NCBI RefSeq assembly: GCF_014205165.1
Contig: NZ_JACHMZ010000001.1
Span: forward strand, 186,001 to 250,000
Origin: Micromonospora carbonacea
GTDB lineage: Bacteria; Actinomycetota; Actinomycetes; Mycobacteriales; Micromonosporaceae
Reading direction: 5' to 3'
DNA: 64,000 nt
Positions 1-64,000 of the stretch are shown one piece after another (positions within the stretch are counted from its first letter, which is position 1; each line of letters opens with the position of its first letter). Position numbers and translations under genes: made by a program. A model generated the notes under the pieces. The model saw only the letters and a list, made by a program, of their open reading frames with translations. It made no database searches and had not been told where the DNA came from.

Positions 1-1
1 G

Positions 2-295
2 AAGATTACCCTGCGGGAGTTCCGCGATGGCGCGGGCCGAGTGCTGGACGGGGTCGAGCGCACCGGAGAACCGGTCATCATCACCAAGTACGAGCGGCCC
101 GTGGCCGTGTTGCTCGGCATCGACGAGTGGGAGGAGATCGAGGCGTTCCGAGACCGCAGGGACTCGGCGGTGATCGCTCGTTCTCGTGCCGAGGGTCAGT
201 TCGTGCCGCTGTCGGCGGCTCTGGAGTCGCTCGGGGTTGATCCCCGCGAGGTGGAAGCGCTGTTGGCCGACCGGGCCGGCGGTGCCGCGGCGTGA
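2..295 (+). CDS. Type II toxin-antitoxin antitoxin, Phd/YefM family (5' truncated)
   Basis: The reading frame is open from base 2 and the visible N-terminal residues (ITLREFRDGAGRVL) are typical of a Phd/YefM DNA-binding head, so the real start lies left of the window. The GTG at 41 is internal. The motif VIITKYERPVAVLLGIDEW is the family hallmark. Family role: it neutralises the partner toxin with its C-terminal tail and represses its own operon by binding the promoter. It overlaps the downstream toxin gene by 4 bases (GTGA), the usual antitoxin-first arrangement. Only the missing N-terminus limits the call. Confidence 0.9.
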   Translation, partial: KITLREFRDGAGRVLDGVERTGEPVIITKYERPVAVLLGIDEWEEIEAFRDRRDSAVIARSRAEGQFVPLSAALESLGVDPREVEALLADRAGGAAA

Positions 296-534
296 AGGTT
301 CAGATCGACCGGGATGTGTTGGTCTGGCTGCACAAGCAGCCGCGCAACGTGTTCCTGACCGTCCTGAGCGCGATCCTCGGCCTGGTTTCCGACCCAGTGC
401 CGCAGGGCTCGACCGAGATGCGCGACGGGTCCGGGCGTCGGTTGCGGGTCGGGGACTACCGCGTCCTCTACCGCCTCGACGGCGACGAGTTGACCATCCA
501 CGACGTCGGGCACCGCAAGGACGTCTACTCGTAA
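292..534 (+). CDS. Type II toxin, RelE/ParE family
   Basis: An 80-residue protein whose GTG start overlaps the antitoxin stop in a GTGA junction, implying translational coupling. The C-terminal half (LRVGDYRVLYRLDGDELTIHDVGHRKDVY) is the characteristic RelE/ParE strand pair: GDYRVLY, then the late V-x-H-R-K-D-V-Y. RelE members cut mRNA on the ribosome and ParE members poison gyrase; sequence alone does not separate these. The length fits the compact RelE fold. A strong hairpin follows about 55 bases after the stop. Confidence 0.9.
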   Translation: MKVQIDRDVLVWLHKQPRNVFLTVLSAILGLVSDPVPQGSTEMRDGSGRRLRVGDYRVLYRLDGDELTIHDVGHRKDVYS

Positions 535-590
535 GCACGCAGCTCCGGCGGCCTTGTCGGGTGCCACGGCTGACCATCCTCGGGCAACGC

Positions 591-624
591 GAAGGGGCGC
601 CGGGCGTGAGCCCGGCGCCCCTTC
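591..624. terminator. Strong hairpin terminator between convergent genes
   Basis: A perfect 15-bp stem (591-605 with 610-624) closed by a GTGA tetraloop. It lies between the rightward toxin gene and the leftward secreted-protein gene and could end transcription from both sides. There is no long T-run, as is usual for high-GC actinobacterial hairpins. Confidence 0.75.
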
Positions 625-639
625 GGCGTACTTCGTGGG

Positions 640-3092
640 TCAGCTCGGGTCGATGAAGATGTTGTAGTACGCCGGGCCGGAGACGATCCCCGCCGCCGTG
701 CGGCTGCGCACGGTCAGGCTGTGCCCGTACGGCGAGTCCGCCGCCCAGCTCACCCGCGCCGTGCCGGCCGCGTCCGCCGCCACGGTGGCCTCCGCCCCGT
801 CGTCGAACGAGTAGACGAACTCCGTGGTGCCCGGCAACTGGGCGGTGAACACGAAGTCGCCCGTCTGCCCGACCACGGCGCCGCCCTGCCAGCCGAACAC
901 GTCCGAGGTGACCAGCGGGCTCTGCGGGTCGACCCGGAACGAGTAGTACTGCGCGTCCGTGGTCACCCCGGCGGCCGTGCGCGCCCGCACCCGCAGCTCG
1001 ACCCAGCCGCCGTACTCGTTGTCGTACGCCGACGGCGTCCACTCGACGGTGGCGGTGCCGTCCGGGTTCGCCGCCACCGTCCGCTCCGGCTCGCCCCGGA
1101 ACTGGTAGACGTACGAGGTGACGCCGGTGACCGAGGCGTGCGGGGCGAAGGTGAAGACACCCGGCACGCCCGGCCCGCCGCCGGTCGTGTTCTGCGGGTA
1201 CGCCCCGGACGCCACGGTCGGCGCGACCGAGGCGGGATAGAACGCCAGGCCGATCGGCTCGGACTCCACCCCGGCGCTGGTCCGGCTGAACACCTCGATC
1301 GTGTGGTACCCGGCGTTGGCCGGCGTGTACGACACGGTCGCCCTGCCGTCCGCGCCGGCCCGGACGGTCCGCTCGTCGCCGCGGCCGAACGTGTAGACGT
1401 ACTCGGTGACGTCGGCCATCGCGGGGGCGAACGTGAAGCTGCCCTCGGTGCCGGCCGGCGCGCCCGGCGTCCCGTCGAACGGCCAGTCCTCCGAGGTGAC
1501 GAACGGCGCGGTGCGCACGGAGAACGGGTAGCCGGCGTCGCCGGAGAGCACCCCGTCGCGGGTGCGGCTGCGCACGTGCAGCGTGTTGTCGACCGCCGTC
1601 GGGGTGACGGTCACCGTGGCCGCCCCGGCGGCGTCCGCCGCAACGGTCCGCTCGGTGCCGCCGTTGAGCGACCACACGTACTCGACCACGTCCGTCATGT
1701 TCGGCGCGAACGTGAACTCGCGCGGCTGCCCGAGCCAGCCGTCCGGGTTGCCGTCGGTGACCGTCGGCGCGGTGTTGCGCACCCAGAACTCGTACCGGGT
1801 CTGCGGGGAGCGGTTGCCCGCGCGGTCCACGGCCTGCACGTTGAGCCAGTCCGGGCCGTACTCGTCGGGGGCGTAGCTGACCGTGGCGGTGCCGCCGGGG
1901 CCGGCGGCGGCGTAGGTGGTGAGGCCGGTGCGGCCGTACCAGAATCCGACGACGTCGTCGGCGGCGCTGGTGAAGGTGAAGTCGCCGGCGATCCCCGGGC
2001 CGCCGTGACCGGGGAAGCTCCGGTCGGACGGGTAGTCGGTGGAGGCCACCGTGGGCGCGGGCGGGCGGGTCGTGTCGACGGTGAAGCGGCACTCCGGCGA
2101 CCAGCCGGAGACGGCGCGCTCGTCGGCGGCGCGGACCGCGAAGGCGTACGTGCCGCCGTCGACCAGCAGGCCGCCGGGCACCGTGTACTGGATCGTGGCC
2201 GGGGTGTACCAGGAGGACGAGGTCCACTCGGTCCGCTCGGCGGGGCGGTCCACCGGCCACCAGGCGAAGGTGGCCTGCACCCGGTCCCCGGCGGACGGCT
2301 CCGGCTTGTCCGGGTCGGTCACCTCGGCGGTGAGGACCGGCGTGGTGGTGCCGACCAGCAGCCCGTCCGCGCAGGCCCGGCCCGCGACGGTCAGCTTGCC
2401 CGGCACGTCGGGCGCGGCGTTGGCCTCCAGCGAGACGCCGGGCTTCTTCACCCGCCGTCCGAAGTGCTTGTTCCCCTCGTGGGGCCGGCGATGCGGGCCA
2501 TCAGGGTGAGCGAGTCGCGCCCGTCGGCGACGGCCTGCCGGATCACCTCGCTGACGCCCAGCTCCAGGTAGCCGGCCGGGCAGGGCGCGGTGGGACCGAC
2601 GTCGCCGACCTTTTCGCGTACGGCGGGCGCGGTGTTCCAGGTGGGCGGGGTCGCCGGGGTGTCGGTGCGCCACAGCTCCAGCCTGCGCGGCTTCGTGCAG
2701 TCGGCGACCGTCGACTCCCCGGTGACGACCTGGGCAGTGATGATCTCCTTGCCCCGGTAAGGGGTGAGGTCGAAGGTGAAGTAGGCGCGTGTGGTGTGCG
2801 TCGCCCCGTCGGCCTGCCACGTGCCGACGGGCACGTCGGCGGCGGTGGTGGGGAAGGCGAGAGCGGGCTGCCGGGCGTCGGTGTAGCTGACGCTGGTGGG
2901 CAGGACGTACTGGGTCAGGCCGGCGGCGGCCGGCGCGGCCGTGCCGGCCAGCGCGCCGGTGGCGGTGAGCAGGGCGGCGAGGCCGCCGGTGAGAAGCCGG
3001 CGCGGTGTGCGCCGTGGGCGTCCGGGGCGGACGCCGGTGGAACCCCCGTTGAGCTGCAAGTGAGGCCCTTTCGTGGCAGGCGATGATTCCAT
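640..3092 (-). pseudogene. Secreted DNRLRE/CBM96-like multidomain protein, disrupted by a frameshift
   Basis: Two adjacent frames together encode one secreted protein. The N-terminal part (3092 to about 2484) has a twin-basic, hydrophobic, alanine-rich signal peptide ending near AAPAAA. A DNRLRE-type domain follows (TRAYFTFDLTPYRGKEII). The C-terminal part (to 640) holds at least five Ig-like repeats of about 85-100 residues with a shared T-E-Y-V-Y...ERTVAA...AGVxSGP pattern. The frame changes at the G-run 2481-2484 (C-run on the coding strand). One extra base there would give IAGPHEGNKHFGRRVKK and a single protein of about 817 residues. ATG 3092 lacks a ribosome site; TTG 3059 is preceded by GAAAGGG and keeps the signal peptide. 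It could be a true pseudogene or a sequencing error. The role, probably surface or polysaccharide binding, is inferred. Confidence 0.75.
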
Positions 3093-3198
3093 GATCTTAA
3101 TTACGTGACTGTCTTCGCGTCGTCGGGTTTCTGGCGGCCCGTCCGCCGGAGCGGGCGATCATCTGCGGGCCGGCGACGGCCGGGGCAGGATGGTATGC

Positions 3199-4599
3199 GT
3201 GACGACTCCAGAGGCAGCGGGCTACCGGATCGAACGCGACTCGATGGGCGAGGTGGAGGTGCCCGCCGAGGCGCTGTGGCGGGCGCAGACCCAGCGTGCG
3301 GTGCAGAACTTCCCGATCTCCGGCCGGGGCATCGAGCCGGCGCAGATCAAGGCTCTGGCCCAGATCAAGGGCGCGGCGGCGCAGGTCAACGGCGAGCTGG
3401 GCGTGATCGACGCGGAGGTGGCCGCCGCGATCGCGACCGCCGCCGCGCACGTGGCCGACGGCGGCTACGACGACCAGTTCCCCATCGACGTGTTCCAGAC
3501 CGGCTCGGGCACCTCGTCCAACATGAACACCAACGAGGTCGTCGCCACCCTGGCCAGCCGCGAGCTGGGCCGGGACGTGCACCCGAACGACGACGTCAAC
3601 GCCTCGCAGTCCAGCAACGACGTCTTCCCGTCGTCCATCCACCTGGCGGCGACGCAGTTCGTCGTCGAGGACCTGATCCCGTCCCTGGCGCACCTCGCCG
3701 GTGCGCTGGAGACCAAGTCGGCCGAGTTCGAGACCGTGGTCAAGGCGGGCCGCACCCACCTCATGGACGCCACGCCCGTCACCCTCGGCCAGGAGTTCGG
3801 CGGGTACGCCGCCCAGGTCCGCTACGGCGTCGAGCGGCTGGAGGCGACGCTGCCCCGGCTGGCCGAGCTGCCGCTGGGCGGCACCGCCGTCGGCACGGGG
3901 ATCAACACGCCGCTCGGCTTCGCAGCCGCCGTGATCGCCAAACTGCGCGAGTCCACCGGGCTGCCCCTGACCGAGGCGCGTAACCACTTCGAGGCGCAGG
4001 GCGCGCGGGACGCGCTGGTGGAGACGTCCGGGCAGCTCCGCACCATCGCGGTCGGCCTCTACAAGATTGCCAACGACATCCGGTGGATGGGCTCCGGCCC
4101 CCGCGCCGGCCTGCGCGAGCTGCGCATCCCCGACCTCCAGCCCGGCTCGTCGATCATGCCGGGCAAGGTGAACCCGGTCGTCGCCGAGGCCGTGCGGCAG
4201 GTCTGCGCCCAGGTGATCGGCAACGACGCGGCGGTGGCGTTCGCCGGCTCGCAGGGCGACTTCGAGCTGAACGTGATGCTGCCGGTGATGGCCCGCAACC
4301 TGCTGGAGTCCATCAAGCTGCTGGCCGCGTCGAGCCGCCTGCTCGCCGACCGCTGCGTGGCCGGCCTGGTCGCGAACGCGGACGTCTGTCTCGCGTACGC
4401 CGAGGGCTCGCCGTCGATCGTCACCCCCCTCAACCGCCACCTCGGATACGACGAGGCCGCCTCGATCGCCAAGGAGGCGCTGGCCAAGGAGATGGCGATC
4501 CGGGACGTGGTGATCGCCCGGGGGCACGTGGCCAACGGCAAGCTCACCGCCGAGCAGCTCGACGAGGCCCTCGACCTGCTCCGCATGACCCACCCCTGA
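3199..4599 (+). CDS. fumC: Class II fumarate hydratase
   Basis: Fumarase of the tricarboxylic acid cycle, interconverting fumarate and L-malate; a cytosolic homotetramer of the aspartase/fumarase superfamily. The 466-residue length is typical. The family signature [11 protein letters not shown] sits at about residues 316-326 with the catalytic serine loop, and [10 protein letters not shown] carries the conserved histidine near residue 187. GTG 3199 is preferred over ATG 3190 because AGGA at 3187-3190 is correctly spaced for it, while the ATG overlaps that site. It is transcribed away from the DNRLRE gene and is followed by a long gene-free stretch, so it is probably monocistronic. Confidence 0.96.
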
Positions 4600-4941
4600 C
4601 CCCCGTCTACGGAGTCACGCCCTGCCGGTGCCGGTGCCGGTGTCGGGGGCGGGTCGGCTCGCTGGTGGCGCGAGGGTCGGGGCATGAGGCTGTCTCCCTA
4701 CGGAGCTGAGTCGTCTGCGTCATCACCCCCGGTGGGGGCGTCCGGCCGGGGATCGGGCGGCCCCGGCGTACGCCGGGCCAGGGGGCGGTGCCGAGATGGC
4801 CTTTCGCGGTGGCCAGAACGGCGGTCAGGAGCTGGGCCGGCGTGAGGATCTGTCAGGGCTCCGGCAGGTGTGGAAGGTTACCCTCGGCGCGGCGTTGCCC
4901 CCGCAGGAGTCGATCGATCGGTTGAGGGAAGTGGCGGAGTC
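4600..4941. other. Gene-free interval after fumC
   Basis: No convincing gene is seen on either strand. It contains a short CCGGTG triplication at about 4622-4640, one copy of dispersed element family B (4698-4740), and the leader of the DUF397 gene. GAGGGAA at 4924-4930 and GGAG at 4936-4939 are the likely ribosome-binding sequences. Confidence 0.6.
4698..4740 (-). repeat. Dispersed element family B, partial copy
   Basis: The sequence CTACGGAGCTGAGTCGT followed by CATCA and CGGTG matches one arm of the 81-bp inverted-repeat element at 37016-37096 (read on the opposite strand), with the same order and nearly the same spacing. It appears to be a half-element in the 3' region of fumC. Confidence 0.6.
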
Positions 4942-5124
4942 ATGGAGTTGATGGGTGCCCACTGGCGGAAGAGCAGCCGCAGCGGGTCGAACGACAAGTG
5001 TGTGGAGGTGGCGACGGATCTTCCCGGGGTGGTCGGGGTGCGGGACAGCAGGAACCCTTCGGGGCCGGTGCCGGCCGTCGACGCGCACGCGTGGCGGGCC
5101 TTCGTCGCGGCGTTCCCGCAGTGA
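4942..5124 (+). CDS. DUF397 domain-containing protein
   Basis: A 60-residue protein with the actinobacterial DUF397 pattern: W-R-K-S-S-R-S near the N-terminus, C-V-E-V-A, V-R-D-S-R-N-P, and a C-terminal W-x-x-F. These small proteins usually accompany XRE-type regulators (DUF5753) in sporulating actinomycetes; no such partner is adjacent here. ATG 4942 follows a GGAG, and ATG 4951 is an alternative nine bases on. Its stop overlaps the GTG of the PPOX gene (GTGA), so the two are translationally coupled. The biochemical function is unknown. Confidence 0.88.
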   Translation: MELMGAHWRKSSRSGSNDKCVEVATDLPGVVGVRDSRNPSGPVPAVDAHAWRAFVAAFPQ

Positions 5125-5522
5125 TCGGCCACCCGGCGCCCGGGCCGGAGATCCTGGACCGCCTCGCCCAGGAGCGGATCGTCTGGCTGTGCACGGTGCG
5201 GCCGGACGGTTCGCCGCACGTCACGCCGGTCTGGTTCCTGTTCCGCGACGACGAGTGGTGCATCTGGACGCAGGAGCGGAACCGCAAGGTCCGTAACATC
5301 GTCGCCGATCCCCGCGTGTCGCTGGCGCTGCCCGACGGCAAGTTCCCGGTCGTCGCCGAGGGTGCGGCCGTGATCGTGCGCGAGCCGTTCCCCGGGTGGG
5401 CCGCCGACGAGTTCCGCCGCAAGTACGACTGGGACGTCACCGCCCCGGCCGGGCCCGCCGGGGACAACGTCCTGATCCGGGTCGCCGTCACGCGCTGGCT
5501 GATGGCCGGCAGCGCCTCGTGA
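5121..5522 (+). CDS. PPOX-class, probably F420-dependent oxidoreductase
   Basis: A 133-residue split-barrel flavin/F420-binding protein of the pyridoxamine-5'-phosphate oxidase superfamily. Hallmarks are RIVWLCTVRPDGSPHVTPVW near the N-terminus, then F-R-D-D-E, and KVRNIVADPRVSLAL. Such small enzymes in actinobacteria commonly use F420H2 to reduce quinones or other substrates; the substrate here cannot be inferred. GTG 5121 overlaps the DUF397 stop, which decides the start. A perfect palindromic repeat lies 25 bases past the stop and may act as its terminator. Confidence 0.88.
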   Translation: MIGHPAPGPEILDRLAQERIVWLCTVRPDGSPHVTPVWFLFRDDEWCIWTQERNRKVRNIVADPRVSLALPDGKFPVVAEGAAVIVREPFPGWAADEFRRKYDWDVTAPAGPAGDNVLIRVAVTRWLMAGSAS

Positions 5523-5547
5523 CCGCCGGCCCGGCCGGTCCGGCTGG

Positions 5548-5617
5548 TTGATCGACTTCATGTCGGGCAGGTGGCGGTATCCCGGTCGCCGGATACCGCC
5601 ACCTGCCCGACATGATC
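5548..5617. repeat. Dispersed palindromic element family A, copy 1 (perfect)
   Basis: A 24-bp perfect inverted repeat (5559-5582 with 5591-5614) around an 8-base loop, preceded by TTGATCGAC. It lies between the PPOX stop and the start of the GNAT gene. A second copy in the same orientation starts at 6361, so the GNAT gene is flanked by direct copies. The size and structure resemble REP/MITE-type elements; it could also act as a terminator. Confidence 0.85.
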
Positions 5618-5641
5618 TTCAGGGTGAAGGGGATGACGGGT

Positions 5642-6364
5642 GTGACGGGGGTCGACGGGTCCGGGGCGGTCCTGCTGGAGACGGGGCGGCTACGGCTGCG
5701 CCGGTTCACGGGGGCCGACGCCGACGCCCTGACGGAGCTGGACGCCGACCCGGAGGTCATGCGCTACCTGACCGGTGGTCGGCCCACCCCGGCCGAGGTG
5801 GTTCGGGGCGAGCTGCTGCCCCACCTGCTGGCCGGGTACGACCGCCACCCCGGGCTGGGCCGCTGGGCCGCCGTGGACCGGGCGACGGGCATGTTCCTCG
5901 GCTGGTTCGCCCTGGACGCCCCGGAGGGCGGCGTGCGGCCCGGGGCAGGTGCCCTGGAAGCGGAGCCCCCGCCCGGGGCAGGTGCCCCGCAGGCAGGGCC
6001 CCCGCCCGGGCCGGCAGCGGCGGGGGCGCGACCGGCAGCCGTAGCGGCGGGGGCGCGACCGGCACCGGGGGCGAACCAGGCCGAGTTGGGGTACCGGCTG
6101 CGGCGGGCGGCGTGGGGGCGCGGCCTGGCCACCGAGGGGTCCCGTGCCCTGCTCCGGCACGCGTTCGCCACCGTCGGCCTGGCCCGGGTGTGGGCGCAGA
6201 CGATGGCGGTCAACACGCCGTCCCGGCGGGTGATGGAGAAGGCCGGACTGCGGTACGTGCGCACGTTCCACCTCGACTGGGACGACCCGATCGAGGGCAC
6301 CGAGCACGGCGAGGTCGAGTACGAGCTGCTCCGCGCGGAGTGGGCGGCGCGCGAGGCGGGTTGA
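5642..6364 (+). CDS. GNAT N-acetyltransferase with repeat-encoded insertion
   Basis: Acetyl-CoA-dependent acetyltransferase of the RimJ/RimL-like GNAT group. It starts with LLETGRLRLRRFTGADADAL, has ELGYRLRRAAWGRGLATEG as the acetyl-CoA loop, and ends with N-x-x-S-R-R-V-M-E-K-A-G-L. About 45 residues of Pro/Ala/Gly sequence (roughly residues 98-143) interrupt the fold before the acetyl-CoA loop and are encoded by short tandem DNA repeats (5939-6070). GTG 5642 has AAGGGG nine bases upstream; ATG 5633 is too close to that site, and ATG 5612 lies inside the palindromic repeat. The stop codon is contributed by the second repeat copy. The substrate is unknown. Confidence 0.82.
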   Translation: MTGVDGSGAVLLETGRLRLRRFTGADADALTELDADPEVMRYLTGGRPTPAEVVRGELLPHLLAGYDRHPGLGRWAAVDRATGMFLGWFALDAPEGGVRPGAGALEAEPPPGAGAPQAGPPPGPAAAGARPAAVAAGARPAPGANQAELGYRLRRAAWGRGLATEGSRALLRHAFATVGLARVWAQTMAVNTPSRRVMEKAGLRYVRTFHLDWDDPIEGTEHGEVEYELLRAEWAAREAG

Positions 6365-6475
6365 TCGACGTCGTGTCGGCGAGGTGGGGGTATCCGGCAG
6401 CCGGGATACCGCCACCCGCCCGGCATGACGTTCGGCCCAACCGGGATACCGCCGCGTCGCCGACCTGGCGGCGCG
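6361..6475. repeat. Dispersed palindromic element family A, copy 2 plus half-copy
   Basis: 6361-6428 repeats the layout of the copy at 5548, with TTGATCGAC followed by two arms that no longer match perfectly. The TGA in its first bases is the stop codon of the GNAT gene. An extra right arm (GGGATACCGCC, 6443-6453, and following bases) is attached to about 6475. The remaining bases to 6551 show nothing recognisable. Confidence 0.75.
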
Positions 6476-6551
6476 ACCCTGGCGCTGTCCGGGCGCGGCC
6501 TCGGCACCGACCCGACCCGGCCCGCCCCGGCGGCGGGGCGAGCGCCCCGGA

Positions 6552-7097
6552 TCAGGGCCGGGCGGCGGCCCGCCGGGCCCGGTAGGCGGTGACCGCCGCC
6601 CGGTTGCCGCACCCGGCGTCGCAGTACCGGCGGGACCGGTTCTTGGACAGGTCGACCAGCACGTTGTCGCAGTCGGGGTGGTCGCACCGGCGCAGCCGGC
6701 TCAGCTCGTCGCCGCGTACCAGGTCGGCGAGGGCCATCGCGGCCTCGACGGCCATCCGGGTGGCCAGCGGCGCGTCCCTGGGCACGGCGTGCAGGTGGTA
6801 CGGCTCGTCGTCGTGGCGGATGAGCTGCGGCAGCGCCCCGGCGTCGCGTAGCAGCTCGTTGACGGTGGCGACGACCTCGTCGGTGTCGGCGTACCAGATC
6901 CGGCGCAGCCGGGGGCGCAGGTCCCGGACGGCCCGCAGCTCCGCCTCGGTGCGCTCGTGCCGGCCGGTCCAGCCGTGCGCGGTGAGGAACGCGTCCAGGG
7001 CCGCCACGTCGGGCAGCGCCTCGCCGTGGCTGCCCCCGGTGTTGACCAGCGCGGCGGCGGCGATCAGCGCGGGCTCGGTGTCATGGGCGAAAAGCAA
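6552..7097 (-). CDS. CGNR zinc-finger (ABATE-type) transcriptional regulator
   Basis: A 181-residue protein with an N-terminal ABATE ligand-sensing region (FAHDTEPAL, ALVNT) and a C-terminal CGNR zinc finger: RRCDHPDCDNVLVDLSKN, then RRYCDAGCGNR. The cysteines are intact. Family members are stand-alone actinobacterial regulators. The TTG start at 7097 is chosen because GGAG lies five bases upstream and the following residues match the family N-terminus. It is divergent from the EamA exporter gene 76 bases away and very likely controls it from the shared interval. Confidence 0.87.
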   Translation of the reverse strand: MLFAHDTEPALIAAAALVNTGGSHGEALPDVAALDAFLTAHGWTGRHERTEAELRAVRDLRPRLRRIWYADTDEVVATVNELLRDAGALPQLIRHDDEPYHLHAVPRDAPLATRMAVEAAMALADLVRGDELSRLRRCDHPDCDNVLVDLSKNRSRRYCDAGCGNRAAVTAYRARRAAARP

Positions 7098-7148
7098 CTT
7101 GACTCCTGTCGGCCGACCGATCTAGCGTCACGAGCATAAAGCTACTTT
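7091..7148. promoter_or_regulatory. Divergent promoter/operator region of CGNR regulator and EamA exporter
   Basis: A plausible rightward promoter is TTGACT (7099-7104), 18 bases, TAGCGT (7123-7128). Two direct copies of AAAGCWACTT lie at 7091-7100 (over the regulator start) and 7138-7148 (just before the exporter leader). They may be binding half-sites for the regulator; this is inference. Confidence 0.5.
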
Positions 7149-7173
7149 ACTCATGACGTACCGAGGAGAGTCG

Positions 7174-8145
7174 ATGCGTGAACGACCCGCCGGCATCGGT
7201 CTCGGCCTGGCGCTGCTGTCGGCCGTCACCTTCGCCACCTCGGGCACCTTCGCCCGGTCGCTGATCGAGGCCGGATGGTCCGCGGAGGCCGTGGTGATCG
7301 CCCGGGTCGGCAGCGCCGCCGCCGTCCTCGCGGTGCCGGCGGCGCTGGCCCTGCGCGGCCGGTGGGACGTGCTGCGCCGCAACCTCGTCTCCGTGGGCGC
7401 GTTCGGGCTGCTCGCCGTCGCCCTCGCCCAGGCGTGCTTCTTCAACGCCGTGCGCTACCTCCCGGTCGGGGTGGCGCTGCTGCTGGAATACCTGGGCATC
7501 GTCCTCGTGGTCGGCTGGACGTGGGCGGTCCACGGGCAGCGCCCGCGCCGGCTCACCGTGGCCGGGTCGGTGGCCGCCCTCGCCGGCCTCCCCGCCGTGC
7601 TGGACGTGACCGGCGGGGCCCGCCTCGACCCGGCCGGCGTGCTCTGGGGACTGGGCGCGGCCGTCGGCCTCGCCGGCTACTTCGTGATCGCCGGGCGGAT
7701 CGACGACGGTCTGCCGTCGGTGACGATGGCCAGCGCCGGCATGGGCGTCGGCGCGGCGGCACTGCTCGTGCTCGGCCTCGCCGGGGCGCTGCCGCTGCGG
7801 GCCACCTTCGGCGAGGTGACCTTCGCGGGGCAGCGCACGAGCTGGCTGGTGCCCATCGTCGGCCTGTCGCTGGTCGCGGCGGTCGTCGCGTACCTGACCG
7901 GGATCGCGGCGGCCCGGATCCTCGGGGCCCGGCTGTCGTCGTTCGTCGGGCTGACCGAGGTGATGTTCGCGGTGCTCATCGCCTGGCTGGTGCTGGGCGA
8001 GCTGCCGACCGTGGTGCAACTGCTCGGCGGCGTCCTGATCGTCGCCGGGGTCGCCCTGGTCCGGGTCGACGAGCTGCGCGAGGCGCGGGCCGCCGACCGG
8101 CTGGCCGCCCGCCCCGCCGAGCCCGCCCTCGCGGCCGAGGCATGA
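7174..8145 (+). CDS. EamA family (DMT) transporter
   Basis: A 323-residue drug/metabolite transporter with ten predicted hydrophobic segments in two EamA halves, each starting with a GLGLALLSAVTFATSG-like stretch and containing the LLEYLGIVLVV / LTEVMFAVLIAWLVLGE pair typical of RhaT/EamA permeases. The substrate is unknown; exporters of amino acids or drugs are common in this family. ATG 7174 is preferred over ATG 7153 because GAGGAGAG immediately precedes it. It is regulated, by inference, by the divergent CGNR protein. Confidence 0.92.
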   Translation: MRERPAGIGLGLALLSAVTFATSGTFARSLIEAGWSAEAVVIARVGSAAAVLAVPAALALRGRWDVLRRNLVSVGAFGLLAVALAQACFFNAVRYLPVGVALLLEYLGIVLVVGWTWAVHGQRPRRLTVAGSVAALAGLPAVLDVTGGARLDPAGVLWGLGAAVGLAGYFVIAGRIDDGLPSVTMASAGMGVGAAALLVLGLAGALPLRATFGEVTFAGQRTSWLVPIVGLSLVAAVVAYLTGIAAARILGARLSSFVGLTEVMFAVLIAWLVLGELPTVVQLLGGVLIVAGVALVRVDELREARAADRLAARPAEPALAAEA

Positions 8146-8203
8146 CCGCCCGCGAACAGGGCCGACGTGGCCCGCGAGCCGCTGCGGTGGCACCCTTGCC
8201 GGC

Positions 8204-8902
8204 ATGCTGACCCACGTCGTGTTCGACGCCGACGAGACCCTGCTCGACCTGCGCCCGGCGGTCACCGGCGGGCTGGTGGCCGTACTGGAGGAGATGCGGC
8301 GGCTGACCCCGGCGGCCGCCGAGGTCACCCTCGCGGACCTGGAGTCGGACTGGGGTGCGGTCTTCGGGGCGCTGAGCGCCGCGCCGGTCAACGAGATCCG
8401 GCGGGCCGCGCTGGCCCGGTCGCTGGCCCGGGCCGGCCTCGACGCGCACCTCGACGACCTCGCGGCGCTCTTCTTCGCCCGGCGCTTCGCGCTCACCCGG
8501 CCGTTCCCCGACGCGCTGCCCGCGCTCGCCGCCCTGCGCCCGCGCTACACCCTGGGTTACGCCACCAACGGCAACAGCCGCGCCGAACGCTGCGGCCTCA
8601 CCGGCGAGTTCACCTTCGAGGTGTACGCGCACGAGAACGGCCTGCCGAAGAAGCCCGCCCCGGAGTTCTTCGCCGCCGTGGTCGAGGCCGCCGGGGTGCC
8701 CCCGCGCCAGATCGTGTACGTCGGCGACTCGCCGAGCCACGACGTCGTCGCCCCCCTGCGGGCGGGGATGCGGGCGGTGTGGCTCAACCGGGGCGGGCGG
8801 CCCCGCCCGGAGGGCGTGCCCGCCGACGCGGAGGTGTCGACGCTGGCCGACCTGCCGGACGTGCTCGACCGGTTCGCCCAGGTCGAACTGAGCGGCACGT
8901 AG
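8204..8902 (+). CDS. HAD family hydrolase
   Basis: A 232-residue haloacid-dehalogenase-type phosphatase. Motif I is FDADETL with nucleophile Asp8 and acid Asp10. Motif II is YATNGN, the motif III lysine is in LPKKPAPEFF, and motif IV is YVGDSPSHDV. The cap between motifs I and II is helical (subclass I). Probably a small-molecule phosphatase (HAD-IA); the substrate is not deducible. It lies 58 bases after the EamA stop on the same strand and may be cotranscribed. Confidence 0.93.
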   Translation: MLTHVVFDADETLLDLRPAVTGGLVAVLEEMRRLTPAAAEVTLADLESDWGAVFGALSAAPVNEIRRAALARSLARAGLDAHLDDLAALFFARRFALTRPFPDALPALAALRPRYTLGYATNGNSRAERCGLTGEFTFEVYAHENGLPKKPAPEFFAAVVEAAGVPPRQIVYVGDSPSHDVVAPLRAGMRAVWLNRGGRPRPEGVPADAEVSTLADLPDVLDRFAQVELSGT

Positions 8903-9083
8903 GCCGCCGGGCCGGGCGGTTGGCTCGGCGGGTGGCTGGCCGCGCCGCGCCGACCGGCTCGCCGGCTCCAGATGACAGCCGGCCGACGAAAGCCTGATTG
9001 CCGTGTAATACGGACTCCCATCTAGCGGAACGCCCCCCGGTGGTATGGGATGGCTGCCACGTCCCTCAACGAGAGGATCTGAT

Positions 9084-10763
9084 GTGGTGAGCAAGCGCTT
9101 CACCGCCGGTGCCGTCGTAACCGCAACGGCGTTGGCACTCACGGTGACCGGCGTGGTGGGCCCGGCGAATGCCGAGCCGACCGTGACCCGGGAGTTCACC
9201 GTCGTGGCGGAGTCCGGCGTCTCCGCCGACGCGGCGGTCGCCGCGATCAAGGCCGCCGGTGGCACGGTCGTGTCCCGCACCGACGAGGTCGGCCTGTTCC
9301 AGGTCACCAGCGACCGCGCCGACTTCGCCAGCCGGGCCGCCGCGAACGCCGCCCTGCTCGGCGCGGCCGAGAAGAAGGCCATCGGCCGCAAGCCGAAGCT
9401 CGACCGGGTCGAGCAGGAGAACCTCCTCGCCCAGGCCAAGGCCAAGGCGAAGCCGAAGGGCGCGCCCGCCAAGCGGGGCGCGAAGCTGGACCCCCTGGAC
9501 GACAAGCTCTGGGGCCTTGGCATGATCCGGGCCGACAAGGCCCGCAAGGTGGAGCCGGGCGACCGCCGGGTCACCGTCGGCATCCTCGACACCGGCGTCG
9601 ACGCCAGCAACCCCGACCTGGCGGCGAACTTCAGCTGGTCGCTGTCGCGCAACTTCGCCCCCGACATCCCCGAGGTCGACGGCGAGTGCGAGGTGGCGAG
9701 CTGCCTCGACCCGGTCGGCACCGACGACGGCGGGCACGGCACGCACGTCGCCGGGACGATCGGCGCCGCCGCCGACGGCTTCGGCCTCTCCGGCGTCGCC
9801 CCGAACGTGACCCTGGTCGAGCTCAAGGGCGGCCAGGACTCCGGCTACTTCTTCCTCGACCCGGTCGTCAACGCCCTCGTGCACGCCGGCAAGGTCGGCC
9901 TGGACGTGGTCAACATGTCGTTCTACGTCGACCCGTGGCTCTACAACTGCACGGCCAACCCGGCCGACTCGCCCGAGTCGCAGGCCGAGCAGCGGGCGAC
10001 CATCGAGGCCATGTCGCGGGCGCTCAACTACGCGCACCGCAAGGGCGTCACCCTGGTCGGCTCGCTCGGCAACAACCACGAGGACCTGGGCGCCCCGCGC
10101 ACCGACTTCTCCAGCCCCGACTACGGCGCCGACCCGTACGAGCGGCCGATCGACAACGCCAGCTGCTGGGACCTCCCGGTGGAGGGCCCGCACGTGATCG
10201 GCGTCTCCGCGGTCGGCCCGTCGGGCAAGAAGTCCGACTACTCCAACTACGGCACCGAGCAGATCTCCGTCGCCGCCCCGGGCGGCTGGTTCCGTGACGG
10301 GTACGGCACCGACACCTACCGCCTCGACTCCAACATGATCCTCTCCACGTACCCGAAGCACGTCCTCCAGGAGGAGGGCTCCGTCGACGAGAACGGCAAC
10401 ATCGTCGCCGGCTTCGAGGAGTCGGTCTTCAAGGAGTGCAAGGCCAACGGCGACTGCGGCTACTACACCTACCTCCAGGGGACCTCGATGGCGTCGCCGC
10501 ACGTCAGCGGTGTCGCCGCGCTGATCGTCAGCAAGTACGGCAAGAAGGTCAAGGGCGGCCTGGGCATGGACCCGGCCAAGGTGGAGCGGCAGCTCTACCG
10601 CACCGCCGCCGAGCACGCCTGCCCGGAGCCCCGGCTCCAGAGCTACGCCAACGAGGACCGGCCGGCCGAGTTCGACGCCTACTGCGCCGGCAGCTCGACG
10701 TTCAACGGCTTCTACGGCCACGGCATCATCGACGCGTACGCCGCGGTGACGACCCGCATGTGA
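9084..10763 (+). CDS. Secreted subtilisin-like serine peptidase (S8 family)
   Basis: A 559-residue extracellular protease. The signal peptide is about residues 1-30, ending near GPANA. A Lys/Ala-rich propeptide follows, then the S8 domain with Asp169 (GILDTGVD), His221 (GHGTHVAG) and Ser468 (GTSMASPHVSG). Several cysteine pairs occur in the mature domain, as expected for an exported enzyme. GTG 9084 or 9087 is the start; GAGAGGA at 9071-9077 fits either. It probably breaks down extracellular protein for nutrition. A 13-bp hairpin follows the stop, and the gene is monocistronic. Confidence 0.95.
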   Translation: MVSKRFTAGAVVTATALALTVTGVVGPANAEPTVTREFTVVAESGVSADAAVAAIKAAGGTVVSRTDEVGLFQVTSDRADFASRAAANAALLGAAEKKAIGRKPKLDRVEQENLLAQAKAKAKPKGAPAKRGAKLDPLDDKLWGLGMIRADKARKVEPGDRRVTVGILDTGVDASNPDLAANFSWSLSRNFAPDIPEVDGECEVASCLDPVGTDDGGHGTHVAGTIGAAADGFGLSGVAPNVTLVELKGGQDSGYFFLDPVVNALVHAGKVGLDVVNMSFYVDPWLYNCTANPADSPESQAEQRATIEAMSRALNYAHRKGVTLVGSLGNNHEDLGAPRTDFSSPDYGADPYERPIDNASCWDLPVEGPHVIGVSAVGPSGKKSDYSNYGTEQISVAAPGGWFRDGYGTDTYRLDSNMILSTYPKHVLQEEGSVDENGNIVAGFEESVFKECKANGDCGYYTYLQGTSMASPHVSGVAALIVSKYGKKVKGGLGMDPAKVERQLYRTAAEHACPEPRLQSYANEDRPAEFDAYCAGSSTFNGFYGHGIIDAYAAVTTRM

Positions 10764-10784
10764 CATCGCGGATCCTCTCCGGCG

Positions 10785-10814
10785 GGGCCCGGGCGACCAC
10801 GGTCGCCCGGGCCC
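10785..10814. terminator. GC hairpin terminator after the S8 peptidase
   Basis: A perfect 13-bp stem (10785-10797 with 10802-10814) and four-base loop, 22 bases after the peptidase stop. There is no T-run. Confidence 0.7.
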
Positions 10815-10857
10815 TCGCGCATCGTCGGCCCCGGGCCCCGCTGGGGCTTGTCGCACC

Positions 10858-10920
10858 ATGTCGGCGACGTGGCGGGGCCCGGAGGGCTGGGATGCCGCCA
10901 GGTCGGCGACCTGGCGGCGC
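10858..10920. repeat. Dispersed palindromic element family A, copy 3 (diverged)
   Basis: A CATGTCGGCGACGTGGCGG arm is followed by a right arm GGGATGCCGCCAGG with GTCGGCGACCTGG, the same order as the copies at 5548 and 6361. It sits past the 3' end of the DUF559 gene; copy 4 lies beyond that gene's start. Bases 10921-11029 are low-complexity GC-rich sequence with nothing recognised. Confidence 0.6.
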
Positions 10921-11029
10921 TGCCCCCGCCTGGCCGGGCCCCGGCCTCGGGTCAGGTCCGTCCGGGGCCAGGCGGGCGGGTGGTGGGCGGCCAGGCTCGG
11001 GGCGGGCAAGCCGGGTCGGGCCGGGCGGG

Positions 11030-12109
11030 TCATCGCCGCCAGCCGCGGGATACCAGGGCGGCGCGCACCTCGCGGACCACCGCCGGGAAGTCCCGGTGGA
11101 GGCGGCGGCTGGTCACGTGCAGCACGACCCAGCCCGCCCCGACGAGGTGGTTGAGCCGCTGACGGTCGCGGTGCAGCTGCTCGGCGTCGGCGTGCCAGTG
11201 CCCGTCGTACTCGACGGCGACCCGGAAGGCCGGCCAGGCCAGGTCGGGGTGCAGGACCAGGCCCGACGCCAGCCGAACCGGGTGCTGGGTCACCGGGCGG
11301 GGCAGCCCGGCGAGCACCAGCCGGAGTCGCAGCTGTGACTCCGGTGGCGACTGCGCGCCCCCGTCGGTGAGCCCGAACACCCAGCGGGCGCGCCGCCCGC
11401 CCGGCCGGTCGGCGTTGTGCCCGGCGACCACCGTCAGGTCCTCCACGGTGACCAGCCCTCGACCGAGCAGGCTGTCGACGATCGTCACCGCCCGGAGCGG
11501 CTCCAGCCACACGGCCGTCTCCCAGGCGGCCTGGGCCGGCTGCGTCCAGCGCAGGGCCCCTGCACCGGCGGCGGTCCCGTCGATGATGCCCGGCCCGGCG
11601 GCGGTCCTGTCGACGGCTCCCTCGCCGGCGGTGGCGGGACCGAAGGCCGGTTCGGCGGCGGCTCCCGCCGCATCCGTCCGGCTGCCGGCTGTGCGGTCGT
11701 CGGGTGTCCGGCCGCCGCCCGCCCCGGTGGCCGGGCCGCCACCCACCGGCAGGAGCGCCGGGGCAGCGCCGAGAGTGTGCACCCGGATGCCGTGCTGTGA
11801 GTCGATCCGGGTCGACCGGGGGACGAGTACGTGCACGTCGTCGGTGAACGAGGCGGCGTGCTCGACGCCGAGCAGGTAGGCCGCCGAGGGGCCGGCGAGC
11901 ACCGCCTCGGGCGGCAGCCGCAGCACGGCGGCGCGGCAGGTGAGGCCGTGGTCCCGGTGGAGCCGGGCGTCGGCGTACACGTCCTGCCGCAGGCGCAGCC
12001 AGGACGCGCCGCGGAGCTGGTGCCGGCTGAGCAGCCCGAGCCGGACGGCCTCCGAGCCGCGGAAGACCTGCCGGGCCAGGGCGGTGGGGCGGGAAGGTTG
12101 TGGGGGCAT
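11030..12109 (-). CDS. DUF559/VSR-like endonuclease-fold domain protein
   Basis: A 359-residue protein. The N-terminal half (QVFRGSEAVRLGLLSRHQLRG, then LRQDVYADARL) resembles the winged-helix/AbiEi-type head seen with DUF559 proteins. The C-terminal domain has the restriction-endonuclease-like core PDLAWPAFRVAVEYDGHWH, then R-D-R-x-R, then GWVVLHVTSRRLHRDF. Such proteins are numerous and poorly understood in actinobacteria. About 65 residues of Gly/Ala/Thr-rich low-complexity sequence are inserted between the two parts. Start ATG 12109 (MPPQPSRP) is preferred; the open frame further upstream has no family similarity. It is flanked by repeat family A copies. Confidence 0.78.
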   Translation of the reverse strand: MPPQPSRPTALARQVFRGSEAVRLGLLSRHQLRGASWLRLRQDVYADARLHRDHGLTCRAAVLRLPPEAVLAGPSAAYLLGVEHAASFTDDVHVLVPRSTRIDSQHGIRVHTLGAAPALLPVGGGPATGAGGGRTPDDRTAGSRTDAAGAAAEPAFGPATAGEGAVDRTAAGPGIIDGTAAGAGALRWTQPAQAAWETAVWLEPLRAVTIVDSLLGRGLVTVEDLTVVAGHNADRPGGRRARWVFGLTDGGAQSPPESQLRLRLVLAGLPRPVTQHPVRLASGLVLHPDLAWPAFRVAVEYDGHWHADAEQLHRDRQRLNHLVGAGWVVLHVTSRRLHRDFPAVVREVRAALVSRGWRR

Positions 12110-12230
12110 GTCGACCAGCGTCACCGTCCGGGCACGCCCCGCGACACCCCTGTGGACAACCGGCCACCCCGTCGGCTCCCCGCCCTGTGGATAACCGGCC
12201 CACCCGCCCCCGGATGTGCTAGCGGGGACA

Positions 12231-12290
12231 CGATGTCGGCCAAGTGGGGGTGTCCGGCGGCGGGGATACCGCCATGTCGCCGACCTGCCG
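12231..12290. repeat. Dispersed palindromic element family A, copy 4 (diverged)
   Basis: CGATGTCGGCCAAGTGGGGG, TGTCC, then GGGGATACCGCCATG and TCGCCGACCTGCC. This is recognisably the layout of the perfect copy at 5548. It lies about 120 bases upstream of the DUF559 gene. Confidence 0.6.
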
Positions 12291-12402
12291 GGCCCAACCG
12301 GCCCGTCGGCCCGACCCACCAGCCGGGCCCAGCCGGCCCCGGCCAGCCGGCCCAACCAAGACCAGCCCAGCCGGCCCAACAGACCAGCCCAGCCGGCCCG
12401 CG
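12291..12402. repeat. Degenerate minisatellite upstream of the DUF559 gene
   Basis: Repeated CCAGCCGGCCCAAC-like units; the clearest tandem pair (ACCAGCCCAGCCGGCCC) is at about 12361-12398. It runs directly into the stop codon of the IclR gene at 12403. No gene is seen. Confidence 0.6.
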
Positions 12403-13128
12403 TCAGGGGGCGAGGGCCGCGGTGATCGCCGTCGCCGCCGCGAGCACCTGCTCGCCGACCGACTCCGGGTCCAGCGGGGCCAGCGCCACCACGCCGACGC
12501 TCGCCTCCAGCCCTGGCACGCCGAGCACCGGCGCGGCCACGCCGTACGCCCCGGGCTGCAACTCGCCGCTGGTGCTCACCGGGCCGGCGGAGCCGGCGCG
12601 GGCGGCGAGGATGGCCCGCCCGGCCGCCCCCCGCTCCAGCGGATGCCGCGTGCCCGTCCGGTACGCCACGTGCAGCGACGTCCAGCTCGGCTCCACCACC
12701 GCCAGGGCGACCCCCTCGCCGCCCTCGACGACGGTGAGGTGGGCGGTCGCGCCGGCCTGCTCGGCGAGCCGCCGTAGGGCGGGCAGCGCCCCCTCGGCGA
12801 GCAGCGGCTGGGCCCGCCTGGCCAGGTGCAGCACGCCCGCGCCGAGGCGCAGCCGGCCGTCACCGTCGCGGCGCACCATGCCGTGCCCGCTGAGCGCGCC
12901 GACCAGCCGGTAGACGGCCGCCCGGCCGATGCCGAGCCGGTTGGCCGCCTCGGTGACGGTCAGCCCGCCCGGCGCGTCGGCGACCAGGTGCAGCAGCCGC
13001 AGCCCCCGGTCCAGCGTCTGGGCTGTCTCACCACCGCGCTCACCACCGCGCGTGCCGTCGTCGGTCCGGGTCGTCGTGCGCTCCTGCCGCGCCGCCTCAT
13101 CCACGAGGGGCAGCGTACGACCCGGCAC
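12403..13128 (-). CDS. IclR family transcriptional regulator
   Basis: A 241-residue DNA-binding regulator. The N-terminal winged helix (QTLDRGLRLLHLVADAPGGL, T-V-T-E-A-A, then RAAVYRLVGALSGHGMV) is followed by an effector-binding domain (LRRLAEQAGATAHLTVVEGG, RHPLERGAAGRAILAA). IclR members control small-molecule catabolism, often of aromatic or short-chain acids. The start is uncertain: GTG 13128 gives a 33-residue polar leader and GTG 13104 a shorter one; neither has a clear ribosome site. It is divergent from cysS, with 79 bases between them. The target is unknown. Confidence 0.9.
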   Translation of the reverse strand: MPGRTLPLVDEAARQERTTTRTDDGTRGGERGGETAQTLDRGLRLLHLVADAPGGLTVTEAANRLGIGRAAVYRLVGALSGHGMVRRDGDGRLRLGAGVLHLARRAQPLLAEGALPALRRLAEQAGATAHLTVVEGGEGVALAVVEPSWTSLHVAYRTGTRHPLERGAAGRAILAARAGSAGPVSTSGELQPGAYGVAAPVLGVPGLEASVGVVALAPLDPESVGEQVLAAATAITAALAP

Positions 13129-13207
13129 GGGACGAACCGGGAACGCGGGGCGGCGGACGACCCGGCGCGGGGCGAACCGGCAACGTGTGGACGGCTACCC
13201 TGGAGCC

Positions 13208-14622
<1,415 letters not shown>

Positions 14623-14623
<1 letters not shown>

Positions 14624-15753
14624 TGGCCGGCAACTCGCAGCGCCGTGGCCGGCGACTGACGTCGAAGGCGGGCGCCCCCAAGGGCTCCGGCGGCAAGAAC
14701 AAGGACGCCCTCGCGGGCCGGGGCAAGACCCTGCCCGCCGACGAGCGCCCCTGGCACAAGGCCTACTCGGGCACCGAGAAGCTGCCCCAGCGCACCGCCT
14801 GGAAGCAGGACAAGGAGCGCCGGGCGGCGGCCGAGGAGGGGCGTACCCCGAAGGTCGGCAAGCCGGGCACCAAGGACACCACCTGGGGCCGGGGCGGCGG
14901 CCGGGGGGTGCCGACCCTGCGGGGCGGCGCCGGCGGCCGGGGCGGCAAGGCGGCCGGTCGCAGCGGGCCCCGGGTCGCGCCGGGCCGCAAGTCCAACCCG
15001 GCGAAGGACAGCCCGGAGCTGCTGGTCGGGCGCAACCCGGTGCTGGAGTCGCTGCGCGCCCAGGTGCCGGCCACCGCGCTCTACACGGCCCACGGCATCG
15101 AGATCGACGACCGGGTCACCGAGATCGTCCGCACCGCCGCCGACCGGGGCATCGCCATCCTGGAGGTCAGCCGGGCCGAGCTGGACCGGATGACCGGCGG
15201 CGTGCTGCACCAGGGCATCGGGCTCCAGGTGCCGCCGTTCGCGTACGAGCCGTTCGAGGATCTGGTGGCCGCCGCGCTGGAGCAGACGGCCCCGCTGCTG
15301 GTGGCCCTCGACGGGGTCACCGACCCGCGCAACCTCGGCGCGGTGATCCGGTCCGCCGCCGCGTTCGGCGCGCAGGGCGTGTTCGTGCCGGAGCGGCGGG
15401 CCGCCGGGATCACGGCGACCGCCTGGCGCACCAGCGCGGGCGCGGCGGCGCGGGTGCCCGTCGCCCAGGTCACCAACCTGACCCGGTCGCTCAAGGCGTG
15501 CCAGGAGGCCGGGTTCATGGTCGTCGGCCTGGACGCCGACGGCGACACCGACCTCTACGACCTGGAGGCCGCCGTCGGCCCGCTGGTCGTGGTCGTCGGC
15601 TCCGAGGGGCGCGGGCTGTCCCGGCTGGTCGGCGAGACCTGCGACCTGACGGTGAGCATCCCCATGGTCTCCGACGTGGAGTCGCTCAACGCCAGCGTCG
15701 CCGCCGCGGTCACCCTGGCCGAGGTGTCCCGCCGCCGGGCCGCGGGGTCCTGA
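14623..15753 (+). CDS. rlmB: 23S rRNA 2'-O-methyltransferase, RlmB/TrmH family
   Basis: SPOUT-class methyltransferase using S-adenosylmethionine to methylate ribose in 23S rRNA. The first 125 or so residues are a basic, glycine-rich extension ([13 protein letters not shown] and similar), likely RNA-binding. The substrate-binding domain starts at [14 protein letters not shown]. The SPOUT core follows: [20 protein letters not shown], then [12 protein letters not shown], then [15 protein letters not shown], the three knot motifs. The 376-residue length fits actinobacterial members. Position-specific activity (Gm2251 type) is inferred from the family. Cotranscribed with cysS through a one-base overlap. 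Confidence 0.93.
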
Positions 15754-15840
15754 GCCACCACATCCGTCCGCCACGCCGGGCCGTCCCCTGACCCAGAGGG
15801 CGGCCCGCCGTGCGTCCGGCTCCGGCGGGCGTACGCGAAA

Positions 15841-15870
15841 GGGGCGGCCCGCCACCCGGCAGACCGCCCC
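15841..15870. terminator. Hairpin between convergent rlmB and ugpC
   Basis: GGGGCGG (15841-15847) pairs with CCGCCCC (15864-15870) around a 16-base loop. It lies between two convergent genes and probably serves as a bidirectional terminator. Confidence 0.5.
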
Positions 15871-15886
15871 CTCTCGTGCTGCTGCG

Positions 15887-16978
<1,092 letters not shown>

Positions 16979-17110
16979 GCTGGAGCGCTTCCTTTCACCG
17001 GCAGGAACGTGCCGGACGATCCGAGTGAAGGAGCGACCGGCGTCGTGTGACGCCGGCCATCGGGCGACACGCCGGGCAGTCGGGGACCGCCGGAAGTGTC
17101 ATCCGTGTCA
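16979..17110 (-). promoter_or_regulatory. Structured 5' leader of the msiK/ugpC-type gene
   Basis: Read leftward, the leader has a perfect 8-bp hairpin with an ACAC loop (17056-17037), then a 6-bp hairpin (17016-16999), then the ribosome site. A direct pair of TGACAC lies upstream at about 17096-17110. This may correspond to the reported msiK RNA motif; I cannot match it to that model by eye. The rest of the gene-free stretch to 17343 shows nothing else before the tRNA. Confidence 0.45.
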
Positions 17111-17343
17111 CTGCACGGTAAACGGCTTTTCGTAACCTGCCAAGACATGAAGCATCGGGTGCGACGGACGGCATACACATTCCGGTCAGTCGGGCACAGC
17201 CGGGCATCAATCTCCGCACCGTTACGGTGGGCCGGCGACGAACCGTTGCCTCCCGGGCCGGAAAGATTGCGTTTTCCGTGCTCGGAGGGGCTGCCGAGGG
17301 GGATGTTCGCAGCTCTGTCGCTTATGCTGACCACGCACGATGC

Positions 17344-17420
17344 GCCCCTGTAGCTCAGCTGGCCAGAGCACTCGCCTTGTAAGCGAGATGTCGCCGGTTC
17401 GATCCCGGCCGGGGGCTCCA
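17344..17420 (+). tRNA. tRNA-Thr (anticodon TGT)
   Basis: A full cloverleaf is visible. Acceptor GCCCCTG (17344-17350) pairs with CGGGGGC, the D-arm has AGCTCAGCTGG, and the anticodon stem CTCGC/GCGAG encloses loop CTTGTAA with anticodon TGT. The T-arm GCCGG-TTCGATC-CCGGC is complete, and the 3' CCA is encoded. It reads ACA and, by wobble, other threonine codons. It is a stand-alone gene with no integrase gene nearby. Confidence 0.96.
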
Positions 17421-17661
17421 GTCCCACAAGGCGGTTCCGGCGTCCTGCCGGGCCGTCCCGGTGCCGTGACAGCAACGCAGTCCGGGGCAGCCGTCTGACG
17501 AATTCCTGTGGTTGTCGCGGCGTGGGGGTCCCGATTCTTCGGAGGCGTGGGGCCCGGCGACAGCGCAAAGGTCTGATCATCCTCGGACACTCGGGTCGGC
17601 GGGCGGTCAGGCTGGCGGGCCGGCGCGCCGCGCGTCCTGCTGCTCGTTGCTAGCCTCGCAC

Positions 17662-17754
17662 GGTCAGCCGTGCCGGCACAGGTCAGCCGTGCCGGCACAG
17701 GTCAGCCGTGCCGGCACAGGTCAGCCGTGCCGGCACAGGTCAGCCGTGCCGGCA
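17662..17754. repeat. 19-bp tandem repeat array upstream of the AraC gene
   Basis: Nearly five head-to-tail copies (four full and one of 17 bases) of a 19-bp unit starting GGTCAGCC. Each unit contains the 10-bp palindrome GTGCCGGCAC. The copies are identical, so the array is either recent or under homogenisation. It ends 47 bases before the regulator start and could be an iterated operator. The rest of the gene-free stretch (17421-17661) shows nothing recognisable. Confidence 0.9.
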
Positions 17755-17801
17755 GGGGCGCTGCGAGTGGGCGGCCCGCCGTCGGGCCGGACGGAGTCGG
17801 G

Positions 17802-18200
17802 ATGAGCCGCGCCGTGGAGGAGTCCAACCGGGCGATGCTGCGCGCCCGCGACGCCATGGACCGGGCGTACGCCCAGCCGCTGGACATCCCCGCCCTGGCG
17901 CGGATCGCGCACGTCTCGTCGGCGCACTTCATCCGCACCTACCGGGCCACCTTCGGCGAGACCCCGCACCGCTACCTGCAACGCCGCCGGGTCGAGCGGG
18001 CCATGTACCTGCTCACCCAGACCGACCGGGACGTCACCGACATCTGCTTCGCGGTGGGGTTCGCCAGCCTCGGCACGTTCAGCCGGACGTTCCACCGGAT
18101 CGTGGGCGAATCGCCGACGGCGTACCGGCGGGGCAGGGCTCCGGCGGACGTGCCCACCTGCTTCGCGAGGGCCTGGACGCGACCCAGCAGTTTTGGATAA
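17802..18200 (+). CDS. AraC family regulator (HTH domain only)
   Basis: A 132-residue protein consisting almost entirely of the double helix-turn-helix of AraC/XylS regulators: LDIPALARIAHVSSAHFIRT for the first and TDICFAVGFASLGTFSRTFH for the second, ending in GESPTAYRR. There is no separate ligand-binding domain. ATG 17802 is the only start that removes the repeat array from the coding region. The downstream VOC gene begins 35 bases later, a common AraC-VOC pair in actinomycetes in which the regulator probably controls the VOC gene. The inducer is unknown. Confidence 0.9.
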   Translation: MSRAVEESNRAMLRARDAMDRAYAQPLDIPALARIAHVSSAHFIRTYRATFGETPHRYLQRRRVERAMYLLTQTDRDVTDICFAVGFASLGTFSRTFHRIVGESPTAYRRGRAPADVPTCFARAWTRPSSFG

Positions 18201-18235
18201 GCACCAGGTCAGGGTGGGCGCATAGCGTTCCGGGC

Positions 18236-18655
18236 ATGACGATGAACGCGATCAGCCGCTCCCAGATCTACGTGCTCGACCAGGACGAGGCGCTCGACTT
18301 CTACGTGGGCAAGCTCGGCATGGAGGTCAACACCGACGCCGACCTCGGCTTCATGCGCTGGCTGACGGTGAACCTGCCGGGCGACCCGGAGCGGGAGATC
18401 CTGCTGGAGAAGCCCGGGCCGCCCGCCCTCGACCCGGCGACGGCCGAGCAGGTACGGGAGCTGCTCACCAAGGGGGCGCTGGGCGGCTACCTCTTCATGA
18501 CCACCGACGACGCGCGCAAGACGTACGAGGATCTGGTCGGCAAGGGCGTGGAGATCACCGACGAGCCGACCGAGCGCCCGTACGGCATCGACTTCGGCAT
18601 CCGGGACCCGTTCGGCAACAAGATCCGCATCGGGCAGATGTTCCCGCGCGGCTGA
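18236..18655 (+). CDS. VOC (glyoxalase/dioxygenase-fold) family protein
   Basis: A 139-residue vicinal-oxygen-chelate protein with two beta-alpha-beta-beta-beta modules: SQIYVLDQDEALDFYVGKLG at the start and FGIRDPFGNKIRIGQ at the end. Family members include glyoxalases, fosfomycin or bleomycin resistance proteins and dioxygenases. The typical first metal ligand is not evident (Gln instead of His in RSQIYV), so catalysis is uncertain. ATG 18236 is the start, with ATG 18242 as an alternative. Probably cotranscribed with the AraC gene. Confidence 0.88.
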   Translation: MTMNAISRSQIYVLDQDEALDFYVGKLGMEVNTDADLGFMRWLTVNLPGDPEREILLEKPGPPALDPATAEQVRELLTKGALGGYLFMTTDDARKTYEDLVGKGVEITDEPTERPYGIDFGIRDPFGNKIRIGQMFPRG

Positions 18656-18670
18656 GTCGGTCGTGGCAGG

Positions 18671-19210
18671 TCAGCGGGCGGCCGTGAGCACGAACTCGGC
18701 CAGCGCCGCCGCGGCCTGCGGCGGGGTGCCCGCGACCGGGCAGTCGGTCCAGTCGACCGTGACGTCGCCGACGCTGAGCCGGTATTCGAAGGCGTCGGAG
18801 CAACGGCCGTCCCCATCGGTCGTGCCGCCCTCGGCGAGCCGGGGTGCGGTGGCGAGCTGCCGCAGCCGGTCGAGGTCGCTCCCGGTGAACCGGCCGGTGC
18901 GCCGCGCGCCGGCCCGGTCGACGGCCGTCCACCGGCCGTCCGGCTCGACGGTGACGGTGTCGTCCAGCCCGCCGTAGCCGCCGGAGCGCCGCACCACCAC
19001 GCGGGCGGCGGCCGGGGCGACGGGGCCGGTGGCCGTCGGCCCGCCGGCCGCCTCCGCCGGGCCGGTGGCCGCCGGGGCCGGCGTCGGCCCGGTGCGGCCG
19101 GAGGGGGCCGAGGTGGGGGCGCCGGGGTCTCCGGCGGAGCATCCGGCCGACGCCAGCGACGCGGTGACGACGGCGGCGACGATGGCGACGCGGAAGAGAT
19201 TCGATCTCAT
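18671..19210 (-). CDS. Hypothetical secreted lipoprotein
   Basis: A 179-residue protein with a lipoprotein signal: MRSNLFRVAIVAAVVTASLA followed by lipobox SAGC, then a Pro/Thr/Ala-rich tether. The mature part (VVVRRSGGYGGLDDTVTVEP, TGRFTGSDLDRLRQL, DAFEYRLSVGDVTVDW) resembles small actinobacterial proteins of unknown function. ATG 19210 places the signal peptide at the very N-terminus; longer frames would bury it. It is divergent from the M4 protease gene and convergent with the VOC gene. Confidence 0.78.
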   Translation of the reverse strand: MRSNLFRVAIVAAVVTASLASAGCSAGDPGAPTSAPSGRTGPTPAPAATGPAEAAGGPTATGPVAPAAARVVVRRSGGYGGLDDTVTVEPDGRWTAVDRAGARRTGRFTGSDLDRLRQLATAPRLAEGGTTDGDGRCSDAFEYRLSVGDVTVDWTDCPVAGTPPQAAAALAEFVLTAAR

Positions 19211-19377
19211 ATTGGTAGGACGTGTCCGGACTCGGCCCGGTTCCGTCACCTGCTGTTACTCATCCGTTCGGCCAGTGTTGGTGTCTGATAACGCCGCCAG
19301 GCTTCCCCTTTCGTTGATGTGACTCTATATCTACATGCGTGACTACCCCCGTCACACATTCCTTGCCAGGAGGGCAC

Positions 19378-21774
19378 GTGAAGAAAACCCTCGCCGCTGC
19401 GAGCGCAGCGCTGCTCACCGGCGGCCTGCTCGCCTGCGTCACCACCACGGCGCAAGCGGCCCCTCCCGCCGCCCCCACCCCGGACGCCGCCGCCGCGGCC
19501 CGTGCCGACTCGGTCCTGCGCGCCAACCCCGGCGCCGTGCAGGGGACCGGCGCGGAGGCCTACCAGGTCGTCCGGACCAAGGTGGACGGCAGTGGTGCCT
19601 CGCACACCCGCTACACCCGCACCTACCACGGCCTGCGCGTCTACGGCGGTGACTTCGTCATCCACGCCACGGCCAACGGCCAGTACGCCGGCGCGTCGGT
19701 GGGCCTCGCGGCCCCGCTGACCCTCGGCACCAGCCCGAAGGTCACCTCGGCCAAGGCCAAGGCGGCCGCGCGCAAGGAGTTCTCCGGCTCGCTCACCGCC
19801 GTGGGCGCCCCGGAGCTCTTCGTCGACGCCAGCTCCGGCAAGGGCCGCCTGGCCTGGGAGACCGTCGTCTCCGGCTGGAAGGCCGACAAGCAGACCCCGT
19901 CGAAGCTGCACGTGATCACCGACGCGGTCACCGGCGCGCTCATCGGCTCGTACGACGAGATCGAGTCGGTCGCCGGCAGTGGGACCGGCATCTACACAGG
20001 CGCGGTCACCGTCGACACCACGCTCTCCGGCAGCACGTACCAGATGATCGACCCGGTGCGCGGCAACGGCTCCACCTGCGACATGAACAACGGCACGTCG
20101 ACCTGCACCACCTTCACCGACGCCGACAACGTGTGGGGCACCGGCGCCAACTCCAACCGGCAGTCGGCCGCCGTCGACGCCCACTTCGGGGCCGCCAAGA
20201 CGTTCGACTACTTCAAGAACGTGCACGGCCGCAACGGCATCTTCGGCAACGGCCAGGGTGTGCCGAGCCGGGTGCACTACGGCAACAACTACGTCAACGC
20301 CTTCTGGGACGGCTCCCGGATGACCTACGGCGACGGCTCCGGCAACTCCCGCCCGCTGGTCTCCCTCGACGTCGCCGGCCACGAGATGAGCCACGGTGTC
20401 ACCGAGGCCGTCGCCGGCCTGGTCTACTCCGGCGAGTCCGGCGGCCTCAACGAGTCCACCAGCGACATCTTCGGCAACATGGTGGAGTTCTACGCCGCCG
20501 CGCCGAGCGACCCGGGCGACTACCAGGTCGGTGAGAAGATCAACATCAACGGCAACGGCACGCCGCTGCGCTACATGTACAACCCGTCGCTGGACGGCTC
20601 GTCCGACTCGTGCTGGTCCACCAGCACCAAGAACAAGGACGTGCACTACTCCTCCGGCGTCGGCAACCACTTCTACTTCAACCTCGCCGAGGGCACCGGC
20701 GCGACCGCGTACGGCACCTCGCCCGTCTGCGGCTCCGCCCCGGCGGTCACCGGCATCGGCCGGGCCAAGGCCGAGAAGATCTGGTTCCGCGCGCTCGACG
20801 TGTACTTCACCTCCAACACGTCGTACGTCAACACCAGCAACCCGGCGAACACCGCGCGGGCGTACACCCTGCGGGCGGCCACCGACCTGTACGGCAGCTG
20901 CTCCACCGAGTACAAGGCCGTCCAGGCGGCGTGGACCGCGGTGAACGTGGCCGGCAGCGACGCGCCCTGCTCGTCGACCGGCAACGACTTCTCCGTGACC
21001 CTCTCGCCGACCTCCGGCTCGGTCACCGCCGGCGGCTCCGCCAGCACCAGCGTGGCCACCGCCACCACCAGCGGCACCGCGCAGACCGTGGCGCTCTCCG
21101 CGTCCGGCCTGCCCTCCGGCGCGACCGCGTCGTTCAGCCCGGCCTCGGTGACCTCGGGCGCGTCGTCCACCCTCACCATCGCCACCAGCGCCAGCACCCC
21201 GGCGGGCACCTACACCGTCACGGTGACCGGCACCGGCACCTCGATCAACCACACGGCCACCTACACGCTGACCGTGAGCAGCGTCGGCGGCGGCTGCACC
21301 GGCGCGGGCCAGAAGCTCGGCAACGCCGGCTTCGAGTCCGGCAACACGGTGTGGACGGCCTCCTCCGGCGTCATCGCCCAGCACGGCTCCGACCAGCCCG
21401 CCCGCACCGGCACCTACAGCGCCTGGCTGAACGGCTACGGCAGCCGCCACACCGACACGCTCGCCCAGTCGGTGAGCCTGCCGGCCGGCTGCACCTCGTA
21501 CAACTTCAGCTTCTGGCTGCACATCGACTCGGCCGAGAGCACCACGAGCACCCAGTACGACAAGCTCACGGTGCAGGTGCTCAACTCGTCCGGGACGGTG
21601 CTGGCGACCCTGGCCACCTACTCGAACCTGAACAAGGCCACCGGGTACGCGCTGAAGTCCTTCTCGCTGGCCTCGTACGCCGGCCAGACCGTCACCCTGA
21701 AGTTCACCGGCACCGAGGACGCCTCGCTCCAGACGTCCTTCGTCGTCGACGACACCGCGGTCGACGTCGCCTGA
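19378..21774 (+). CDS. Secreted thermolysin-like metallopeptidase (M4) with C-terminal adhesion-like domains
   Basis: A 798-residue zinc endopeptidase. GTG 19378 follows the strong site CCAGGAGGG. The signal peptide ends near AQAAP. An FTP/PepSY propeptide (TRTYHGLRVYGGDFVIH) precedes the M4 catalytic domain with HEMSH (His335, Glu336, His339) and third ligand Glu359 in GGLNESTSD, 20 residues after the second His as in thermolysin. HYSSGVGNHFYF holds the transition-state His. Two accessory modules follow: an Ig-like domain (SVTLSPTSGSVTAGG) and a beta-sandwich module (NAGFESGN to VVDDTAVDVA). It digests extracellular protein. GTGAC/GTCAC arms at 19339-19355 lie in the leader. Confidence 0.95.
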   Translation: MKKTLAAASAALLTGGLLACVTTTAQAAPPAAPTPDAAAAARADSVLRANPGAVQGTGAEAYQVVRTKVDGSGASHTRYTRTYHGLRVYGGDFVIHATANGQYAGASVGLAAPLTLGTSPKVTSAKAKAAARKEFSGSLTAVGAPELFVDASSGKGRLAWETVVSGWKADKQTPSKLHVITDAVTGALIGSYDEIESVAGSGTGIYTGAVTVDTTLSGSTYQMIDPVRGNGSTCDMNNGTSTCTTFTDADNVWGTGANSNRQSAAVDAHFGAAKTFDYFKNVHGRNGIFGNGQGVPSRVHYGNNYVNAFWDGSRMTYGDGSGNSRPLVSLDVAGHEMSHGVTEAVAGLVYSGESGGLNESTSDIFGNMVEFYAAAPSDPGDYQVGEKININGNGTPLRYMYNPSLDGSSDSCWSTSTKNKDVHYSSGVGNHFYFNLAEGTGATAYGTSPVCGSAPAVTGIGRAKAEKIWFRALDVYFTSNTSYVNTSNPANTARAYTLRAATDLYGSCSTEYKAVQAAWTAVNVAGSDAPCSSTGNDFSVTLSPTSGSVTAGGSASTSVATATTSGTAQTVALSASGLPSGATASFSPASVTSGASSTLTIATSASTPAGTYTVTVTGTGTSINHTATYTLTVSSVGGGCTGAGQKLGNAGFESGNTVWTASSGVIAQHGSDQPARTGTYSAWLNGYGSRHTDTLAQSVSLPAGCTSYNFSFWLHIDSAESTTSTQYDKLTVQVLNSSGTVLATLATYSNLNKATGYALKSFSLASYAGQTVTLKFTGTEDASLQTSFVVDDTAVDVA

Positions 21775-21793
21775 CGTAGCCGTACCGTCTCCC

Positions 21794-21830
21794 GGCCCGG
21801 CGGCCACCCCACTCGGGTGGTCGCCGGGCC
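21794..21830 (+). terminator. Hairpin terminator after the M4 protease
   Basis: A 16-bp stem (21794-21809 with 21815-21830, one G-T pair) and five-base loop, 20 bases after the stop codon. Confidence 0.75.
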
Positions 21831-21850
21831 CACGTCGTTATCGTCGGGGG

Positions 21851-22663
21851 ATGGTGGCGGTGCCGGACGCGGAGCTGACCGTCGGGACGGCCGGCCCGGT
21901 GGCCACGATCGTGATCTCCAACCCGGGCCGACGCAACGCGATGACCCCGGCGATGTGGCGGCGGCTGCCGGTGCTGCTGGACCGGCTGGAGGCCGACGAG
22001 CGGGTCCGCGCGCTGGTGCTCACCGGCGCTGCCGGCACCTTCTGCGCCGGGGCCGACCTCCGCGAACTCGACGAACTGCTCGACGCCGGTGACGCCAGCA
22101 TCGCCGTCGCCGCCGAGGAGCGGCTCGCCGCGTTCGCCCGGCCGACCGTCGCCGCCATCGAGGGCGCGTGCGTCGGGGGCGGCTGTCAGCTCGCGGTGGC
22201 CTGCGACCTGCGGCTCGCCGCCGCCGACGCCCGGTTCGGGGTGCCCCCGGCCCGGCTCGGCCTGGTCTATCCCGCGCCCACCACCCGGCGGCTGGCCCGG
22301 CTGGTCGGCCCGTCCGCCGCGAAGCACCTGCTCTTCACCGCCGACTTGATCGACGCCGAGCGGGCCCTGCGGATCGGGCTGGTCGACGAGGTGCTGCCGC
22401 CGGACGGGCTCGCCGCCCGGGTGGCGGCGCTCACCGCCACGATCGCCGAGCGCTCCCGGCTCTCCGTCGCCGCCGCGAAGGAGATCGTCGACGACCGGGC
22501 CGACGCGGAACGGATCGCCTGGTGGCACGGGCAGGTCCGGGACAGCGGCGAGGCCCGGGAGGGGGTGGCGGCCGCCAACGGGCGTCGGGCGCCCCGGTTC
22601 GGCTGGGCCCCGCCCGTCGCCGACGTACCCTCCACTCTGGACTGCCCGGCTCCCGGGCGGTGA
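21851..22663 (+). CDS. Enoyl-CoA hydratase/isomerase family protein
   Basis: A 270-residue crotonase-fold protein. Oxyanion-hole segments are FCAGADLRELDEL and EGACVGGGCQLAVACDLRLA; PPARLGLVYP follows. The two catalytic acids of true enoyl-CoA hydratases fall in VGGGCQLA (no Glu at the usual place) and LGLVYPAP (no Glu), so it may be an isomerase or act on another acyl-CoA. ATG 21851 is the start. No beta-oxidation partners are adjacent, and the substrate is unknown. Confidence 0.88.
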   Translation: MVAVPDAELTVGTAGPVATIVISNPGRRNAMTPAMWRRLPVLLDRLEADERVRALVLTGAAGTFCAGADLRELDELLDAGDASIAVAAEERLAAFARPTVAAIEGACVGGGCQLAVACDLRLAAADARFGVPPARLGLVYPAPTTRRLARLVGPSAAKHLLFTADLIDAERALRIGLVDEVLPPDGLAARVAALTATIAERSRLSVAAAKEIVDDRADAERIAWWHGQVRDSGEAREGVAAANGRRAPRFGWAPPVADVPSTLDCPAPGR

Positions 22664-22729
22664 CCTGCCCGATCGGGTCGTCTCGATGATCGGTTGGTGT
22701 GCCGGGGCCCGTGCTGGCACGCTGTGCCG

Positions 22730-24349
22730 GTGCAGATCGATCAATTCCTCAACGGCCGGTACCGCCTGGGAGATCGCATCGGCAAGGGCGGCACGGCGGT
22801 GGTCCACCGGGCGTACGACGAGCTGCTGGAACGCGAGGTGGCGGTCAAGGTGCTGCTCGGCTCGGACCGGGCCGCCCGCCGACGGGTCCGGGCCGAGGCG
22901 ACGGCCGCCGCCCGGCTCTCGCACCCGAACGTCACCAACGTCTACGACTACGGCGAGGCGCTGACCCGCACCGGCGAGCTCGCGCCGTACGTGGTGATGG
23001 AGCTGCTGCCCGGTCCCACCCTGGCCCGGCGGCTCGACGACGGGCCGCTGCCGGCGGTGGAGGGGCTGCGGATCTGCGCCGAGGTGGCCGCCGCGCTCGC
23101 CGCGGCGCACGCGCGGGGTCTGGTGCACCGCGACGTCAAGCCCGCCAACGTCGTGCTCACGCCGTCCGGGGCGAAGGTGGTCGACTTCGGCACGGCCGCC
23201 GCCGTCGGCCAGCCGGAGATCGACTTCGACGGCCGGCTGCTGGGCACCCCCGCCTACCTGGCCCCGGAGCGGCTCGACGCCGGGGAGGTGGTGCCCGCCT
23301 CCGACGTCTACGCGCTCGGGCTGCTCGTCCACCTCGTGCTCACCGACGAGCTGCCCTGGGAGACCGACACCCCCACCCAGATGCTGCGCGCCCACGCCTA
23401 CGTCGAGCCGAGGCCCCTGCCGCCGGTCGACGGCGTGCCGGCCGAGGTGGCCGAGCTGTGCCGGCGCTGCCTCGCCAAGGACCCGGCCGCCCGGCCGTCC
23501 GCGGAGGAGGCGGCGGCGCGACTGGCGGCGGTGGTCACCCGGATGCGGGCCGGGGAGGCGGCCCGATCCGAGCCGGCCCCCGCCGCCGCTGCCGGTGCCG
23601 GCCCGGCTCCCGGCGGCGTCGACCGGTCCGGCAGGGGTGACCGGTCCGGTGCCGTGGCCGGGGCGGAGGCCGGCCCCGGCGACGCGTCGCGCGGGTCGAC
23701 GCCGCGTCCCGCGTCCCGTCGGGGTCCGGCCCGGCGGCGGTACCGGCCCCTGCTCGTGGTCGGCGCCGCGCTGGTCATCGCCGTGGCGACCGCGGGCTCG
23801 CTCGCCGACTCGGCCCGCCCGCACCGGCCCGGGACGGCCGGTCCGACCGGGTCGCCGGTGCCCTCCGCCGACGAGGTCGTCGCCCCCGTCGGCGGGAGCC
23901 GGCCCACCGGCGACGTCGGTCTGCCCGGCGGGGACGGCGGTTCGCCGCGCCCGGGCGGCCCGACACGCGACCCCACCCCGGGCGGCGGTGCCCCGGGTCC
24001 GTCGGCCCCCGCCGAGTCGGGCAGGTCGCCGTCGGCGGCCCCGTCCACGTCCGCGTCCGGGTCGCCGCCCGCGCCGGGCACCGGCGACGACCCGGCCGAG
24101 CCGGGCCCCGCCGAGCCGCCGGCGGTCGCGGTGCGCGCGAACGGCGGCACCGTCCGGGTCTCCTGCACGGGCCAGAGCGCGGCGGTGACGTCGACCGTGC
24201 CCGCGGACGGCTACCAGGTCGAGGAGTACGTGCCGGGCCCCGCCCGGGAGATCCGCGTCGTGCTCGGCTCCGCGACCCGGGCCAGCGAGATCAGGGCGAG
24301 CTGCGCCAACGGCAAGGTGGTGCCGAGGGTACGGGAGATCGAGCGCTGA
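22730..24349 (+). CDS. Membrane-anchored serine/threonine protein kinase (Hanks type)
   Basis: A 539-residue protein. The kinase domain (residues 10-270) has a GKGGTAVVHRAYD glycine loop, catalytic Lys40 in VAVKVL, HRDVKPAN with Asp135, the DFG segment VDFGTAAA with Asp152, and the APE segment LAPERLD. A Pro/Ala/Gly-rich linker leads to a basic stretch and one transmembrane helix (LLVVGAALVIAVATAGSLA), then an extracellular Pro/Ser-rich region ending in a compact 60-residue domain with one Cys pair. There are no PASTA repeats. GTG 22730 is the start. It likely phosphorylates cytosolic targets in response to an envelope signal. Confidence 0.93.
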   Translation: MQIDQFLNGRYRLGDRIGKGGTAVVHRAYDELLEREVAVKVLLGSDRAARRRVRAEATAAARLSHPNVTNVYDYGEALTRTGELAPYVVMELLPGPTLARRLDDGPLPAVEGLRICAEVAAALAAAHARGLVHRDVKPANVVLTPSGAKVVDFGTAAAVGQPEIDFDGRLLGTPAYLAPERLDAGEVVPASDVYALGLLVHLVLTDELPWETDTPTQMLRAHAYVEPRPLPPVDGVPAEVAELCRRCLAKDPAARPSAEEAAARLAAVVTRMRAGEAARSEPAPAAAAGAGPAPGGVDRSGRGDRSGAVAGAEAGPGDASRGSTPRPASRRGPARRRYRPLLVVGAALVIAVATAGSLADSARPHRPGTAGPTGSPVPSADEVVAPVGGSRPTGDVGLPGGDGGSPRPGGPTRDPTPGGGAPGPSAPAESGRSPSAAPSTSASGSPPAPGTGDDPAEPGPAEPPAVAVRANGGTVRVSCTGQSAAVTSTVPADGYQVEEYVPGPAREIRVVLGSATRASEIRASCANGKVVPRVREIER

Positions 24350-24452
24350 CCCGGCCCGCGGTGGCACGGCCTGCGGTTGCCCGGCCGGGGCCGGCGGGTG
24401 CCGCGCCGGGGCGTACCCCCGACGCGGCCCCCCGTTCCCGCCGGCCGGCCGG

Positions 24453-24896
24453 TCACCGCCCGGCCAGCGACGCCCAGCTCGGAACGGCCGGCTCGTGCCG
24501 CAGCGGCATGCCCGCCTCGGCCGGCGTCCGGTCGCCCTTGCGCTGGTTGCACGCGTAGCAGGCGGCGGTGGTGTTGCGCCAGGTGTTCCGGCCACCGCGC
24601 GAGCGGGGCAGGACGTGGTCGACGGTGCTGGCCGGCCCGCCGCAGTAGGCGCAGCAGCGGTCGTCGCGGCGCAGCACACCCGCCCGGGACCAGGCCGGGC
24701 CGGCGCGCAACCACCAGCGGGTCACCACGTACCGGACGAGGCGGACCACCCGGGGGACCGGGAAGACCCCGATCACCCGGTCCGGCTCGGCCTCGTGGAT
24801 CTCGGCGACCCGCCGGCAGAGCATCCGGATCGCGTGCTGGACGGTGACCCGGTGCAGCGGGCCGAGGTCGGCGTTGATGACGAGGACGGCGTCCAC
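24453..24896 (-). CDS. HNH endonuclease
   Basis: A 147-residue protein common in actinobacteria. The N-terminal DAVLVINADLGPLHRVTVQH is conserved in the family, and the HNH zinc-finger nuclease core is CAYCGGPASTVDHVLPRSRG, then N-T-W-R-N, then AACYACNQRKGDRTP, with both CxxC pairs. GTG 24896 is preceded by GGAAGGAGA. Family members may act in DNA repair or modification; the role is not established. It is convergent with the kinase gene and lies behind the membrane-protein gene on the same strand. Confidence 0.9.
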   Translation of the reverse strand: MDAVLVINADLGPLHRVTVQHAIRMLCRRVAEIHEAEPDRVIGVFPVPRVVRLVRYVVTRWWLRAGPAWSRAGVLRRDDRCCAYCGGPASTVDHVLPRSRGGRNTWRNTTAACYACNQRKGDRTPAEAGMPLRHEPAVPSWASLAGR

Positions 24897-25118
24897 CGGG
24901 TCTCCTTCCAGGGGCGACGGTGGGGGCGGGCCGGACAGCGAAGAGCCGCCCGGGTCCGGCGGGGACGGGCGGCTCGACGCGTGCGGACGCGCGTCAGCCG
25001 GGCCGCCCTTCCCGGGGCGCGGCGAATCGGCAACCGTCGACGGGTAGCGCCGACGACACGCCTCTGACGTGCGACAACGACATGACCGTCTCCCGGCTGG
25101 CTGGTTGACCTTGCGCGA

Positions 25119-26591
25119 TCACGGTAGGTCGGCGGGGGAGAGGCCGGCAACGTATTTCGATCCTCCGGGGACCTGGCCCGGGTGGCCCTGCCGCCGGGCG
25201 CGGGCGGCGGCCCGCGCGTCGGCCAGCGGCCCGTCGACCCGCCGGGCCATCCGCACGGTCAGCTCCCCCTCCAGCAGCGGCCGGTTCACCTCCCCGGCGA
25301 CCGCGAGAGCCGGCCCGGACACCGTCCGCCAGACCGCGGTCAGCCCGGCACCGAGCCCGACCAGGGCGACGGCCGCGCGGGTGGCGGGGGAGCCGGCCGC
25401 CGCGGCGGCGCTCACCCCGACCACCGCGAACAGCACCACCAGCAACGGTACGAGCACGGGCCAGAAGATCCCCCGGGCCGCCTGCACGGCCAGCTTCCGG
25501 TCCCGAATGATCACGTTGCGGGCGACGACCGCGTAGTCCTCCTCGTCGAGCAGGTCCCGCGGGTGCAACCCGCCGGTCAGCACGTTGCGCCACCGGTCGC
25601 CCTGGTTGCGCAGCTCGCGGGCCAACTCGTCGAGGCCGGCCTCGGCCGGATCGCCCGACCGGGCCCGGGCGACCGCGTCGGCCCACGCCCGCAGCGACCG
25701 GCGCACCACGGCGGCCGAGTACGGCGGCAGCACGCTGGCCAGCTCGTCGAGCCACCGGCTGATCTCGTGCTGCCGGCCGGCGAAGCGCCACGGCACCTGT
25801 TCGGCCTCGCCGTGCCGGACGGTGTCGGCCAGTGACCGGCCGAGGCGGTACGCCAGCCCGACCCGGGGGTTGGTGGCCATGGCCCAGCGCAGCACGTCCA
25901 CGTTGAGGTCGTCCAGGGCGAGCAGCAGCGCCGCCACCTCGGCCACCATCGTTGCCCCGGCTGCCGGGGCCGCCCCGGCGGGCGGGACCGTCGTCGCCCC
26001 GGCTGCCGGGGTCGCCTCGGCCGGGGTGGCGGCCCGGACGGCGGCGGCGGACGGCGCGGTGGCGCCGGTGCCGGTCAGCTCGGCGATCTGGGCCAGCGCG
26101 ACGTCGATCCCGTCGAGGTACATCCGCAGCCGTCGCCGGCCGGACATCTCGGTGAGGTTGGTCAGCTTCACCGGCGGCCCGCCCGGGCGTCGCTGCGGCG
26201 TCGACAGGTCGGCGGTCTGCGCGTGGTGGTAGGCGTCGGCCATCCACCAGCCCAGCCGCAGGGCCGTCGCGACGCAGCCCCGCTCGTCCCGGAGCCGCCC
26301 GACCGCGTCGTCGCCCCGGCGACCGACCGCGTCGCCGGCCGACCAGCCGTGCGCCCCGCTGAACGTCGCCCCGCCGTGCGCCCCGCTGAATGTCGCCCCG
26401 CCGGACGTCGACTCGCCGGTCGGCGCACCGTGCGCCCCGCCGGCCCGGTCGCCGGCTGTCGCCCTGCCGGCCGGGTCGCCGGCTTGGACGCCGGTCGTCG
26501 TCCCGCCGGCCTGGTTGCCGGTCGCCGGCCCGTCGGCCGCGTCGGCGACGGCCGGTTCGTGTCCCGCGCCCCGCCGGTGCACCGTCGACAT
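25119..26591 (-). CDS. Hypothetical membrane protein with low-complexity N-terminus
   Basis: A 490-residue protein of unrecognised family. Residues 1-90 are low complexity with a direct repeat of GGATFSGAHG. A soluble helical region follows (ALRLGWWMADAYHHAQTADL, MYLDGIDVALAQIAEL), interrupted by an Ala/Thr/Pro-rich insert (PAEATPAAGATTVPPAGAAP). Near the C-terminus two adjacent transmembrane helices lie between RKLAVQAARG and WRTVSGPAL. ATG 26591 is chosen because the upstream frame lacks any similarity to the rest. It is divergent from adhE across 214 bases. No function is proposed. Confidence 0.65.
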   Translation of the reverse strand: MSTVHRRGAGHEPAVADAADGPATGNQAGGTTTGVQAGDPAGRATAGDRAGGAHGAPTGESTSGGATFSGAHGGATFSGAHGWSAGDAVGRRGDDAVGRLRDERGCVATALRLGWWMADAYHHAQTADLSTPQRRPGGPPVKLTNLTEMSGRRRLRMYLDGIDVALAQIAELTGTGATAPSAAAVRAATPAEATPAAGATTVPPAGAAPAAGATMVAEVAALLLALDDLNVDVLRWAMATNPRVGLAYRLGRSLADTVRHGEAEQVPWRFAGRQHEISRWLDELASVLPPYSAAVVRRSLRAWADAVARARSGDPAEAGLDELARELRNQGDRWRNVLTGGLHPRDLLDEEDYAVVARNVIIRDRKLAVQAARGIFWPVLVPLLVVLFAVVGVSAAAAAGSPATRAAVALVGLGAGLTAVWRTVSGPALAVAGEVNRPLLEGELTVRMARRVDGPLADARAAARARRQGHPGQVPGGSKYVAGLSPADLP

Positions 26592-26805
26592 CGCGTCGAC
26601 ACCCCCGTCCGACCTCCCGGGTGGGCCCCACCGGCCGCCCCGGCACCCTTTCGAGCATATGCACCAATAGTTTGATTTGTGGAGAATTATGGCTCGGGGT
26701 CGGGACCTTCGGCGGTGCCGGAGGGGCCCTTCCGCACCACCGCCGGAATCGTCGGCGATCGATGCTGAAGATGACCCTGACGCCGCAACCGCCGAGGTGT
26801 GACAG

Positions 26806-29496
26806 ATGAAGGCCGAACCGAGGACCGCCCCGCCGACCGAGCTCGACGCCATGGTCGACGCCCTCGTCTCCGACGGGCTCAAGGCCCTGGCCGAGTACGA
26901 CCGGTTCACCCAGGAGGAGATCGACCGGATCGTCCGCAAGGCGTCCGTGGCCGCGCTGGACCGGCACGCCGAACTCGCCCGGCTCGCCGTGACGGAGACC
27001 GGCCGGGGGGTCTTCGAGGACAAGGCCGTCAAGAACATCTTCGCCTGCGAGCACGTCACGCACAGCATGGCGCGGGTGCGGACCGTCGGGATCATCAACC
27101 GCGACGAGATCGACGGCATCGTGGAGATCGCCGACCCGGTCGGCGTCGTCGCCGGCATCACCCCGGTCACCAACCCCACCTCGACCACCATCTTCAAGGC
27201 CCTGCTGGCGCTGAAGACCCGCAATCCGATCGTCTTCGCGTTCCACCCGTCGGCGCAGCGGTGCAGCGTGGAGGCGGCCCGCACGGTCCGCGACGCGGCC
27301 GTCGCGGCGGGCGCGCCCGAGCACTGCGTCCAGTGGATCGAGCAGCCGTCGGTCGAGGCGACCACCGCGCTCATGCACCACCCCGGCATCGCGACCATCC
27401 TCGCCACCGGCGGCAACGCGATGGTCCGCGCGGCGTACTCGGCGGGCAAGCCGGCGCTCGGCGTCGGGGCGGGCAACGTGCCCGCGTACGTCGAGGCCAG
27501 CGCGAAGCTCAAGCGCGCCGTCAACGACATCGTGCTGTCCAAGGCGTTCGACAACGGCATGATCTGCGCCTCGGAGCAGGCGGTGATCCTCGACGAGGCC
27601 GTCGCCGACGCGGCGCTCGACGAGTTCCGGGCCCTGCACGCGTACGTGGCGTCGACGCAGGACAAGGCGAAGCTGGAGGCGCTGCTGTTCCCCGCCGGCC
27701 GGCTCAACCCGGACGTCGTCGGCCGGTCGGCGGAGTGGATCGCCGAGCGCGCCGGCTTCGCCGTGCCGCCGCGTACCTCGATCATCCTGGCCGAGGTCGA
27801 CCGCGTCGGTCCCGACGAGCCGCTGACCCGGGAGAAGCTCTGCCCGGTCCTCGCGGTGCTGCGCGCCGCGACCCGCGAGCAGGGCCTGCGGTACGCCGAG
27901 GAGATGGTCGAGTTCCACGGCCTCGGCCACAGCGCGGTGATCCACACCGAGGACGAGGCGCTGGTCGAGGAGTTCGGGCAGCGGGTCAAGGCCGTGCGGA
28001 TCATCTGGAACTCGCCGGCCTCCCAGGGCGGCATCGGCGACATGTACAACGCCTTCCTGCCGTCGCTCACCCTCGGCTGCGGCAGCTACGGCCGCAACTC
28101 GGTGTCGAACAACGTCTCGGCGGTCAACCTGGTCAACATCAAGCGGATCGGCCGGCGGACCAACAACATGCAGTGGTTCAAGGTCCCGTCGAAGATCTAC
28201 TTCGAGCCGAACGCGATCCGGTACCTCGCCGAGATGCCGGACGTGCACCGGGTCACCGTCGTCACCGACGCCACCATGACCCGCCTCGGCTTCGTCGACC
28301 GGGTCAACCGGATGCTCCAGCGCCGCCCCGGCCACGTCGCGCTCCAGATCATCGACGACGTCGAGCCCGAGCCCAGCGTGGAGACCGTCGACCGGGGCGC
28401 CGCCCTGATGCGGTCCTTCCAGCCGGACACGATCATCGCGCTCGGCGGCGGCTCGGCGATGGACGCCGCCAAGGTGATGTGGCTGCGCTACGAGCACCCC
28501 GAGGTGGTCTTCGACGACCTGCGGGAGAAGTTCTTCGACATCCGCAAGCGCGCCTTCGCCTTCCCCACCCTCGGCGAGAAGGCCCGGCTGGTCTGCGTGC
28601 CGACCACCTCGGGCACCGGGGCGGAGGTGACCCCGTTCGCCGTCATCACCGACCGCCGTACCGGCAAGAAGTACCCGCTCGCGGACTACGCGCTCACCCC
28701 GACCGTGGCGATCGTCGACCCGGTGCTGACCGCCAGCATGCCGCGCGCCATCGCCGCCGACAGCGGCTTCGACGCGCTCACCCACGCCATCGAGGCGTAC
28801 GTGTCGGTCTACGCCAACGACTTCACCGACGGCCCGGCCCTGCACGCGATCCGGCTGATCTTCGCCAACCTGGAGCGCTCGGTGACCGGCGGCGACGCGG
28901 GCCCCGCCGGGACCGGCGGCGACGCGGGGCCCCGGGCGCACGCCGTCGATGCACGGGCGCACGCCGTGGCGGGCGACGCCGCCGAGGCGCGGGAACGGAT
29001 GCACAACGCCGGCACCATCGCCGGGATGGCGTTCGGCAGCGCGTTCCTCGGCATCGTGCACGCCATGTCGCACACCCTCGGGGCGACCTTCCACATCGCC
29101 CACGGGCGCACCAACGCGGTGCTGCTGCCGCACGTCATCCGCTACAACGGCACCGTCCCGTCGAAGCTCTCCGGCTGGCCGAAGTACGAGAGCTACCGCG
29201 CGCCGGAGCGGTTCGCCGAGATCGCCCGCACGCTGGGCCTGCCGGCGGCCACCCCGGCCGAGGGCGTCGAGTCGCTGGCGGCGGCCGTGGAGCGGCTGCG
29301 CGACGCGGTCGGCATCGAGCCGTCGTTCGCCGCGATCGGCGTGGACGAGGCGGCGTTCGAGGCGGCGCTGCCGCAGCAGGCGCTCAACGCCTACGAGGAC
29401 CAGTGCGCGCCGGCCAACCCGAGGATGCCGATGCTCGACGACATGCAGCAGCTCATGCGGGCGGCGTACCACGGCACGCGCTGGGCGGCCGCCTGA
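26806..29496 (+). CDS. adhE: Bifunctional acetaldehyde-CoA/alcohol dehydrogenase
   Basis: An 896-residue fused enzyme converting acetyl-CoA to acetaldehyde and on to ethanol with NADH. The N-terminal aldehyde dehydrogenase domain (about 1-420) has the catalytic Cys in GMICASEQ. The C-terminal iron alcohol dehydrogenase domain has IALGGGSAMDAAKVMW, TSGTGAEVTPF, DALTHAIEAY and an iron-binding His cluster in HAMSHTLGATFHIAHGR. About 30 residues of Gly/Ala/His repeats are inserted at roughly 694-725. ATG 26806 follows GAGGTG. In an aerobic actinomycete it probably serves redox balance under low oxygen. The upstream interval is locally AT-rich (26655-26690). Confidence 0.95.
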   Translation: MKAEPRTAPPTELDAMVDALVSDGLKALAEYDRFTQEEIDRIVRKASVAALDRHAELARLAVTETGRGVFEDKAVKNIFACEHVTHSMARVRTVGIINRDEIDGIVEIADPVGVVAGITPVTNPTSTTIFKALLALKTRNPIVFAFHPSAQRCSVEAARTVRDAAVAAGAPEHCVQWIEQPSVEATTALMHHPGIATILATGGNAMVRAAYSAGKPALGVGAGNVPAYVEASAKLKRAVNDIVLSKAFDNGMICASEQAVILDEAVADAALDEFRALHAYVASTQDKAKLEALLFPAGRLNPDVVGRSAEWIAERAGFAVPPRTSIILAEVDRVGPDEPLTREKLCPVLAVLRAATREQGLRYAEEMVEFHGLGHSAVIHTEDEALVEEFGQRVKAVRIIWNSPASQGGIGDMYNAFLPSLTLGCGSYGRNSVSNNVSAVNLVNIKRIGRRTNNMQWFKVPSKIYFEPNAIRYLAEMPDVHRVTVVTDATMTRLGFVDRVNRMLQRRPGHVALQIIDDVEPEPSVETVDRGAALMRSFQPDTIIALGGGSAMDAAKVMWLRYEHPEVVFDDLREKFFDIRKRAFAFPTLGEKARLVCVPTTSGTGAEVTPFAVITDRRTGKKYPLADYALTPTVAIVDPVLTASMPRAIAADSGFDALTHAIEAYVSVYANDFTDGPALHAIRLIFANLERSVTGGDAGPAGTGGDAGPRAHAVDARAHAVAGDAAEARERMHNAGTIAGMAFGSAFLGIVHAMSHTLGATFHIAHGRTNAVLLPHVIRYNGTVPSKLSGWPKYESYRAPERFAEIARTLGLPAATPAEGVESLAAAVERLRDAVGIEPSFAAIGVDEAAFEAALPQQALNAYEDQCAPANPRMPMLDDMQQLMRAAYHGTRWAAA

Positions 29497-29526
29497 CGCG
29501 CGTGTGGCTGCCGCTCGGCGCAGGCG

Positions 29527-29580
29527 TTAGGAGGGGGCCCTTCCTATACAGAAAGCGTTAACAAGGGGCCCTTCCTTACC
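29527..29580 (-). repeat. Dispersed element family C, copy 1
   Basis: On the minus strand it reads GGTAAGGAAGGGCCCC, TTGTTAACGC, then AGGAAGGGCCCCC, two related GGAAGGGCCCC units about 30 bases apart. It supplies the TAA stop of the FAD oxidoreductase gene (29576-29578). Copy 2 lies in opposite orientation just before that gene's start. Confidence 0.8.
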
Positions 29581-31123
29581 GGCGGGCGAGGAGGCCGCGG
29601 GGGCGGATCGAGCGGACCGGTTCGGCCGCCCCGCCCTCGGCGCGCAGGATGTGGTTCGCGGCGACGATCCCCGTCGCCGCGGACCGCTCCATCAGGGCGC
29701 TCGGGAAGTCGGTGCGGATGCCGTCGCCGGCCAGGTAGAGCCCGTCGGCGTCGGTGCGTACCCCCGGCCGCCCGGCGTGACCGCCCGGGGTGAACGCCGG
29801 GGCCTGCGCCTCCACCCGGGCCCGCAGCTCGCGCACCCGCAGCCGGGCCGCCTCCGGCCAGAGCGCCACCAGCTCGGCGCGCATCCGCTCCGCCAGCTCC
29901 TCGGCCGGCACGCCCGGTTCGCAGGCGTACGCGTGCAGCTCCAGCACCGAGCCGCCGGTGCGCTCCGCCCAGCGGCGCGACTCGTTCTCCAGCCGGTGAT
30001 AGAGCGTCACCGAGTCCAGGGTGGGCTGCCGGGACACCCCGCTGAACACCGCCCGCCCCGCGTCGACGTCCCCGTCGCACCAGTAGCGGGCCACCGCGTA
30101 CGGCGGGCCGGGGGTGCCGAACGCGGGCATCGCCGCCACCAGCTCCGGGGCGGCCCCGGCCAGCTCCGGGGCGGCCCCGGCCAGCACCGGCGAGGCGGCG
30201 ACGAGGGCGGCCAGTGCCGGCGGGTCGACGGCGAGCACCACGTGCCCGGCCGGGTACGCGCTGCCGTCGGCGGCGCTCACCCGCCAGCCGTCGGGGGAGC
30301 GGTCCAGCCGGGTCGCGGCGACGCCGGTGCGTACCCGCCCGCCGTGGCGCTCGACGTGCCCGGCCAGTGGCTGCCAGATGGCGGTGCCGTAGTCCTCGTC
30401 GGGGCAGTCGAACGCCAGCCCCTCCGGGTTGCCGAGCAGATAGAAGTGGAACTGGGCGATCATCTCGGCCGCCGACATCTCCGCCTCGTGGTTGAAGAAC
30501 GAGTGGGAGAAGACCTCGAACAGCATCGCGCGGGCCCGGTCGGGCAGCCGCAGCGAGTTCAGCAGCTCGTCGGCGGTCCTGCCGTCGAACTCGGCGTACG
30601 TGCGCACCGGGTCGTAGGTGAGCAGCGGCAGCGCGGCGTCCCGGTCCATCGCCCGCAGGTCGGCCAGGCGCAGGCTGGGGCTGCGCAGCAGCAGGGCGAG
30701 CAGGTTGGCCGGCGGGGCCGGGGGCAGCCGCCCGAACTCCTCCGTGGGCCAGTCGGCGCTCAGGATCGGGTAGCCCGGCACCGGCCTGAGGAAGCGCAGC
30801 TCCGGGTCGACCCGGCGCAGGATCGACCGCCAGTTGTAGTACTGCCGGAAGAACGCGTGGAAGCCGTGCTCGTTGGCGTGGACGCCGTCGGCCAGCTCCT
30901 GCGGCCACGCGCCGAGCCGGCCGCCGAGGGTCGGCGCGGCCTCCAGCACGGTCACCCGCACCCCGCGCTCGGCGAGCACCACCGCCGCCGACATGCCGGC
31001 GATCCCGCCGCCGACGACCACGGCCTCCACCGGGCGCGGCACGCGGTGGGCGCCACCGCCGCCCGGGTCCACCACGTGCTGCCGTACGCCGATCAGCCGA
31101 CCCGCCACCTGAGACAGTGCCAT
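29576..31123 (-). CDS. FAD-dependent amine-oxidase/phytoene-desaturase-like oxidoreductase
   Basis: A 515-residue flavoprotein. The dinucleotide-binding motif VVVGGGIAGMSAAVVLAERG follows a short leader, with the family GGRLGAW segment and the C-terminal FAD motif LYLAGDGIRTDFPSALMERS. It belongs to the amine oxidase/carotenoid desaturase superfamily; squalene-associated (HpnE-like) and carotenoid enzymes are the nearest types I recognise. No carotenoid or hopanoid genes are adjacent. A tandem duplication encodes LAGAAPELAGAAPEL at about 30151-30185. ATG 31123 gives the standard N-terminus. The gene is enclosed by inverted copies of family C. Confidence 0.85.
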   Translation of the reverse strand: MALSQVAGRLIGVRQHVVDPGGGGAHRVPRPVEAVVVGGGIAGMSAAVVLAERGVRVTVLEAAPTLGGRLGAWPQELADGVHANEHGFHAFFRQYYNWRSILRRVDPELRFLRPVPGYPILSADWPTEEFGRLPPAPPANLLALLLRSPSLRLADLRAMDRDAALPLLTYDPVRTYAEFDGRTADELLNSLRLPDRARAMLFEVFSHSFFNHEAEMSAAEMIAQFHFYLLGNPEGLAFDCPDEDYGTAIWQPLAGHVERHGGRVRTGVAATRLDRSPDGWRVSAADGSAYPAGHVVLAVDPPALAALVAASPVLAGAAPELAGAAPELVAAMPAFGTPGPPYAVARYWCDGDVDAGRAVFSGVSRQPTLDSVTLYHRLENESRRWAERTGGSVLELHAYACEPGVPAEELAERMRAELVALWPEAARLRVRELRARVEAQAPAFTPGGHAGRPGVRTDADGLYLAGDGIRTDFPSALMERSAATGIVAANHILRAEGGAAEPVRSIRPRGLLARR

Positions 31124-31145
31124 GCGCCCAGTCTGCCCGAGGTGC

Positions 31146-31198
31146 AAGGAAGGGCCCCCTGTTAACGCCTGCGGTAGAGAAGGGTCCCCTTCTTACCC
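31146..31198 (+). repeat. Dispersed element family C, copy 2
   Basis: AAGGAAGGGCCCCCTGTTAAC followed by GCGGTAGAGAAGGGTCCCC and TTCTTAC. It is 22 bases upstream of the FAD gene start and inverted relative to copy 1 at its stop. Both halves contain GGGYCCC cores 30 bases apart. Confidence 0.8.
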
Positions 31199-31222
31199 AG
31201 CACCCGGCGAGCGCGCGCCACC

Positions 31223-31705
31223 TCAGCGCGCGGGGCAGCGGCGCTCGCGGTCGGAGGCGGGCCAGACGTACTCCAAGTCGGGGTCGACGTCGCCGAAGAT
31301 CGGGCGGTAGTGGTCCGGGTCCTTGCGCAGCAGCGACGAGCGGTGGCTGCGGTGCAGGTCGTCGCGGCCCAGCCACGGCGGCAGCTCACCGGCGTCGGCC
31401 AGCTCCGCCTGGGTGCGTACACCGGTCACGCCGCAGGCGGCGGCGAGGTCGGCGACCAGGGTCGCCGCGCAGGTGTCGGCCCGCCCCGGCCCGCACCACA
31501 CCGCGCAGACGTCCAGGCCGTAGCGGACCAGCGCCTCCTCGTACCCGGCCCACATCTTCACCGCCGGGTGGTTGCGCCAGCCGTAACCCGGCCGGGTCAG
31601 CCCGCGCAGCACCTGGATGGCCTCCACCCGCTGCTTGCCGAGCCGCCGGGTGTCCAGCGCCCGCGCGCTGGCCAGGAAGTCCGGGTACGGCAGGAACGTC
31701 TGCAT
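31223..31705 (-). CDS. MSMEG_6728 family protein (pyrimidine-dimer glycosylase-like)
   Basis: A 160-residue protein starting MQTFLPYPDFLASARALDTR, then RLGKQRVEAIQVLRGL and GWRNHPAVKMW, the conserved core of a widespread family distantly related to pyrimidine-dimer DNA glycosylases (DenV-like), whose N-terminal Thr and R-x-x-K-x-x-x-E arrangement it resembles. The C-terminal SHRSSLLRKDPDHYRPIFGD is also conserved. A role in DNA repair is suggested by the family but not demonstrated. The gene stands alone on the minus strand behind the FAD gene's repeat. Confidence 0.85.
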   Translation of the reverse strand: MQTFLPYPDFLASARALDTRRLGKQRVEAIQVLRGLTRPGYGWRNHPAVKMWAGYEEALVRYGLDVCAVWCGPGRADTCAATLVADLAAACGVTGVRTQAELADAGELPPWLGRDDLHRSHRSSLLRKDPDHYRPIFGDVDPDLEYVWPASDRERRCPAR

Positions 31706-31804
31706 GCCCCGCTCTACCCGCCCCCGGGCGCGACAACCGTCCCCGACGAACGTTCATGATCACGGGGCTGCGCGGCCTCCGCGCCGCTGACTACGATTCG
31801 GCGC

Positions 31805-33601
31805 ATGGCGGAGCCCCTGCGCGACCGCGCGCGTCGCGCGACCGGCTGGCGGCTGCGGATGAACGGGGAGACCCGCCCGCACTACGTCGTCTGCGGGTCG
31901 GACCCGCTGGCCTACTGGGTGGTGCGGGCGCTGCTCGCCGCCGAGCTGGACTCCGGCCGGGCCCGGATCACCCTGGTGGTGCCGGAGCGCCGCCGCTCCG
32001 ACGGCCCCGACGGGCGCGACGTCCCCGGCCTCCACGTCGTCCGCGCCGACCGGCTCGACGAGGTGACGTTCCGGCGGGCGGGCCTGGCCGGCGCGGACGG
32101 GCTGGCGCTGCTGCACCAGGACGACGTCGGCAACATGCACGCCGCGCTCTGCGCGCAGGAGGTGGAGCCCCGGCTGCGGCTGGTGGTGCGCATGTTCAAC
32201 ACGAGCCTCGCCAACGGGCTGCGGCAGCTCTTCCCCGACTCGGCGGTGCTCTCCGACGCCTCCATGGCCGCTCCCGCGTTCGTGGCCGCCGCCCTCGGCG
32301 AGGTCGCCCCGACGCACTTCCGGCACGGCGGGCGCACCCTCTACGTGGCACGCCGCGCCGACGTACGCGCGAAGGACGTGGTGTGCGGGGTGGCCGACAC
32401 CCGGGACGCGGCCCGGCCACACGTCCTGCCCGCCGACGAGGCCACGGCCGACGTGGTGCTGGCCGAGGCGACCGGGCAGCCGCCCGGCACGGAGCTGGCC
32501 GCCCGCCGGCTGGTCCGGGCCCGGCGCCGCCGACGGCCCGTCGCCGTGCTGGTGCGCGCGGTCCGCAGCTTCGCCACCCGCAAGATCGGGATCGCGGTGC
32601 TGGTGCTGCTGGCCGTCATCGCCGCGCTGGGCGGGCTCAACGCCCGGGCCGCGCACGTGGGCTGGGCCGACGCGCTCTACCTCACCCTGGTCACCACGCT
32701 CACCGGCGAGGACCCGGACGTCACCAAGCCCGTCGCCGCGCAGGTCATGCAGGTGGTGCTCAACCTGGCCGGGCTGGCGCTGATCCCGCTGATCACGGCC
32801 GTGGTCGTCGACGGGATCGTCAACGCCCGGCTGGCCCTGCACGCCGGCCGGATCCAGCCCGCCCGGTCCGGGCACGTCGTGGTCGTCGGGCTGGGCAACA
32901 TCGGCACGCGCGTCATGGCCCAGCTCAACGACTTCGGCGTCGAGGTGGTCGCCATCGACAAGGATCCGGACGCCCGGGGCGCGTCGCTGGCGCACCGGCT
33001 CGGCGTGCCGATGGTGATCGGCGACGCCGGTCGGGAGGAGACGCTGCGGTCGGCGTCCGTCGAGACCTGCCAGGCCCTCGTGGTGGTCTCCACCGACGAC
33101 GACGTCAACCTGCGGGCCGCGCTGAACGCGCGGGGTCTCACCCCCGACCTGCGGGTGGTGCTGCGCCTGTTCGACGGCGACTTCGCCGAGCGCGTCCAGA
33201 AGGCGTTCGGCATCGGCATCTCGCGCAGCGTGTCGTATCTCGCCGCGCCGTCGTTCGCGGCCGCGCTGCTGGACCGGGCGGTGATCGCCACCATCCCGGT
33301 CGGCCGGCACGCGCTGCTGGTCACCGAGGTCCAGGTGGTCGCCGGGTCGCCGCTGGACGGCCGCCCGCTGGCCGCCGTGGCCCGGCCCGGCGCGGTACGC
33401 CTGCTCGCGCACGCCCGCCCCGGCCAGAAGGCGGACTGGTCGGCCGACCACCGCCTGGTGATCACGGCGGGGGACCGGCTGACCGTGGTGGCCCGCCGCG
33501 CGGGGCTGACCGCCCTGCTGCGCGAGACGACCCCGCCCGCCCCGGAGCCCCCGCCCGCCGACCCGACCGGCCCACCCCCGCCCAGGACGAGTGCGGAGTG
33601 A
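31805..33601 (+). CDS. RCK/TrkA-N ion channel-like protein
   Basis: A 598-residue protein with two NAD-binding RCK domains, one before and one after the membrane part. The first is PHYVVCGSDPLAYWVVRALL. The second is HVVVVGLGNIGTRVMAQLND, with the acidic strand end VVAIDKD. Between them are two hydrophobic helices (IGIAVLVLLAVIAALGGL and VVLNLAGLALIPLITAVVVD) flanking a pore-like loop, DALYLTLVTTLTGED, which lacks the GYG potassium filter. A TrkA-C domain follows. ATG 31805 is the start. It may conduct ions of altered selectivity, or be a regulatory relic. Confidence 0.82.
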   Translation: MAEPLRDRARRATGWRLRMNGETRPHYVVCGSDPLAYWVVRALLAAELDSGRARITLVVPERRRSDGPDGRDVPGLHVVRADRLDEVTFRRAGLAGADGLALLHQDDVGNMHAALCAQEVEPRLRLVVRMFNTSLANGLRQLFPDSAVLSDASMAAPAFVAAALGEVAPTHFRHGGRTLYVARRADVRAKDVVCGVADTRDAARPHVLPADEATADVVLAEATGQPPGTELAARRLVRARRRRRPVAVLVRAVRSFATRKIGIAVLVLLAVIAALGGLNARAAHVGWADALYLTLVTTLTGEDPDVTKPVAAQVMQVVLNLAGLALIPLITAVVVDGIVNARLALHAGRIQPARSGHVVVVGLGNIGTRVMAQLNDFGVEVVAIDKDPDARGASLAHRLGVPMVIGDAGREETLRSASVETCQALVVVSTDDDVNLRAALNARGLTPDLRVVLRLFDGDFAERVQKAFGIGISRSVSYLAAPSFAAALLDRAVIATIPVGRHALLVTEVQVVAGSPLDGRPLAAVARPGAVRLLAHARPGQKADWSADHRLVITAGDRLTVVARRAGLTALLRETTPPAPEPPPADPTGPPPPRTSAE

Positions 33602-33612
33602 GGTCCGGTTGA

Positions 33613-34863
33613 TCAGTGGGGCCGGGGGCGCAGGGCGTACCAGGCGGCGCCCAGGGCGAGCACGCCGAACCCGGCGAGCACGCTGGCCAGCGGCAGGCTG
33701 ACCGCGAGCGCCACGCAGCCGACCAGCCCCAGCACGGCGAGCAGCCGCACCGGCAGCCGGCGGCCCGAATCCCGGCCCAGCGTGAGCGCCGACGCGTTGG
33801 TGACGGCGTAGTAGACCAGCACGGTGCAGCTGGAGAAGCCGATCGCCCCGCGTACGTCGCCGACGAGCACCACGGCCGTCACCACGGCGGCCACCGCCAG
33901 CTCGGCCCGGTGCGGCACCCGGCGCACGGGGTGCACGGCGGCCAGGCCGTGCGGCACGTCCCGGCGGCGGGCCATCGCCAGCAGGGTCCGGCCCACCCCG
34001 GCGACCAGCGACAGCAGCACGCCGGTCACGGCCACGGTCGCCCCGGCCCGCACCACCCAGGCGAGGCCGGGCAGGCCGGCGGCGGTCACCACGTCGGCCA
34101 GGGGCGCGGCGGACGCGCCCAGCCGCCCGGGGCCGAGCACGCCGAGCGCCACCACCGCCAGCACCAGGTAGATCGCCAGCACCACGCCGAGGGCCAGCGG
34201 CACCGCCCGGGGGATCGTCCGCTCCGGGTCGCGCACCTCCTCGCCGAGGGTGGCGATCCGGGCGTACCCGGCGAAGGCGAAGAAGAGCAGCCCGGCGGCG
34301 GCCAGCACGCCGTGCCCGCCGGTGCTGCTGGAGACGCCGGGCCCGGCGATCCGGGCCGCGTCGAAGCCGCCGCCGAGCAGGCCGGCCCCGGCGACCAGGG
34401 CCAGCACCGCCAGCACCACGCCCACCAGGGCCTTCGTGGCCGTCGCGGTCTTGCCGATGCCGCGCAGGTTGACGGCGGTCACCGCCGCGACGGCGGCGAC
34501 GGCGACGAACCGGGCGCGCCCCGGCCAGAGGTACGCCCCGATGGTCAGCGCCATCGCCGCGCAGCTCGCCGTCTTGCCGACCACGAAACCCCAGCCCGCC
34601 ACGAAACCGGCGAACGGGCCCAGCCGCTCCCGCCCGTAGACGTACGTGCCGCCGGACTCGGGGTAGCGGGCCGCCAACCGGGCCGAGCTGGTCGCGTTGC
34701 AGAACGCCACGAACCCGGCGAGGGCCAGCGCCGCCAGCAGGCCCGCGCCGCCGGCCGACGCCGCCGCCGGGGCGAAGACCACGAAGACGCCCGCGCCGAG
34801 CATCGACCCCAGGCCGATGACCACCGCATCGCGTACGCCCAACCGCCGCGCCAGCCGCTCCAC
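33613..34863 (-). CDS. APC family amino acid/polyamine permease
   Basis: A 416-residue integral membrane protein with about 11-12 helices. The first helix reads VVIGLGSMLGAGVFVVFAPA, the G-S-M-L-G-A-G-V substrate-binding loop of APC transporters. ESGGTYVYGRERLGPFAGF and FFAFAGYARIATLGEEVRDP are further conserved elements. Family transporters import amino acids or cationic amines; the substrate is not deducible. It is convergent with the RCK gene (11 bases apart) and 10 bases downstream of the PAP2 gene on the same strand, so probably cotranscribed with it. Confidence 0.92.
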   Translation of the reverse strand: MERLARRLGVRDAVVIGLGSMLGAGVFVVFAPAAASAGGAGLLAALALAGFVAFCNATSSARLAARYPESGGTYVYGRERLGPFAGFVAGWGFVVGKTASCAAMALTIGAYLWPGRARFVAVAAVAAVTAVNLRGIGKTATATKALVGVVLAVLALVAGAGLLGGGFDAARIAGPGVSSSTGGHGVLAAAGLLFFAFAGYARIATLGEEVRDPERTIPRAVPLALGVVLAIYLVLAVVALGVLGPGRLGASAAPLADVVTAAGLPGLAWVVRAGATVAVTGVLLSLVAGVGRTLLAMARRRDVPHGLAAVHPVRRVPHRAELAVAAVVTAVVLVGDVRGAIGFSSCTVLVYYAVTNASALTLGRDSGRRLPVRLLAVLGLVGCVALAVSLPLASVLAGFGVLALGAAWYALRPRPH

Positions 34864-34873
34864 GCCTCGGACC

Positions 34874-35650
34874 CTAGGGGGCCGAGGTGAACAGCGCGGG
34901 ACGACCCCAGCCGTGCAGCAACCGGCCGGGCAGCGGCAGGTCGTCCCATGGCACCCGGTGCAGCAACCGGTCGAGGACGAGCCCCAGCAGCAGCCCGGCC
35001 ACCGAGTCGGTCAGCCAGTGCCAGCCCAGGTAGGTCGTGGTGCAGAGCACGACGGCCGGCGGCGCCAGCCGGACGACGGTGACCAGCCGGGGCGGGACGG
35101 CCCGGCCGAAGCTGGCCAGCAGCGGCGTCAACAGCAGCGCGATGACCCCGTACCAGACGATCGCGTTGGCGACATGACCCGACGGGTAGGACTGGGCGAA
35201 GCGCACCGGCAGGTCGTGCTGGAACAGCGGTAGGGTCGCCTCCGGGGGGAGGAACGGCTCCTTGACGCTGGCGCTCGGCGCGGGCCGGGCGGTCCACACC
35301 TTCAGCGGGCCGATGGTGAAGAGGGTGAACACGAAGGCGAGCACCGGCGGCAGCACCGGGCGTACCGAGCGCACCCGGACGGCCAGCAGCACCCCCATGC
35401 CCAGCGCGATCAGGGTCAGCGGGGTGCCCTGGCCCAGGTAGTTGAGCACCACCGCGACCCAGTACGCCGCAGTTGGCCGGTGCGCCTCGGCCCAGTCCGC
35501 CACCGCGCGGTCGACGCCGAACAGCCGGTCAGCGGCGAGCGCGACCGTCAACCCGACCAGTCCGGCGAGCAGGAGCGCGTCGCACCACCAGCCGGCCGGG
35601 CGTACGGGCCTGAGCTGCACTTTCCGCCGTACCGTCTGGGTTTCGCGCAC
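34874..35650 (-). CDS. PAP2 family membrane phosphatase
   Basis: A 258-residue protein with about six membrane helices and the three acid-phosphatase motifs: KVWTARPAP (motif 1), SYPSGH (motif 2), and HWLTDSVAG preceded by TTTYLGW (motif 3, with the usual SR replaced). Family members dephosphorylate lipid phosphates such as undecaprenyl or phosphatidyl phosphates at the outer membrane face. The gene precedes the APC permease gene with 10 bases between them. Confidence 0.9.
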   Translation of the reverse strand: MRETQTVRRKVQLRPVRPAGWWCDALLLAGLVGLTVALAADRLFGVDRAVADWAEAHRPTAAYWVAVVLNYLGQGTPLTLIALGMGVLLAVRVRSVRPVLPPVLAFVFTLFTIGPLKVWTARPAPSASVKEPFLPPEATLPLFQHDLPVRFAQSYPSGHVANAIVWYGVIALLLTPLLASFGRAVPPRLVTVVRLAPPAVVLCTTTYLGWHWLTDSVAGLLLGLVLDRLLHRVPWDDLPLPGRLLHGWGRPALFTSAP

Positions 35651-35728
35651 CCGACCACGCTACCGGGCCGGCGCGTGCCCGCTGTGGGGCGAGGCACGAT
35701 GGGGTGCGCCCCGGCGGGGTGACGCGTC

Positions 35729-36952
35729 ATGCTGGTCGGCGTGCGGATCACCTCTGCCCTCGTGGACCCGGCGCTGCTCGACCTCCCGTGGTCGACCCCG
35801 CTGGAGCAGTGGCCTGCCGAGCACCTGGTGGCGTTGCCGCAGGGCATCTCCCGGCACATCGTGCGCTTCGTCCGGCTCGGCGGGTACGTCTACGCGGTCA
35901 AGGAGACCGGCGAGCGGGTCGCCGAGCGGGAGTACGACCTGCTGCGGGCGCTGGAGCGGATCGACTTCCCGTCGGTGGAGGCGGTGGCGATCGTCGCCGA
36001 CCGGCAGACCGACGACGGGGAGCCGCTGGACCCGGTGCTGATCACCCGGCACCTCCAGTTCTCCCTGCCCTACCGCGCGCTGTTCTCCCACACCCTGCGT
36101 CCGGAGACGATGGGCCGGCTGCTCGACGCGTTGGCCGCGCTGATCGTCCGGATGCACCTCACCGGCTTCTTCTGGGGCGACTGCTCGCTGTCGAACACGC
36201 TGTTCCGCCGGGACGCGGGCGCGTTCGCCGCCTACCTGGTGGACGCCGAGACGGGGGCCCTGCACAACTCGCTGTCCAACGGCCAGCGCGGCGAGGACCT
36301 GGAGATCGCCCGGGTCAACATCTTCGGCGAGGCGCTCGACCTCCAGGCCGCCGGCCTGCTGCACGAGTCGATCGACCCCGAGGTGGTGTGCGAGCAGGTC
36401 GTGCAGCGTTACGAGCGGCTCTGGCACGAGATCACCTACGAGCAGCAGGTCGAGCGTGAGGCCCGGCACGACATCGAGCGCCGCATCCGCCGCCTCAACG
36501 AGCTGGGCTTCGACGTCGCGGAGGTGGCCCTGTCCACCATCGGCGACGGGCGGTACCTGGTGCGGCCGAAGGTGGTCGACGCGGGCTACCACCACCGTCG
36601 GCTGCTCCGTCTCACCGGCCTGGACGCCGAGGAGAACCAGGCCCGCAAGCTGCTCAACGACCTCGACGCGTACCGGGCGGAGAGCGACCTGACCGACGAG
36701 CAGCAGGCCTCGCACCGCTGGCTCACCGAGGTCTTCGAGCCGGTGGTGCGGGCGGTGCCGGCGCACCTGCGGCGCAAGCTGGAGCCGCAGGAGCTGTTCG
36801 CGCAGATCATCGAGCACAAGTGGCTGCTCTCCGAGCGCGCCGGCCGGGACGTCGGCATGCGGCACGCCGTGCAGTCGTACCTGGCCGACGTGCTGGTGCA
36901 CCGCCCCGACGAGCAGGCCGTCCTCGGCGTCGAGGTCGACGCCCTGCCCTGA
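35729..36952 (+). CDS. DUF4032 domain-containing protein (kinase-like)
   Basis: A 407-residue actinobacterial protein. The N-terminal part resembles an atypical lipopolysaccharide/RIO-type kinase: YVYAVKETGE holds the candidate ATP lysine, FFWGDCSLSNTLF is an H-x-D-x-x-x-x-N-like catalytic loop (WGDCSLSN), and YLVDAETG is a DFG-like segment. The DUF4032 C-terminal domain follows (GYHHRRLLRLTGLDAEENQA). GTG 35744 is an alternative start (VRITSALVDP). Enzymatic activity is unproven. It is convergent with nagA, with repeat element B2 between them. Confidence 0.88.
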   Translation: MLVGVRITSALVDPALLDLPWSTPLEQWPAEHLVALPQGISRHIVRFVRLGGYVYAVKETGERVAEREYDLLRALERIDFPSVEAVAIVADRQTDDGEPLDPVLITRHLQFSLPYRALFSHTLRPETMGRLLDALAALIVRMHLTGFFWGDCSLSNTLFRRDAGAFAAYLVDAETGALHNSLSNGQRGEDLEIARVNIFGEALDLQAAGLLHESIDPEVVCEQVVQRYERLWHEITYEQQVEREARHDIERRIRRLNELGFDVAEVALSTIGDGRYLVRPKVVDAGYHHRRLLRLTGLDAEENQARKLLNDLDAYRAESDLTDEQQASHRWLTEVFEPVVRAVPAHLRRKLEPQELFAQIIEHKWLLSERAGRDVGMRHAVQSYLADVLVHRPDEQAVLGVEVDALP

Positions 36953-37015
36953 CCCGGCCGCCCGCCCTGTCCCGCCCGCCCTGTCCCGCCCCGCCCGGCA
37001 ACGGCTCCCGTCGAC

Positions 37016-37096
37016 GCTAGCGAGCTGATGTCGTGGATGGATCGGGTGGCCGTCGGCGGTCACCGGATGATGTCGTGAACGACTCAGCTCCCTAGC
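37016..37096. repeat. Dispersed element family B, 81-bp MITE-like copy
   Basis: The ends GCTAGCGAGCTGA and TCAGCTCCCTAGC form 13-bp terminal inverted repeats with one mismatch. Inside are two further hairpins: GGTGGCCG/CGGTCACC (37047-37066) and GTCGTGAACGAC (37073-37084). It lies between the convergent DUF4032 and nagA genes and encodes nothing. The remaining intergenic bases (36953-37015) contain a CCGCCCTGTCCCG duplication. Confidence 0.75.
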
Positions 37097-37170
37097 GCGC
37101 GGTGCGCCTGTCGGGTCGGCCGCGCCACCACACCCGGGGGCGCGACCGCACCGGCACCGCCGCGCCGGCG

Positions 37171-38280
37171 TCACTCCAGCCAGGAGCCGCCGCGCATCAC
37201 CCGGACCACGTTCAGGTCGTCGTCGAGGACGACCAGGTCGGCGCGGAGGCCGGCCTGGAGCGCGCCGACCCGGTGGCCGAGGCCGATGGCGCGGGCCGGG
37301 GTGGTGGCCGCCATCCGGCAGGCGTCGACCATCGGGACGCCGGCGTGCACGGCGTGCCGCAGGGCGGCGTCCATCGTGAGCGTGCTGCCGGCGATCGCCC
37401 CGTCGGCGGCCAGCCGGGCCACGCCGTCGGCGACGGTGACGGCCTGGCCGCCCAGCTCGTACTCGCCGTCGGGCATGCCGGCGGCGGACATCGCGTCGGT
37501 GACCAGCGCGGCCCGGTCGGGGCCGGCGGTGGCGGCGACGTGGGTCAGCATCCCGTCGTGCAGGTGCACCCCGTCGGCGACCAGCTCGCAGACCACGTTC
37601 GAGGCGTCCAGCAGGGCCACGACGGGGCCGGGCTCGCGGTGGTGCACCGGGCGCATGCCGTTGAACAGGTGGGTGCCGACGCTCGCGCCGGCCGCCACGG
37701 CGGCCCTGGTCTGGTCGTACGTGGCGTCGGTGTGGCCGACGGCGGCGACCACCCGGTGCGCGGTGAGCACCTTGATCGCCTCCAGCGCGCCGTCCCGCTC
37801 GGGGGCGAGGGTGACCATGCGGACCGCGCCCCCGCCCAGCTCGATCAGCTCGGTCAGCTCGGCGACGGAGGGGTCGCGGAGGAACTGCGGGTTCTGCGCG
37901 CCGCACCGGGCCGCCGACAGGTACGGACCCTCGAAGTGGACGCCGGCCAGCGTGCCCTCCTCGACGAGCGGCCGGTACGCCTCGGTGGCGGCCCGCATCA
38001 GCTCGAAGGGCGAGCTGACCAGGCTGGCCAGCAGGGTGGTGGTGCCGTGCCCCAGGTGGAAGGCCGCCGCCTGGCGGGCGGACCCGGCGTCGCCGGTGGT
38101 GAACGTGTGCCCGCCGCCGCCGTGGGTGTGCAGGTCGACGAAGCCGGGGACGATCCAGTGCCCGTCGCGCACCGACGGGTACTCCGCGACGGCGGTGATC
38201 CGGTCGCCGTCGAGTTCCACGCAGCCCTGCCGGATCACGCCGGTCGGGGTCACCACCTTGCCGTTCACCCGCAGGGTCAT
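37171..38280 (-). CDS. nagA: N-acetylglucosamine-6-phosphate deacetylase
   Basis: A 369-residue amidohydrolase converting GlcNAc-6-phosphate to glucosamine-6-phosphate plus acetate. The metal motif is GFVDLHTHGGGG. GVHFEGPYLS, AAVGHTDATYDQT, THLFNGMRP and LVTDAMSAAGMPDGEY are the NagA signatures, the last with the catalytic Asp. ATG 38280 is the start. It is the third gene of a leftward SIS-ROK-nagA operon (35 bases after the ROK gene), divergent from a DeoR-type regulator. Together these suggest recycling of cell-wall or chitin amino sugars. Confidence 0.95.
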   Translation of the reverse strand: MTLRVNGKVVTPTGVIRQGCVELDGDRITAVAEYPSVRDGHWIVPGFVDLHTHGGGGHTFTTGDAGSARQAAAFHLGHGTTTLLASLVSSPFELMRAATEAYRPLVEEGTLAGVHFEGPYLSAARCGAQNPQFLRDPSVAELTELIELGGGAVRMVTLAPERDGALEAIKVLTAHRVVAAVGHTDATYDQTRAAVAAGASVGTHLFNGMRPVHHREPGPVVALLDASNVVCELVADGVHLHDGMLTHVAATAGPDRAALVTDAMSAAGMPDGEYELGGQAVTVADGVARLAADGAIAGSTLTMDAALRHAVHAGVPMVDACRMAATTPARAIGLGHRVGALQAGLRADLVVLDDDLNVVRVMRGGSWLE

Positions 38281-38315
38281 CGCATCTCCAGATGTGTGAG
38301 GCGTGCCGGTACAGA

Positions 38316-39290
38316 TCAGCGGGCGTCGAGCGCCAGCAGGGCGGCGCCGAGGCAGCCGGCCTCGTCGCCGAGGGCCGCCGCGACGAGGCGCGGCCGGCGG
38401 TGGAACGTCATCCGCTCGTGCAGCGCCGCGCGCAGCGGGTCGAACAGGCGGGGACCGGCCTGGGCGAGGCCGCCGCCGACCACGACGGTCTCCACGTCGT
38501 AGAGGGCCTGGCCGGTGGCGAGCCCGTCGGCCAGCGCCTCGACGGCCTCCGCCCACACCCGGGCGGCGGCTGGCTCACCGGCGGCGGCCCGGTCGGCCAC
38601 GTCGGCGGCGCTCGCGGGCGTGCCGGTCGGCCCACCGTCGCCCGCCGTGCCGGTCGGCCCCGCGCCGGTGGCCTCCGCGTAGCGGCGGGCGATCGCGGAG
38701 GCGGAGGCGACGGCCTCCAGGCAGCCGTCGCGCCCGCAGCCGCAGCGCGGGCCGCCGGGGCGGACGAGAACGTGGCCGATCTCCCCGGCGGCGCCGTGTG
38801 CGCCGCTGGCGGCCGCGCCGTCGACGACGTGGGCGGCGGCGATGCCGGTGCCGATCGCGACGAAGAGGACGTGCCCGGTGCCCCGGCCCGCGCCGAGCCG
38901 GGCCTCGGCCAGGCCGCCGACGCGCACGTCGTGGCCGAGCACCGTGGGCAGCCCGAGCCGCTCTGCCGCCAGGCCCCGCAGGGGTACGTCCCGGAAGCCG
39001 ACGTTCGCCGACCAGACCGCCACCCCGGCGGCCTCGTCGACGACGCCGGGCACGGCGATCCCCAGCGCGACGGGGTCGCGCCCGTCGGCGCGGGCCTTGC
39101 CGGCCAGCCCCTCGGCGACGTCGAGGATCGTCTCGACCACCGCGTCGGGGCCCCGGCCGGCGTCGGTGGGGTGCCGCTCGGTGTGGACGGTGGTGCCGTC
39201 CGGCCGGACCAGCGCGCACTTCATGCCGGTGCCGCCCACGTCCAGCGCGACGACGACGTCGGCGGGACCGGCGGCGTCGGCTGGGCTCAC
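38316..39290 (-). CDS. ROK family sugar kinase, probably N-acetylglucosamine kinase
   Basis: A 324-residue kinase. The ATP phosphate loop is VVALDVGGTGMKCALV, the catalytic Asp is in LGHDVRVGGLAE, the ROK signature spans VAIGTGIAAAHVVDGA to GEIGHVLV, and the zinc-binding CGCGRDGCLE is intact. A short Gly/Thr/Pro linker (GTAGDGGPTGTPAS) is inserted after the zinc motif. The context next to nagA and a SIS protein suggests GlcNAc or glucosamine as substrate; glucose is possible. It overlaps the SIS gene by four bases (ATGA), so the two are cotranslated. Confidence 0.9.
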   Translation of the reverse strand: MSPADAAGPADVVVALDVGGTGMKCALVRPDGTTVHTERHPTDAGRGPDAVVETILDVAEGLAGKARADGRDPVALGIAVPGVVDEAAGVAVWSANVGFRDVPLRGLAAERLGLPTVLGHDVRVGGLAEARLGAGRGTGHVLFVAIGTGIAAAHVVDGAAASGAHGAAGEIGHVLVRPGGPRCGCGRDGCLEAVASASAIARRYAEATGAGPTGTAGDGGPTGTPASAADVADRAAAGEPAAARVWAEAVEALADGLATGQALYDVETVVVGGGLAQAGPRLFDPLRAALHERMTFHRRPRLVAAALGDEAGCLGAALLALDAR

Positions 39291-40216
39291 GCGAGGACCA
39301 CGGAGCGGGTCAGGTGGCGGGGCGCGTCGGGGTCGAGGCCCCGGCTGGTGGACAGGGCGACGGCGAAGCGCTGGGCGAGGATCAGGTCGGCCATCGGGTC
39401 GACCGGCGTGCGCCCGGCGGCCCAGCTCGCGAGCACGGTGCGGCAGCCGTGGGTCCGGCTGTGCACGAACGCGGCGCCGGTGGCGGCGACGTCCTCGGCG
39501 AGCCCCTCGGGGATGTCGCCGAACGCCCAGACCAGCCGGCCCGGCGCGGCCACCGAGATCGGGCCGTGCCGGTAGTCCATGGCCGGGTACGCCTCGGCCC
39601 AGAAGGTGGCCGCCTCACGGCACTTGAGCGCGGCCTCCTGGGCCAGCCCGATCGTCCAGCCCCGGCCGAGGAAGGTGACCTGCTCGATGCGGGCCGGGTC
39701 GATCGGCAGCGGGGCCCGGACGGCGACCTCGGCGTCGGCGGCGAGCGCGGCCAGGTTGTCGCCGAGGTGGGCGCGGAGCAGGGCCAGGGCGGTGGTGGCG
39801 AAGCGGGTCTGCACCACGGACCGTTCGTCGGCGAACGGCATGGCGACCACGGCGGTGGCGACGTCCACGGCAGGGGAGACCGGGTCGCCGACGAGGACGG
39901 TGGTGGGGAGCTGGCCGCGCAGCGCGGCGAGCAGCTCCAGCACCTCGGTGGTGGTGCCGGAGCGGGTGACGGCGATCAGCCGGTCGTAGCGGCGGCCCGT
40001 GGGGAACTCGGACGCCTGGAACGCGTCGGTCTCGCCGTGGCCGGCGGCCTCGCGCAGCCCGGCGTACGCCGTCGCCATGAACCACGACGTGCCGCAACCG
40101 ACGACGGCGACCCGCTCCCCGGGGCGCGGCAGGTGCTCGGCGACCGTGGGGGCCAGCAGCGCTGCCTCCCGCCAACAGTCGGGTTGACTCGCGATCTCCG
40201 CGTGCACGAACGCCAT
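39287..40216 (-). CDS. SIS domain protein, aminosugar-phosphate isomerase/deaminase-like
   Basis: A 309-residue protein with two sugar-isomerase domains as in the isomerase half of GlmS and in AgaS/FrlB-type deaminases. The phosphosugar-binding segments are VVGCGTSWFMATAYAGLREA and VTRSGTTTEVLELL. A second SIS begins at VTFLGRGWTIGLAQEAALK, followed by AYPAMDYRHGPIS. It probably deaminates glucosamine-6-phosphate to fructose-6-phosphate, completing the pathway downstream of NagA. ATG 40216 follows GAGGAG. It is the first gene of the operon; the leader contains the repeated operator-like sites. Confidence 0.88.
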   Translation of the reverse strand: MAFVHAEIASQPDCWREAALLAPTVAEHLPRPGERVAVVGCGTSWFMATAYAGLREAAGHGETDAFQASEFPTGRRYDRLIAVTRSGTTTEVLELLAALRGQLPTTVLVGDPVSPAVDVATAVVAMPFADERSVVQTRFATTALALLRAHLGDNLAALAADAEVAVRAPLPIDPARIEQVTFLGRGWTIGLAQEAALKCREAATFWAEAYPAMDYRHGPISVAAPGRLVWAFGDIPEGLAEDVAATGAAFVHSRTHGCRTVLASWAAGRTPVDPMADLILAQRFAVALSTSRGLDPDAPRHLTRSVVLA

Positions 40217-40240
40217 GAGAACTCCTCGCTGGGAGGTCGT

Positions 40241-40374
40241 GCGCAATACGGCGCAATACGGCCGCCTTTCGCGCGTTATTCTGCGCGAAACCTCGCGTCT
40301 CTGGCAACCGGGTCCCCGATCGCGCAGAGCGGAGTTTTGCACCTTGGTAGTTTCGCGCACTACTGTGCACGCAA
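40241..40374. promoter_or_regulatory. Operator cluster between amino-sugar operon and DeoR-type regulator
   Basis: Two 24-base copies of the inverted pattern TTTCGCGCR-N6-TGCRCGMAA lie at 40267-40290 and 40351-40374. Exact tandem GCGCAATACG occurs at 40241-40250 and 40251-40260, and TGCGCAATA resembles a half-site. They are placed between the divergent starts at 40216 and 40411, as expected for DeoR/AgaR-type repressor binding. Confidence 0.65.
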
Positions 40375-40410
40375 TCAATCACCCTTCGTGCAGTCAGTGG
40401 AGGCGCCGCA

Positions 40411-41196
40411 GTGGACCGGTACGCCCGATGGAACGCGCTGCTGGAGATGCTCACTGACAACGGGCGGGTGAGCGTGGAGGAGGCCGCCGGGCGGCTGGAC
40501 GTCTCCCAGGCCACCATCCGGCGCGACTTCGACCAGCTCGCCCAGCAGCAGATGATCACCCGGACGCGGGGCGGCGCGGTCGCCAACGGCGTCTCCTACG
40601 ACCTGCCGCTGCGCTACAAGACGGCCAAGCACTCGGCCGAGAAGCAGCGGATCGGGGCCGCCGCCGCCGCGCTGGTCACCCCGGGCACCGTGGTCGGCCT
40701 CAACGGCGGCACCACCAGCACGGAGGTGGCCCGCGCGCTGGCCGTCCGGCCCGACCTGAACACCAGCGCCGAGGGCGCGCAGCTCACCGTGGTCACCAAC
40801 GCGCTCAACATCGCCAACGAGCTGCTGGTGCGCTCCCGGATGAAGGTGGTGGTGGCCGGCGGCGTGGTCCGGCCCAAGTCGTTCGAGCTGGTCGGCCCGC
40901 TGGGCGGGGCGCTGCTGCGCGAGGTCACCCTGGACGTCGCCCTGCTCGGCGTGGACGCGATCGACCCGCAGCTCGGCGCCGCCGCCCATCACGAGGGCGA
41001 GGCGGCGATGAACAACCTGATGGTGGCCCGCGCCAAGCGGGTGGTGATCATCGCGGACTCGTCCAAGCTGGGCGGGCACGCGTTCGCCCGGATCTGCCCC
41101 GTCGACCGGGTGGAGACGCTGGTCACCGACTCGGGCGCGAACCCGGAGCTGGTGGAGGCGTTCCGCGCGGCGGGCGTGCACGTCGTCATCGCCTGA
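40411..41196 (+). CDS. DeoR/GlpR family transcriptional regulator
   Basis: A 261-residue regulator. The N-terminal winged helix-turn-helix (RYARWNALLEMLTDNGRVSV, then RLDVSQATIRRDFDQLAQQQ and TRTRGGA) is the DeoR signature. The C-terminal sugar-phosphate-binding DeoRC domain has GLNGGTTSTEVARAL, VVTNALNIANEL and VVIIADSSKLG. GTG 40411 is the start. It is divergent from SIS-ROK-nagA and probably represses both itself and that operon, released by an amino-sugar phosphate. An array of inverted sites lies in the 194-base interval. Confidence 0.93.
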   Translation: MDRYARWNALLEMLTDNGRVSVEEAAGRLDVSQATIRRDFDQLAQQQMITRTRGGAVANGVSYDLPLRYKTAKHSAEKQRIGAAAAALVTPGTVVGLNGGTTSTEVARALAVRPDLNTSAEGAQLTVVTNALNIANELLVRSRMKVVVAGGVVRPKSFELVGPLGGALLREVTLDVALLGVDAIDPQLGAAAHHEGEAAMNNLMVARAKRVVIIADSSKLGGHAFARICPVDRVETLVTDSGANPELVEAFRAAGVHVVIA

Positions 41197-41209
41197 CGCG
41201 CCGGGCTGC

Positions 41210-41244
41210 ATACCGGGTATTGCTTCCCCCTGCATACCGCGTAT
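41210..41244 (+). promoter_or_regulatory. Twin palindromes upstream of ABC exporter operon
   Basis: ATACCGGGTAT (41210-41220) and ATACCGCGTAT (41234-41244) are two near-identical 11-base palindromes spaced 24 bases centre to centre, 39 bases before the ATPase start. This is a likely repressor binding pair. No regulator gene of the usual ABC-linked types (PadR, GntR, TetR) is adjacent. Confidence 0.55.
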
Positions 41245-41282
41245 GGTGTGCGTCGTCACCGACTCATCGGGGGAGGCGCAGC

Positions 41283-42293
41283 TTGTCAGCTGTCCTGGAA
41301 ATAGAAGGTCTACGCAAGACGTACAAGAGCCGCCGTCGGGGGATCCGACACGCCCTCGACGGCTTCGACATGCGGGTCGAGCAGGGGCAGGTGCACGGCT
41401 TCCTCGGCCCCAACGGCTCGGGCAAGACCACCACCCTGCGTACGCTGCTCGGGCTCATCCGGCCCAACGGCGGCCGGATGGCGATCCTCGGGCAGGAGGT
41501 GCCCGCCGCCCTGCCCGCCGTCGTCGGCCAGGTCGGCGCGATCGTCGAGAGCCCTCAGTTCTTCCCGCACTTCACCGCGCGCGACACCCTGTCGCTGCTG
41601 GCCGGGGCGGGCGACGTGCCGCAGACCCGGGTCGACGAGGTGCTGGAGCTGGTCGGCCTGCGCGACCGGGCCGGCGAGCGGGTCAAGACGTACTCGCTCG
41701 GCATGAAGCAGCGCCTCGCGGTCGCCTCGGCGCTGCTCAAGAACCCGAAGCTGCTCATCCTCGACGAGCCCGCCAACGGCCTCGACCCGGGCGGCATCCG
41801 GGAGATGCGCACGCTGACCCGGGACCTGGCCGCCTCGGGGATGACCGTGCTGCTGTCCAGCCACATCCTCGGCGAGATCCAGCTCATCTGCGACTCGGTC
41901 ACCATCATCTCGCTGGGCCGGCGGGTCGCGTTCGGCCCGGTCGACCAGGTGCTCGCCGAGCACTCCGGCGGGGCCGTGCGGGTCCGGCTGGAGGCGGTCA
42001 CCGACCTGCCGGCGGCGGCCGACGCGCTCAGCCGGGCGGGCGTGGCCGTCACCGCCCACCCCGACCACCTGATGCTCGCCGGCGTCGAGAAGCCGGCCCA
42101 GGTGAGCCGGATCCTCGCCGGCCAGGGCCTCTACGTCAGCGAGCTGGCCCCCGTCACGGTCGACCTGGAGAGCGTCTTCCTGGAGTTGACCTCGACCGCA
42201 CCCGTGCCGGGGCAGCACCGCCAGGTCGACCAGTCCACGAAGGTCGGCGACGCGGGTCAGCCCGGCGTCGCCGGGGGAGGTTGGGGCGCATGA
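41283..42293 (+). CDS. ABC transporter ATP-binding protein (exporter type)
   Basis: A 336-residue ATPase of the CcmA/drug-export group. Walker A is GPNGSGKTT, the signature is YSLGMKQRLAVA, Walker B is LLILDEPANGLDP, and the H-loop is LSSHIL. The 60-residue C-terminal extension after the domain is Gln/Gly-rich. TTG 41283 is preferred because GGGAGG (41271-41276) sits six bases upstream and the residues match the family start. It overlaps the permease gene by four bases (ATGA), a coupled two-gene exporter. The substrate is unknown. Confidence 0.92.
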   Translation: MSAVLEIEGLRKTYKSRRRGIRHALDGFDMRVEQGQVHGFLGPNGSGKTTTLRTLLGLIRPNGGRMAILGQEVPAALPAVVGQVGAIVESPQFFPHFTARDTLSLLAGAGDVPQTRVDEVLELVGLRDRAGERVKTYSLGMKQRLAVASALLKNPKLLILDEPANGLDPGGIREMRTLTRDLAASGMTVLLSSHILGEIQLICDSVTIISLGRRVAFGPVDQVLAEHSGGAVRVRLEAVTDLPAAADALSRAGVAVTAHPDHLMLAGVEKPAQVSRILAGQGLYVSELAPVTVDLESVFLELTSTAPVPGQHRQVDQSTKVGDAGQPGVAGGGWGA

Positions 42294-43315
42294 GCCTCTA
42301 TCGCACGGAGCTGCGCCGGCTGGGCAAGCGGCGCTTCGCCCGCTGGGCGACGGTGCTCGGCCTGCTGCTGCTCGGGGCGGTCCTCGTCGGGGTCTTCTTC
42401 ACCAACCAGAAGATCGGGCCCGAGCAGCAGGCCGCCGCCCAGCGGCAGGCCGAGCAGCAGTACCAGGAGCAGGTGCGCTGGGCCGAGCAGGAGCGCAAGG
42501 CCTGCGAGCAGGCCAAGGCGTCGGGTCAGGACCAGCAGCAGGAGGGCCGGTTCCCGCCGGACTGCGAGATGATCAGCCCGCCGCCGCCGGAGAGCATCCA
42601 GGCGGACTGGTTCCTGCCGTCGACGTTCGACTTCCGCGCGAGCTTCGAGGAGATGATCGTCACCTTCACCGCGATCCTGGCGCTGCTCGGGTTCGTGGTC
42701 GGCGCCTCCTTCGTCGGCGCCGAGTGGAGCTCCGGCGGGATGATGAACCTGCTGCTCTGGCGGCCGCAGCGGCTCACCGTGCTGCTGACCAAGCTGGCGG
42801 CGCTGCTCACCGGGCTGGTCGCCGTGGCCCTGGCCGCCGCCGTGGTCTGGACGGCCGGGTTCTGGGCCGTCGGCACGCTGCGCGGCACCACCGAGAAGAT
42901 GACCGCCGGGGTGTGGCAGTCGTTCGCGCTGACCGGGCTGCGCGGGCTGGTGCTGATCATGGTCGCGGCGGCCGTCGGGTTCGCGCTGGCCTCGCTGGGC
43001 AGGCACACCGCGATGGCCCTCGGCGGGGCGATCGGGGCCGTCGTGGTCGGCCAGTTCGGCCTGGGCATCGTGATGTCGATGGCGGGGGCGCGCTTCGTCG
43101 AGGCGTGGCTGCTGCCGACGTACGGGCTCGCCTGGATGACGAAGAAGGTCACCCTGGAGGACTGGAACTCCTGCAACTCCTCCTCCTACTACGGGGAGTG
43201 CAAGCCGGACACCTTCGACCTGACCTGGCAGCACGCGTCGATCCTGTTCTCCGTCGCGCTGGTGGTCGTCCTCGGGGCGGCGCTGGTCAGCATGCGCCGG
43301 CGGGACGTCGCCTGA
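42290..43315 (+). CDS. ABC transporter permease (ABC-2 type)
   Basis: A 341-residue membrane protein with six helices. After the first helix (WATVLGLLLLGAVLVGVFF) comes a long extracytoplasmic Gln/Glu-rich segment (QQAAAQRQAEQQYQEQVRWA), likely helical. Then ILALLGFVVGASFVGAEWSS and further helices follow, ending in VALVVVLGAALVSM. A Cys-containing extracytoplasmic loop (WNSCNSSSYYGEC) precedes the last helix. It forms the channel partner of the preceding ATPase, with which it is translationally coupled. An 11-bp hairpin follows the stop. Confidence 0.9.
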   Translation: MSLYRTELRRLGKRRFARWATVLGLLLLGAVLVGVFFTNQKIGPEQQAAAQRQAEQQYQEQVRWAEQERKACEQAKASGQDQQQEGRFPPDCEMISPPPPESIQADWFLPSTFDFRASFEEMIVTFTAILALLGFVVGASFVGAEWSSGGMMNLLLWRPQRLTVLLTKLAALLTGLVAVALAAAVVWTAGFWAVGTLRGTTEKMTAGVWQSFALTGLRGLVLIMVAAAVGFALASLGRHTAMALGGAIGAVVVGQFGLGIVMSMAGARFVEAWLLPTYGLAWMTKKVTLEDWNSCNSSSYYGECKPDTFDLTWQHASILFSVALVVVLGAALVSMRRRDVA

Positions 43316-43332
43316 GCGGTGGCACCGGGTGG

Positions 43333-43366
43333 CCCGGACCGCACCGCACGTCCGATGCGGTCCGGG
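43333..43366 (+). terminator. Hairpin terminator after ABC permease
   Basis: An 11-bp perfect stem (43333-43343 with 43356-43366) and 12-base loop, 18 bases after the permease stop. Confidence 0.65.
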
Positions 43367-43442
43367 TCCGCCCTGGTTAGGCTGGGGATCCCCCAGGCCG
43401 GCGCGGCTTCGCCGGCCCTTCGCCGCCCGCGTGAGGACCGTC

Positions 43443-43892
43443 ATGCCGCCTGCCGACGCCGCCCCGGCCGACACCGACCGGCCCGAGCCGGCGCGCCCCC
43501 GCGGCCGGGAGGCGACGGGCACCCGGGAGGGCGTCACCGTCCCCCCGCCCCGGTCCGCGCCGGACTCCGTCACTCCCGCCCCGGCCACCCGCGCCGAGCC
43601 CGCGACCGCCGAGCCCGAGCCGGAGCCCGGAGCCGCCGGCACCGGGCCGGTCGCCGCCGCCACCGGCCTCGCCGAGCGGGAGGTGCGCATCCTCGCCTTC
43701 GAGCAGCAGTGGTGGCGGCACGCGGGGGCCAAGGAGCAGGCGATCCGGGACACCTTCGGCCTCTCCGCGACCCGTTACTACCAGCTGCTCAACGGGCTGC
43801 TGGACAATCCGGCCGCGCTGGCCGCCGAGCCGGTCCTCGTCGGCCGGCTGCGCCGGTTGCGCTCCTCACGGGCCCGCAACCGGCGGCGCTGA
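43443..43892 (+). CDS. DUF3263 domain-containing protein
   Basis: A 149-residue protein. The N-terminal 75 residues are disordered, rich in Pro, Ala and Glu. The C-terminal DUF3263 domain reads REVRILAFEQQWWRHAGAKE, then IRDTFGLSATRYYQLLNGLL, a helix-turn-helix-like actinobacterial domain, ending in a basic RRLRRLRSSRARNRRR tail consistent with DNA binding. ATG 43443 is the start. The N-terminus is longer than in most family members. Function is unproven; small nucleoid or regulatory DNA-binding roles are plausible. Confidence 0.88.
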   Translation: MPPADAAPADTDRPEPARPRGREATGTREGVTVPPPRSAPDSVTPAPATRAEPATAEPEPEPGAAGTGPVAAATGLAEREVRILAFEQQWWRHAGAKEQAIRDTFGLSATRYYQLLNGLLDNPAALAAEPVLVGRLRRLRSSRARNRRR

Positions 43893-43958
43893 CCGCGCGA
43901 ACCCGGTCACCGACGGTCCCGATCCCCGGCACAATCGAGCCGACGGAGGGAGCGGCGG

Positions 43959-44954
43959 ATGGCGGCAGCGCACCGGGGCGTACCGGACGGGGAGGCCCGG
44001 CCGGGGCGGACGGCGACGGACGGGCGGGCGACGACCCCGGCGGAGGCGGCGGCTGCGCCGGGCACCCGCGCCGGGTCGGCGGGGCCGACGATGCGGGTGT
44101 GGTCGGCGTCCGCGCCGGCACCCGGCCGGGCCGTCAACGAGGACCTGGTCTTCCGCTTCGGTCCGCTGGTCGGCGTGCTCGACGGCGCGACCGTGCCCGA
44201 GGGCTTCGCCACCGGCTGCGTGCACTCCCCCGCCTGGTACGTCCGGCACCTCGCCGCCCGGATCGGGCTGGCCGCCGCCGCCCGGCCCGCGGCCACCCTG
44301 GTGAGCACCCTCGCGGCGGCGATCCTCGCGGTACGGGCGGACCACGGCGCCGACTGCGACCTCGACCATCCCGGCACGCCCTCGTCCACCGTCTGCCTGC
44401 TGCGGGAGAGCGGCGAGGAGGCGGACTGGCTCGTGCTCTGCGACAGCCCGCTGGTGCTCGACGTCGGCGGCCGGGTGCGCGCCGTCACCGACGACCGGCT
44501 GGAACAGGCGGTGGCCGACCTGCGGCGCACAGCCTCCACCCTGCCCGCGGGCCCCGGCGACGACCCGGTCAGCCGGTTCCGGCGGGCCGTCACCGTGCAG
44601 CGGCAGCGGATGAACCGCACGCACGGCTACTGGGTCGCCGCCGCCGACCCCGACGCCGCCTACCACGCGCTCACCGGCACGGAGCCGCTGCGGGGCCCGG
44701 GCGGCCTGCGCCGGGCGGCCCTGCTCACCGACGGCGCGTCCTGCGCCGTCGAGCAGTTCGGGCTGTTCGACTGGGCCGGCCTGCTCGACCTGGTCGCCGC
44801 CGAGGGGCCCGGGGCGCTCCTCGACCGGGTCCGCGCCGCCGAACGCGACCGGCCGGACCGGCTGCGCCGGCACAAGGCCACCGACGACGCCTCCGTCGTC
44901 CTCTGCGAGTTCGGCCCCGGTCGAGCCACCGCCGGCCCGCCGACCGGCTCGTAG
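43959..44954 (+). CDS. Divergent PP2C-like protein
   Basis: A 331-residue protein with the skeleton of the metal-dependent PP2C fold: NEDLVFRF, then GVLDGAT (in place of FDGHGG), VCLLRESGEEADWLVLCDSP (in place of GDSR), ALLTDGAS and DDASVVLCEF near the C-terminus. The Asp positions that bind metal are largely kept, but the His of the DGHGG motif is absent. The first 40 residues are low complexity. It could be a phosphatase with unusual metal use or a binding-only member. It sits between DUF3263 and GNAT genes on the same strand; no kinase gene is adjacent. Confidence 0.72.
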   Translation: MAAAHRGVPDGEARPGRTATDGRATTPAEAAAAPGTRAGSAGPTMRVWSASAPAPGRAVNEDLVFRFGPLVGVLDGATVPEGFATGCVHSPAWYVRHLAARIGLAAAARPAATLVSTLAAAILAVRADHGADCDLDHPGTPSSTVCLLRESGEEADWLVLCDSPLVLDVGGRVRAVTDDRLEQAVADLRRTASTLPAGPGDDPVSRFRRAVTVQRQRMNRTHGYWVAAADPDAAYHALTGTEPLRGPGGLRRAALLTDGASCAVEQFGLFDWAGLLDLVAAEGPGALLDRVRAAERDRPDRLRRHKATDDASVVLCEFGPGRATAGPPTGS

Positions 44955-45024
44955 CCGCTGACGGACCGGTGGAGGGGCGCGAAAGGGTGGACTCGGGCGG
45001 GTGCGGGACGGCAGACTTCGGCAC

Positions 45025-45534
45025 GTGACGGGAACGGTCCGGTTGGAGCCGGTGGACGAACGGAACCTGGAGCCGCTGCTCTCGGTGGCCGTCGCCGAGG
45101 CCGAGCCCGACGACGTGATGCCCCCGGTCGACGCGCCGGCCGGCTGGTCGCACGCCCGGCGGGAGGCGTTCCGCGACTACTACCGCACGGGCATGGTGGG
45201 CCTCGACGGCCCCACCCACACCGCCATGTACGCGGTCCTCGTCGGCGGCGAGGTGCTGGGCATGATCCGGATGACCCGCCGCGCCGAACCGGGGACGGTG
45301 GAGACGGGCATCTGGCTCGGCCGCTCCGCCCGGGGGCAGGGCGTGGGTGCGGCGGCCCTGCGCGAGCTGCTCGACCTCGCGGCGGCGGCCGGGATGCACA
45401 CGGTGGTGGCGGAGACCACCCGGGACAACGCCGGTGCCGTGTCGGTGCTGCGCCGGTGCGGCGCGAAGCTGATCGAGGACGGCGACGCCGTGCGCGCGGA
45501 GATCTCCCTCGACGCCATCCCGCCCGCGCTCTGA
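45025..45534 (+). CDS. GNAT family N-acetyltransferase
   Basis: A 169-residue acetyltransferase of the RimJ/RimL-like type. It begins TGTVRLEPVDERNLEPLLS, has IWLGRSARGQGVGAAALREL as the acetyl-CoA loop (R-G-Q-G-V-G-A), then TTRDNAGAVSVLRRCGAKLI, the N-x-x-S-x-x-V-x-x-x-x-G element. GTG 45025 begins the conserved domain; GTG 45001 adds eight residues and cannot be excluded. The substrate is unknown. It is convergent with the AAA ATPase gene. Confidence 0.88.
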   Translation: MTGTVRLEPVDERNLEPLLSVAVAEAEPDDVMPPVDAPAGWSHARREAFRDYYRTGMVGLDGPTHTAMYAVLVGGEVLGMIRMTRRAEPGTVETGIWLGRSARGQGVGAAALRELLDLAAAAGMHTVVAETTRDNAGAVSVLRRCGAKLIEDGDAVRAEISLDAIPPAL

Positions 45535-45570
45535 GCCGGCCGACGCCCCTGCCGTGGCGGGGCGCGGGCC

Positions 45571-47862
45571 TCAGCGCGCGTCGCGGGCCTGCGCGTACGC
45601 GGCCAGCCAGGCGACCTGCGCCGGGTCGAGCGACGGGCGGACCCGCTGCCGCGCCGTCTCGACGTGCCCCGCCGTGACCGTCGACGCGGTCAGCGACTCG
45701 CGCATCGCGGCGAGCGCCGCCTCCCGCACCAGCGCCGCGCAGTCCGCCGCCGAGAAGCCGTCCAGCCCGCCGCCGAGCGCCGCGAGGTCGACGTCGTCGG
45801 CGAACGGGACGTGGCGGGCGGCGGCGCGCAGGATCTCGGCGCGGGCGTCCCCGTCCGGCGGCGGCACGTACACCAGCCGCTCCAGCCGGCCGGGGCGCAG
45901 CAGCGCCGGGTCCACCAGGTCGGGGCGGTTGGTCGCGCCGACCACCACCACGTTGCGCAGCGACTCCACCCCGTCCAGCTCGGTGAGCAGGGCGGCGACC
46001 ACCCGGTCGGTGGTGCCCCCGTCGCTTGCCTGCCCGCGTACCGGGGCGAGCGCGTCCACCTCGTCGAGGAAGACCAGCGTCGGGGCGGCCTCCCGGGCCC
46101 GGCGGAACAGCTCCCGCACCGCCCGCTCGCTCTCGCCGACCCACTTCGACAGCAGCTCCGCGCCCTTCACCGAGAGCACGTTGGCCCGCCCCGAGCCGGC
46201 GAGCGCGGTCACCAGGAAGGTCTTCCCGCAGCCGGGCGGCCCGTAGAGCAGCACCCCGCGCGGGGGCTGCACGCCCAGCCGGGCGAAGGTGTCCGGGTAG
46301 GTCAGCGGCCACAGCACGGACTCGGTCAGCTGCTCCTTGACCTCGACCATGTCCCCGACGTCGTCGAGGGTGACGTCCGCCAGCTCCAGCGTGGACGCGG
46401 CCATCGTCGTCGGCCGGACCACCTCCAGGGCGGCCGTGAAGTCCGCCATCGCCACCGTCGGCGCGTCGGCCGTCTTCTGCCGCAGCGCCGCCCGCACCCC
46501 GGCCTCCCGCACCAGCGCCGCCAGGTCGGCGGCGACGAACCCGGGGGTACGCCCGGCGACCTCGTCCAACCGGACGTCCTCGGCCAGCGGCACCTGGCGG
46601 GTCAGCACGGTGAGCTGCTCCCGGCGCAGCGCCTGGTCGGGCAGCGGCACGGTGATCCGCAGCGACAGCAGGTCCGGGGCGCGCAGCCCGGGGTCGACGG
46701 CCTCGGGGCGGCTGGTCGTGCAGACCACGGCCACCCCGGCCCCGACGGTCTCGGCGAGCACCTGCCGGAACACCGTGGCCACCGGGCCGGCGTCGTCGGC
46801 CGGGGCGAGCGCCTCCACGTCGGTGACCAGCAGCACGGCCGGGCCGGCGGCGCGTACCTCGTCGGCGGCGGCGCGCAGCCGCCGGGCCGCGGCGTCGTTG
46901 GCGAGCGCGGCCAGCTCGGGCGCCCAGAGCGGGCGGACCCGCGCGCCCACCCGGGCGGCGACCGCCCGGACCAGCGCCGACTTGCCCGATCCGGCCGGGC
47001 CGGCGATCAGCACCCCGAGCGACACCGTGGTGCCCAGCCGGCCCAGCACCTCCCGGTGGTGGAAGCCGAGGTCGAGCAACTCGGTCAGCTCGTCGGCCTG
47101 CGCGCGCAGCCCCGGCAGCTCGTCGACGGCGGGGGCGGCGTCCGACGCGTCGGCGTCGGCGGCCCGACCGGCCGACCCGGCCGCCCAGGTCGCCGTGTCG
47201 GGCCCGGCCGCCGGGCCGTTTGCGGCGGCGTGGGCGTCGGCACCGGCGTGGGCGGGCCCGGCCGAGCCGCCGGCCCGGGTCGCCGGCCCGTGCTCCCAGC
47301 CGACCACGGTGTCCATGGTGACCAGCGCGGCGACGCCCGGCTCGGCGGCGACCACGGTGAGCAGGGTGCTCGTCCAGGCGTACCCGACGGTGCTGGAGAG
47401 GCGGTGCCGGGCCGCCGCCACGAGGGCGCGCACCGAGGCGTCCGGCAGCACGTCCTGCGGCAGCAGGGACACGTCGTCGCCGACGGTGACCACCTTGCCG
47501 AGCAGCGCGAGGCGGAGCATCTCGGGGGAGACCGCGGCGGCGACCTGCACCGGCCCGGTCAGGGTCACCCGACGGGCCGGCACCACCGGCGCGCGGCTCA
47601 CCGTGACCTGCCCGCCGTCGCGTACGCCCAGGTTGCCCAGGAGCAGGTCGTCGGCGTAGAGCAGCGCCGTGCTCGCGGCGGGCCCGGCCGGCGCGACGAT
47701 CCCGGCGGTCACCCGGCGGCCGGCGAGCCGCACCGGGTCGCCGGGGCGCAGCGCGAGCGCCGTCAGCACCTCGGGGTGCAGCCGCACCACGCCGCGCCGG
47801 CCGTCCAGCGCGGCCGGTCGCAGGCTGGCGACGAGGGTCAGGTCGGGTGCGGGTGCGGCCAT
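45571..47862 (-). CDS. CDC48-family AAA ATPase with degenerate first ATPase ring
   Basis: A 763-residue two-ring AAA protein. The N-terminal double-psi-barrel-like part (VRLHPEVLTALALRPGDPV) is followed by an Ala/Gly-rich linker. D1 has Walker A GPAGSGKS (Lys294), but its Walker B (VLLVTDVEAL) lacks the usual Glu after Asp and its arginine-finger region (TTSRPEAVDPGLRAPDLLSL) lacks the G-R pair. D2 is complete: GPPGCGKT (Lys547), LVFLDEVDAL, GATNRPDLVDPALLRPGRLE. It probably acts as a hexameric unfoldase or remodeller powered mainly by D2. The start is preceded by repeat C3. No partner is evident. Confidence 0.92.
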   Translation of the reverse strand: MAAPAPDLTLVASLRPAALDGRRGVVRLHPEVLTALALRPGDPVRLAGRRVTAGIVAPAGPAASTALLYADDLLLGNLGVRDGGQVTVSRAPVVPARRVTLTGPVQVAAAVSPEMLRLALLGKVVTVGDDVSLLPQDVLPDASVRALVAAARHRLSSTVGYAWTSTLLTVVAAEPGVAALVTMDTVVGWEHGPATRAGGSAGPAHAGADAHAAANGPAAGPDTATWAAGSAGRAADADASDAAPAVDELPGLRAQADELTELLDLGFHHREVLGRLGTTVSLGVLIAGPAGSGKSALVRAVAARVGARVRPLWAPELAALANDAAARRLRAAADEVRAAGPAVLLVTDVEALAPADDAGPVATVFRQVLAETVGAGVAVVCTTSRPEAVDPGLRAPDLLSLRITVPLPDQALRREQLTVLTRQVPLAEDVRLDEVAGRTPGFVAADLAALVREAGVRAALRQKTADAPTVAMADFTAALEVVRPTTMAASTLELADVTLDDVGDMVEVKEQLTESVLWPLTYPDTFARLGVQPPRGVLLYGPPGCGKTFLVTALAGSGRANVLSVKGAELLSKWVGESERAVRELFRRAREAAPTLVFLDEVDALAPVRGQASDGGTTDRVVAALLTELDGVESLRNVVVVGATNRPDLVDPALLRPGRLERLVYVPPPDGDARAEILRAAARHVPFADDVDLAALGGGLDGFSAADCAALVREAALAAMRESLTASTVTAGHVETARQRVRPSLDPAQVAWLAAYAQARDAR

Positions 47863-47878
47863 CGCCCGAGGTTAGCCG

Positions 47879-47930
47879 CAAGGAAGGGCCCCCTGTTAAC
47901 GCCTACGGTAGAGAAGGGTCCCCCGCTCAC
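47879..47930 (+). repeat. Dispersed element family C, copy 3
   Basis: CAAGGAAGGGCCCCCTGTTA through GGTAGAGAAGGGTCCCCC, nearly identical to copy 2 at 31146. It fills almost the whole gap between the hypothetical gene (stop at 47927-47929, inside the element) and the AAA ATPase start at 47862. Confidence 0.8.
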
Positions 47931-48601
47931 ACCGGGTCAACGCTGGGGTCGGTGCCGTCGAGCAGCGACGGGTCGCGCCGGATCAGCTCCGCGAGCCGGG
48001 CCGCCGGGTCCACCTTGAGCCGGTCGGCGTCGGACGGCCACGCCGGCACGGCCTTGACCGTCAGCGGCCACACCGGGGGCGGCACGGTCGCGGCCTCCGC
48101 GCCGACCGTCACCCGCCCGTTCGACCAGCCGACCCGCAGCGGGTACGCCTGCCCGTCGTGCTCCACCCGAAGCGCGACCGTCATGCCGGGGTGCGCCGCC
48201 ACCACCCGGGCCACCGCCCCGGCCACCTCGTCGACGGGGTCCCGCCCGGCGACACCCGCGGGATGGACGGGGGCCGGCGCGGCGGGCAGGGCCGGGACGC
48301 CGCCCGTCCGGCGGGGCAGGGCGTCCGCCGGGTCCCCGCCGACGTCGCCCGCCGGCCGGGGGCGGGGGTCCGGGGCGGCGTCGGCCACCGCGTCGGCGCG
48401 TACGGCCGGGGTGGGATCCGGTCGTGCCTCGGCCCGTGCGGCCGGCTCGCCCCGGCCGACCGGATGGGCCCCGGCCTGCGCCGGGACGGTCCGCCCCGCC
48501 GGCTCTCGGCCGGGCTCGTCGCCCGGGTCGACGCCCCGGCGGCGGAGCGCCTCCTCACGCCGGGCGAGCCGGGCCAGGGTCTCGTCGAGATCACCTCTCA
48601 T
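47927..48601 (-). CDS. Hypothetical protein at the tail of the conservon
   Basis: A 224-residue protein of no recognised family. It starts with a charged helical segment (MRGDLDETLARLARREEALR), followed by about 70 residues rich in Pro, Ala and Asp, then a structured C-terminal domain (VAGAVARVVAAHPGMTVALR, VEHDGQAYPLRVGWSNGRVT, VDPAARLAELIRRDPSLLDG). The gene begins 39 bases after the GTPase gene on the same strand, so it may be a fifth or sixth conservon member. ATG 48601 is the start. Its stop codon lies inside repeat C3. Confidence 0.7.
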   Translation of the reverse strand: MRGDLDETLARLARREEALRRRGVDPGDEPGREPAGRTVPAQAGAHPVGRGEPAARAEARPDPTPAVRADAVADAAPDPRPRPAGDVGGDPADALPRRTGGVPALPAAPAPVHPAGVAGRDPVDEVAGAVARVVAAHPGMTVALRVEHDGQAYPLRVGWSNGRVTVGAEAATVPPPVWPLTVKAVPAWPSDADRLKVDPAARLAELIRRDPSLLDGTDPSVDPV

Positions 48602-48640
48602 GTCGCCACCCCTTCCGCGTGTGGACCGAACCGGGCCGGT

Positions 48641-49393
48641 TCAGTCCCTCCTGTCCCGGGTGGCTCGGTCCAGCGCCCGGTCCAGGACGACCAGCAGGGC
48701 GTCCCGCACCGAGAGCCGGTCCCGGGCGTCGAACTGCACCAGGGGGACCTGGTCGGAGATGGCCAGGGCCCACCGGATCGAGGGAAGGTCCACGGCCAGC
48801 CGGCCGTCGAAGGCGTTCACCCCGACGACGAAGGGCAGCCCGGCCCGCTCGAAGAAGTCGATCGCCGGATAGCAGTCGTCCAGCCGCGAGCTGTCCACCA
48901 CCACCAGCGCGCCGAGCGCCCCCCGGGCCAGGTCGTCCCACATGAAGCCGAAGCGGTTCTGGCCCGGCGTGCCGAAGAGGTAGAGCTTGAGGCTGCGGTC
49001 GATCGTCACGCAGCCGAAGTCCATCGCCACCGTGGTGGTGGTCTTGCCCGACCGCGCGCCGGGGTCGTCGATGCCGATTCCGGCGCTGGTCATCTCCGCC
49101 TCGGTGGTCAGCGGCGCGATCTCGGAGATGGCCCCGACCGTGGTGGTCTTGCCCACCCCGAAGCCGCCGGCGACCAGGATCTTCACCGGGATCGGGGGCG
49201 TGGACCGGCCCGGGCCGGCGTTCGGCGTGCCGTGCCGTGGCCCGGCCGGCGGCGCCGGGTTGGTGGTCGGCGGGGTGGCGCGTCCGGTGGCCGGTGTGGC
49301 ACCCGTCGGGGTGCCGTAGCGGGCGGCGGCGCTGTTGGCGGAGAGCCCGCTCAGCGGGGCCGGCGGCCATTCAGGAGATCGCACGGAGTCCAT
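48641..49393 (-). CDS. Conservon GTPase, CvnD type (DUF2075-like small GTP-binding protein)
   Basis: A 250-residue Ras-like ATP/GTP-binding protein of actinobacterial conservons. The P-loop is KILVAGGFGVGKTTTVGAI (Lys82). The switch region is followed by LYLFGTPGQNRFGFMWDDLA (G3 DxxG replaced by GTPGQ as in the family) and a VNAFDG element in the G4 position. The N-terminal 60 residues are low complexity. ATG 49393 is the start, inside the end of the DUF742 gene. In conservons this GTPase is thought to associate with the sensor kinase, roadblock and DUF742 proteins at the membrane. Confidence 0.93.
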   Translation of the reverse strand: MDSVRSPEWPPAPLSGLSANSAAARYGTPTGATPATGRATPPTTNPAPPAGPRHGTPNAGPGRSTPPIPVKILVAGGFGVGKTTTVGAISEIAPLTTEAEMTSAGIGIDDPGARSGKTTTTVAMDFGCVTIDRSLKLYLFGTPGQNRFGFMWDDLARGALGALVVVDSSRLDDCYPAIDFFERAGLPFVVGVNAFDGRLAVDLPSIRWALAISDQVPLVQFDARDRLSVRDALLVVLDRALDRATRDRRD

Positions 49394-50135
49394 CAATCAC
49401 TCGCAGGATGATGTCGGGGTCAAGGGCGTCGTTGGCGGTGCTGACGTGCACGTCGAGGTGGCCGGCGGCCCGGAGGTCGCCGACCAGGATCCGGGTGACG
49501 CCGAAGTGCAGCCGGGTACGGGCCGAGATCTCCGCCACGGAGATCGGCTCTCCACAGAGCGCGATGATCGCCTGGAGCTCGGGGGCGAGCCGGGAGACCG
49601 GCCCCGCGCCCCGGACGCCGGGACCGGGGCGGGCGGTGACCTGGGTCTCCAGGCTGATCGCCGGGTCCACCCCGGCCACCCTGCCGGAGGTCAGCACGAA
49701 CGGGCGTGGCCCCGTCGGCAGGTGCGGATCGGGAGCGCCCAACCGGCCGGGCAGATCGTGCGCCGGGCTGCCGGGCGGGCCGTCGCCAGGACCGCCGGGG
49801 AAGCCGGTGCCGCCTTCCGGGAAGCCGCCGGGGAGGTCCGGGCCGCCTTCCGGCCAGCCGGTGCCGCCGCCGGGGAAGCCGAGGCGGCTGCTCGGGAAAC
49901 CGGGGCCGCCGGCCGGGAGGCCGCCGCCGGGGAAGCCGGGGCCGCCGCCCGGGAAGCCGGAGGTGCCGTCGGCCGGCCCGGGAGCGCCGCCCGGGCCGCC
50001 GGGGTGGCCGGGGCCGCCCGGGAAGCCGCCCGACCCGCCCGTCCCGTCGTCGTCCGGGGACTGCGCCCGCAGGTAGGGCCGGATCCGGACGACGGGTTCC
50101 GGATCCGGCCCGGTGCCGGCGACCTCCGGGCTCAC
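49371..50135 (-). CDS. Conservon DUF742 protein, CvnC type, with GFPGG repeat region
   Basis: A 254-residue protein. A short head (VVRIRPYLRAQSPDD) is followed by about 95 residues of glycine-, proline- and phenylalanine-rich repeats (GFPGG, GPGFPGGG, GGTGFPGG). The DUF742 winged-helix domain then follows: LAPELQAIIALCGEPISVAE, then ISARTRLHFGVTRILVGDLR and NDALDPDIILRVIDGL. GTG 50135 overlaps the stop of the roadblock gene (GTGA). The usual family length is about 120-150 residues, so the repeat region is an expansion. It is likely a DNA-binding or adaptor subunit of the conservon. Confidence 0.93.
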   Translation of the reverse strand: MSPEVAGTGPDPEPVVRIRPYLRAQSPDDDGTGGSGGFPGGPGHPGGPGGAPGPADGTSGFPGGGPGFPGGGLPAGGPGFPSSRLGFPGGGTGWPEGGPDLPGGFPEGGTGFPGGPGDGPPGSPAHDLPGRLGAPDPHLPTGPRPFVLTSGRVAGVDPAISLETQVTARPGPGVRGAGPVSRLAPELQAIIALCGEPISVAEISARTRLHFGVTRILVGDLRAAGHLDVHVSTANDALDPDIILRVIDGLRAIS

Positions 50136-50596
50136 TGTTGTACGGCGTTCTTCAGCTCGGCGATCAGTCGCGGGGTGAGGGCGCTGCCGGCCCGCCCGGC
50201 GAAGAGGGTCATCTCGTAGGCCACGGTGCCGAGGTTCGCCGACCGGTCGGCCACCACACCGAGCACCGAGCCGGCGCTGATGGAGCTGATCAGCAGGTAG
50301 CCGTCGGCCATGTCGACGATGACCCGGTTCAGGCCGCCGAGGGCGTACCAGCTCGCGGCCCCGCCGGCGAGGCTCGTCATGCCGGAGACGACGGCGGCGA
50401 GGCGCTCGGCGTTGGACCGGTCCTTGATCGCCGACATGGCCATCAGCAGCCCGTCGGAGGAGACCGCGATCGCCTCCATCACACCGGCGGTGCTGGACGT
50501 GAACGAGTCCAGCAGCCAGTTGAACGTGCGGGCCTCGGGGCTCAGGTCGGTGGGGTGCTGGTGCTCGATGTTCTCGTGCAGGTACGGGCTGGTCAC
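50132..50596 (-). CDS. Conservon roadblock/LC7 protein, CvnB type
   Basis: A 154-residue protein with the roadblock/LC7 fold: TFNWLLDSFTSSTAGVMEAI, then AVSSDGLLMAMSA, then GYLLISSISAGSVLGVVADR, as in MglB-like regulators of small GTPases. GTG 50596 overlaps the sensor kinase gene by four bases, and the DUF742 start overlaps its stop, so the four genes are coupled. By analogy with MglB it may act as activator or exchange partner for the CvnD GTPase. Confidence 0.94.
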   Translation of the reverse strand: MTSPYLHENIEHQHPTDLSPEARTFNWLLDSFTSSTAGVMEAIAVSSDGLLMAMSAIKDRSNAERLAAVVSGMTSLAGGAASWYALGGLNRVIVDMADGYLLISSISAGSVLGVVADRSANLGTVAYEMTLFAGRAGSALTPRLIAELKNAVQQ

Positions 50597-53409
50597 CGTG
50601 TTGATCCCTCTTCGTAGCGGCGGTCAGGACGGGCTTCACGCAGCGCGCGGGCGACGCCCGCCTCGAACTGGTTGATGAGGTCGCGCACCTCTCCGGGGTC
50701 GCCGGGGTCGGACGGGGGAGCGGGCCTGGGTGGCGGGACGGCCAGGTTGGCACCGGGGACCCGTCGGGTCAGTCGGGGAGGGTCGGCGACCAGGGGAGCC
50801 GCCACCGGGGCCGCAGCACCCGGGGGAGCCGCCACCGGGCGGCCCGGCATCGGGGGAGCCGCCGGGGGGTGCAGTTCGGCCCGGCGTACCCCGGCTTCGA
50901 ACTGCTCGACCAGCGCGCGGGCGGCGGCCGGGTCGGCGGTGGTGGCGTCCACCGGGCCGACGACCGGGCCGGTGTGCGGCAGGCTCGCGCCGGGCACCCG
51001 CTGGCGGATGCCCGCGCCCCGCGACGTCCCGCCCGACCCGCCGGGCGGCGGCGCGGAGCCGGGCGGCGGGGAGCCGGGCTGCGGGCCGGTCGGGAAGGAG
51101 AGGTGCCGGGGCCGGGCCGGCAGGAGCGGTGTGCCGGCGGCCCCGCCGACCGGACCGGCGGCACGGGAAGGCCGGCCGGCGCCGGGGGCCGCCGGGGGAG
51201 CGGCGGCGTCGGGCGCGACCGGGGTGCCGCCGACGGTCGGCGGGGCGTCCAGGGTGGGGGCGCCCGCCCGTCCGGACGTGGCGGCCGGCGGCTCGACGAC
51301 CGCCTCGAAGGCGTTCCAGGAGTCGCCCGACTCCATCGACCGGGTGGCGCGGCTGAGCAGCTCGCGGTCCACGCCGAGCGCCACGCCGAGCGCCACGGTC
51401 CCGTCCACCGACCCGTCCCCCGGACCGCCGGCGGGCGCGGGGTGGGCGGTGGCGGCGACGGCCAGCGCCCGGCCGGGACCGGTCGGCTGCGGACGGCCGG
51501 ACGCGGCCGGCCGGTCCGGCGTGGCCGTCCCGGTCGCCGCCGGCCCGGCCTGGCCGGCGGGCGGCACGACCAGCAGCGCCGACGGGACCTCCAGCCGGGC
51601 GGTGACGCCGCCGCCGGTGGTCGGGACGAGGTCCACCGTCCAGCCGTGCCGGCGGGCGAGCCGGCCCACCACGAAGAGGCCGAGCACCTCGGTCGGGACG
51701 AGGTCGAGCCGTTCCCGGCGGGTCAGCCGGGCGTTCTCCTCGGCCAGCCGCTCCTCGGTCATGCCGATGCCGTGGTCCACCACGGACAGCCGCATGCCGT
51801 GCCCGGTCGGCTCGGCGGTCACCACCACCCTCGTGTGCGGCGGGGAGAAGACGGTGGCGTTCTCCATCAGCTCCGCCAGCGCCAGCACCAGGTCGCCGAC
51901 GGTGGACGGCGCCGCCGACACCCCGGCCGGGACCTGCACGTCGACCCGGGTGTAGTCCTCGATCTCGCCGAGCGCGAGCCGGACCACGTCGGTCAGCGGC
52001 ACCGGGGCCACGTGCCCGTCGGCGCCGGTCGAGCCGGAGAGCACCACGAGGCTGCCCGCGTTGCGGCGCAGCCGGCTGGAGACGTGGTCCAGCCGGTAGA
52101 GGTGCTCCAGCCGCCCCGGGTCGGTCTCCTGCTGCTCCAGCCGGTCGATGAGCGCGATCTGCCGGCCCACCAGGTTCTGCGTACGACGCCCGACGTGGCC
52201 GAACATCTGCGCCACGTTGCGTCGGCCGGCGACCTGCCGCTCCACCAGCCGGGCGGCGGTGCTCTGCACGCGTTCGAACGCGCGGGCCAGGTCGCCGATC
52301 TCGTCGCGGCCCCGGACGTCGACCGGGTCGAGGCGGATCGGCGGGACGTTCTCGCTCTCGTCGTCGGCGACCCGCACCAGCTCCGCCTCGGCGGCCCGGG
52401 CGACCCGTTCGGCGGAGCGGGTGAGCCGGGTCAGCGGGCGGGCGACCAGCCGGGCCACCGCCATGCTGAGCAGCACCACGAGGAGCATGACCAGCACCGC
52501 CGTGACGCCGACCACCCAGGCGGCGGTGAGGGCCCGCTGCTCCTCCTCGCGCACCTGCGTGGTGACGTCCGCGGCGATCTTCTTCTCGACGAACTGGCCG
52601 AGGGTGGTCATCGACTGGACGGAGGGGAAGAGGGTGTCCAGGGGCACGCTGCTGAGGGCGGCCACCGGGTCCTTCTCGCTGTCGACGACGAACGTCGGGC
52701 CGGTCCGGGCGGCCACCGCCGCGTCGTCCAGCAGCGCCAGCTCCAACTGCTCGGGGGTGACCAGGCTGCGGAACCGGTCGGTGTCCACGGTCAGGGCGGC
52801 CATGCAGGCGATGTAGCTGGCGATCGCCTTCGGGTCGCTGGTCTCCTTGACCAGGACGATCAGGGTGGCGCACGCGCCCAGGCTCTCGTCGGCGCGCAGC
52901 AGGCCGTCCAGGGCGAGCACCTGCTGGCCGACCGGGGTGGTGGTGTCCACCTTCCAGGCCAGCCGCAGCGAGTCGATCAGCTCCACGGCGAGCGGGCCGA
53001 AGGCTTCCATGACCCGCACCGGGGTGGCCCGGCCGGCGAGCACGGCGGCGCGTACGTCGGCGAGCCCCCGCACCTGGTCGAGCGCGAGCCTGACCCGGTC
53101 GGTGAGCTGGCCGCCCAGCTCGGCGCGGATGTCGGCGACCCGGTCGTCCACGGTGGCCGACTTCTGGATCACCTCCGTGCGGGACGCCCGGCCGAGCAGC
53201 AGACCGACGGAGAGCAGGCGCTCCTGCTGGAGGTCCTGGACCAGGGTGCCGACCCGGCTGGCCACCCGGACGGCCTCGGCGGTGTCCGCTGCCCGCCCGG
53301 CGGTGGCGACCCGGTCGAGGACGATCGGCACGGCGAGCCCGACCATGCTGAGCAGCGGGACGATCACCAGCAGGGCGAGCTTGCCCCGGATGCGGAGCCT
53401 AGCGAGCAT
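50593..53409 (-). CDS. Conservon sensor histidine kinase-like protein, CvnA type
   Basis: A 938-residue membrane protein. A first helix (LALLVIVPLLSMVGLAVPIV) leads to a nitrate/nitrite-sensing (NIT)-like extracytoplasmic domain (VGTLVQDLQQERLLSVGLLL). The second helix is WVVGVTAVLVMLLVVLLSMA, then HAMP, then a helical H-box region and HATPase: LALAELMENATVFSPP (N box), VVDHGIGM (G1), LGLFVVGRLARRHGW (G2). No obvious phospho-acceptor His is seen. The C-terminal 280 residues are Pro/Ala/Gly-rich with a repeated short motif (ALVEQFEAGVRRAELHP, LINQFEAGVARALREA). It heads the coupled conservon genes. Confidence 0.92.
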   Translation of the reverse strand: MLARLRIRGKLALLVIVPLLSMVGLAVPIVLDRVATAGRAADTAEAVRVASRVGTLVQDLQQERLLSVGLLLGRASRTEVIQKSATVDDRVADIRAELGGQLTDRVRLALDQVRGLADVRAAVLAGRATPVRVMEAFGPLAVELIDSLRLAWKVDTTTPVGQQVLALDGLLRADESLGACATLIVLVKETSDPKAIASYIACMAALTVDTDRFRSLVTPEQLELALLDDAAVAARTGPTFVVDSEKDPVAALSSVPLDTLFPSVQSMTTLGQFVEKKIAADVTTQVREEEQRALTAAWVVGVTAVLVMLLVVLLSMAVARLVARPLTRLTRSAERVARAAEAELVRVADDESENVPPIRLDPVDVRGRDEIGDLARAFERVQSTAARLVERQVAGRRNVAQMFGHVGRRTQNLVGRQIALIDRLEQQETDPGRLEHLYRLDHVSSRLRRNAGSLVVLSGSTGADGHVAPVPLTDVVRLALGEIEDYTRVDVQVPAGVSAAPSTVGDLVLALAELMENATVFSPPHTRVVVTAEPTGHGMRLSVVDHGIGMTEERLAEENARLTRRERLDLVPTEVLGLFVVGRLARRHGWTVDLVPTTGGGVTARLEVPSALLVVPPAGQAGPAATGTATPDRPAASGRPQPTGPGRALAVAATAHPAPAGGPGDGSVDGTVALGVALGVDRELLSRATRSMESGDSWNAFEAVVEPPAATSGRAGAPTLDAPPTVGGTPVAPDAAAPPAAPGAGRPSRAAGPVGGAAGTPLLPARPRHLSFPTGPQPGSPPPGSAPPPGGSGGTSRGAGIRQRVPGASLPHTGPVVGPVDATTADPAAARALVEQFEAGVRRAELHPPAAPPMPGRPVAAPPGAAAPVAAPLVADPPRLTRRVPGANLAVPPPRPAPPSDPGDPGEVRDLINQFEAGVARALREARPDRRYEEGSTR

Positions 53410-54631
53410 CGAAGGGCCCCCACCGCTCGGCGCTGGTGGGGCGGCCCTGCCCGGCCGGCTGGAGCATCCGGGGCTCGACCTGGGCGACCGTGCCGGCCGG
53501 GGCGGACCCGTGGCGGTCGGCCGGGGCGTCCCAGCCGGTCTCGTCGGCCGCCGGTGGGCCGGTGTCCCCGCCGGCCGGTCGGCGGTCCCGCCCGGTCCGG
53601 CGGTCCCGGGCGGTGATCAGCACCGCGGCGAGCGCGCCGAGCAGCAGGACGGCCAGGATGGCCGCCCCGGCGGCGAGCCGGCGGTCCCGGTCGAGCTGGT
53701 CGATGCGGTCGGTCAGCAGCGCGTCCAGCTCGTCGAGGATGACGGGCTGGAGCTGGCGGGCGGCCTCCTGGGCGGCGGTGCGGGCGGCGATGAGGTTGGT
53801 GAGCGCGCGGGCGGTCGCCGCCTCGTCCTCCAACCGGACCGCCGAGGTGGGGGCGGCGAGCGCGCCGAGCCGCTCGATGGAGCGCTGGTAGGTGTCCAGC
53901 GGGGCGAGCACGTTCGCGCCGAGCTTGGTGCTGTCCGTGCTGTCCACGGCCGCGCGCAGGTTGTTGATCAGGTCGTTGGCGGGGCTGATGGCGCTCGTCC
54001 ACAGGGCGCCGAGCTGGGACACCATGGCGATGCGCTGGGCGTCGGGCAGCTCGGCGGCGACGGCGGCCAGGTCGCCGAGCCGGCCGGTGGCCACGAGCGA
54101 TTCGGGCAGCTCGTCGCTGACCGCGTCCTGGAGGTAGTACGAGTCGGCCTGCTGGTCCCGGATCAGCCCGGAGGCCTCGCGCACCTTGCGGTGCAGGGCC
54201 AGCAGCAGGTCGGTGGCCTCGCCGTACGCGGCGAAGGTCGCCTGCGGGTCGGTCAGCCCCTTCTCGGGCAGCGCCTCCAGCTTGGCCCGTAGGCCGGTCC
54301 ACCGCTCGTGGGTGCGCAGCGCGTCGCCGAGGCGGGCGTCCGAGGCGGCGACCTCCTCGACGGCCTTGCCCAGGGATTCCCGGGAGACGGTCCGGCCGGC
54401 GACGGCGGCGGACTGCGCCTCGACCAGGGCGAGGGTCAGCGGGCCGAGGGAGCGCAGGTACTCCACGCCGAGCCGCTCGCGGACCATGAGGTCGCGTTCC
54501 TCGCCGGTGTGCCGGCGCTGCTGGACGAAGAGGAACGCCACCGGGGCGAGGAGCGCCACCACGAGCACCAGCGGCAGGATGCGGCCGGTGCGGTTGGGCC
54601 GTCGGGGGCCCCGCTGCGCGGGGACGGTCAT
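53399..54631 (-). CDS. Additional membrane sensor (two-helix extracytoplasmic domain protein)
   Basis: A 410-residue protein with helix 1 (ILPLVLVVALLAPVAFLFV), an all-helical extracytoplasmic region of about 270 residues (LVEAQSAAVAGRTVSRESLG, DSYYLQDAVSDELPESL, LGALWTSAISPANDLINNL) and helix 2 (LAAGAAILAVLLLGALAAVL), then a 75-residue cytosolic tail without kinase motifs. The layout resembles a methyl-accepting or NIT-type sensor lacking its output domain. ATG 54631 follows GGAGGAGAA. Its end overlaps the CvnA-type start by 11 bases, so it belongs to the same operon. It may be a ligand-sensing partner. Confidence 0.78.
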   Translation of the reverse strand: MTVPAQRGPRRPNRTGRILPLVLVVALLAPVAFLFVQQRRHTGEERDLMVRERLGVEYLRSLGPLTLALVEAQSAAVAGRTVSRESLGKAVEEVAASDARLGDALRTHERWTGLRAKLEALPEKGLTDPQATFAAYGEATDLLLALHRKVREASGLIRDQQADSYYLQDAVSDELPESLVATGRLGDLAAVAAELPDAQRIAMVSQLGALWTSAISPANDLINNLRAAVDSTDSTKLGANVLAPLDTYQRSIERLGALAAPTSAVRLEDEAATARALTNLIAARTAAQEAARQLQPVILDELDALLTDRIDQLDRDRRLAAGAAILAVLLLGALAAVLITARDRRTGRDRRPAGGDTGPPAADETGWDAPADRHGSAPAGTVAQVEPRMLQPAGQGRPTSAERWGPFDAR

Positions 54632-54999
54632 GTGGTTCTCCTCCGGCGACGGCGGATACGGGCAGGTGCCGGGCCTGCCGAACAGTCCCGTTCACCGGAC
54701 CGGAAAACTAGCGGACGGGCACGGGCACGCAGAGCCGTCAGCCGGTCAGTTTTGCGTCACTACGAGCGATGTCACCAGGTGTCGACCGATCCGCCACCCT
54801 CGGTGGCGGCGGCCCGGCGGAGATGGGCCGATCGGATGCGATATCGGTTGAACATCGGAATTCACATGATCCGAATTCGTCTCGCTGGGATGCGGCAGAC
54901 GCTGCGCAAACGATCAAAACAGGCCGCCGATCGGCCGGGCCGGACGGACGTACGGAGGATCTCAGCGAACGCTCAGGATCCGCACCGTACCGTTACCGC
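54632..54999. other. Divergent interval between conservon and hydrolase-ABC fusion
   Basis: A 368-base gene-free stretch, relatively AT-rich at 54840-54940. Seen in it: a direct pair of SGAATTC (54857-54863 and 54871-54878), a palindrome AGCGAACGCT (54964-54973) with flanking GATCTCAG/CTCAGGATC, and CCGTACCGTTACC just before the start at 55000. Promoters for both directions must lie here; I cannot place them with confidence. Confidence 0.5.
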
Positions 55000-57870
55000 A
55001 TGAGATCGCCGTTGTCGGCCGCACCGGTCCGACGGGCCCTGGCCACCCGCCCCCGCCGGATCGTCGCCGGCTCGGTGGCGGTCGTGCTGCTGGCGGCCGC
55101 CGTGCTCTGGGCCGCCCGACCCGGCGAGGCCGGCTTCCGCGCCGAGCCCGCGATGATCACCGTGCGCTCCGGGCCGGCCGGCGACGAGCCGGTCGACCTG
55201 GACACCACCTTCTACCTGCCCGACGGCGCGACGGCGGACCGCCGGGTGCCGGCGGTGCTGCTCGCGCACGGCTTCGGCGGCACCAAGGAGTCGGTCCGTT
55301 CCGACGCCGAGGAGCTGGCCGGCCAGGGCTACGCGGTGCTCGCCTGGACCGCGCGCGGCTTCGGCCGCAGCGGCGGCCAGATCCACCTGGACAGCCCCGA
55401 CCACGAGGTGCGGGACGCGCAGCGGCTGCTGGACTGGCTGGCCGCCCGTCCCGAGGTGCGCACGGACGCCGCCGGCGATCCCCGGGTCGGGGTGGTCGGC
55501 GGCTCGTACGGCGGCGGCCTGGCCCTGCTGCTCGCGGCCCAGGACCAGCGGGTCGACGCGATCGTCCCCATGATCACCTGGAACGACCTGTCCCGCGCGT
55601 TCCTGCCGGAGAGCACCGGCGGGCCCGCCACCTCCGGCGTGTTCAAGAAGGGCTGGGCGGGGCTGTTCTTCGGCGGCGGCGGCAACGCCGGCTCCGGCCC
55701 GGCCGGGCTCTCCGGCACCTCCGCCGCCCAGCCCGAGGGCAACCCGGCCTCGGCGGGGCCGCCGAGCCCCGCGCCGGGCGCCGGGCCGGGCACCGGTTCC
55801 GGGCGCGCGCCGGCCGGGGCCGCCGACCCGTCCTGCGGCCGGTTCGCCGCCGACGTCTGCGCCGCGTACCTGCGCATCGCCACCACCGGGCGGGGCGACC
55901 AGGCGGCCGTGGACCTGCTCCGCCGGTCCAGCCCGGCCGGCGTGCTCGACCGGATCAAGGCGCCCACCCTGCTGGTGCAGGGCGAGGCCGACACGCTGTT
56001 CCCGCTCGCCGAGGCCGACGCGAACGCGCGCGGCATCGCCGCCGCCGGCACCCCGGTCCGGGTGGCCTGGTTCACCGGCGGCCACGACGGCGGCGACGGG
56101 CCGCGCAACGACTCCGACCGGGTCAAGTACCTGACCGTCCAGTGGCTCGACCACTACGTCAAGGGCGAGGGGGCGGCCCCCGGCGACGACTTCACGTACT
56201 CGCGGATCGCCGGTTTCGACGCCCTCGACCGCGGCCTGGTCGCCACCGGCTACCGCACCACCGACTACCCGGGGCTGGCCGGCGACGCGCGCCGCGAGGT
56301 CGCGGTGGCCGGCCCGGCCCAGCCGGTCGCCAACCCGCCCAACGGCAACCCGGCGGCCATCTCCTCGATCCCGTTCGCCGGGGCGCTCGGCTCGCTGCTC
56401 GGCGGCGTGGCCGGCGACGTGCCCGGCCAGCACGCCCGGTTCGAGTCCGCGCCGCTGGGCGAGGCGGTGGACGTGGCCGGGTCGCCGACCGTCACGCTGC
56501 GGGCCGCGTCGGCCAGCGGCGAGGCGGTGCTGTTCGTGAAGCTCTACGACGTCGACCCGCAGGGCGCGGCGACCCTGCCCAACGGGCTGGTCGCGCCGGT
56601 CCGGCTCACCGGCCTGCCGGCCGGGATCGACGCCGCGAAGCCGGTCACGGTCACCCTGCCCGCGATCGTCCGCCGGGTCGAGGCCGGGCACCGGCTGCGG
56701 GTCGTGGTCGCCACGTCCGACCAGGCGTACACGACCCCGGCCGAGCCGGCGGTCTACACCGTGGCGGCCGGTGACGGCCCGCTCGTGCTGCCGACCGTGG
56801 CCGGCGAGCCGATCCCCACCACGGCCGTCGTCTGGCGCTGGGTGCTGGCCGGGCTGCTGGCCACCATCGCGGTCGGGCTCGTCGCGGTCGTCCTGATCGC
56901 CCGCCGCCGGCACCGCCGCCAGGACAGCTCCGTGCATCCCGAGTACGCGGGCACGCCGCTGGCCGTGCGCCAGCTCCGCAAGGAGTACGCCGACGGCTTC
57001 GTCGCCGTGTCGAACGTCGACTTCGAGGTGCACCCCGGTCAGGTCGTCGGCCTGCTCGGGCCCAACGGCGCGGGCAAGACCACCACCCTGCGGGTGCTGA
57101 TGGGGCTCACCCAGCCCACCGCGGGCGAGATCTACGTCTTCGGCCGGCGGCTGGTGCCCGGCTCGCCGGTGCTGTCGCGCATCGGCGCGCTGGTCGAGGG
57201 CCCCGGCTTCCTGCCGCACCTGTCCGGCCTGGACAACCTGAAGGCCTACTGGCGGGCCACCGGCCGACCGTGGGAGGACGCGCACTTCGACGAGGCGCTG
57301 GAGATCGCCGGGCTCGGCGACTCGGTGCACCGCAGGACCCGCAAGTACAGCCACGGCATGCGGCAGCGCCTCGCCATCGCCCAGGCCATGCTCGGCCTGC
57401 CCGAGCTGCTGGTGCTCGACGAGCCGACGGACGGCCTGGACCCGCCGCAGATCGCCGAGATGCGCCGGGTGCTCCAGCGCTACGCCACCGACGGCCGGGC
57501 GGTGCTGGTCTCCAGCCACCTGCTCGCCGAGGTGGAGCAGACCTGCACGCACGCGGTGGTGGTCAACAAGGGGCGGATCGTCGCGTCCGGCCCGGTGGAG
57601 GAGATCGTCGGCGAGTCGCCGAGCGTGCTGTTCGACGTGACCGACCCCGACGCGGCGCGCGACGTGCTGGGCCGGCTGGCCGGCGTGACCGTGCTGCCCG
57701 ACGCCGAGGGGCAGCTGGTGGTGGACACCAACGGCACCGCCCGCAGCGAGGTGGTGGCCGAGCTGGTCCGGGCGGGGATCGGGGTGGACCGGGTGGTGCC
57801 GCGCCGCCGCCTGGAGGACGCGTTCCTCGCCCTGGTGGGCGAGAACTCTCGGGGAAGCGGGGACCGGTGA
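55000..57870 (+). CDS. Fusion of exported CocE/S15-type hydrolase with ABC transporter ATPase
   Basis: A 956-residue single chain. An N-terminal signal anchor (IVAGSVAVVLLAAAVLWAA) exposes an alpha/beta hydrolase of the X-Pro dipeptidyl-peptidase/CocE type: PAVLLAHGFGGTK, nucleophile Ser169 in GGSYGGG, Asp331 in GEADTLFPL, His362 in GGHDGG, then the PF08530-like beta-sandwich (VTLRAASASGEAVLFVKLYD). A transmembrane helix (WVLAGLLATIAVGLVAVVLI) at about 612-640 leads to a cytosolic ABC ATPase: Walker A GPNGAGKTT (Lys693), YSHGMRQRLAIAQA, VLDEPTDGLDP. The ATG of its permease overlaps the stop by one base. A Gly/Ala/Pro insert (about 225-280) interrupts the hydrolase cap. Confidence 0.93.
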   Translation: MRSPLSAAPVRRALATRPRRIVAGSVAVVLLAAAVLWAARPGEAGFRAEPAMITVRSGPAGDEPVDLDTTFYLPDGATADRRVPAVLLAHGFGGTKESVRSDAEELAGQGYAVLAWTARGFGRSGGQIHLDSPDHEVRDAQRLLDWLAARPEVRTDAAGDPRVGVVGGSYGGGLALLLAAQDQRVDAIVPMITWNDLSRAFLPESTGGPATSGVFKKGWAGLFFGGGGNAGSGPAGLSGTSAAQPEGNPASAGPPSPAPGAGPGTGSGRAPAGAADPSCGRFAADVCAAYLRIATTGRGDQAAVDLLRRSSPAGVLDRIKAPTLLVQGEADTLFPLAEADANARGIAAAGTPVRVAWFTGGHDGGDGPRNDSDRVKYLTVQWLDHYVKGEGAAPGDDFTYSRIAGFDALDRGLVATGYRTTDYPGLAGDARREVAVAGPAQPVANPPNGNPAAISSIPFAGALGSLLGGVAGDVPGQHARFESAPLGEAVDVAGSPTVTLRAASASGEAVLFVKLYDVDPQGAATLPNGLVAPVRLTGLPAGIDAAKPVTVTLPAIVRRVEAGHRLRVVVATSDQAYTTPAEPAVYTVAAGDGPLVLPTVAGEPIPTTAVVWRWVLAGLLATIAVGLVAVVLIARRRHRRQDSSVHPEYAGTPLAVRQLRKEYADGFVAVSNVDFEVHPGQVVGLLGPNGAGKTTTLRVLMGLTQPTAGEIYVFGRRLVPGSPVLSRIGALVEGPGFLPHLSGLDNLKAYWRATGRPWEDAHFDEALEIAGLGDSVHRRTRKYSHGMRQRLAIAQAMLGLPELLVLDEPTDGLDPPQIAEMRRVLQRYATDGRAVLVSSHLLAEVEQTCTHAVVVNKGRIVASGPVEEIVGESPSVLFDVTDPDAARDVLGRLAGVTVLPDAEGQLVVDTNGTARSEVVAELVRAGIGVDRVVPRRRLEDAFLALVGENSRGSGDR

Positions 57871-58742
57871 TGACGCAGTCGTCTTCCACGGTGGGCGCGG
57901 CTGCCGGCTACCGGCCGTCGGCGACCCTGCCGTTCGCGGCGGAGTTCCGCCGGCAGGCGTCGCGGCGGCGTACCCAGCTCGCGCTCGGGTTCATGGTGCT
58001 GCTGCCGCTGATCGTGCTTGTCGCGTTCCAGTTCGACTCCGGCAACGACGACGACGGCGGCGGGGGCGAGTTCTCCAGCCTCGCCGACCTGGCCACCTCG
58101 GGCGGGCTCAACTTCACCCTCTTCTCGCTGCTGGTCTCGGCGTCGTTCCTGCTGGTCGTGGTGGTGGCGCTGTTCTGCGGCGACACGGTGGCCAGCGAGG
58201 CGAGCTGGGGCAGCCTGCGCTATCTGCTGGCCGTGCCGGTGCCCCGGGCCCGGTTGCTGGCGGTGAAGCTGCTGGTGGCGCTCGCGTACTCGGGGCTGGC
58301 CCTGCTGCTGCTCGCCGGCACCGCCCTGCTCGCCGGCACCCTCCGCTACGGCTGGGAGCCGCTGCGCAGCCAGGTCTCCGCCCAGCTCGACCCGGCCGAG
58401 GGGCTGCTGCGGCTGCTGGCCGTGCTCGGCTACCTGGCGGTCGTCCTGCTGGCGGTGGCCGGGCTGGCGTTCCTGCTCTCCGTCGTCACGGACGCCGCGC
58501 TCGGCGCGGTCGGCGGCGCGGTGCTGCTGTGGATCCTGTCCAGCATCCTGGACCAGATCACGGCGCTCGGCGGGATCCGGGCGTTCCTGCCGACCCACTA
58601 CGCCAACGCCTGGCTGGGCCTGCTGTCGACGCCGGTGCAGACCGACGACCTGGTGCGCGGCTGCATCTCCGCGATCGCCTACGCCACCCTGTTCTGGTCG
58701 CTGGCCTTCTGGCGCTTCACCCGCAAGGACGTCACGAGCTGA
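57870..58742 (+). CDS. ABC transporter permease partnered with the hydrolase-ATPase fusion
   Basis: A 290-residue ABC-2 type permease with six helices: LALGFMVLLPLIVLVAF, LFSLLVSASFLLVVVVALFC, LLAVKLLVALAYSGLALLLL, LLAVLGYLAVVLLAVAGLAF, LGAVGGAVLLWILSSILDQI and a last one before FTRKDVTS. CGDTVASEASWGSLRYLLAVP is the conserved cytosolic coupling region. ATG 57870 overlaps the fusion gene by one base, making a two-gene unit. The permease and ATPase presumably export a substrate or product of the extracellular hydrolase. A GGGCAGGT hairpin follows at 58757-58797. Confidence 0.9.
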   Translation: MTQSSSTVGAAAGYRPSATLPFAAEFRRQASRRRTQLALGFMVLLPLIVLVAFQFDSGNDDDGGGGEFSSLADLATSGGLNFTLFSLLVSASFLLVVVVALFCGDTVASEASWGSLRYLLAVPVPRARLLAVKLLVALAYSGLALLLLAGTALLAGTLRYGWEPLRSQVSAQLDPAEGLLRLLAVLGYLAVVLLAVAGLAFLLSVVTDAALGAVGGAVLLWILSSILDQITALGGIRAFLPTHYANAWLGLLSTPVQTDDLVRGCISAIAYATLFWSLAFWRFTRKDVTS

Positions 58743-58890
58743 CGGCGGAGCCGGGCACCTGCCCGCCGCCGGGACCGGTCGGGCCCGGTGGGCAGGTCGG
58801 TCGTGAGTGATCGCGCCCCCGTGACCGCTCGTGCCTGGCGTGATCGCGTCGAGTGATTGTGCTGGTGGGGAAGTTCCGCGTCTCAAATAT

Positions 58891-58908
58891 CGTGGGAACG
58901 CTCCCACG
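58891..58908. promoter_or_regulatory. CebR/CelR-like palindromic operator upstream of doxX
   Basis: CGTGGGAACGCTCCCACG is an 18-base palindrome with one central mismatch. Its core TGGGAACGCTCCCA differs by one base from the LacI-family CebR/CelR site TGGGAGCGCTCCCA known from streptomycetes and Thermobifida. It is 77 bases before the doxX start in a locally AT-rich leader. Confidence 0.6.
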
Positions 58909-58984
58909 GACAGGGACAAGCATCGACCTTATCAAATTCTTACCGCATTCTGGCTGCATTGACTTCTGTCACTGGAGGTGTGGT

Positions 58985-59434
58985 ATGAACATTGACCGGC
59001 TTAGCGGTCCCGTCCTGTCCCTGTTCCGCATGGTGATCGGCCTGCTCTTCTTGTTCCACGGCCTGTCGTCGCTGTTCGGTGTCTTCGGCGGCGCGCGAGG
59101 AACCGGTCAGGCGGTCCCGCTCGGCACCTGGCCAGGCTGGTACGCCGCCCTGATCCAGGCCGTCTGCGGCGCGCTGGTGCTGGCCGGGCTCTTCACCCGA
59201 CCCGCCGCGCTGCTCGCTTCCGGCTCGATGGCGTACGCGTACTTCGTGGTGCACCAGCCGGAGGGGCTGCTGCCGCTGCGCAACGGCGGTGAGCTGTCGG
59301 CGATGTTCTGCTGGGCGTTCGTGCTCATCGCGGTGCTCGGCCCCGGGACGTGGGCCGTCGACAACCTGCTGGGCCGTCGCCGGGAGCCGGCCGTCGCGAC
59401 GCCCGCCCCGAGCAAGCGCTCGGTGCCGGCCTGA
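58985..59434 (+). CDS. DoxX family membrane protein
   Basis: A 149-residue protein with four helices: SLFRMVIGLLFLFHGLSSLF, IQAVCGALVLAGLFTRPAAL, SMAYAYFVVHQPEGLLPLRN and FVLIAVLGPGTWAVDNLLG, the DoxX/SURF4-like pattern. Family members take part in oxidative-stress or thiosulfate-quinone chemistry and in membrane redox complexes in mycobacteria; no partner gene is adjacent here. ATG 58985 follows GGAGG. A CebR/CelR-like palindrome lies in the leader, suggesting control by a LacI-family repressor. Confidence 0.92.
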   Translation: MNIDRLSGPVLSLFRMVIGLLFLFHGLSSLFGVFGGARGTGQAVPLGTWPGWYAALIQAVCGALVLAGLFTRPAALLASGSMAYAYFVVHQPEGLLPLRNGGELSAMFCWAFVLIAVLGPGTWAVDNLLGRRREPAVATPAPSKRSVPA

Positions 59435-59615
59435 CCCGACCGCCCGCCCCGCGACGCCGCGACCTTGGCCAGTTGTCGCCCACGGCAGACCGGAACTGTC
59501 CAGGAATCGCCAGGCGGCGTCACGGGGCGGGCGGAGTTTCCCTCCGGGTGGCGGGGCGGCGGGGCGGCTCATCTCCGCCCCGGGGGCATGTCCCCCGCCC
59601 GATCGGTGCCGCCGG

Positions 59616-60071
59616 TCAGATCCCCCCGCACACGCGCCAGTCGCCGCCCTCCTCGACCAGGATGAGGACCTTCTCCCGGCCGCCGCCGGTGACGGTGACC
59701 TCGGCCCGGGACCGGCCGCCGGTGCTGCTGCTCACCTCGGTCGAGGTGACCCGGTAGCCGCCCAGGGGCGGCTCGGCCGCCCGGGCCCGGGCGAACTCCT
59801 CCTCGGTCAGCTGGCTGCGCACCTCCTCGCAGAGCCGGGCGTACGCCTCCGGGTGGTTGCCGTCCCGCACGTCGTCGAGGTACGCGGTCGCGGCGTCCCG
59901 GGCGGGCGCGGTCGCGCCCTGGACGGTGCGGAAGAACCAGATGCCGCCGCCGGTGAGCGTGCCTGCGCAACAGAGCAGCGCCACCACGGCGGCCACGATG
60001 ATCACGGTACGGGTCGTCCGGCCGGGCCTGCGCGGCTTCGGGGGCGGGCCGGGTGTCGGGGGATGCGTCAC
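59616..60071 (-). CDS. Hypothetical single-pass membrane protein (DUF4878-like)
   Basis: A 151-residue protein. A proline-rich head (HPPTPGPPPKPRRPG) precedes one transmembrane helix (VIIVAAVVALLCCAGTLTGG). The exported part (ATAYLDDVRDGNHPEAYARL, then CEEVRSQLTEEEFARA, then a beta region ending VEEGGDWRVCG) resembles the DUF4878/lumazine-like anchored domains common in actinobacteria. The two cysteines could pair. ATG 60071 is the start. It is convergent with doxX and divergent from thrC. Confidence 0.8.
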   Translation of the reverse strand: MTHPPTPGPPPKPRRPGRTTRTVIIVAAVVALLCCAGTLTGGGIWFFRTVQGATAPARDAATAYLDDVRDGNHPEAYARLCEEVRSQLTEEEFARARAAEPPLGGYRVTSTEVSSSTGGRSRAEVTVTGGGREKVLILVEEGGDWRVCGGI

Positions 60072-60234
60072 GCCGTCAGGCTAGAAACCGCAGGCCACCC
60101 CGGGCCTCGGTGGCCCTGGCGACGGTGGCCCTCGGTGCCGGAGCGGGTGCCCGCGGTGACGGTGTGACGAAGTCCGCACCCCCGATCCGGCCCACACGCT
60201 GGGAACATCGGGTGGCGGTCGCCGCGATCCGCCG

Positions 60235-60240
60235 TAGACT
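60235..60240 (+). promoter_or_regulatory. Probable -10 box of the thrC riboswitch transcript
   Basis: TAGACT fits the TAnnnT pattern and lies 20 bases before the first riboswitch helix, which would place the transcript start just upstream of the aptamer. No clear -35 box is seen. Confidence 0.4.
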
Positions 60241-60259
60241 CGGCGGCACAACTGAATAC

Positions 60260-60387
60260 CTCATCCAGAGGGGCAGAGGGATACGGCCCGACGAAGCCCC
60301 GGCAACCACCCGTGCGTTCGATGGCGAACGGCGCGGACAGGTGCCAATTCCGTCCCCGCCGCAGGGTGCGATGCGGGGAAAGATGAG
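60260..60387 (+). promoter_or_regulatory. SAM-I (S-box) riboswitch
   Basis: The closing helix CTCATC (60260-60265) pairs with GATGAG (60382-60387). Core segments match the SAM-I consensus in order: CAGAGGGGCAGAGGGA, GGCCCGACGAAGCCCCGGCA, then GGTGCCAATTCC. P3 is CGTTCG/CGAACG and P4 is CCCCGC/GCGGGG. The 3' strand of the closing helix overlaps the ribosome site GAGAGG (60385-60390) of thrC, so ligand binding probably blocks translation start. No terminator lies between aptamer and gene. Confidence 0.93.
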
Positions 60388-60401
60388 AGGACCTCCTCGA
60401 C

Positions 60402-61688
60402 ATGACGTCGACCCTCGCCGCGCCCGGCATCGACACCACCGCCAGCCCCGCCCGCGCCCTGGTCTGCCGCGCCTGCTCGGCGCGCTACCCGCTCGCCGCG
60501 CAGCACGCCTGCTACGAGTGTTTCGGCCCGCTCGAAGTCGACTACGACACGGCGGCCCTGGCCCGGGTCACCCGCGAGCAGATCGAGGCCGGCCCGCAGA
60601 ACCTCTGGCGCTACGCCGCCCTCCTGCCCGCCGGCCAGGACCCGGCCGCCCGGGTGACCGTGGACCCGGGGCTCACCCCGCTGGTCGCCGCCGGCAACCT
60701 CGCCGCCGAGCTGGGCATCACCGCCCCGCTCTGGGTCAAGGACGACAGCGCCAACCCCACCCACTCCTTCAAGGACCGGGTGGTGTCGGTGGCGCTCACC
60801 GCCGCCCGGGCGCTCGGCTTCACCCGGTTCGCCTGCGCGTCGACCGGCAACCTGGCCAACTCGGTCGCCGCCCACGCGGCCCGCGCCGGCGCCCCGTCGA
60901 TCGTGTTCATCCCCAGCGACCTGGAACCGGGCAAGGTGGTCACCACCGCCGTCTACGGCGGCGAACTGGTCGCCATCGACGGCTCGTACGACGACGTGAA
61001 CCGGCTCTGCGGCGAGCTGGTGGAGACCGACGAGTTCGAGGACACGGCCTTCGTCAACGTCAACGTCCGGCCCTACTACGCGGAGGGCTCCAAGACCCTG
61101 GGCTACGAGGTGGCCGAGCAGCTCGGCTGGCGGATCCCGGCGCAGGTGGTCATCCCGATGGCGAGCGGCGAGCTGCTCACCAAGATCGACAAGGCGTTCA
61201 GCGAGCTGGTCGAGATCGGCCTCGTCGAGGCCCCGGCCGGCGGCTGGAAGGTGTTCGGGGCGCAGTCGGCCGGCTGCAACCCGATCGCGGCGGCCCTGCA
61301 CGCCGACACCGACACCATCACCCCGGTCAAGCCCACCGGCATCGCCAAGTCGCTGAACATCGGCGACCCCGCCGCCGGGCTCTACGCCTTGGAGGCCGTG
61401 CGACGCACCGGCGGGTGGATGGAGTACGTCGACGACGACGAGATCCGCGCGGGCATCCGGCTGCTGGCCCGCACGACCGGGATCTTCGCCGAGACGGCCG
61501 GCGGGGTGACCGTGGCGGTGCTGCGCAAGCTGGTCGAGTCCGGCCGGCTCGACCCGACGGCGGAGACCGTCGTGTTCAACACCGGCGAGGGGCTCAAGAC
61601 CATCGACGCCGTCGCCGCCCAGGTCGGCCCCACCCACCGGATCAAGCCCTCGCTGCGCGCGGCCCGCGACGCCGGCCTGCTCGGCTGA
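60402..61688 (+). CDS. thrC: Threonine synthase (PLP-dependent), riboswitch-controlled
   Basis: A 428-residue enzyme of the type converting O-phosphohomoserine to threonine. An N-terminal zinc-ribbon-like CRACSARYPLAAQHACYECF precedes the PLP domain. The PLP lysine is Lys124 in NPTHSFKDR. CASTGNLANSVAAHAARAGA binds the phosphate, and IPMASGELLTKI and TAGGVTVAVL are further conserved elements. ATG 60402 lies 11 bases after GAGAGG. It is not linked to hom or thrB, unlike the classical actinobacterial cluster, so it may be a second copy or a paralogue with a role in methionine metabolism; its SAM riboswitch supports that idea. Followed by a short terminator. Confidence 0.92.
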   Translation: MTSTLAAPGIDTTASPARALVCRACSARYPLAAQHACYECFGPLEVDYDTAALARVTREQIEAGPQNLWRYAALLPAGQDPAARVTVDPGLTPLVAAGNLAAELGITAPLWVKDDSANPTHSFKDRVVSVALTAARALGFTRFACASTGNLANSVAAHAARAGAPSIVFIPSDLEPGKVVTTAVYGGELVAIDGSYDDVNRLCGELVETDEFEDTAFVNVNVRPYYAEGSKTLGYEVAEQLGWRIPAQVVIPMASGELLTKIDKAFSELVEIGLVEAPAGGWKVFGAQSAGCNPIAAALHADTDTITPVKPTGIAKSLNIGDPAAGLYALEAVRRTGGWMEYVDDDEIRAGIRLLARTTGIFAETAGGVTVAVLRKLVESGRLDPTAETVVFNTGEGLKTIDAVAAQVGPTHRIKPSLRAARDAGLLG

Positions 61689-61715
61689 CTGCGCGGGCCG
61701 ATCGGCCCGCCGATC

Positions 61716-61735
61716 CGTCGGGTAACCGACGTTTT
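61716..61735 (+). terminator. Intrinsic terminator after thrC
   Basis: A 6-bp stem CGTCGG/CCGACG with GTAA loop followed directly by TTTT, 27 bases after the stop. Confidence 0.75.
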
Positions 61736-61805
61736 GCCCTCCGTACGCAAAAACCCGCCGCCGAGGACTTGACGGCAGGAACCGGACGGCGCAAGATGCT
61801 CCGTG

Positions 61806-61931
61806 CGGGAGGGCGTTTCGCCGGAGACTTTAAGTTCTTACGACCCAACGCCGGAGGCGTTGTGCGATCGTCCCTCCCGACCAACGTCCGATCGGGCCAG
61901 CGGAGAAATTCGCTGGCCCGATCGTCTTTCC
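61806..61931 (+). ncRNA. Structured leader RNA or small RNA candidate
   Basis: CGGGAGGG (61806-61813) can pair perfectly with CCCTCCCG (61872-61879), enclosing the hairpin CAACGCC-GGA-GGCGTTG (61846-61862). A 14-bp terminator hairpin follows. A possible promoter upstream is TTGACG (about 61768), 17 bases, CAAGAT. The terminator ends only 18 bases before the GNAT start, so the RNA is either an attenuating leader or an independent small RNA. I recognise no known family. Confidence 0.4.
61889..61931 (+). terminator. Strong intrinsic terminator directly upstream of a gene start
   Basis: A perfect 14-bp stem (61889-61902 with 61911-61924), 8-base AT-rich loop, then TCTTTCC. It is the only terminator in the window with a stem this long plus a T-rich tail, and it is placed 18 bases before the start codon at 61949. 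Confidence 0.8.
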
Positions 61932-61948
61932 CCGGCCACCCTCTGCCC

Positions 61949-62968
61949 ATGGGCATCACCATCACCCCGATCGACCCGGCGGACCAGGGCGCGGTCGACG
62001 CGGCGTACCGGATCAGGGCGGCAGCCGAACAGGCGGACGTCCCCGACTTCCCGCCGCTGTGCCGGAGCCGCTTCGAGGCGGCGATCCGGCACCCGATGCC
62101 GGGCAACGTGCCGGCCTGGGCGCTGGCCCGGCTCGACGGCGAGCCGGCCGGCTTCCTCGCCCTCGACCTGCCGCAGCTCGACAACACCGACAACGCCACC
62201 GTCGACCTGTTCACGCACCCGGCGCACCGGCGGCGGGGGGTCGGCCGGGCCCTGCACGCGCACGCCGTGGAGCTGCTGGGCGAGCGGGGGCGCAAGCGGG
62301 TGGTCGGCGCGACCGTCGCGGCCCTGCCCGGCGGGCCGGCGCGCGGCGGGGCCGGCGGGGCGTTCGCCGCGACGACGGGGGCGCGGGCGGTGCTCGCCGA
62401 GGTCCGCCGCCGCCTCGACACCACCCGGCTCGACCAGGCCGCGCTCGACGCGGCGCTGGCCGACGCCCGGTCCCGCGCCGCCGGCTACCGCACGGTCCGC
62501 TGGCAGGGGGCGGCCCCGCAGGAGCACGTCGCCGACGTCGCCCACCTCGACGGCCGGCTGATGGCCGACGCGCCCCTGGGCGAGATGGAGTGGGAGCCGG
62601 AGCGGGTCGACGTCGAGCGGATCCGGGGCGTCGAGCGGGCGTTGGACGCGCGGGGCCGCCGCCGCTACCACCACGGGGCGGTGCACGCCGCGTCCGGCCG
62701 GCTGGTCGCCTGGACGACGATCGACGTCGGCCCCAGCGTGCCGTGGCACGCGTTCCAGCAGATCACCATCGTCGACCCGGCGCACCGCGGCCACCGGCTC
62801 GGGCTCCTCGTGAAGGTCGAGAACCTGCGGTACGCGCTCGACCACGAGCCGGGGCTGCGCGCGGTGGACACCTTCAACGCGCAGGCCAACACGTACATGA
62901 TCGCCATCAACGAGGCGCTCGGGTTCCGCCCGGTCGACGCCTGGACCGACTGGCAGCTCACCCTCTGA
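61949..62968 (+). CDS. Two-domain GNAT acetyltransferase
   Basis: A 339-residue protein with tandem GNAT domains as in mycothiol synthase-like enzymes. Domain 1 has TVDLFTHPAHRRRGVGRALH as its acetyl-CoA loop; domain 2 has ITIVDPAHRGHRLGLLVKVE with the R-G-H-R-L-G variant and ends in NTYMIAINEALGFRPVD. A Gly/Ala stretch (GGPARGGAGGAF) interrupts domain 1. ATG 61949 has only a weak ribosome site and lies 18 bases after a strong terminator. It is not a typical MshD. The substrate is unknown; antibiotic or small-amine acetylation is possible. Confidence 0.88.
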   Translation: MGITITPIDPADQGAVDAAYRIRAAAEQADVPDFPPLCRSRFEAAIRHPMPGNVPAWALARLDGEPAGFLALDLPQLDNTDNATVDLFTHPAHRRRGVGRALHAHAVELLGERGRKRVVGATVAALPGGPARGGAGGAFAATTGARAVLAEVRRRLDTTRLDQAALDAALADARSRAAGYRTVRWQGAAPQEHVADVAHLDGRLMADAPLGEMEWEPERVDVERIRGVERALDARGRRRYHHGAVHAASGRLVAWTTIDVGPSVPWHAFQQITIVDPAHRGHRLGLLVKVENLRYALDHEPGLRAVDTFNAQANTYMIAINEALGFRPVDAWTDWQLTL

Positions 62969-63055
62969 CTGGCCGGCCCGCGGCAGGGGCGGCGGGCGTC
63001 CGGCGGCGTCCGCCGGCCCTACTGCCCACCCGCCGGCTGCGGCATGATGGCGGGC

Positions 63056-64000
63056 ATGACGGAGACCCCGCATCCCGAGTACGACAAGCACGCCGACACC
63101 CTGCACCGGGCGCTGACCGCGATCACGGAGCGCGGGTACTGGTCCGCCTATCCCGAGTCACCCAGCCCCCGGGTGTACGGCGAGACCGCCGCCGCCGACG
63201 GCAAGGCCGCCTTCGAGGCGTACCTGGGCGGCGACTTCCCGCTCGACCAGCCGGGCAGCGGCGACCGGGTCGCCACCGAGGCCAGCCCCTTCGGGCTGGA
63301 GCTGAACGTGAGCTACCCGCACCCGGGCGTCGACGAACTGGTGGCCGCCGCCTCCGCCGCCCTGCCCGCCTGGCGCGACGCCGGCCCGCAGGCCCGCGCG
63401 GGCGTCTGCCTGGAGATCCTCGACCGGCTGCACAGACACGTCTTCGAGCTGGCCAACGCGGTGCAGTTCACCAGCGGCCAGGCGTTCGTGATGGCCTTCC
63501 AGGCCGGCGGCGCGCACGCGCTGGACCGCGCCCTCGAAGCGGTCGCCTACGCGTACGCGGAGATGACCCGCCACCCGGGGACGGCCGGCTGGGAGAAGGC
63601 CGCCGGCAAGGGCGACCCGCTGCGGATGACCAAGACGTTCCACGTGGTGCCGCGCGGGGTGGCCCTGGTGATCGGCTGCAACACCTTCCCGACCTGGAAC
63701 TCCTACCCCGGGCTGTTCGCCTCGCTGGTCACCGGCAACCCGGTGGTCGTCAAGCCGCACCCCCGCGCGGTGCTGCCGCTCGCGATCACCGTGAAGTACG
63801 CCCGCGAGGTGCTCGCCGAGGCCGGCTTCGACCCCAACCTGGTGCTGCTCGCTCCCGAGGCCCCCGGCGAGCGGCTCGCCTCCACCCTCGCCCTGCACCC
63901 GGCCGTGAAGATCGTCGACTTCACCGGCTCCACCGAGTACGGCGACTGGCTGGAGGCCAACGCCCGGCAGGCGACGGTCTACACGGAGAAGGCCGGCCTG
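63056..64000 (+). CDS. paaN: PaaN-type aldehyde dehydrogenase (3' truncated by window)
   Basis: 315 residues are visible and the frame stays open to the window end. It begins TETPHPEYDKHADTLHRALT and continues with RHVFELANAVQFTSGQAFVM, then the aldehyde-dehydrogenase core VPRGVALVIGCNTFPTWNSY, NPVVVKPHPRAVLPLAI and KIVDFTGSTEYGDWLE. These match PaaN of the phenylacetate degradation pathway, an oxepin-CoA ring-opening or related dehydrogenase. The catalytic Cys region is beyond the window. ATG 63056 is preceded by a GCATGATGGCGG leader without a strong ribosome site. Other paa genes may follow to the right. Confidence 0.88.
   Translation, partial: MTETPHPEYDKHADTLHRALTAITERGYWSAYPESPSPRVYGETAAADGKAAFEAYLGGDFPLDQPGSGDRVATEASPFGLELNVSYPHPGVDELVAAASAALPAWRDAGPQARAGVCLEILDRLHRHVFELANAVQFTSGQAFVMAFQAGGAHALDRALEAVAYAYAEMTRHPGTAGWEKAAGKGDPLRMTKTFHVVPRGVALVIGCNTFPTWNSYPGLFASLVTGNPVVVKPHPRAVLPLAITVKYAREVLAEAGFDPNLVLLAPEAPGERLASTLALHPAVKIVDFTGSTEYGDWLEANARQATVYTEKAGL

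Follow-up and report, generated by a model that had tools for sequence, protein, structure and literature searches.

A hydrolase-ATPase fusion gene and its permease partner

The window analysed here, a stretch of 64,000 nucleotides of the soil actinobacterium Micromonospora carbonacea that corresponds to positions 186001-250000 of a single 7.53-Mb contig, carries a forward-strand gene (55000-57870, stop codon 57868-57870; features below lie on the same strand unless indicated) for a product of 956 residues. Pfam-A, hydropathy and full-length homologues together give its order as an N-terminal helix, an alpha/beta hydrolase of the S15/CocE type, a PepX_C domain, a second helix and an ABC ATPase. 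The original prediction of a single-chain fusion held, as Peptidase_S15 (residues 65-199, E 4.9e-21), PepX_C (residues 476-583, 56425-56748, E 7.3e-14) and ABC_tran (residues 671-810, E 1.3e-29) all matched this one product above their Pfam-A gathering scores, and the reading frame crosses the hydrolase/ATPase junction with neither a stop nor a frameshift in the sequence. Used as a query against its own genome (the 7.53-Mb contig), the hydrolase part returned one match, the fusion itself. The start of the following permease gene (57870-58742) falls within the stop codon of the fusion in a TGATG overlap (57868-57872), in agreement with the coupled permease that had been proposed.

The hydrolase core (about residues 65-400, 55192-56199), defined by Pfam-A and a structure model, was modelled with pLDDT values mostly above 90, and below 50 at residues 228-271. 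Pattern searches and alignment placed Ser169 (GGSYGG, 55504-55506), Asp331 (GEADTLFP, 55990-55992) and His362 (GGHDGG, 56083-56085) where they had been reported, with Ser169 aligning with GISYGAG of the PaL lipase, so that the Ser-Asp-His triad of S15/CocE-NonD hydrolases is complete as claimed; by homology these three residues are the predicted catalytic triad. A Gly/Pro/Ala-rich insert within the core (residues 224-275, 55669-55824) is variable, unstructured in the model, and mostly absent from Streptomyces-type (f4/g7) and Tsukamurella members. Close by, a pair of cysteines at residues 279 and 287 (55834-55860) is present in 120/120 Micromonospora-type, 114/114 deep-branching and 41/120 Streptomyces-type matches listed, possibly a disulfide that was lost within Streptomyces.

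In the ATPase half (residues 652-956 including its C-terminal part, 56953-57867; Pfam-A, NCBIfam and fold comparison) the motifs described earlier were likewise recovered: Walker A (GPNGAGKT, residues 687-694, 57058-57081) and Walker B (LLVLDEP, residues 803-809, 57406-57426) by pattern, with Lys693 and Glu808 invariant, His840 by pattern, and an ABC signature read from the sequence (YSHGM, residues 783-787, 57346-57360), in which Y783, S784, G786 and M787 are invariant in 38 rows. The best NCBIfam matches of this half, TIGR03740 (lantibiotic protection subfamily; 167.5 bits) and DrrA (161.9 bits), lie far below their curated cut-offs of 309.75 and 312.45, and membership in the LanFEG lantibiotic immunity or DrrA daunorubicin transporters was rejected on these scores. 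A PADLOC search for an anti-phage role yielded generic ATPase matches only.

The permease has 290 residues and matches ABC2_membrane_2 (E 3.3e-13, Pfam-A); its model has a type V fold with six transmembrane helices, and fold comparison gives a list headed by type V chains, with NosY the closest. Only two ABC2_membrane families matched it in Pfam (E 0.001), and the family that we take to represent FtsX-type (type VII) permeases was absent. This Pfam result sets it apart from the type VII permease of YbbAP-TesA, which the fold list by itself would not do. Its NCBIfam match to MutG is weak (19.5 against a cut-off of 117.2).

Distribution, conservation and origin

Database searches showed the architecture, with PF02129, PF08530 and PF00005 in one protein, to be conserved rather than an artefact. 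A Micromonospora-type query gave at least 120 database matches, full-length fusions of 925-990 residues, the named sources among the 120 listed being Micromonospora and Verrucosispora; a Streptomyces-type query gave at least 120 further fusions, and a deep-branching query at least 120 rows, including Modestobacter, Geodermatophilus, Catenulispora, Hamadaea and Catellatospora. Together these amount to at least 354 distinct proteins, with all three domains read in every listed row; among the listed matches of the three queries, the one named member outside Actinomycetota was a Bacillus record flagged UNVERIFIED_ORG. Genome records contained 441 stretches encoding a relative, and the best 80 of the 441 all come from genera that we take to be Micromonosporaceae.

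Across 296 genomes sampled from the phylum, 58 had a hydrolase match at 1e-20. Twenty candidate places outside the window's own genome were fetched, chosen by score and open-frame length (others such as G162:C8 and G157:C106 being left out), and 19 of these proved to be fused; the other (L131/G258) is an unfused hydrolase carrying CWB2. With its own genome included, the fusion is thus present in 20/296 sampled Actinomycetota genomes, among them 1.7-Mb genomes outside the window's class (G024, G063 and G215). A separate search of the 296 genomes with the permease ranked exactly those 20 genomes first (E up to 3.4e-54); next came G052 and G220, whose permeases are 42% identical and belong to plain ATPase-permease pairs.

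The fusion lies in one frame in 101 of the 102 loci examined, a set in which loci from the genome sample may belong to the same species as some of the named records (Micromonospora, Salinispora, Actinoplanes, Nonomuraea and Tsukamurella). These 101 loci rule out an assembly artefact or frameshift; the possibility that the parts are separate genes in all relatives was rejected too. Plasmid searches returned the Tsukamurella and Nonomuraea fusions, and weaker matches, by score alone, to one Streptomyces and one Haloterrigena record; fusion and permease adjoin in the Nonomuraea record and in the Tsukamurella plasmid record, where they are annotated as alpha/beta fold hydrolase and ABC transporter permease.

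Ser169, Asp331, His362, Lys693, Glu808 and His840 are invariant in all 354 listed proteins (240 + 114) and in 102/102 rows comprising 101 loci and the window, and a 32-row diverse alignment agrees on the invariance of the triad and the ATPase residues. Ten pairwise comparisons gave dN/dS ranges of 0.05-0.30 (hydrolase), 0.20-0.38 (PepX_C) and 0.07-0.12 (ATPase); the low values in hydrolase and ATPase indicate that both halves are under purifying selection.

Across families, the permease is the sole neighbour shared by the loci compared, and no biosynthetic, resistance or precursor gene is conserved next to the fusion among them. Within Micromonosporaceae, sensor-type genes and a gene that presumably encodes a threonine-synthase-like protein recur beside the fusion, while five Streptomyces-type loci have an amino acid permease and five a VWA protein. 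In two genomes of one genus, CWB2 proteins lie directly upstream of the fusion (L118:9944-11119 and L130:6486-7595). Upstream in the window, a divergent cluster on the reverse strand (50132-54631) encodes, as judged by eye, sensor-kinase-like, small roadblock-like and second membrane sensor-like proteins, an arrangement that we take to resemble actinobacterial conservons.

In the hydrolase tree, fused and unfused sequences (32 and 20 rows) part at 99/99. Single-gene trees of the other two parts hold no one fused clade, with three label changes for the ATPase and two for the permease. When the ATPase and permease alignments were joined, leaving out the long rows L200, L201 and L197, the fused rows fell on one side of a branch at 92/92, below the tool's star, with the plain pairs of G052 and G220 branching outside them. 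Within the flanks covered (about 0.2-6 kb in both sets, several at contig ends), the 20 loci with unfused hydrolases showed no permease of this family and the 20 with unfused permeases no hydrolase. Other kinds of ATPase (58-99 bits) lie near unfused hydrolases in three of the 20 loci (L136, L137 and L139), and an ATPase is present at all 20 unfused permease loci, in one of them joined to the permease. A split version of the fusion, with hydrolase and exporter as separate genes, was not seen in the loci compared. Unfused hydrolases occupy open frames of 544-755 codons in 15 of 20 cases, and 17 of 20 have a hydrophobic peak ahead of the hydrolase. The simplest history, which the trees permit and do not prove, would be a single event that fused an exported hydrolase to an exporter ATPase at the latter's N terminus, with mostly vertical inheritance later.

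Two of the 20 unfused hydrolases carry CWB2 cell-wall domains; both come from one genome (L133:5271-7916 and L134:3137-8236) and, with three CWB2 repeats, look like wall-anchored members of this enzyme class. Another joining of the same parts occurs at L200:4063-5883, where the ATPase and permease of a plain exporter share one 607-codon frame.

Membrane helices, linker and a loop conserved in the fusions

The predicted two-helix layout stood up to both approaches used, with hydrophobic peaks at residues 21-39 and 615-633 by hydropathy and helices at residues 17-39 and 608-638 in the model. TM1 (residues 21-39, 55060-55116) follows an Arg-rich N terminus and is a signal anchor or signal peptide. 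TM2 (helix 608-638, 56821-56913) is followed by RRRHRR, and the charge rule suggests that it runs from outside to inside, so we infer an extracytoplasmic hydrolase and a cytosolic ATPase.

The distance from the end of TM2 to Walker A is 51-64 residues in all but one of 32 rows. The exception, at 141, is a Nonomuraea fusion (L082:3835-6735), in which a long stretch of low complexity separates TM2 from the ATPase and adds about 88 residues. TM2 itself has a dN/dS of 0.37-0.71 and once 1.39, the highest of five regions in 8/9 pairs, as obtained by simple counts over just 36 codons in ten pairs, nine of which gave a defined value. The suggestion that hydrolysis might be sensed to gate the pump fares poorly against these data: a weakly constrained TM2 and the extra residues in Nonomuraea are more in keeping with a tether than with a signalling lever. 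The tight TM2-Walker A length in the other rows leaves room for coupling.

Eighteen hydrolase positions are conserved in fused rows and rare among the 20 unfused relatives; they were drawn from conserved columns and compared with a more divergent unfused set, so part of these differences is expected from divergence alone. Five of the 18 lie within a hydrophobic loop (residues 461-477, 56380-56430) ending in DxPGQ, where G461 occurs in 31/32 fused and 1/20 unfused rows, and Q477 in 32/32 and 1/20. In the monomer model the pLDDT of block 461-470 averages 51, and low pLDDT combined with fused-specific conservation would suit a surface that becomes ordered on meeting the permease or the membrane, which makes the loop a candidate contact with either.

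Known systems and readings of the mechanism

Solved relatives of the hydrolase half have no ATPase: the closest, the PaL lipase (PDB 8yzn, 8yzo), is 22-23% identical with the three triad residues aligned, and CocE cocaine esterase, alpha-amino acid ester hydrolase and X-Pro dipeptidyl aminopeptidase are 15-22% identical. Conversely, plain ABC-2 exporters of Actinomycetota (L183-L202) have permeases 31-42% identical and a related ATPase adjoining, and no hydrolase domain in 20/20 loci. The closest fold relative of the permease is NosY of the NosDFY system (PDB 7znq, 7qba, 7o0y), where NosD forms a chain of its own and is not known to be a hydrolase. In E. coli YbbAP-TesA, the complex is proposed to extract hydrophobic molecules derived from the membrane and present them to a periplasmic esterase, extraction itself being still to be confirmed in its authors' words (PMC12646458). 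Like that system, the one described here combines an ABC ATPase and permease with a putative esterase-type hydrolase that is probably extracytoplasmic. It differs in that YbbAP-TesA has a type VII permease, a separate TesA chain and a hydrolase of another family, whereas in M. carbonacea the permease is of the ABC-2/type V kind and the ATPase shares its chain with a CocE/S15-type hydrolase; because permease, hydrolase and chain arrangement all differ, it is not a YbbAP-TesA member, although by analogy it may work in a similar way.

This analogy leads us to favour, tentatively and as a little short of an even prospect, a two-gene type V ABC exporter whose tethered outer hydrolase cuts a substrate that is exported or lifted from the membrane. 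Each ATPase subunit would bear an extracytoplasmic, lipase-like serine hydrolase through one membrane helix and, since ABC transporters in general pair two ATPases with two permeases, the complex would contain the fusion chain and the permease in two copies each, with two hydrolases on its outer face. ATP hydrolysis would power the permease in exporting an amphipathic ester or amide substrate, or lifting it from the membrane, and the hydrolase would cleave it on arrival at the outer face. The architecture, the intact triad and ATPase residues, the permease fold and the co-inheritance are read from sequence and models; the topology, complex and direction of transport are suggested by them, and processing of the substrate during export, as originally envisaged, is plausible. 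Hydrolase activity is a prediction, fold likeness by itself being no proof of it. Counting against this reading are the lack of a conserved neighbour beyond the permease that might hint at a substrate (loci compared) and the retention of the cysteine pair in just 41/120 Streptomyces-type matches listed, as do the long linker of one lineage and the weak constraint on TM2.

The same anatomy would serve for export-coupled maturation, in which the pump secretes a precursor (an acylated metabolite, for instance, or a peptide) that loses a protecting group to the hydrolase of the same chain on exit; we consider this distinctly improbable, as no precursor gene or biosynthetic cluster is conserved adjacent to the fusion in the loci compared and a spread across several families would better suit a housekeeping substrate. 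Self-protection, with an exporter of the bacitracin/lantibiotic-immunity type ridding the membrane of a toxic amphipathic compound, which the outer hydrolase then destroys, draws on the TIGR03740 and DrrA scores, the weak MutG match and the presence of carriers in Streptomyces and Micromonospora, known antibiotic-producing genera. All three scores are far below their cut-offs, however, the loci compared share no biosynthetic or resistance neighbour, and the fusion also occurs in the 1.7-Mb genomes outside the window's class; we therefore judge it unlikely.

Transport might not be involved at all if ATP binding shifted TM2 and so toggled the outer hydrolase, as mechanical control is known from FtsEX-EnvC and other type VII systems. 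The uniform 51-64-residue span in 31/32 rows would accommodate this, as would the likeness of the permease to NosY, whose solved structures include extracytoplasmic partners, but the 141-residue span in Nonomuraea, the high dN/dS of TM2 and the ABC-2 kind of permease (Pfam) speak against it, and it seems to us quite improbable. The long linker in one lineage and the weakly constrained TM2 could also mean that the halves simply share an anchor, exporter and hydrolase serving different targets while the fusion sets their ratio. This is very improbable: when genomes are ranked by permease alone, every one of the first 20 has the fusion, the next-ranked G052 and G220 are plain pairs outside the fused rows, and no split version was seen.

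A more specific form of the export or membrane-extraction reading, possible but on balance doubtful, would be a type V transporter hard-wired to an ecto-lipase, a machine that spends ATP on cleaning the membrane or processing lipids. It would have a single origin in Actinomycetota, from the joining of a secreted hydrolase and an exporter ATPase, would have reached the logic of YbbAP-TesA independently, and would take substrate from the permease through loop 461-477 (DxPGQ). If the coupling is true, an outer esterase would be paired with its ABC motor in a second, covalent way, and this in genera known as antibiotic producers; the single-chain form should be easy to purify and test. No account of a hydrolase-ATPase fusion architecture was found in open-licence papers, and papers elsewhere may hold one. 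The sequences are already public under automatic names, such as 'alpha/beta fold hydrolase' and 'ABC-2 type transport system ATP-binding protein', which conceal the other half in at least 354 proteins.
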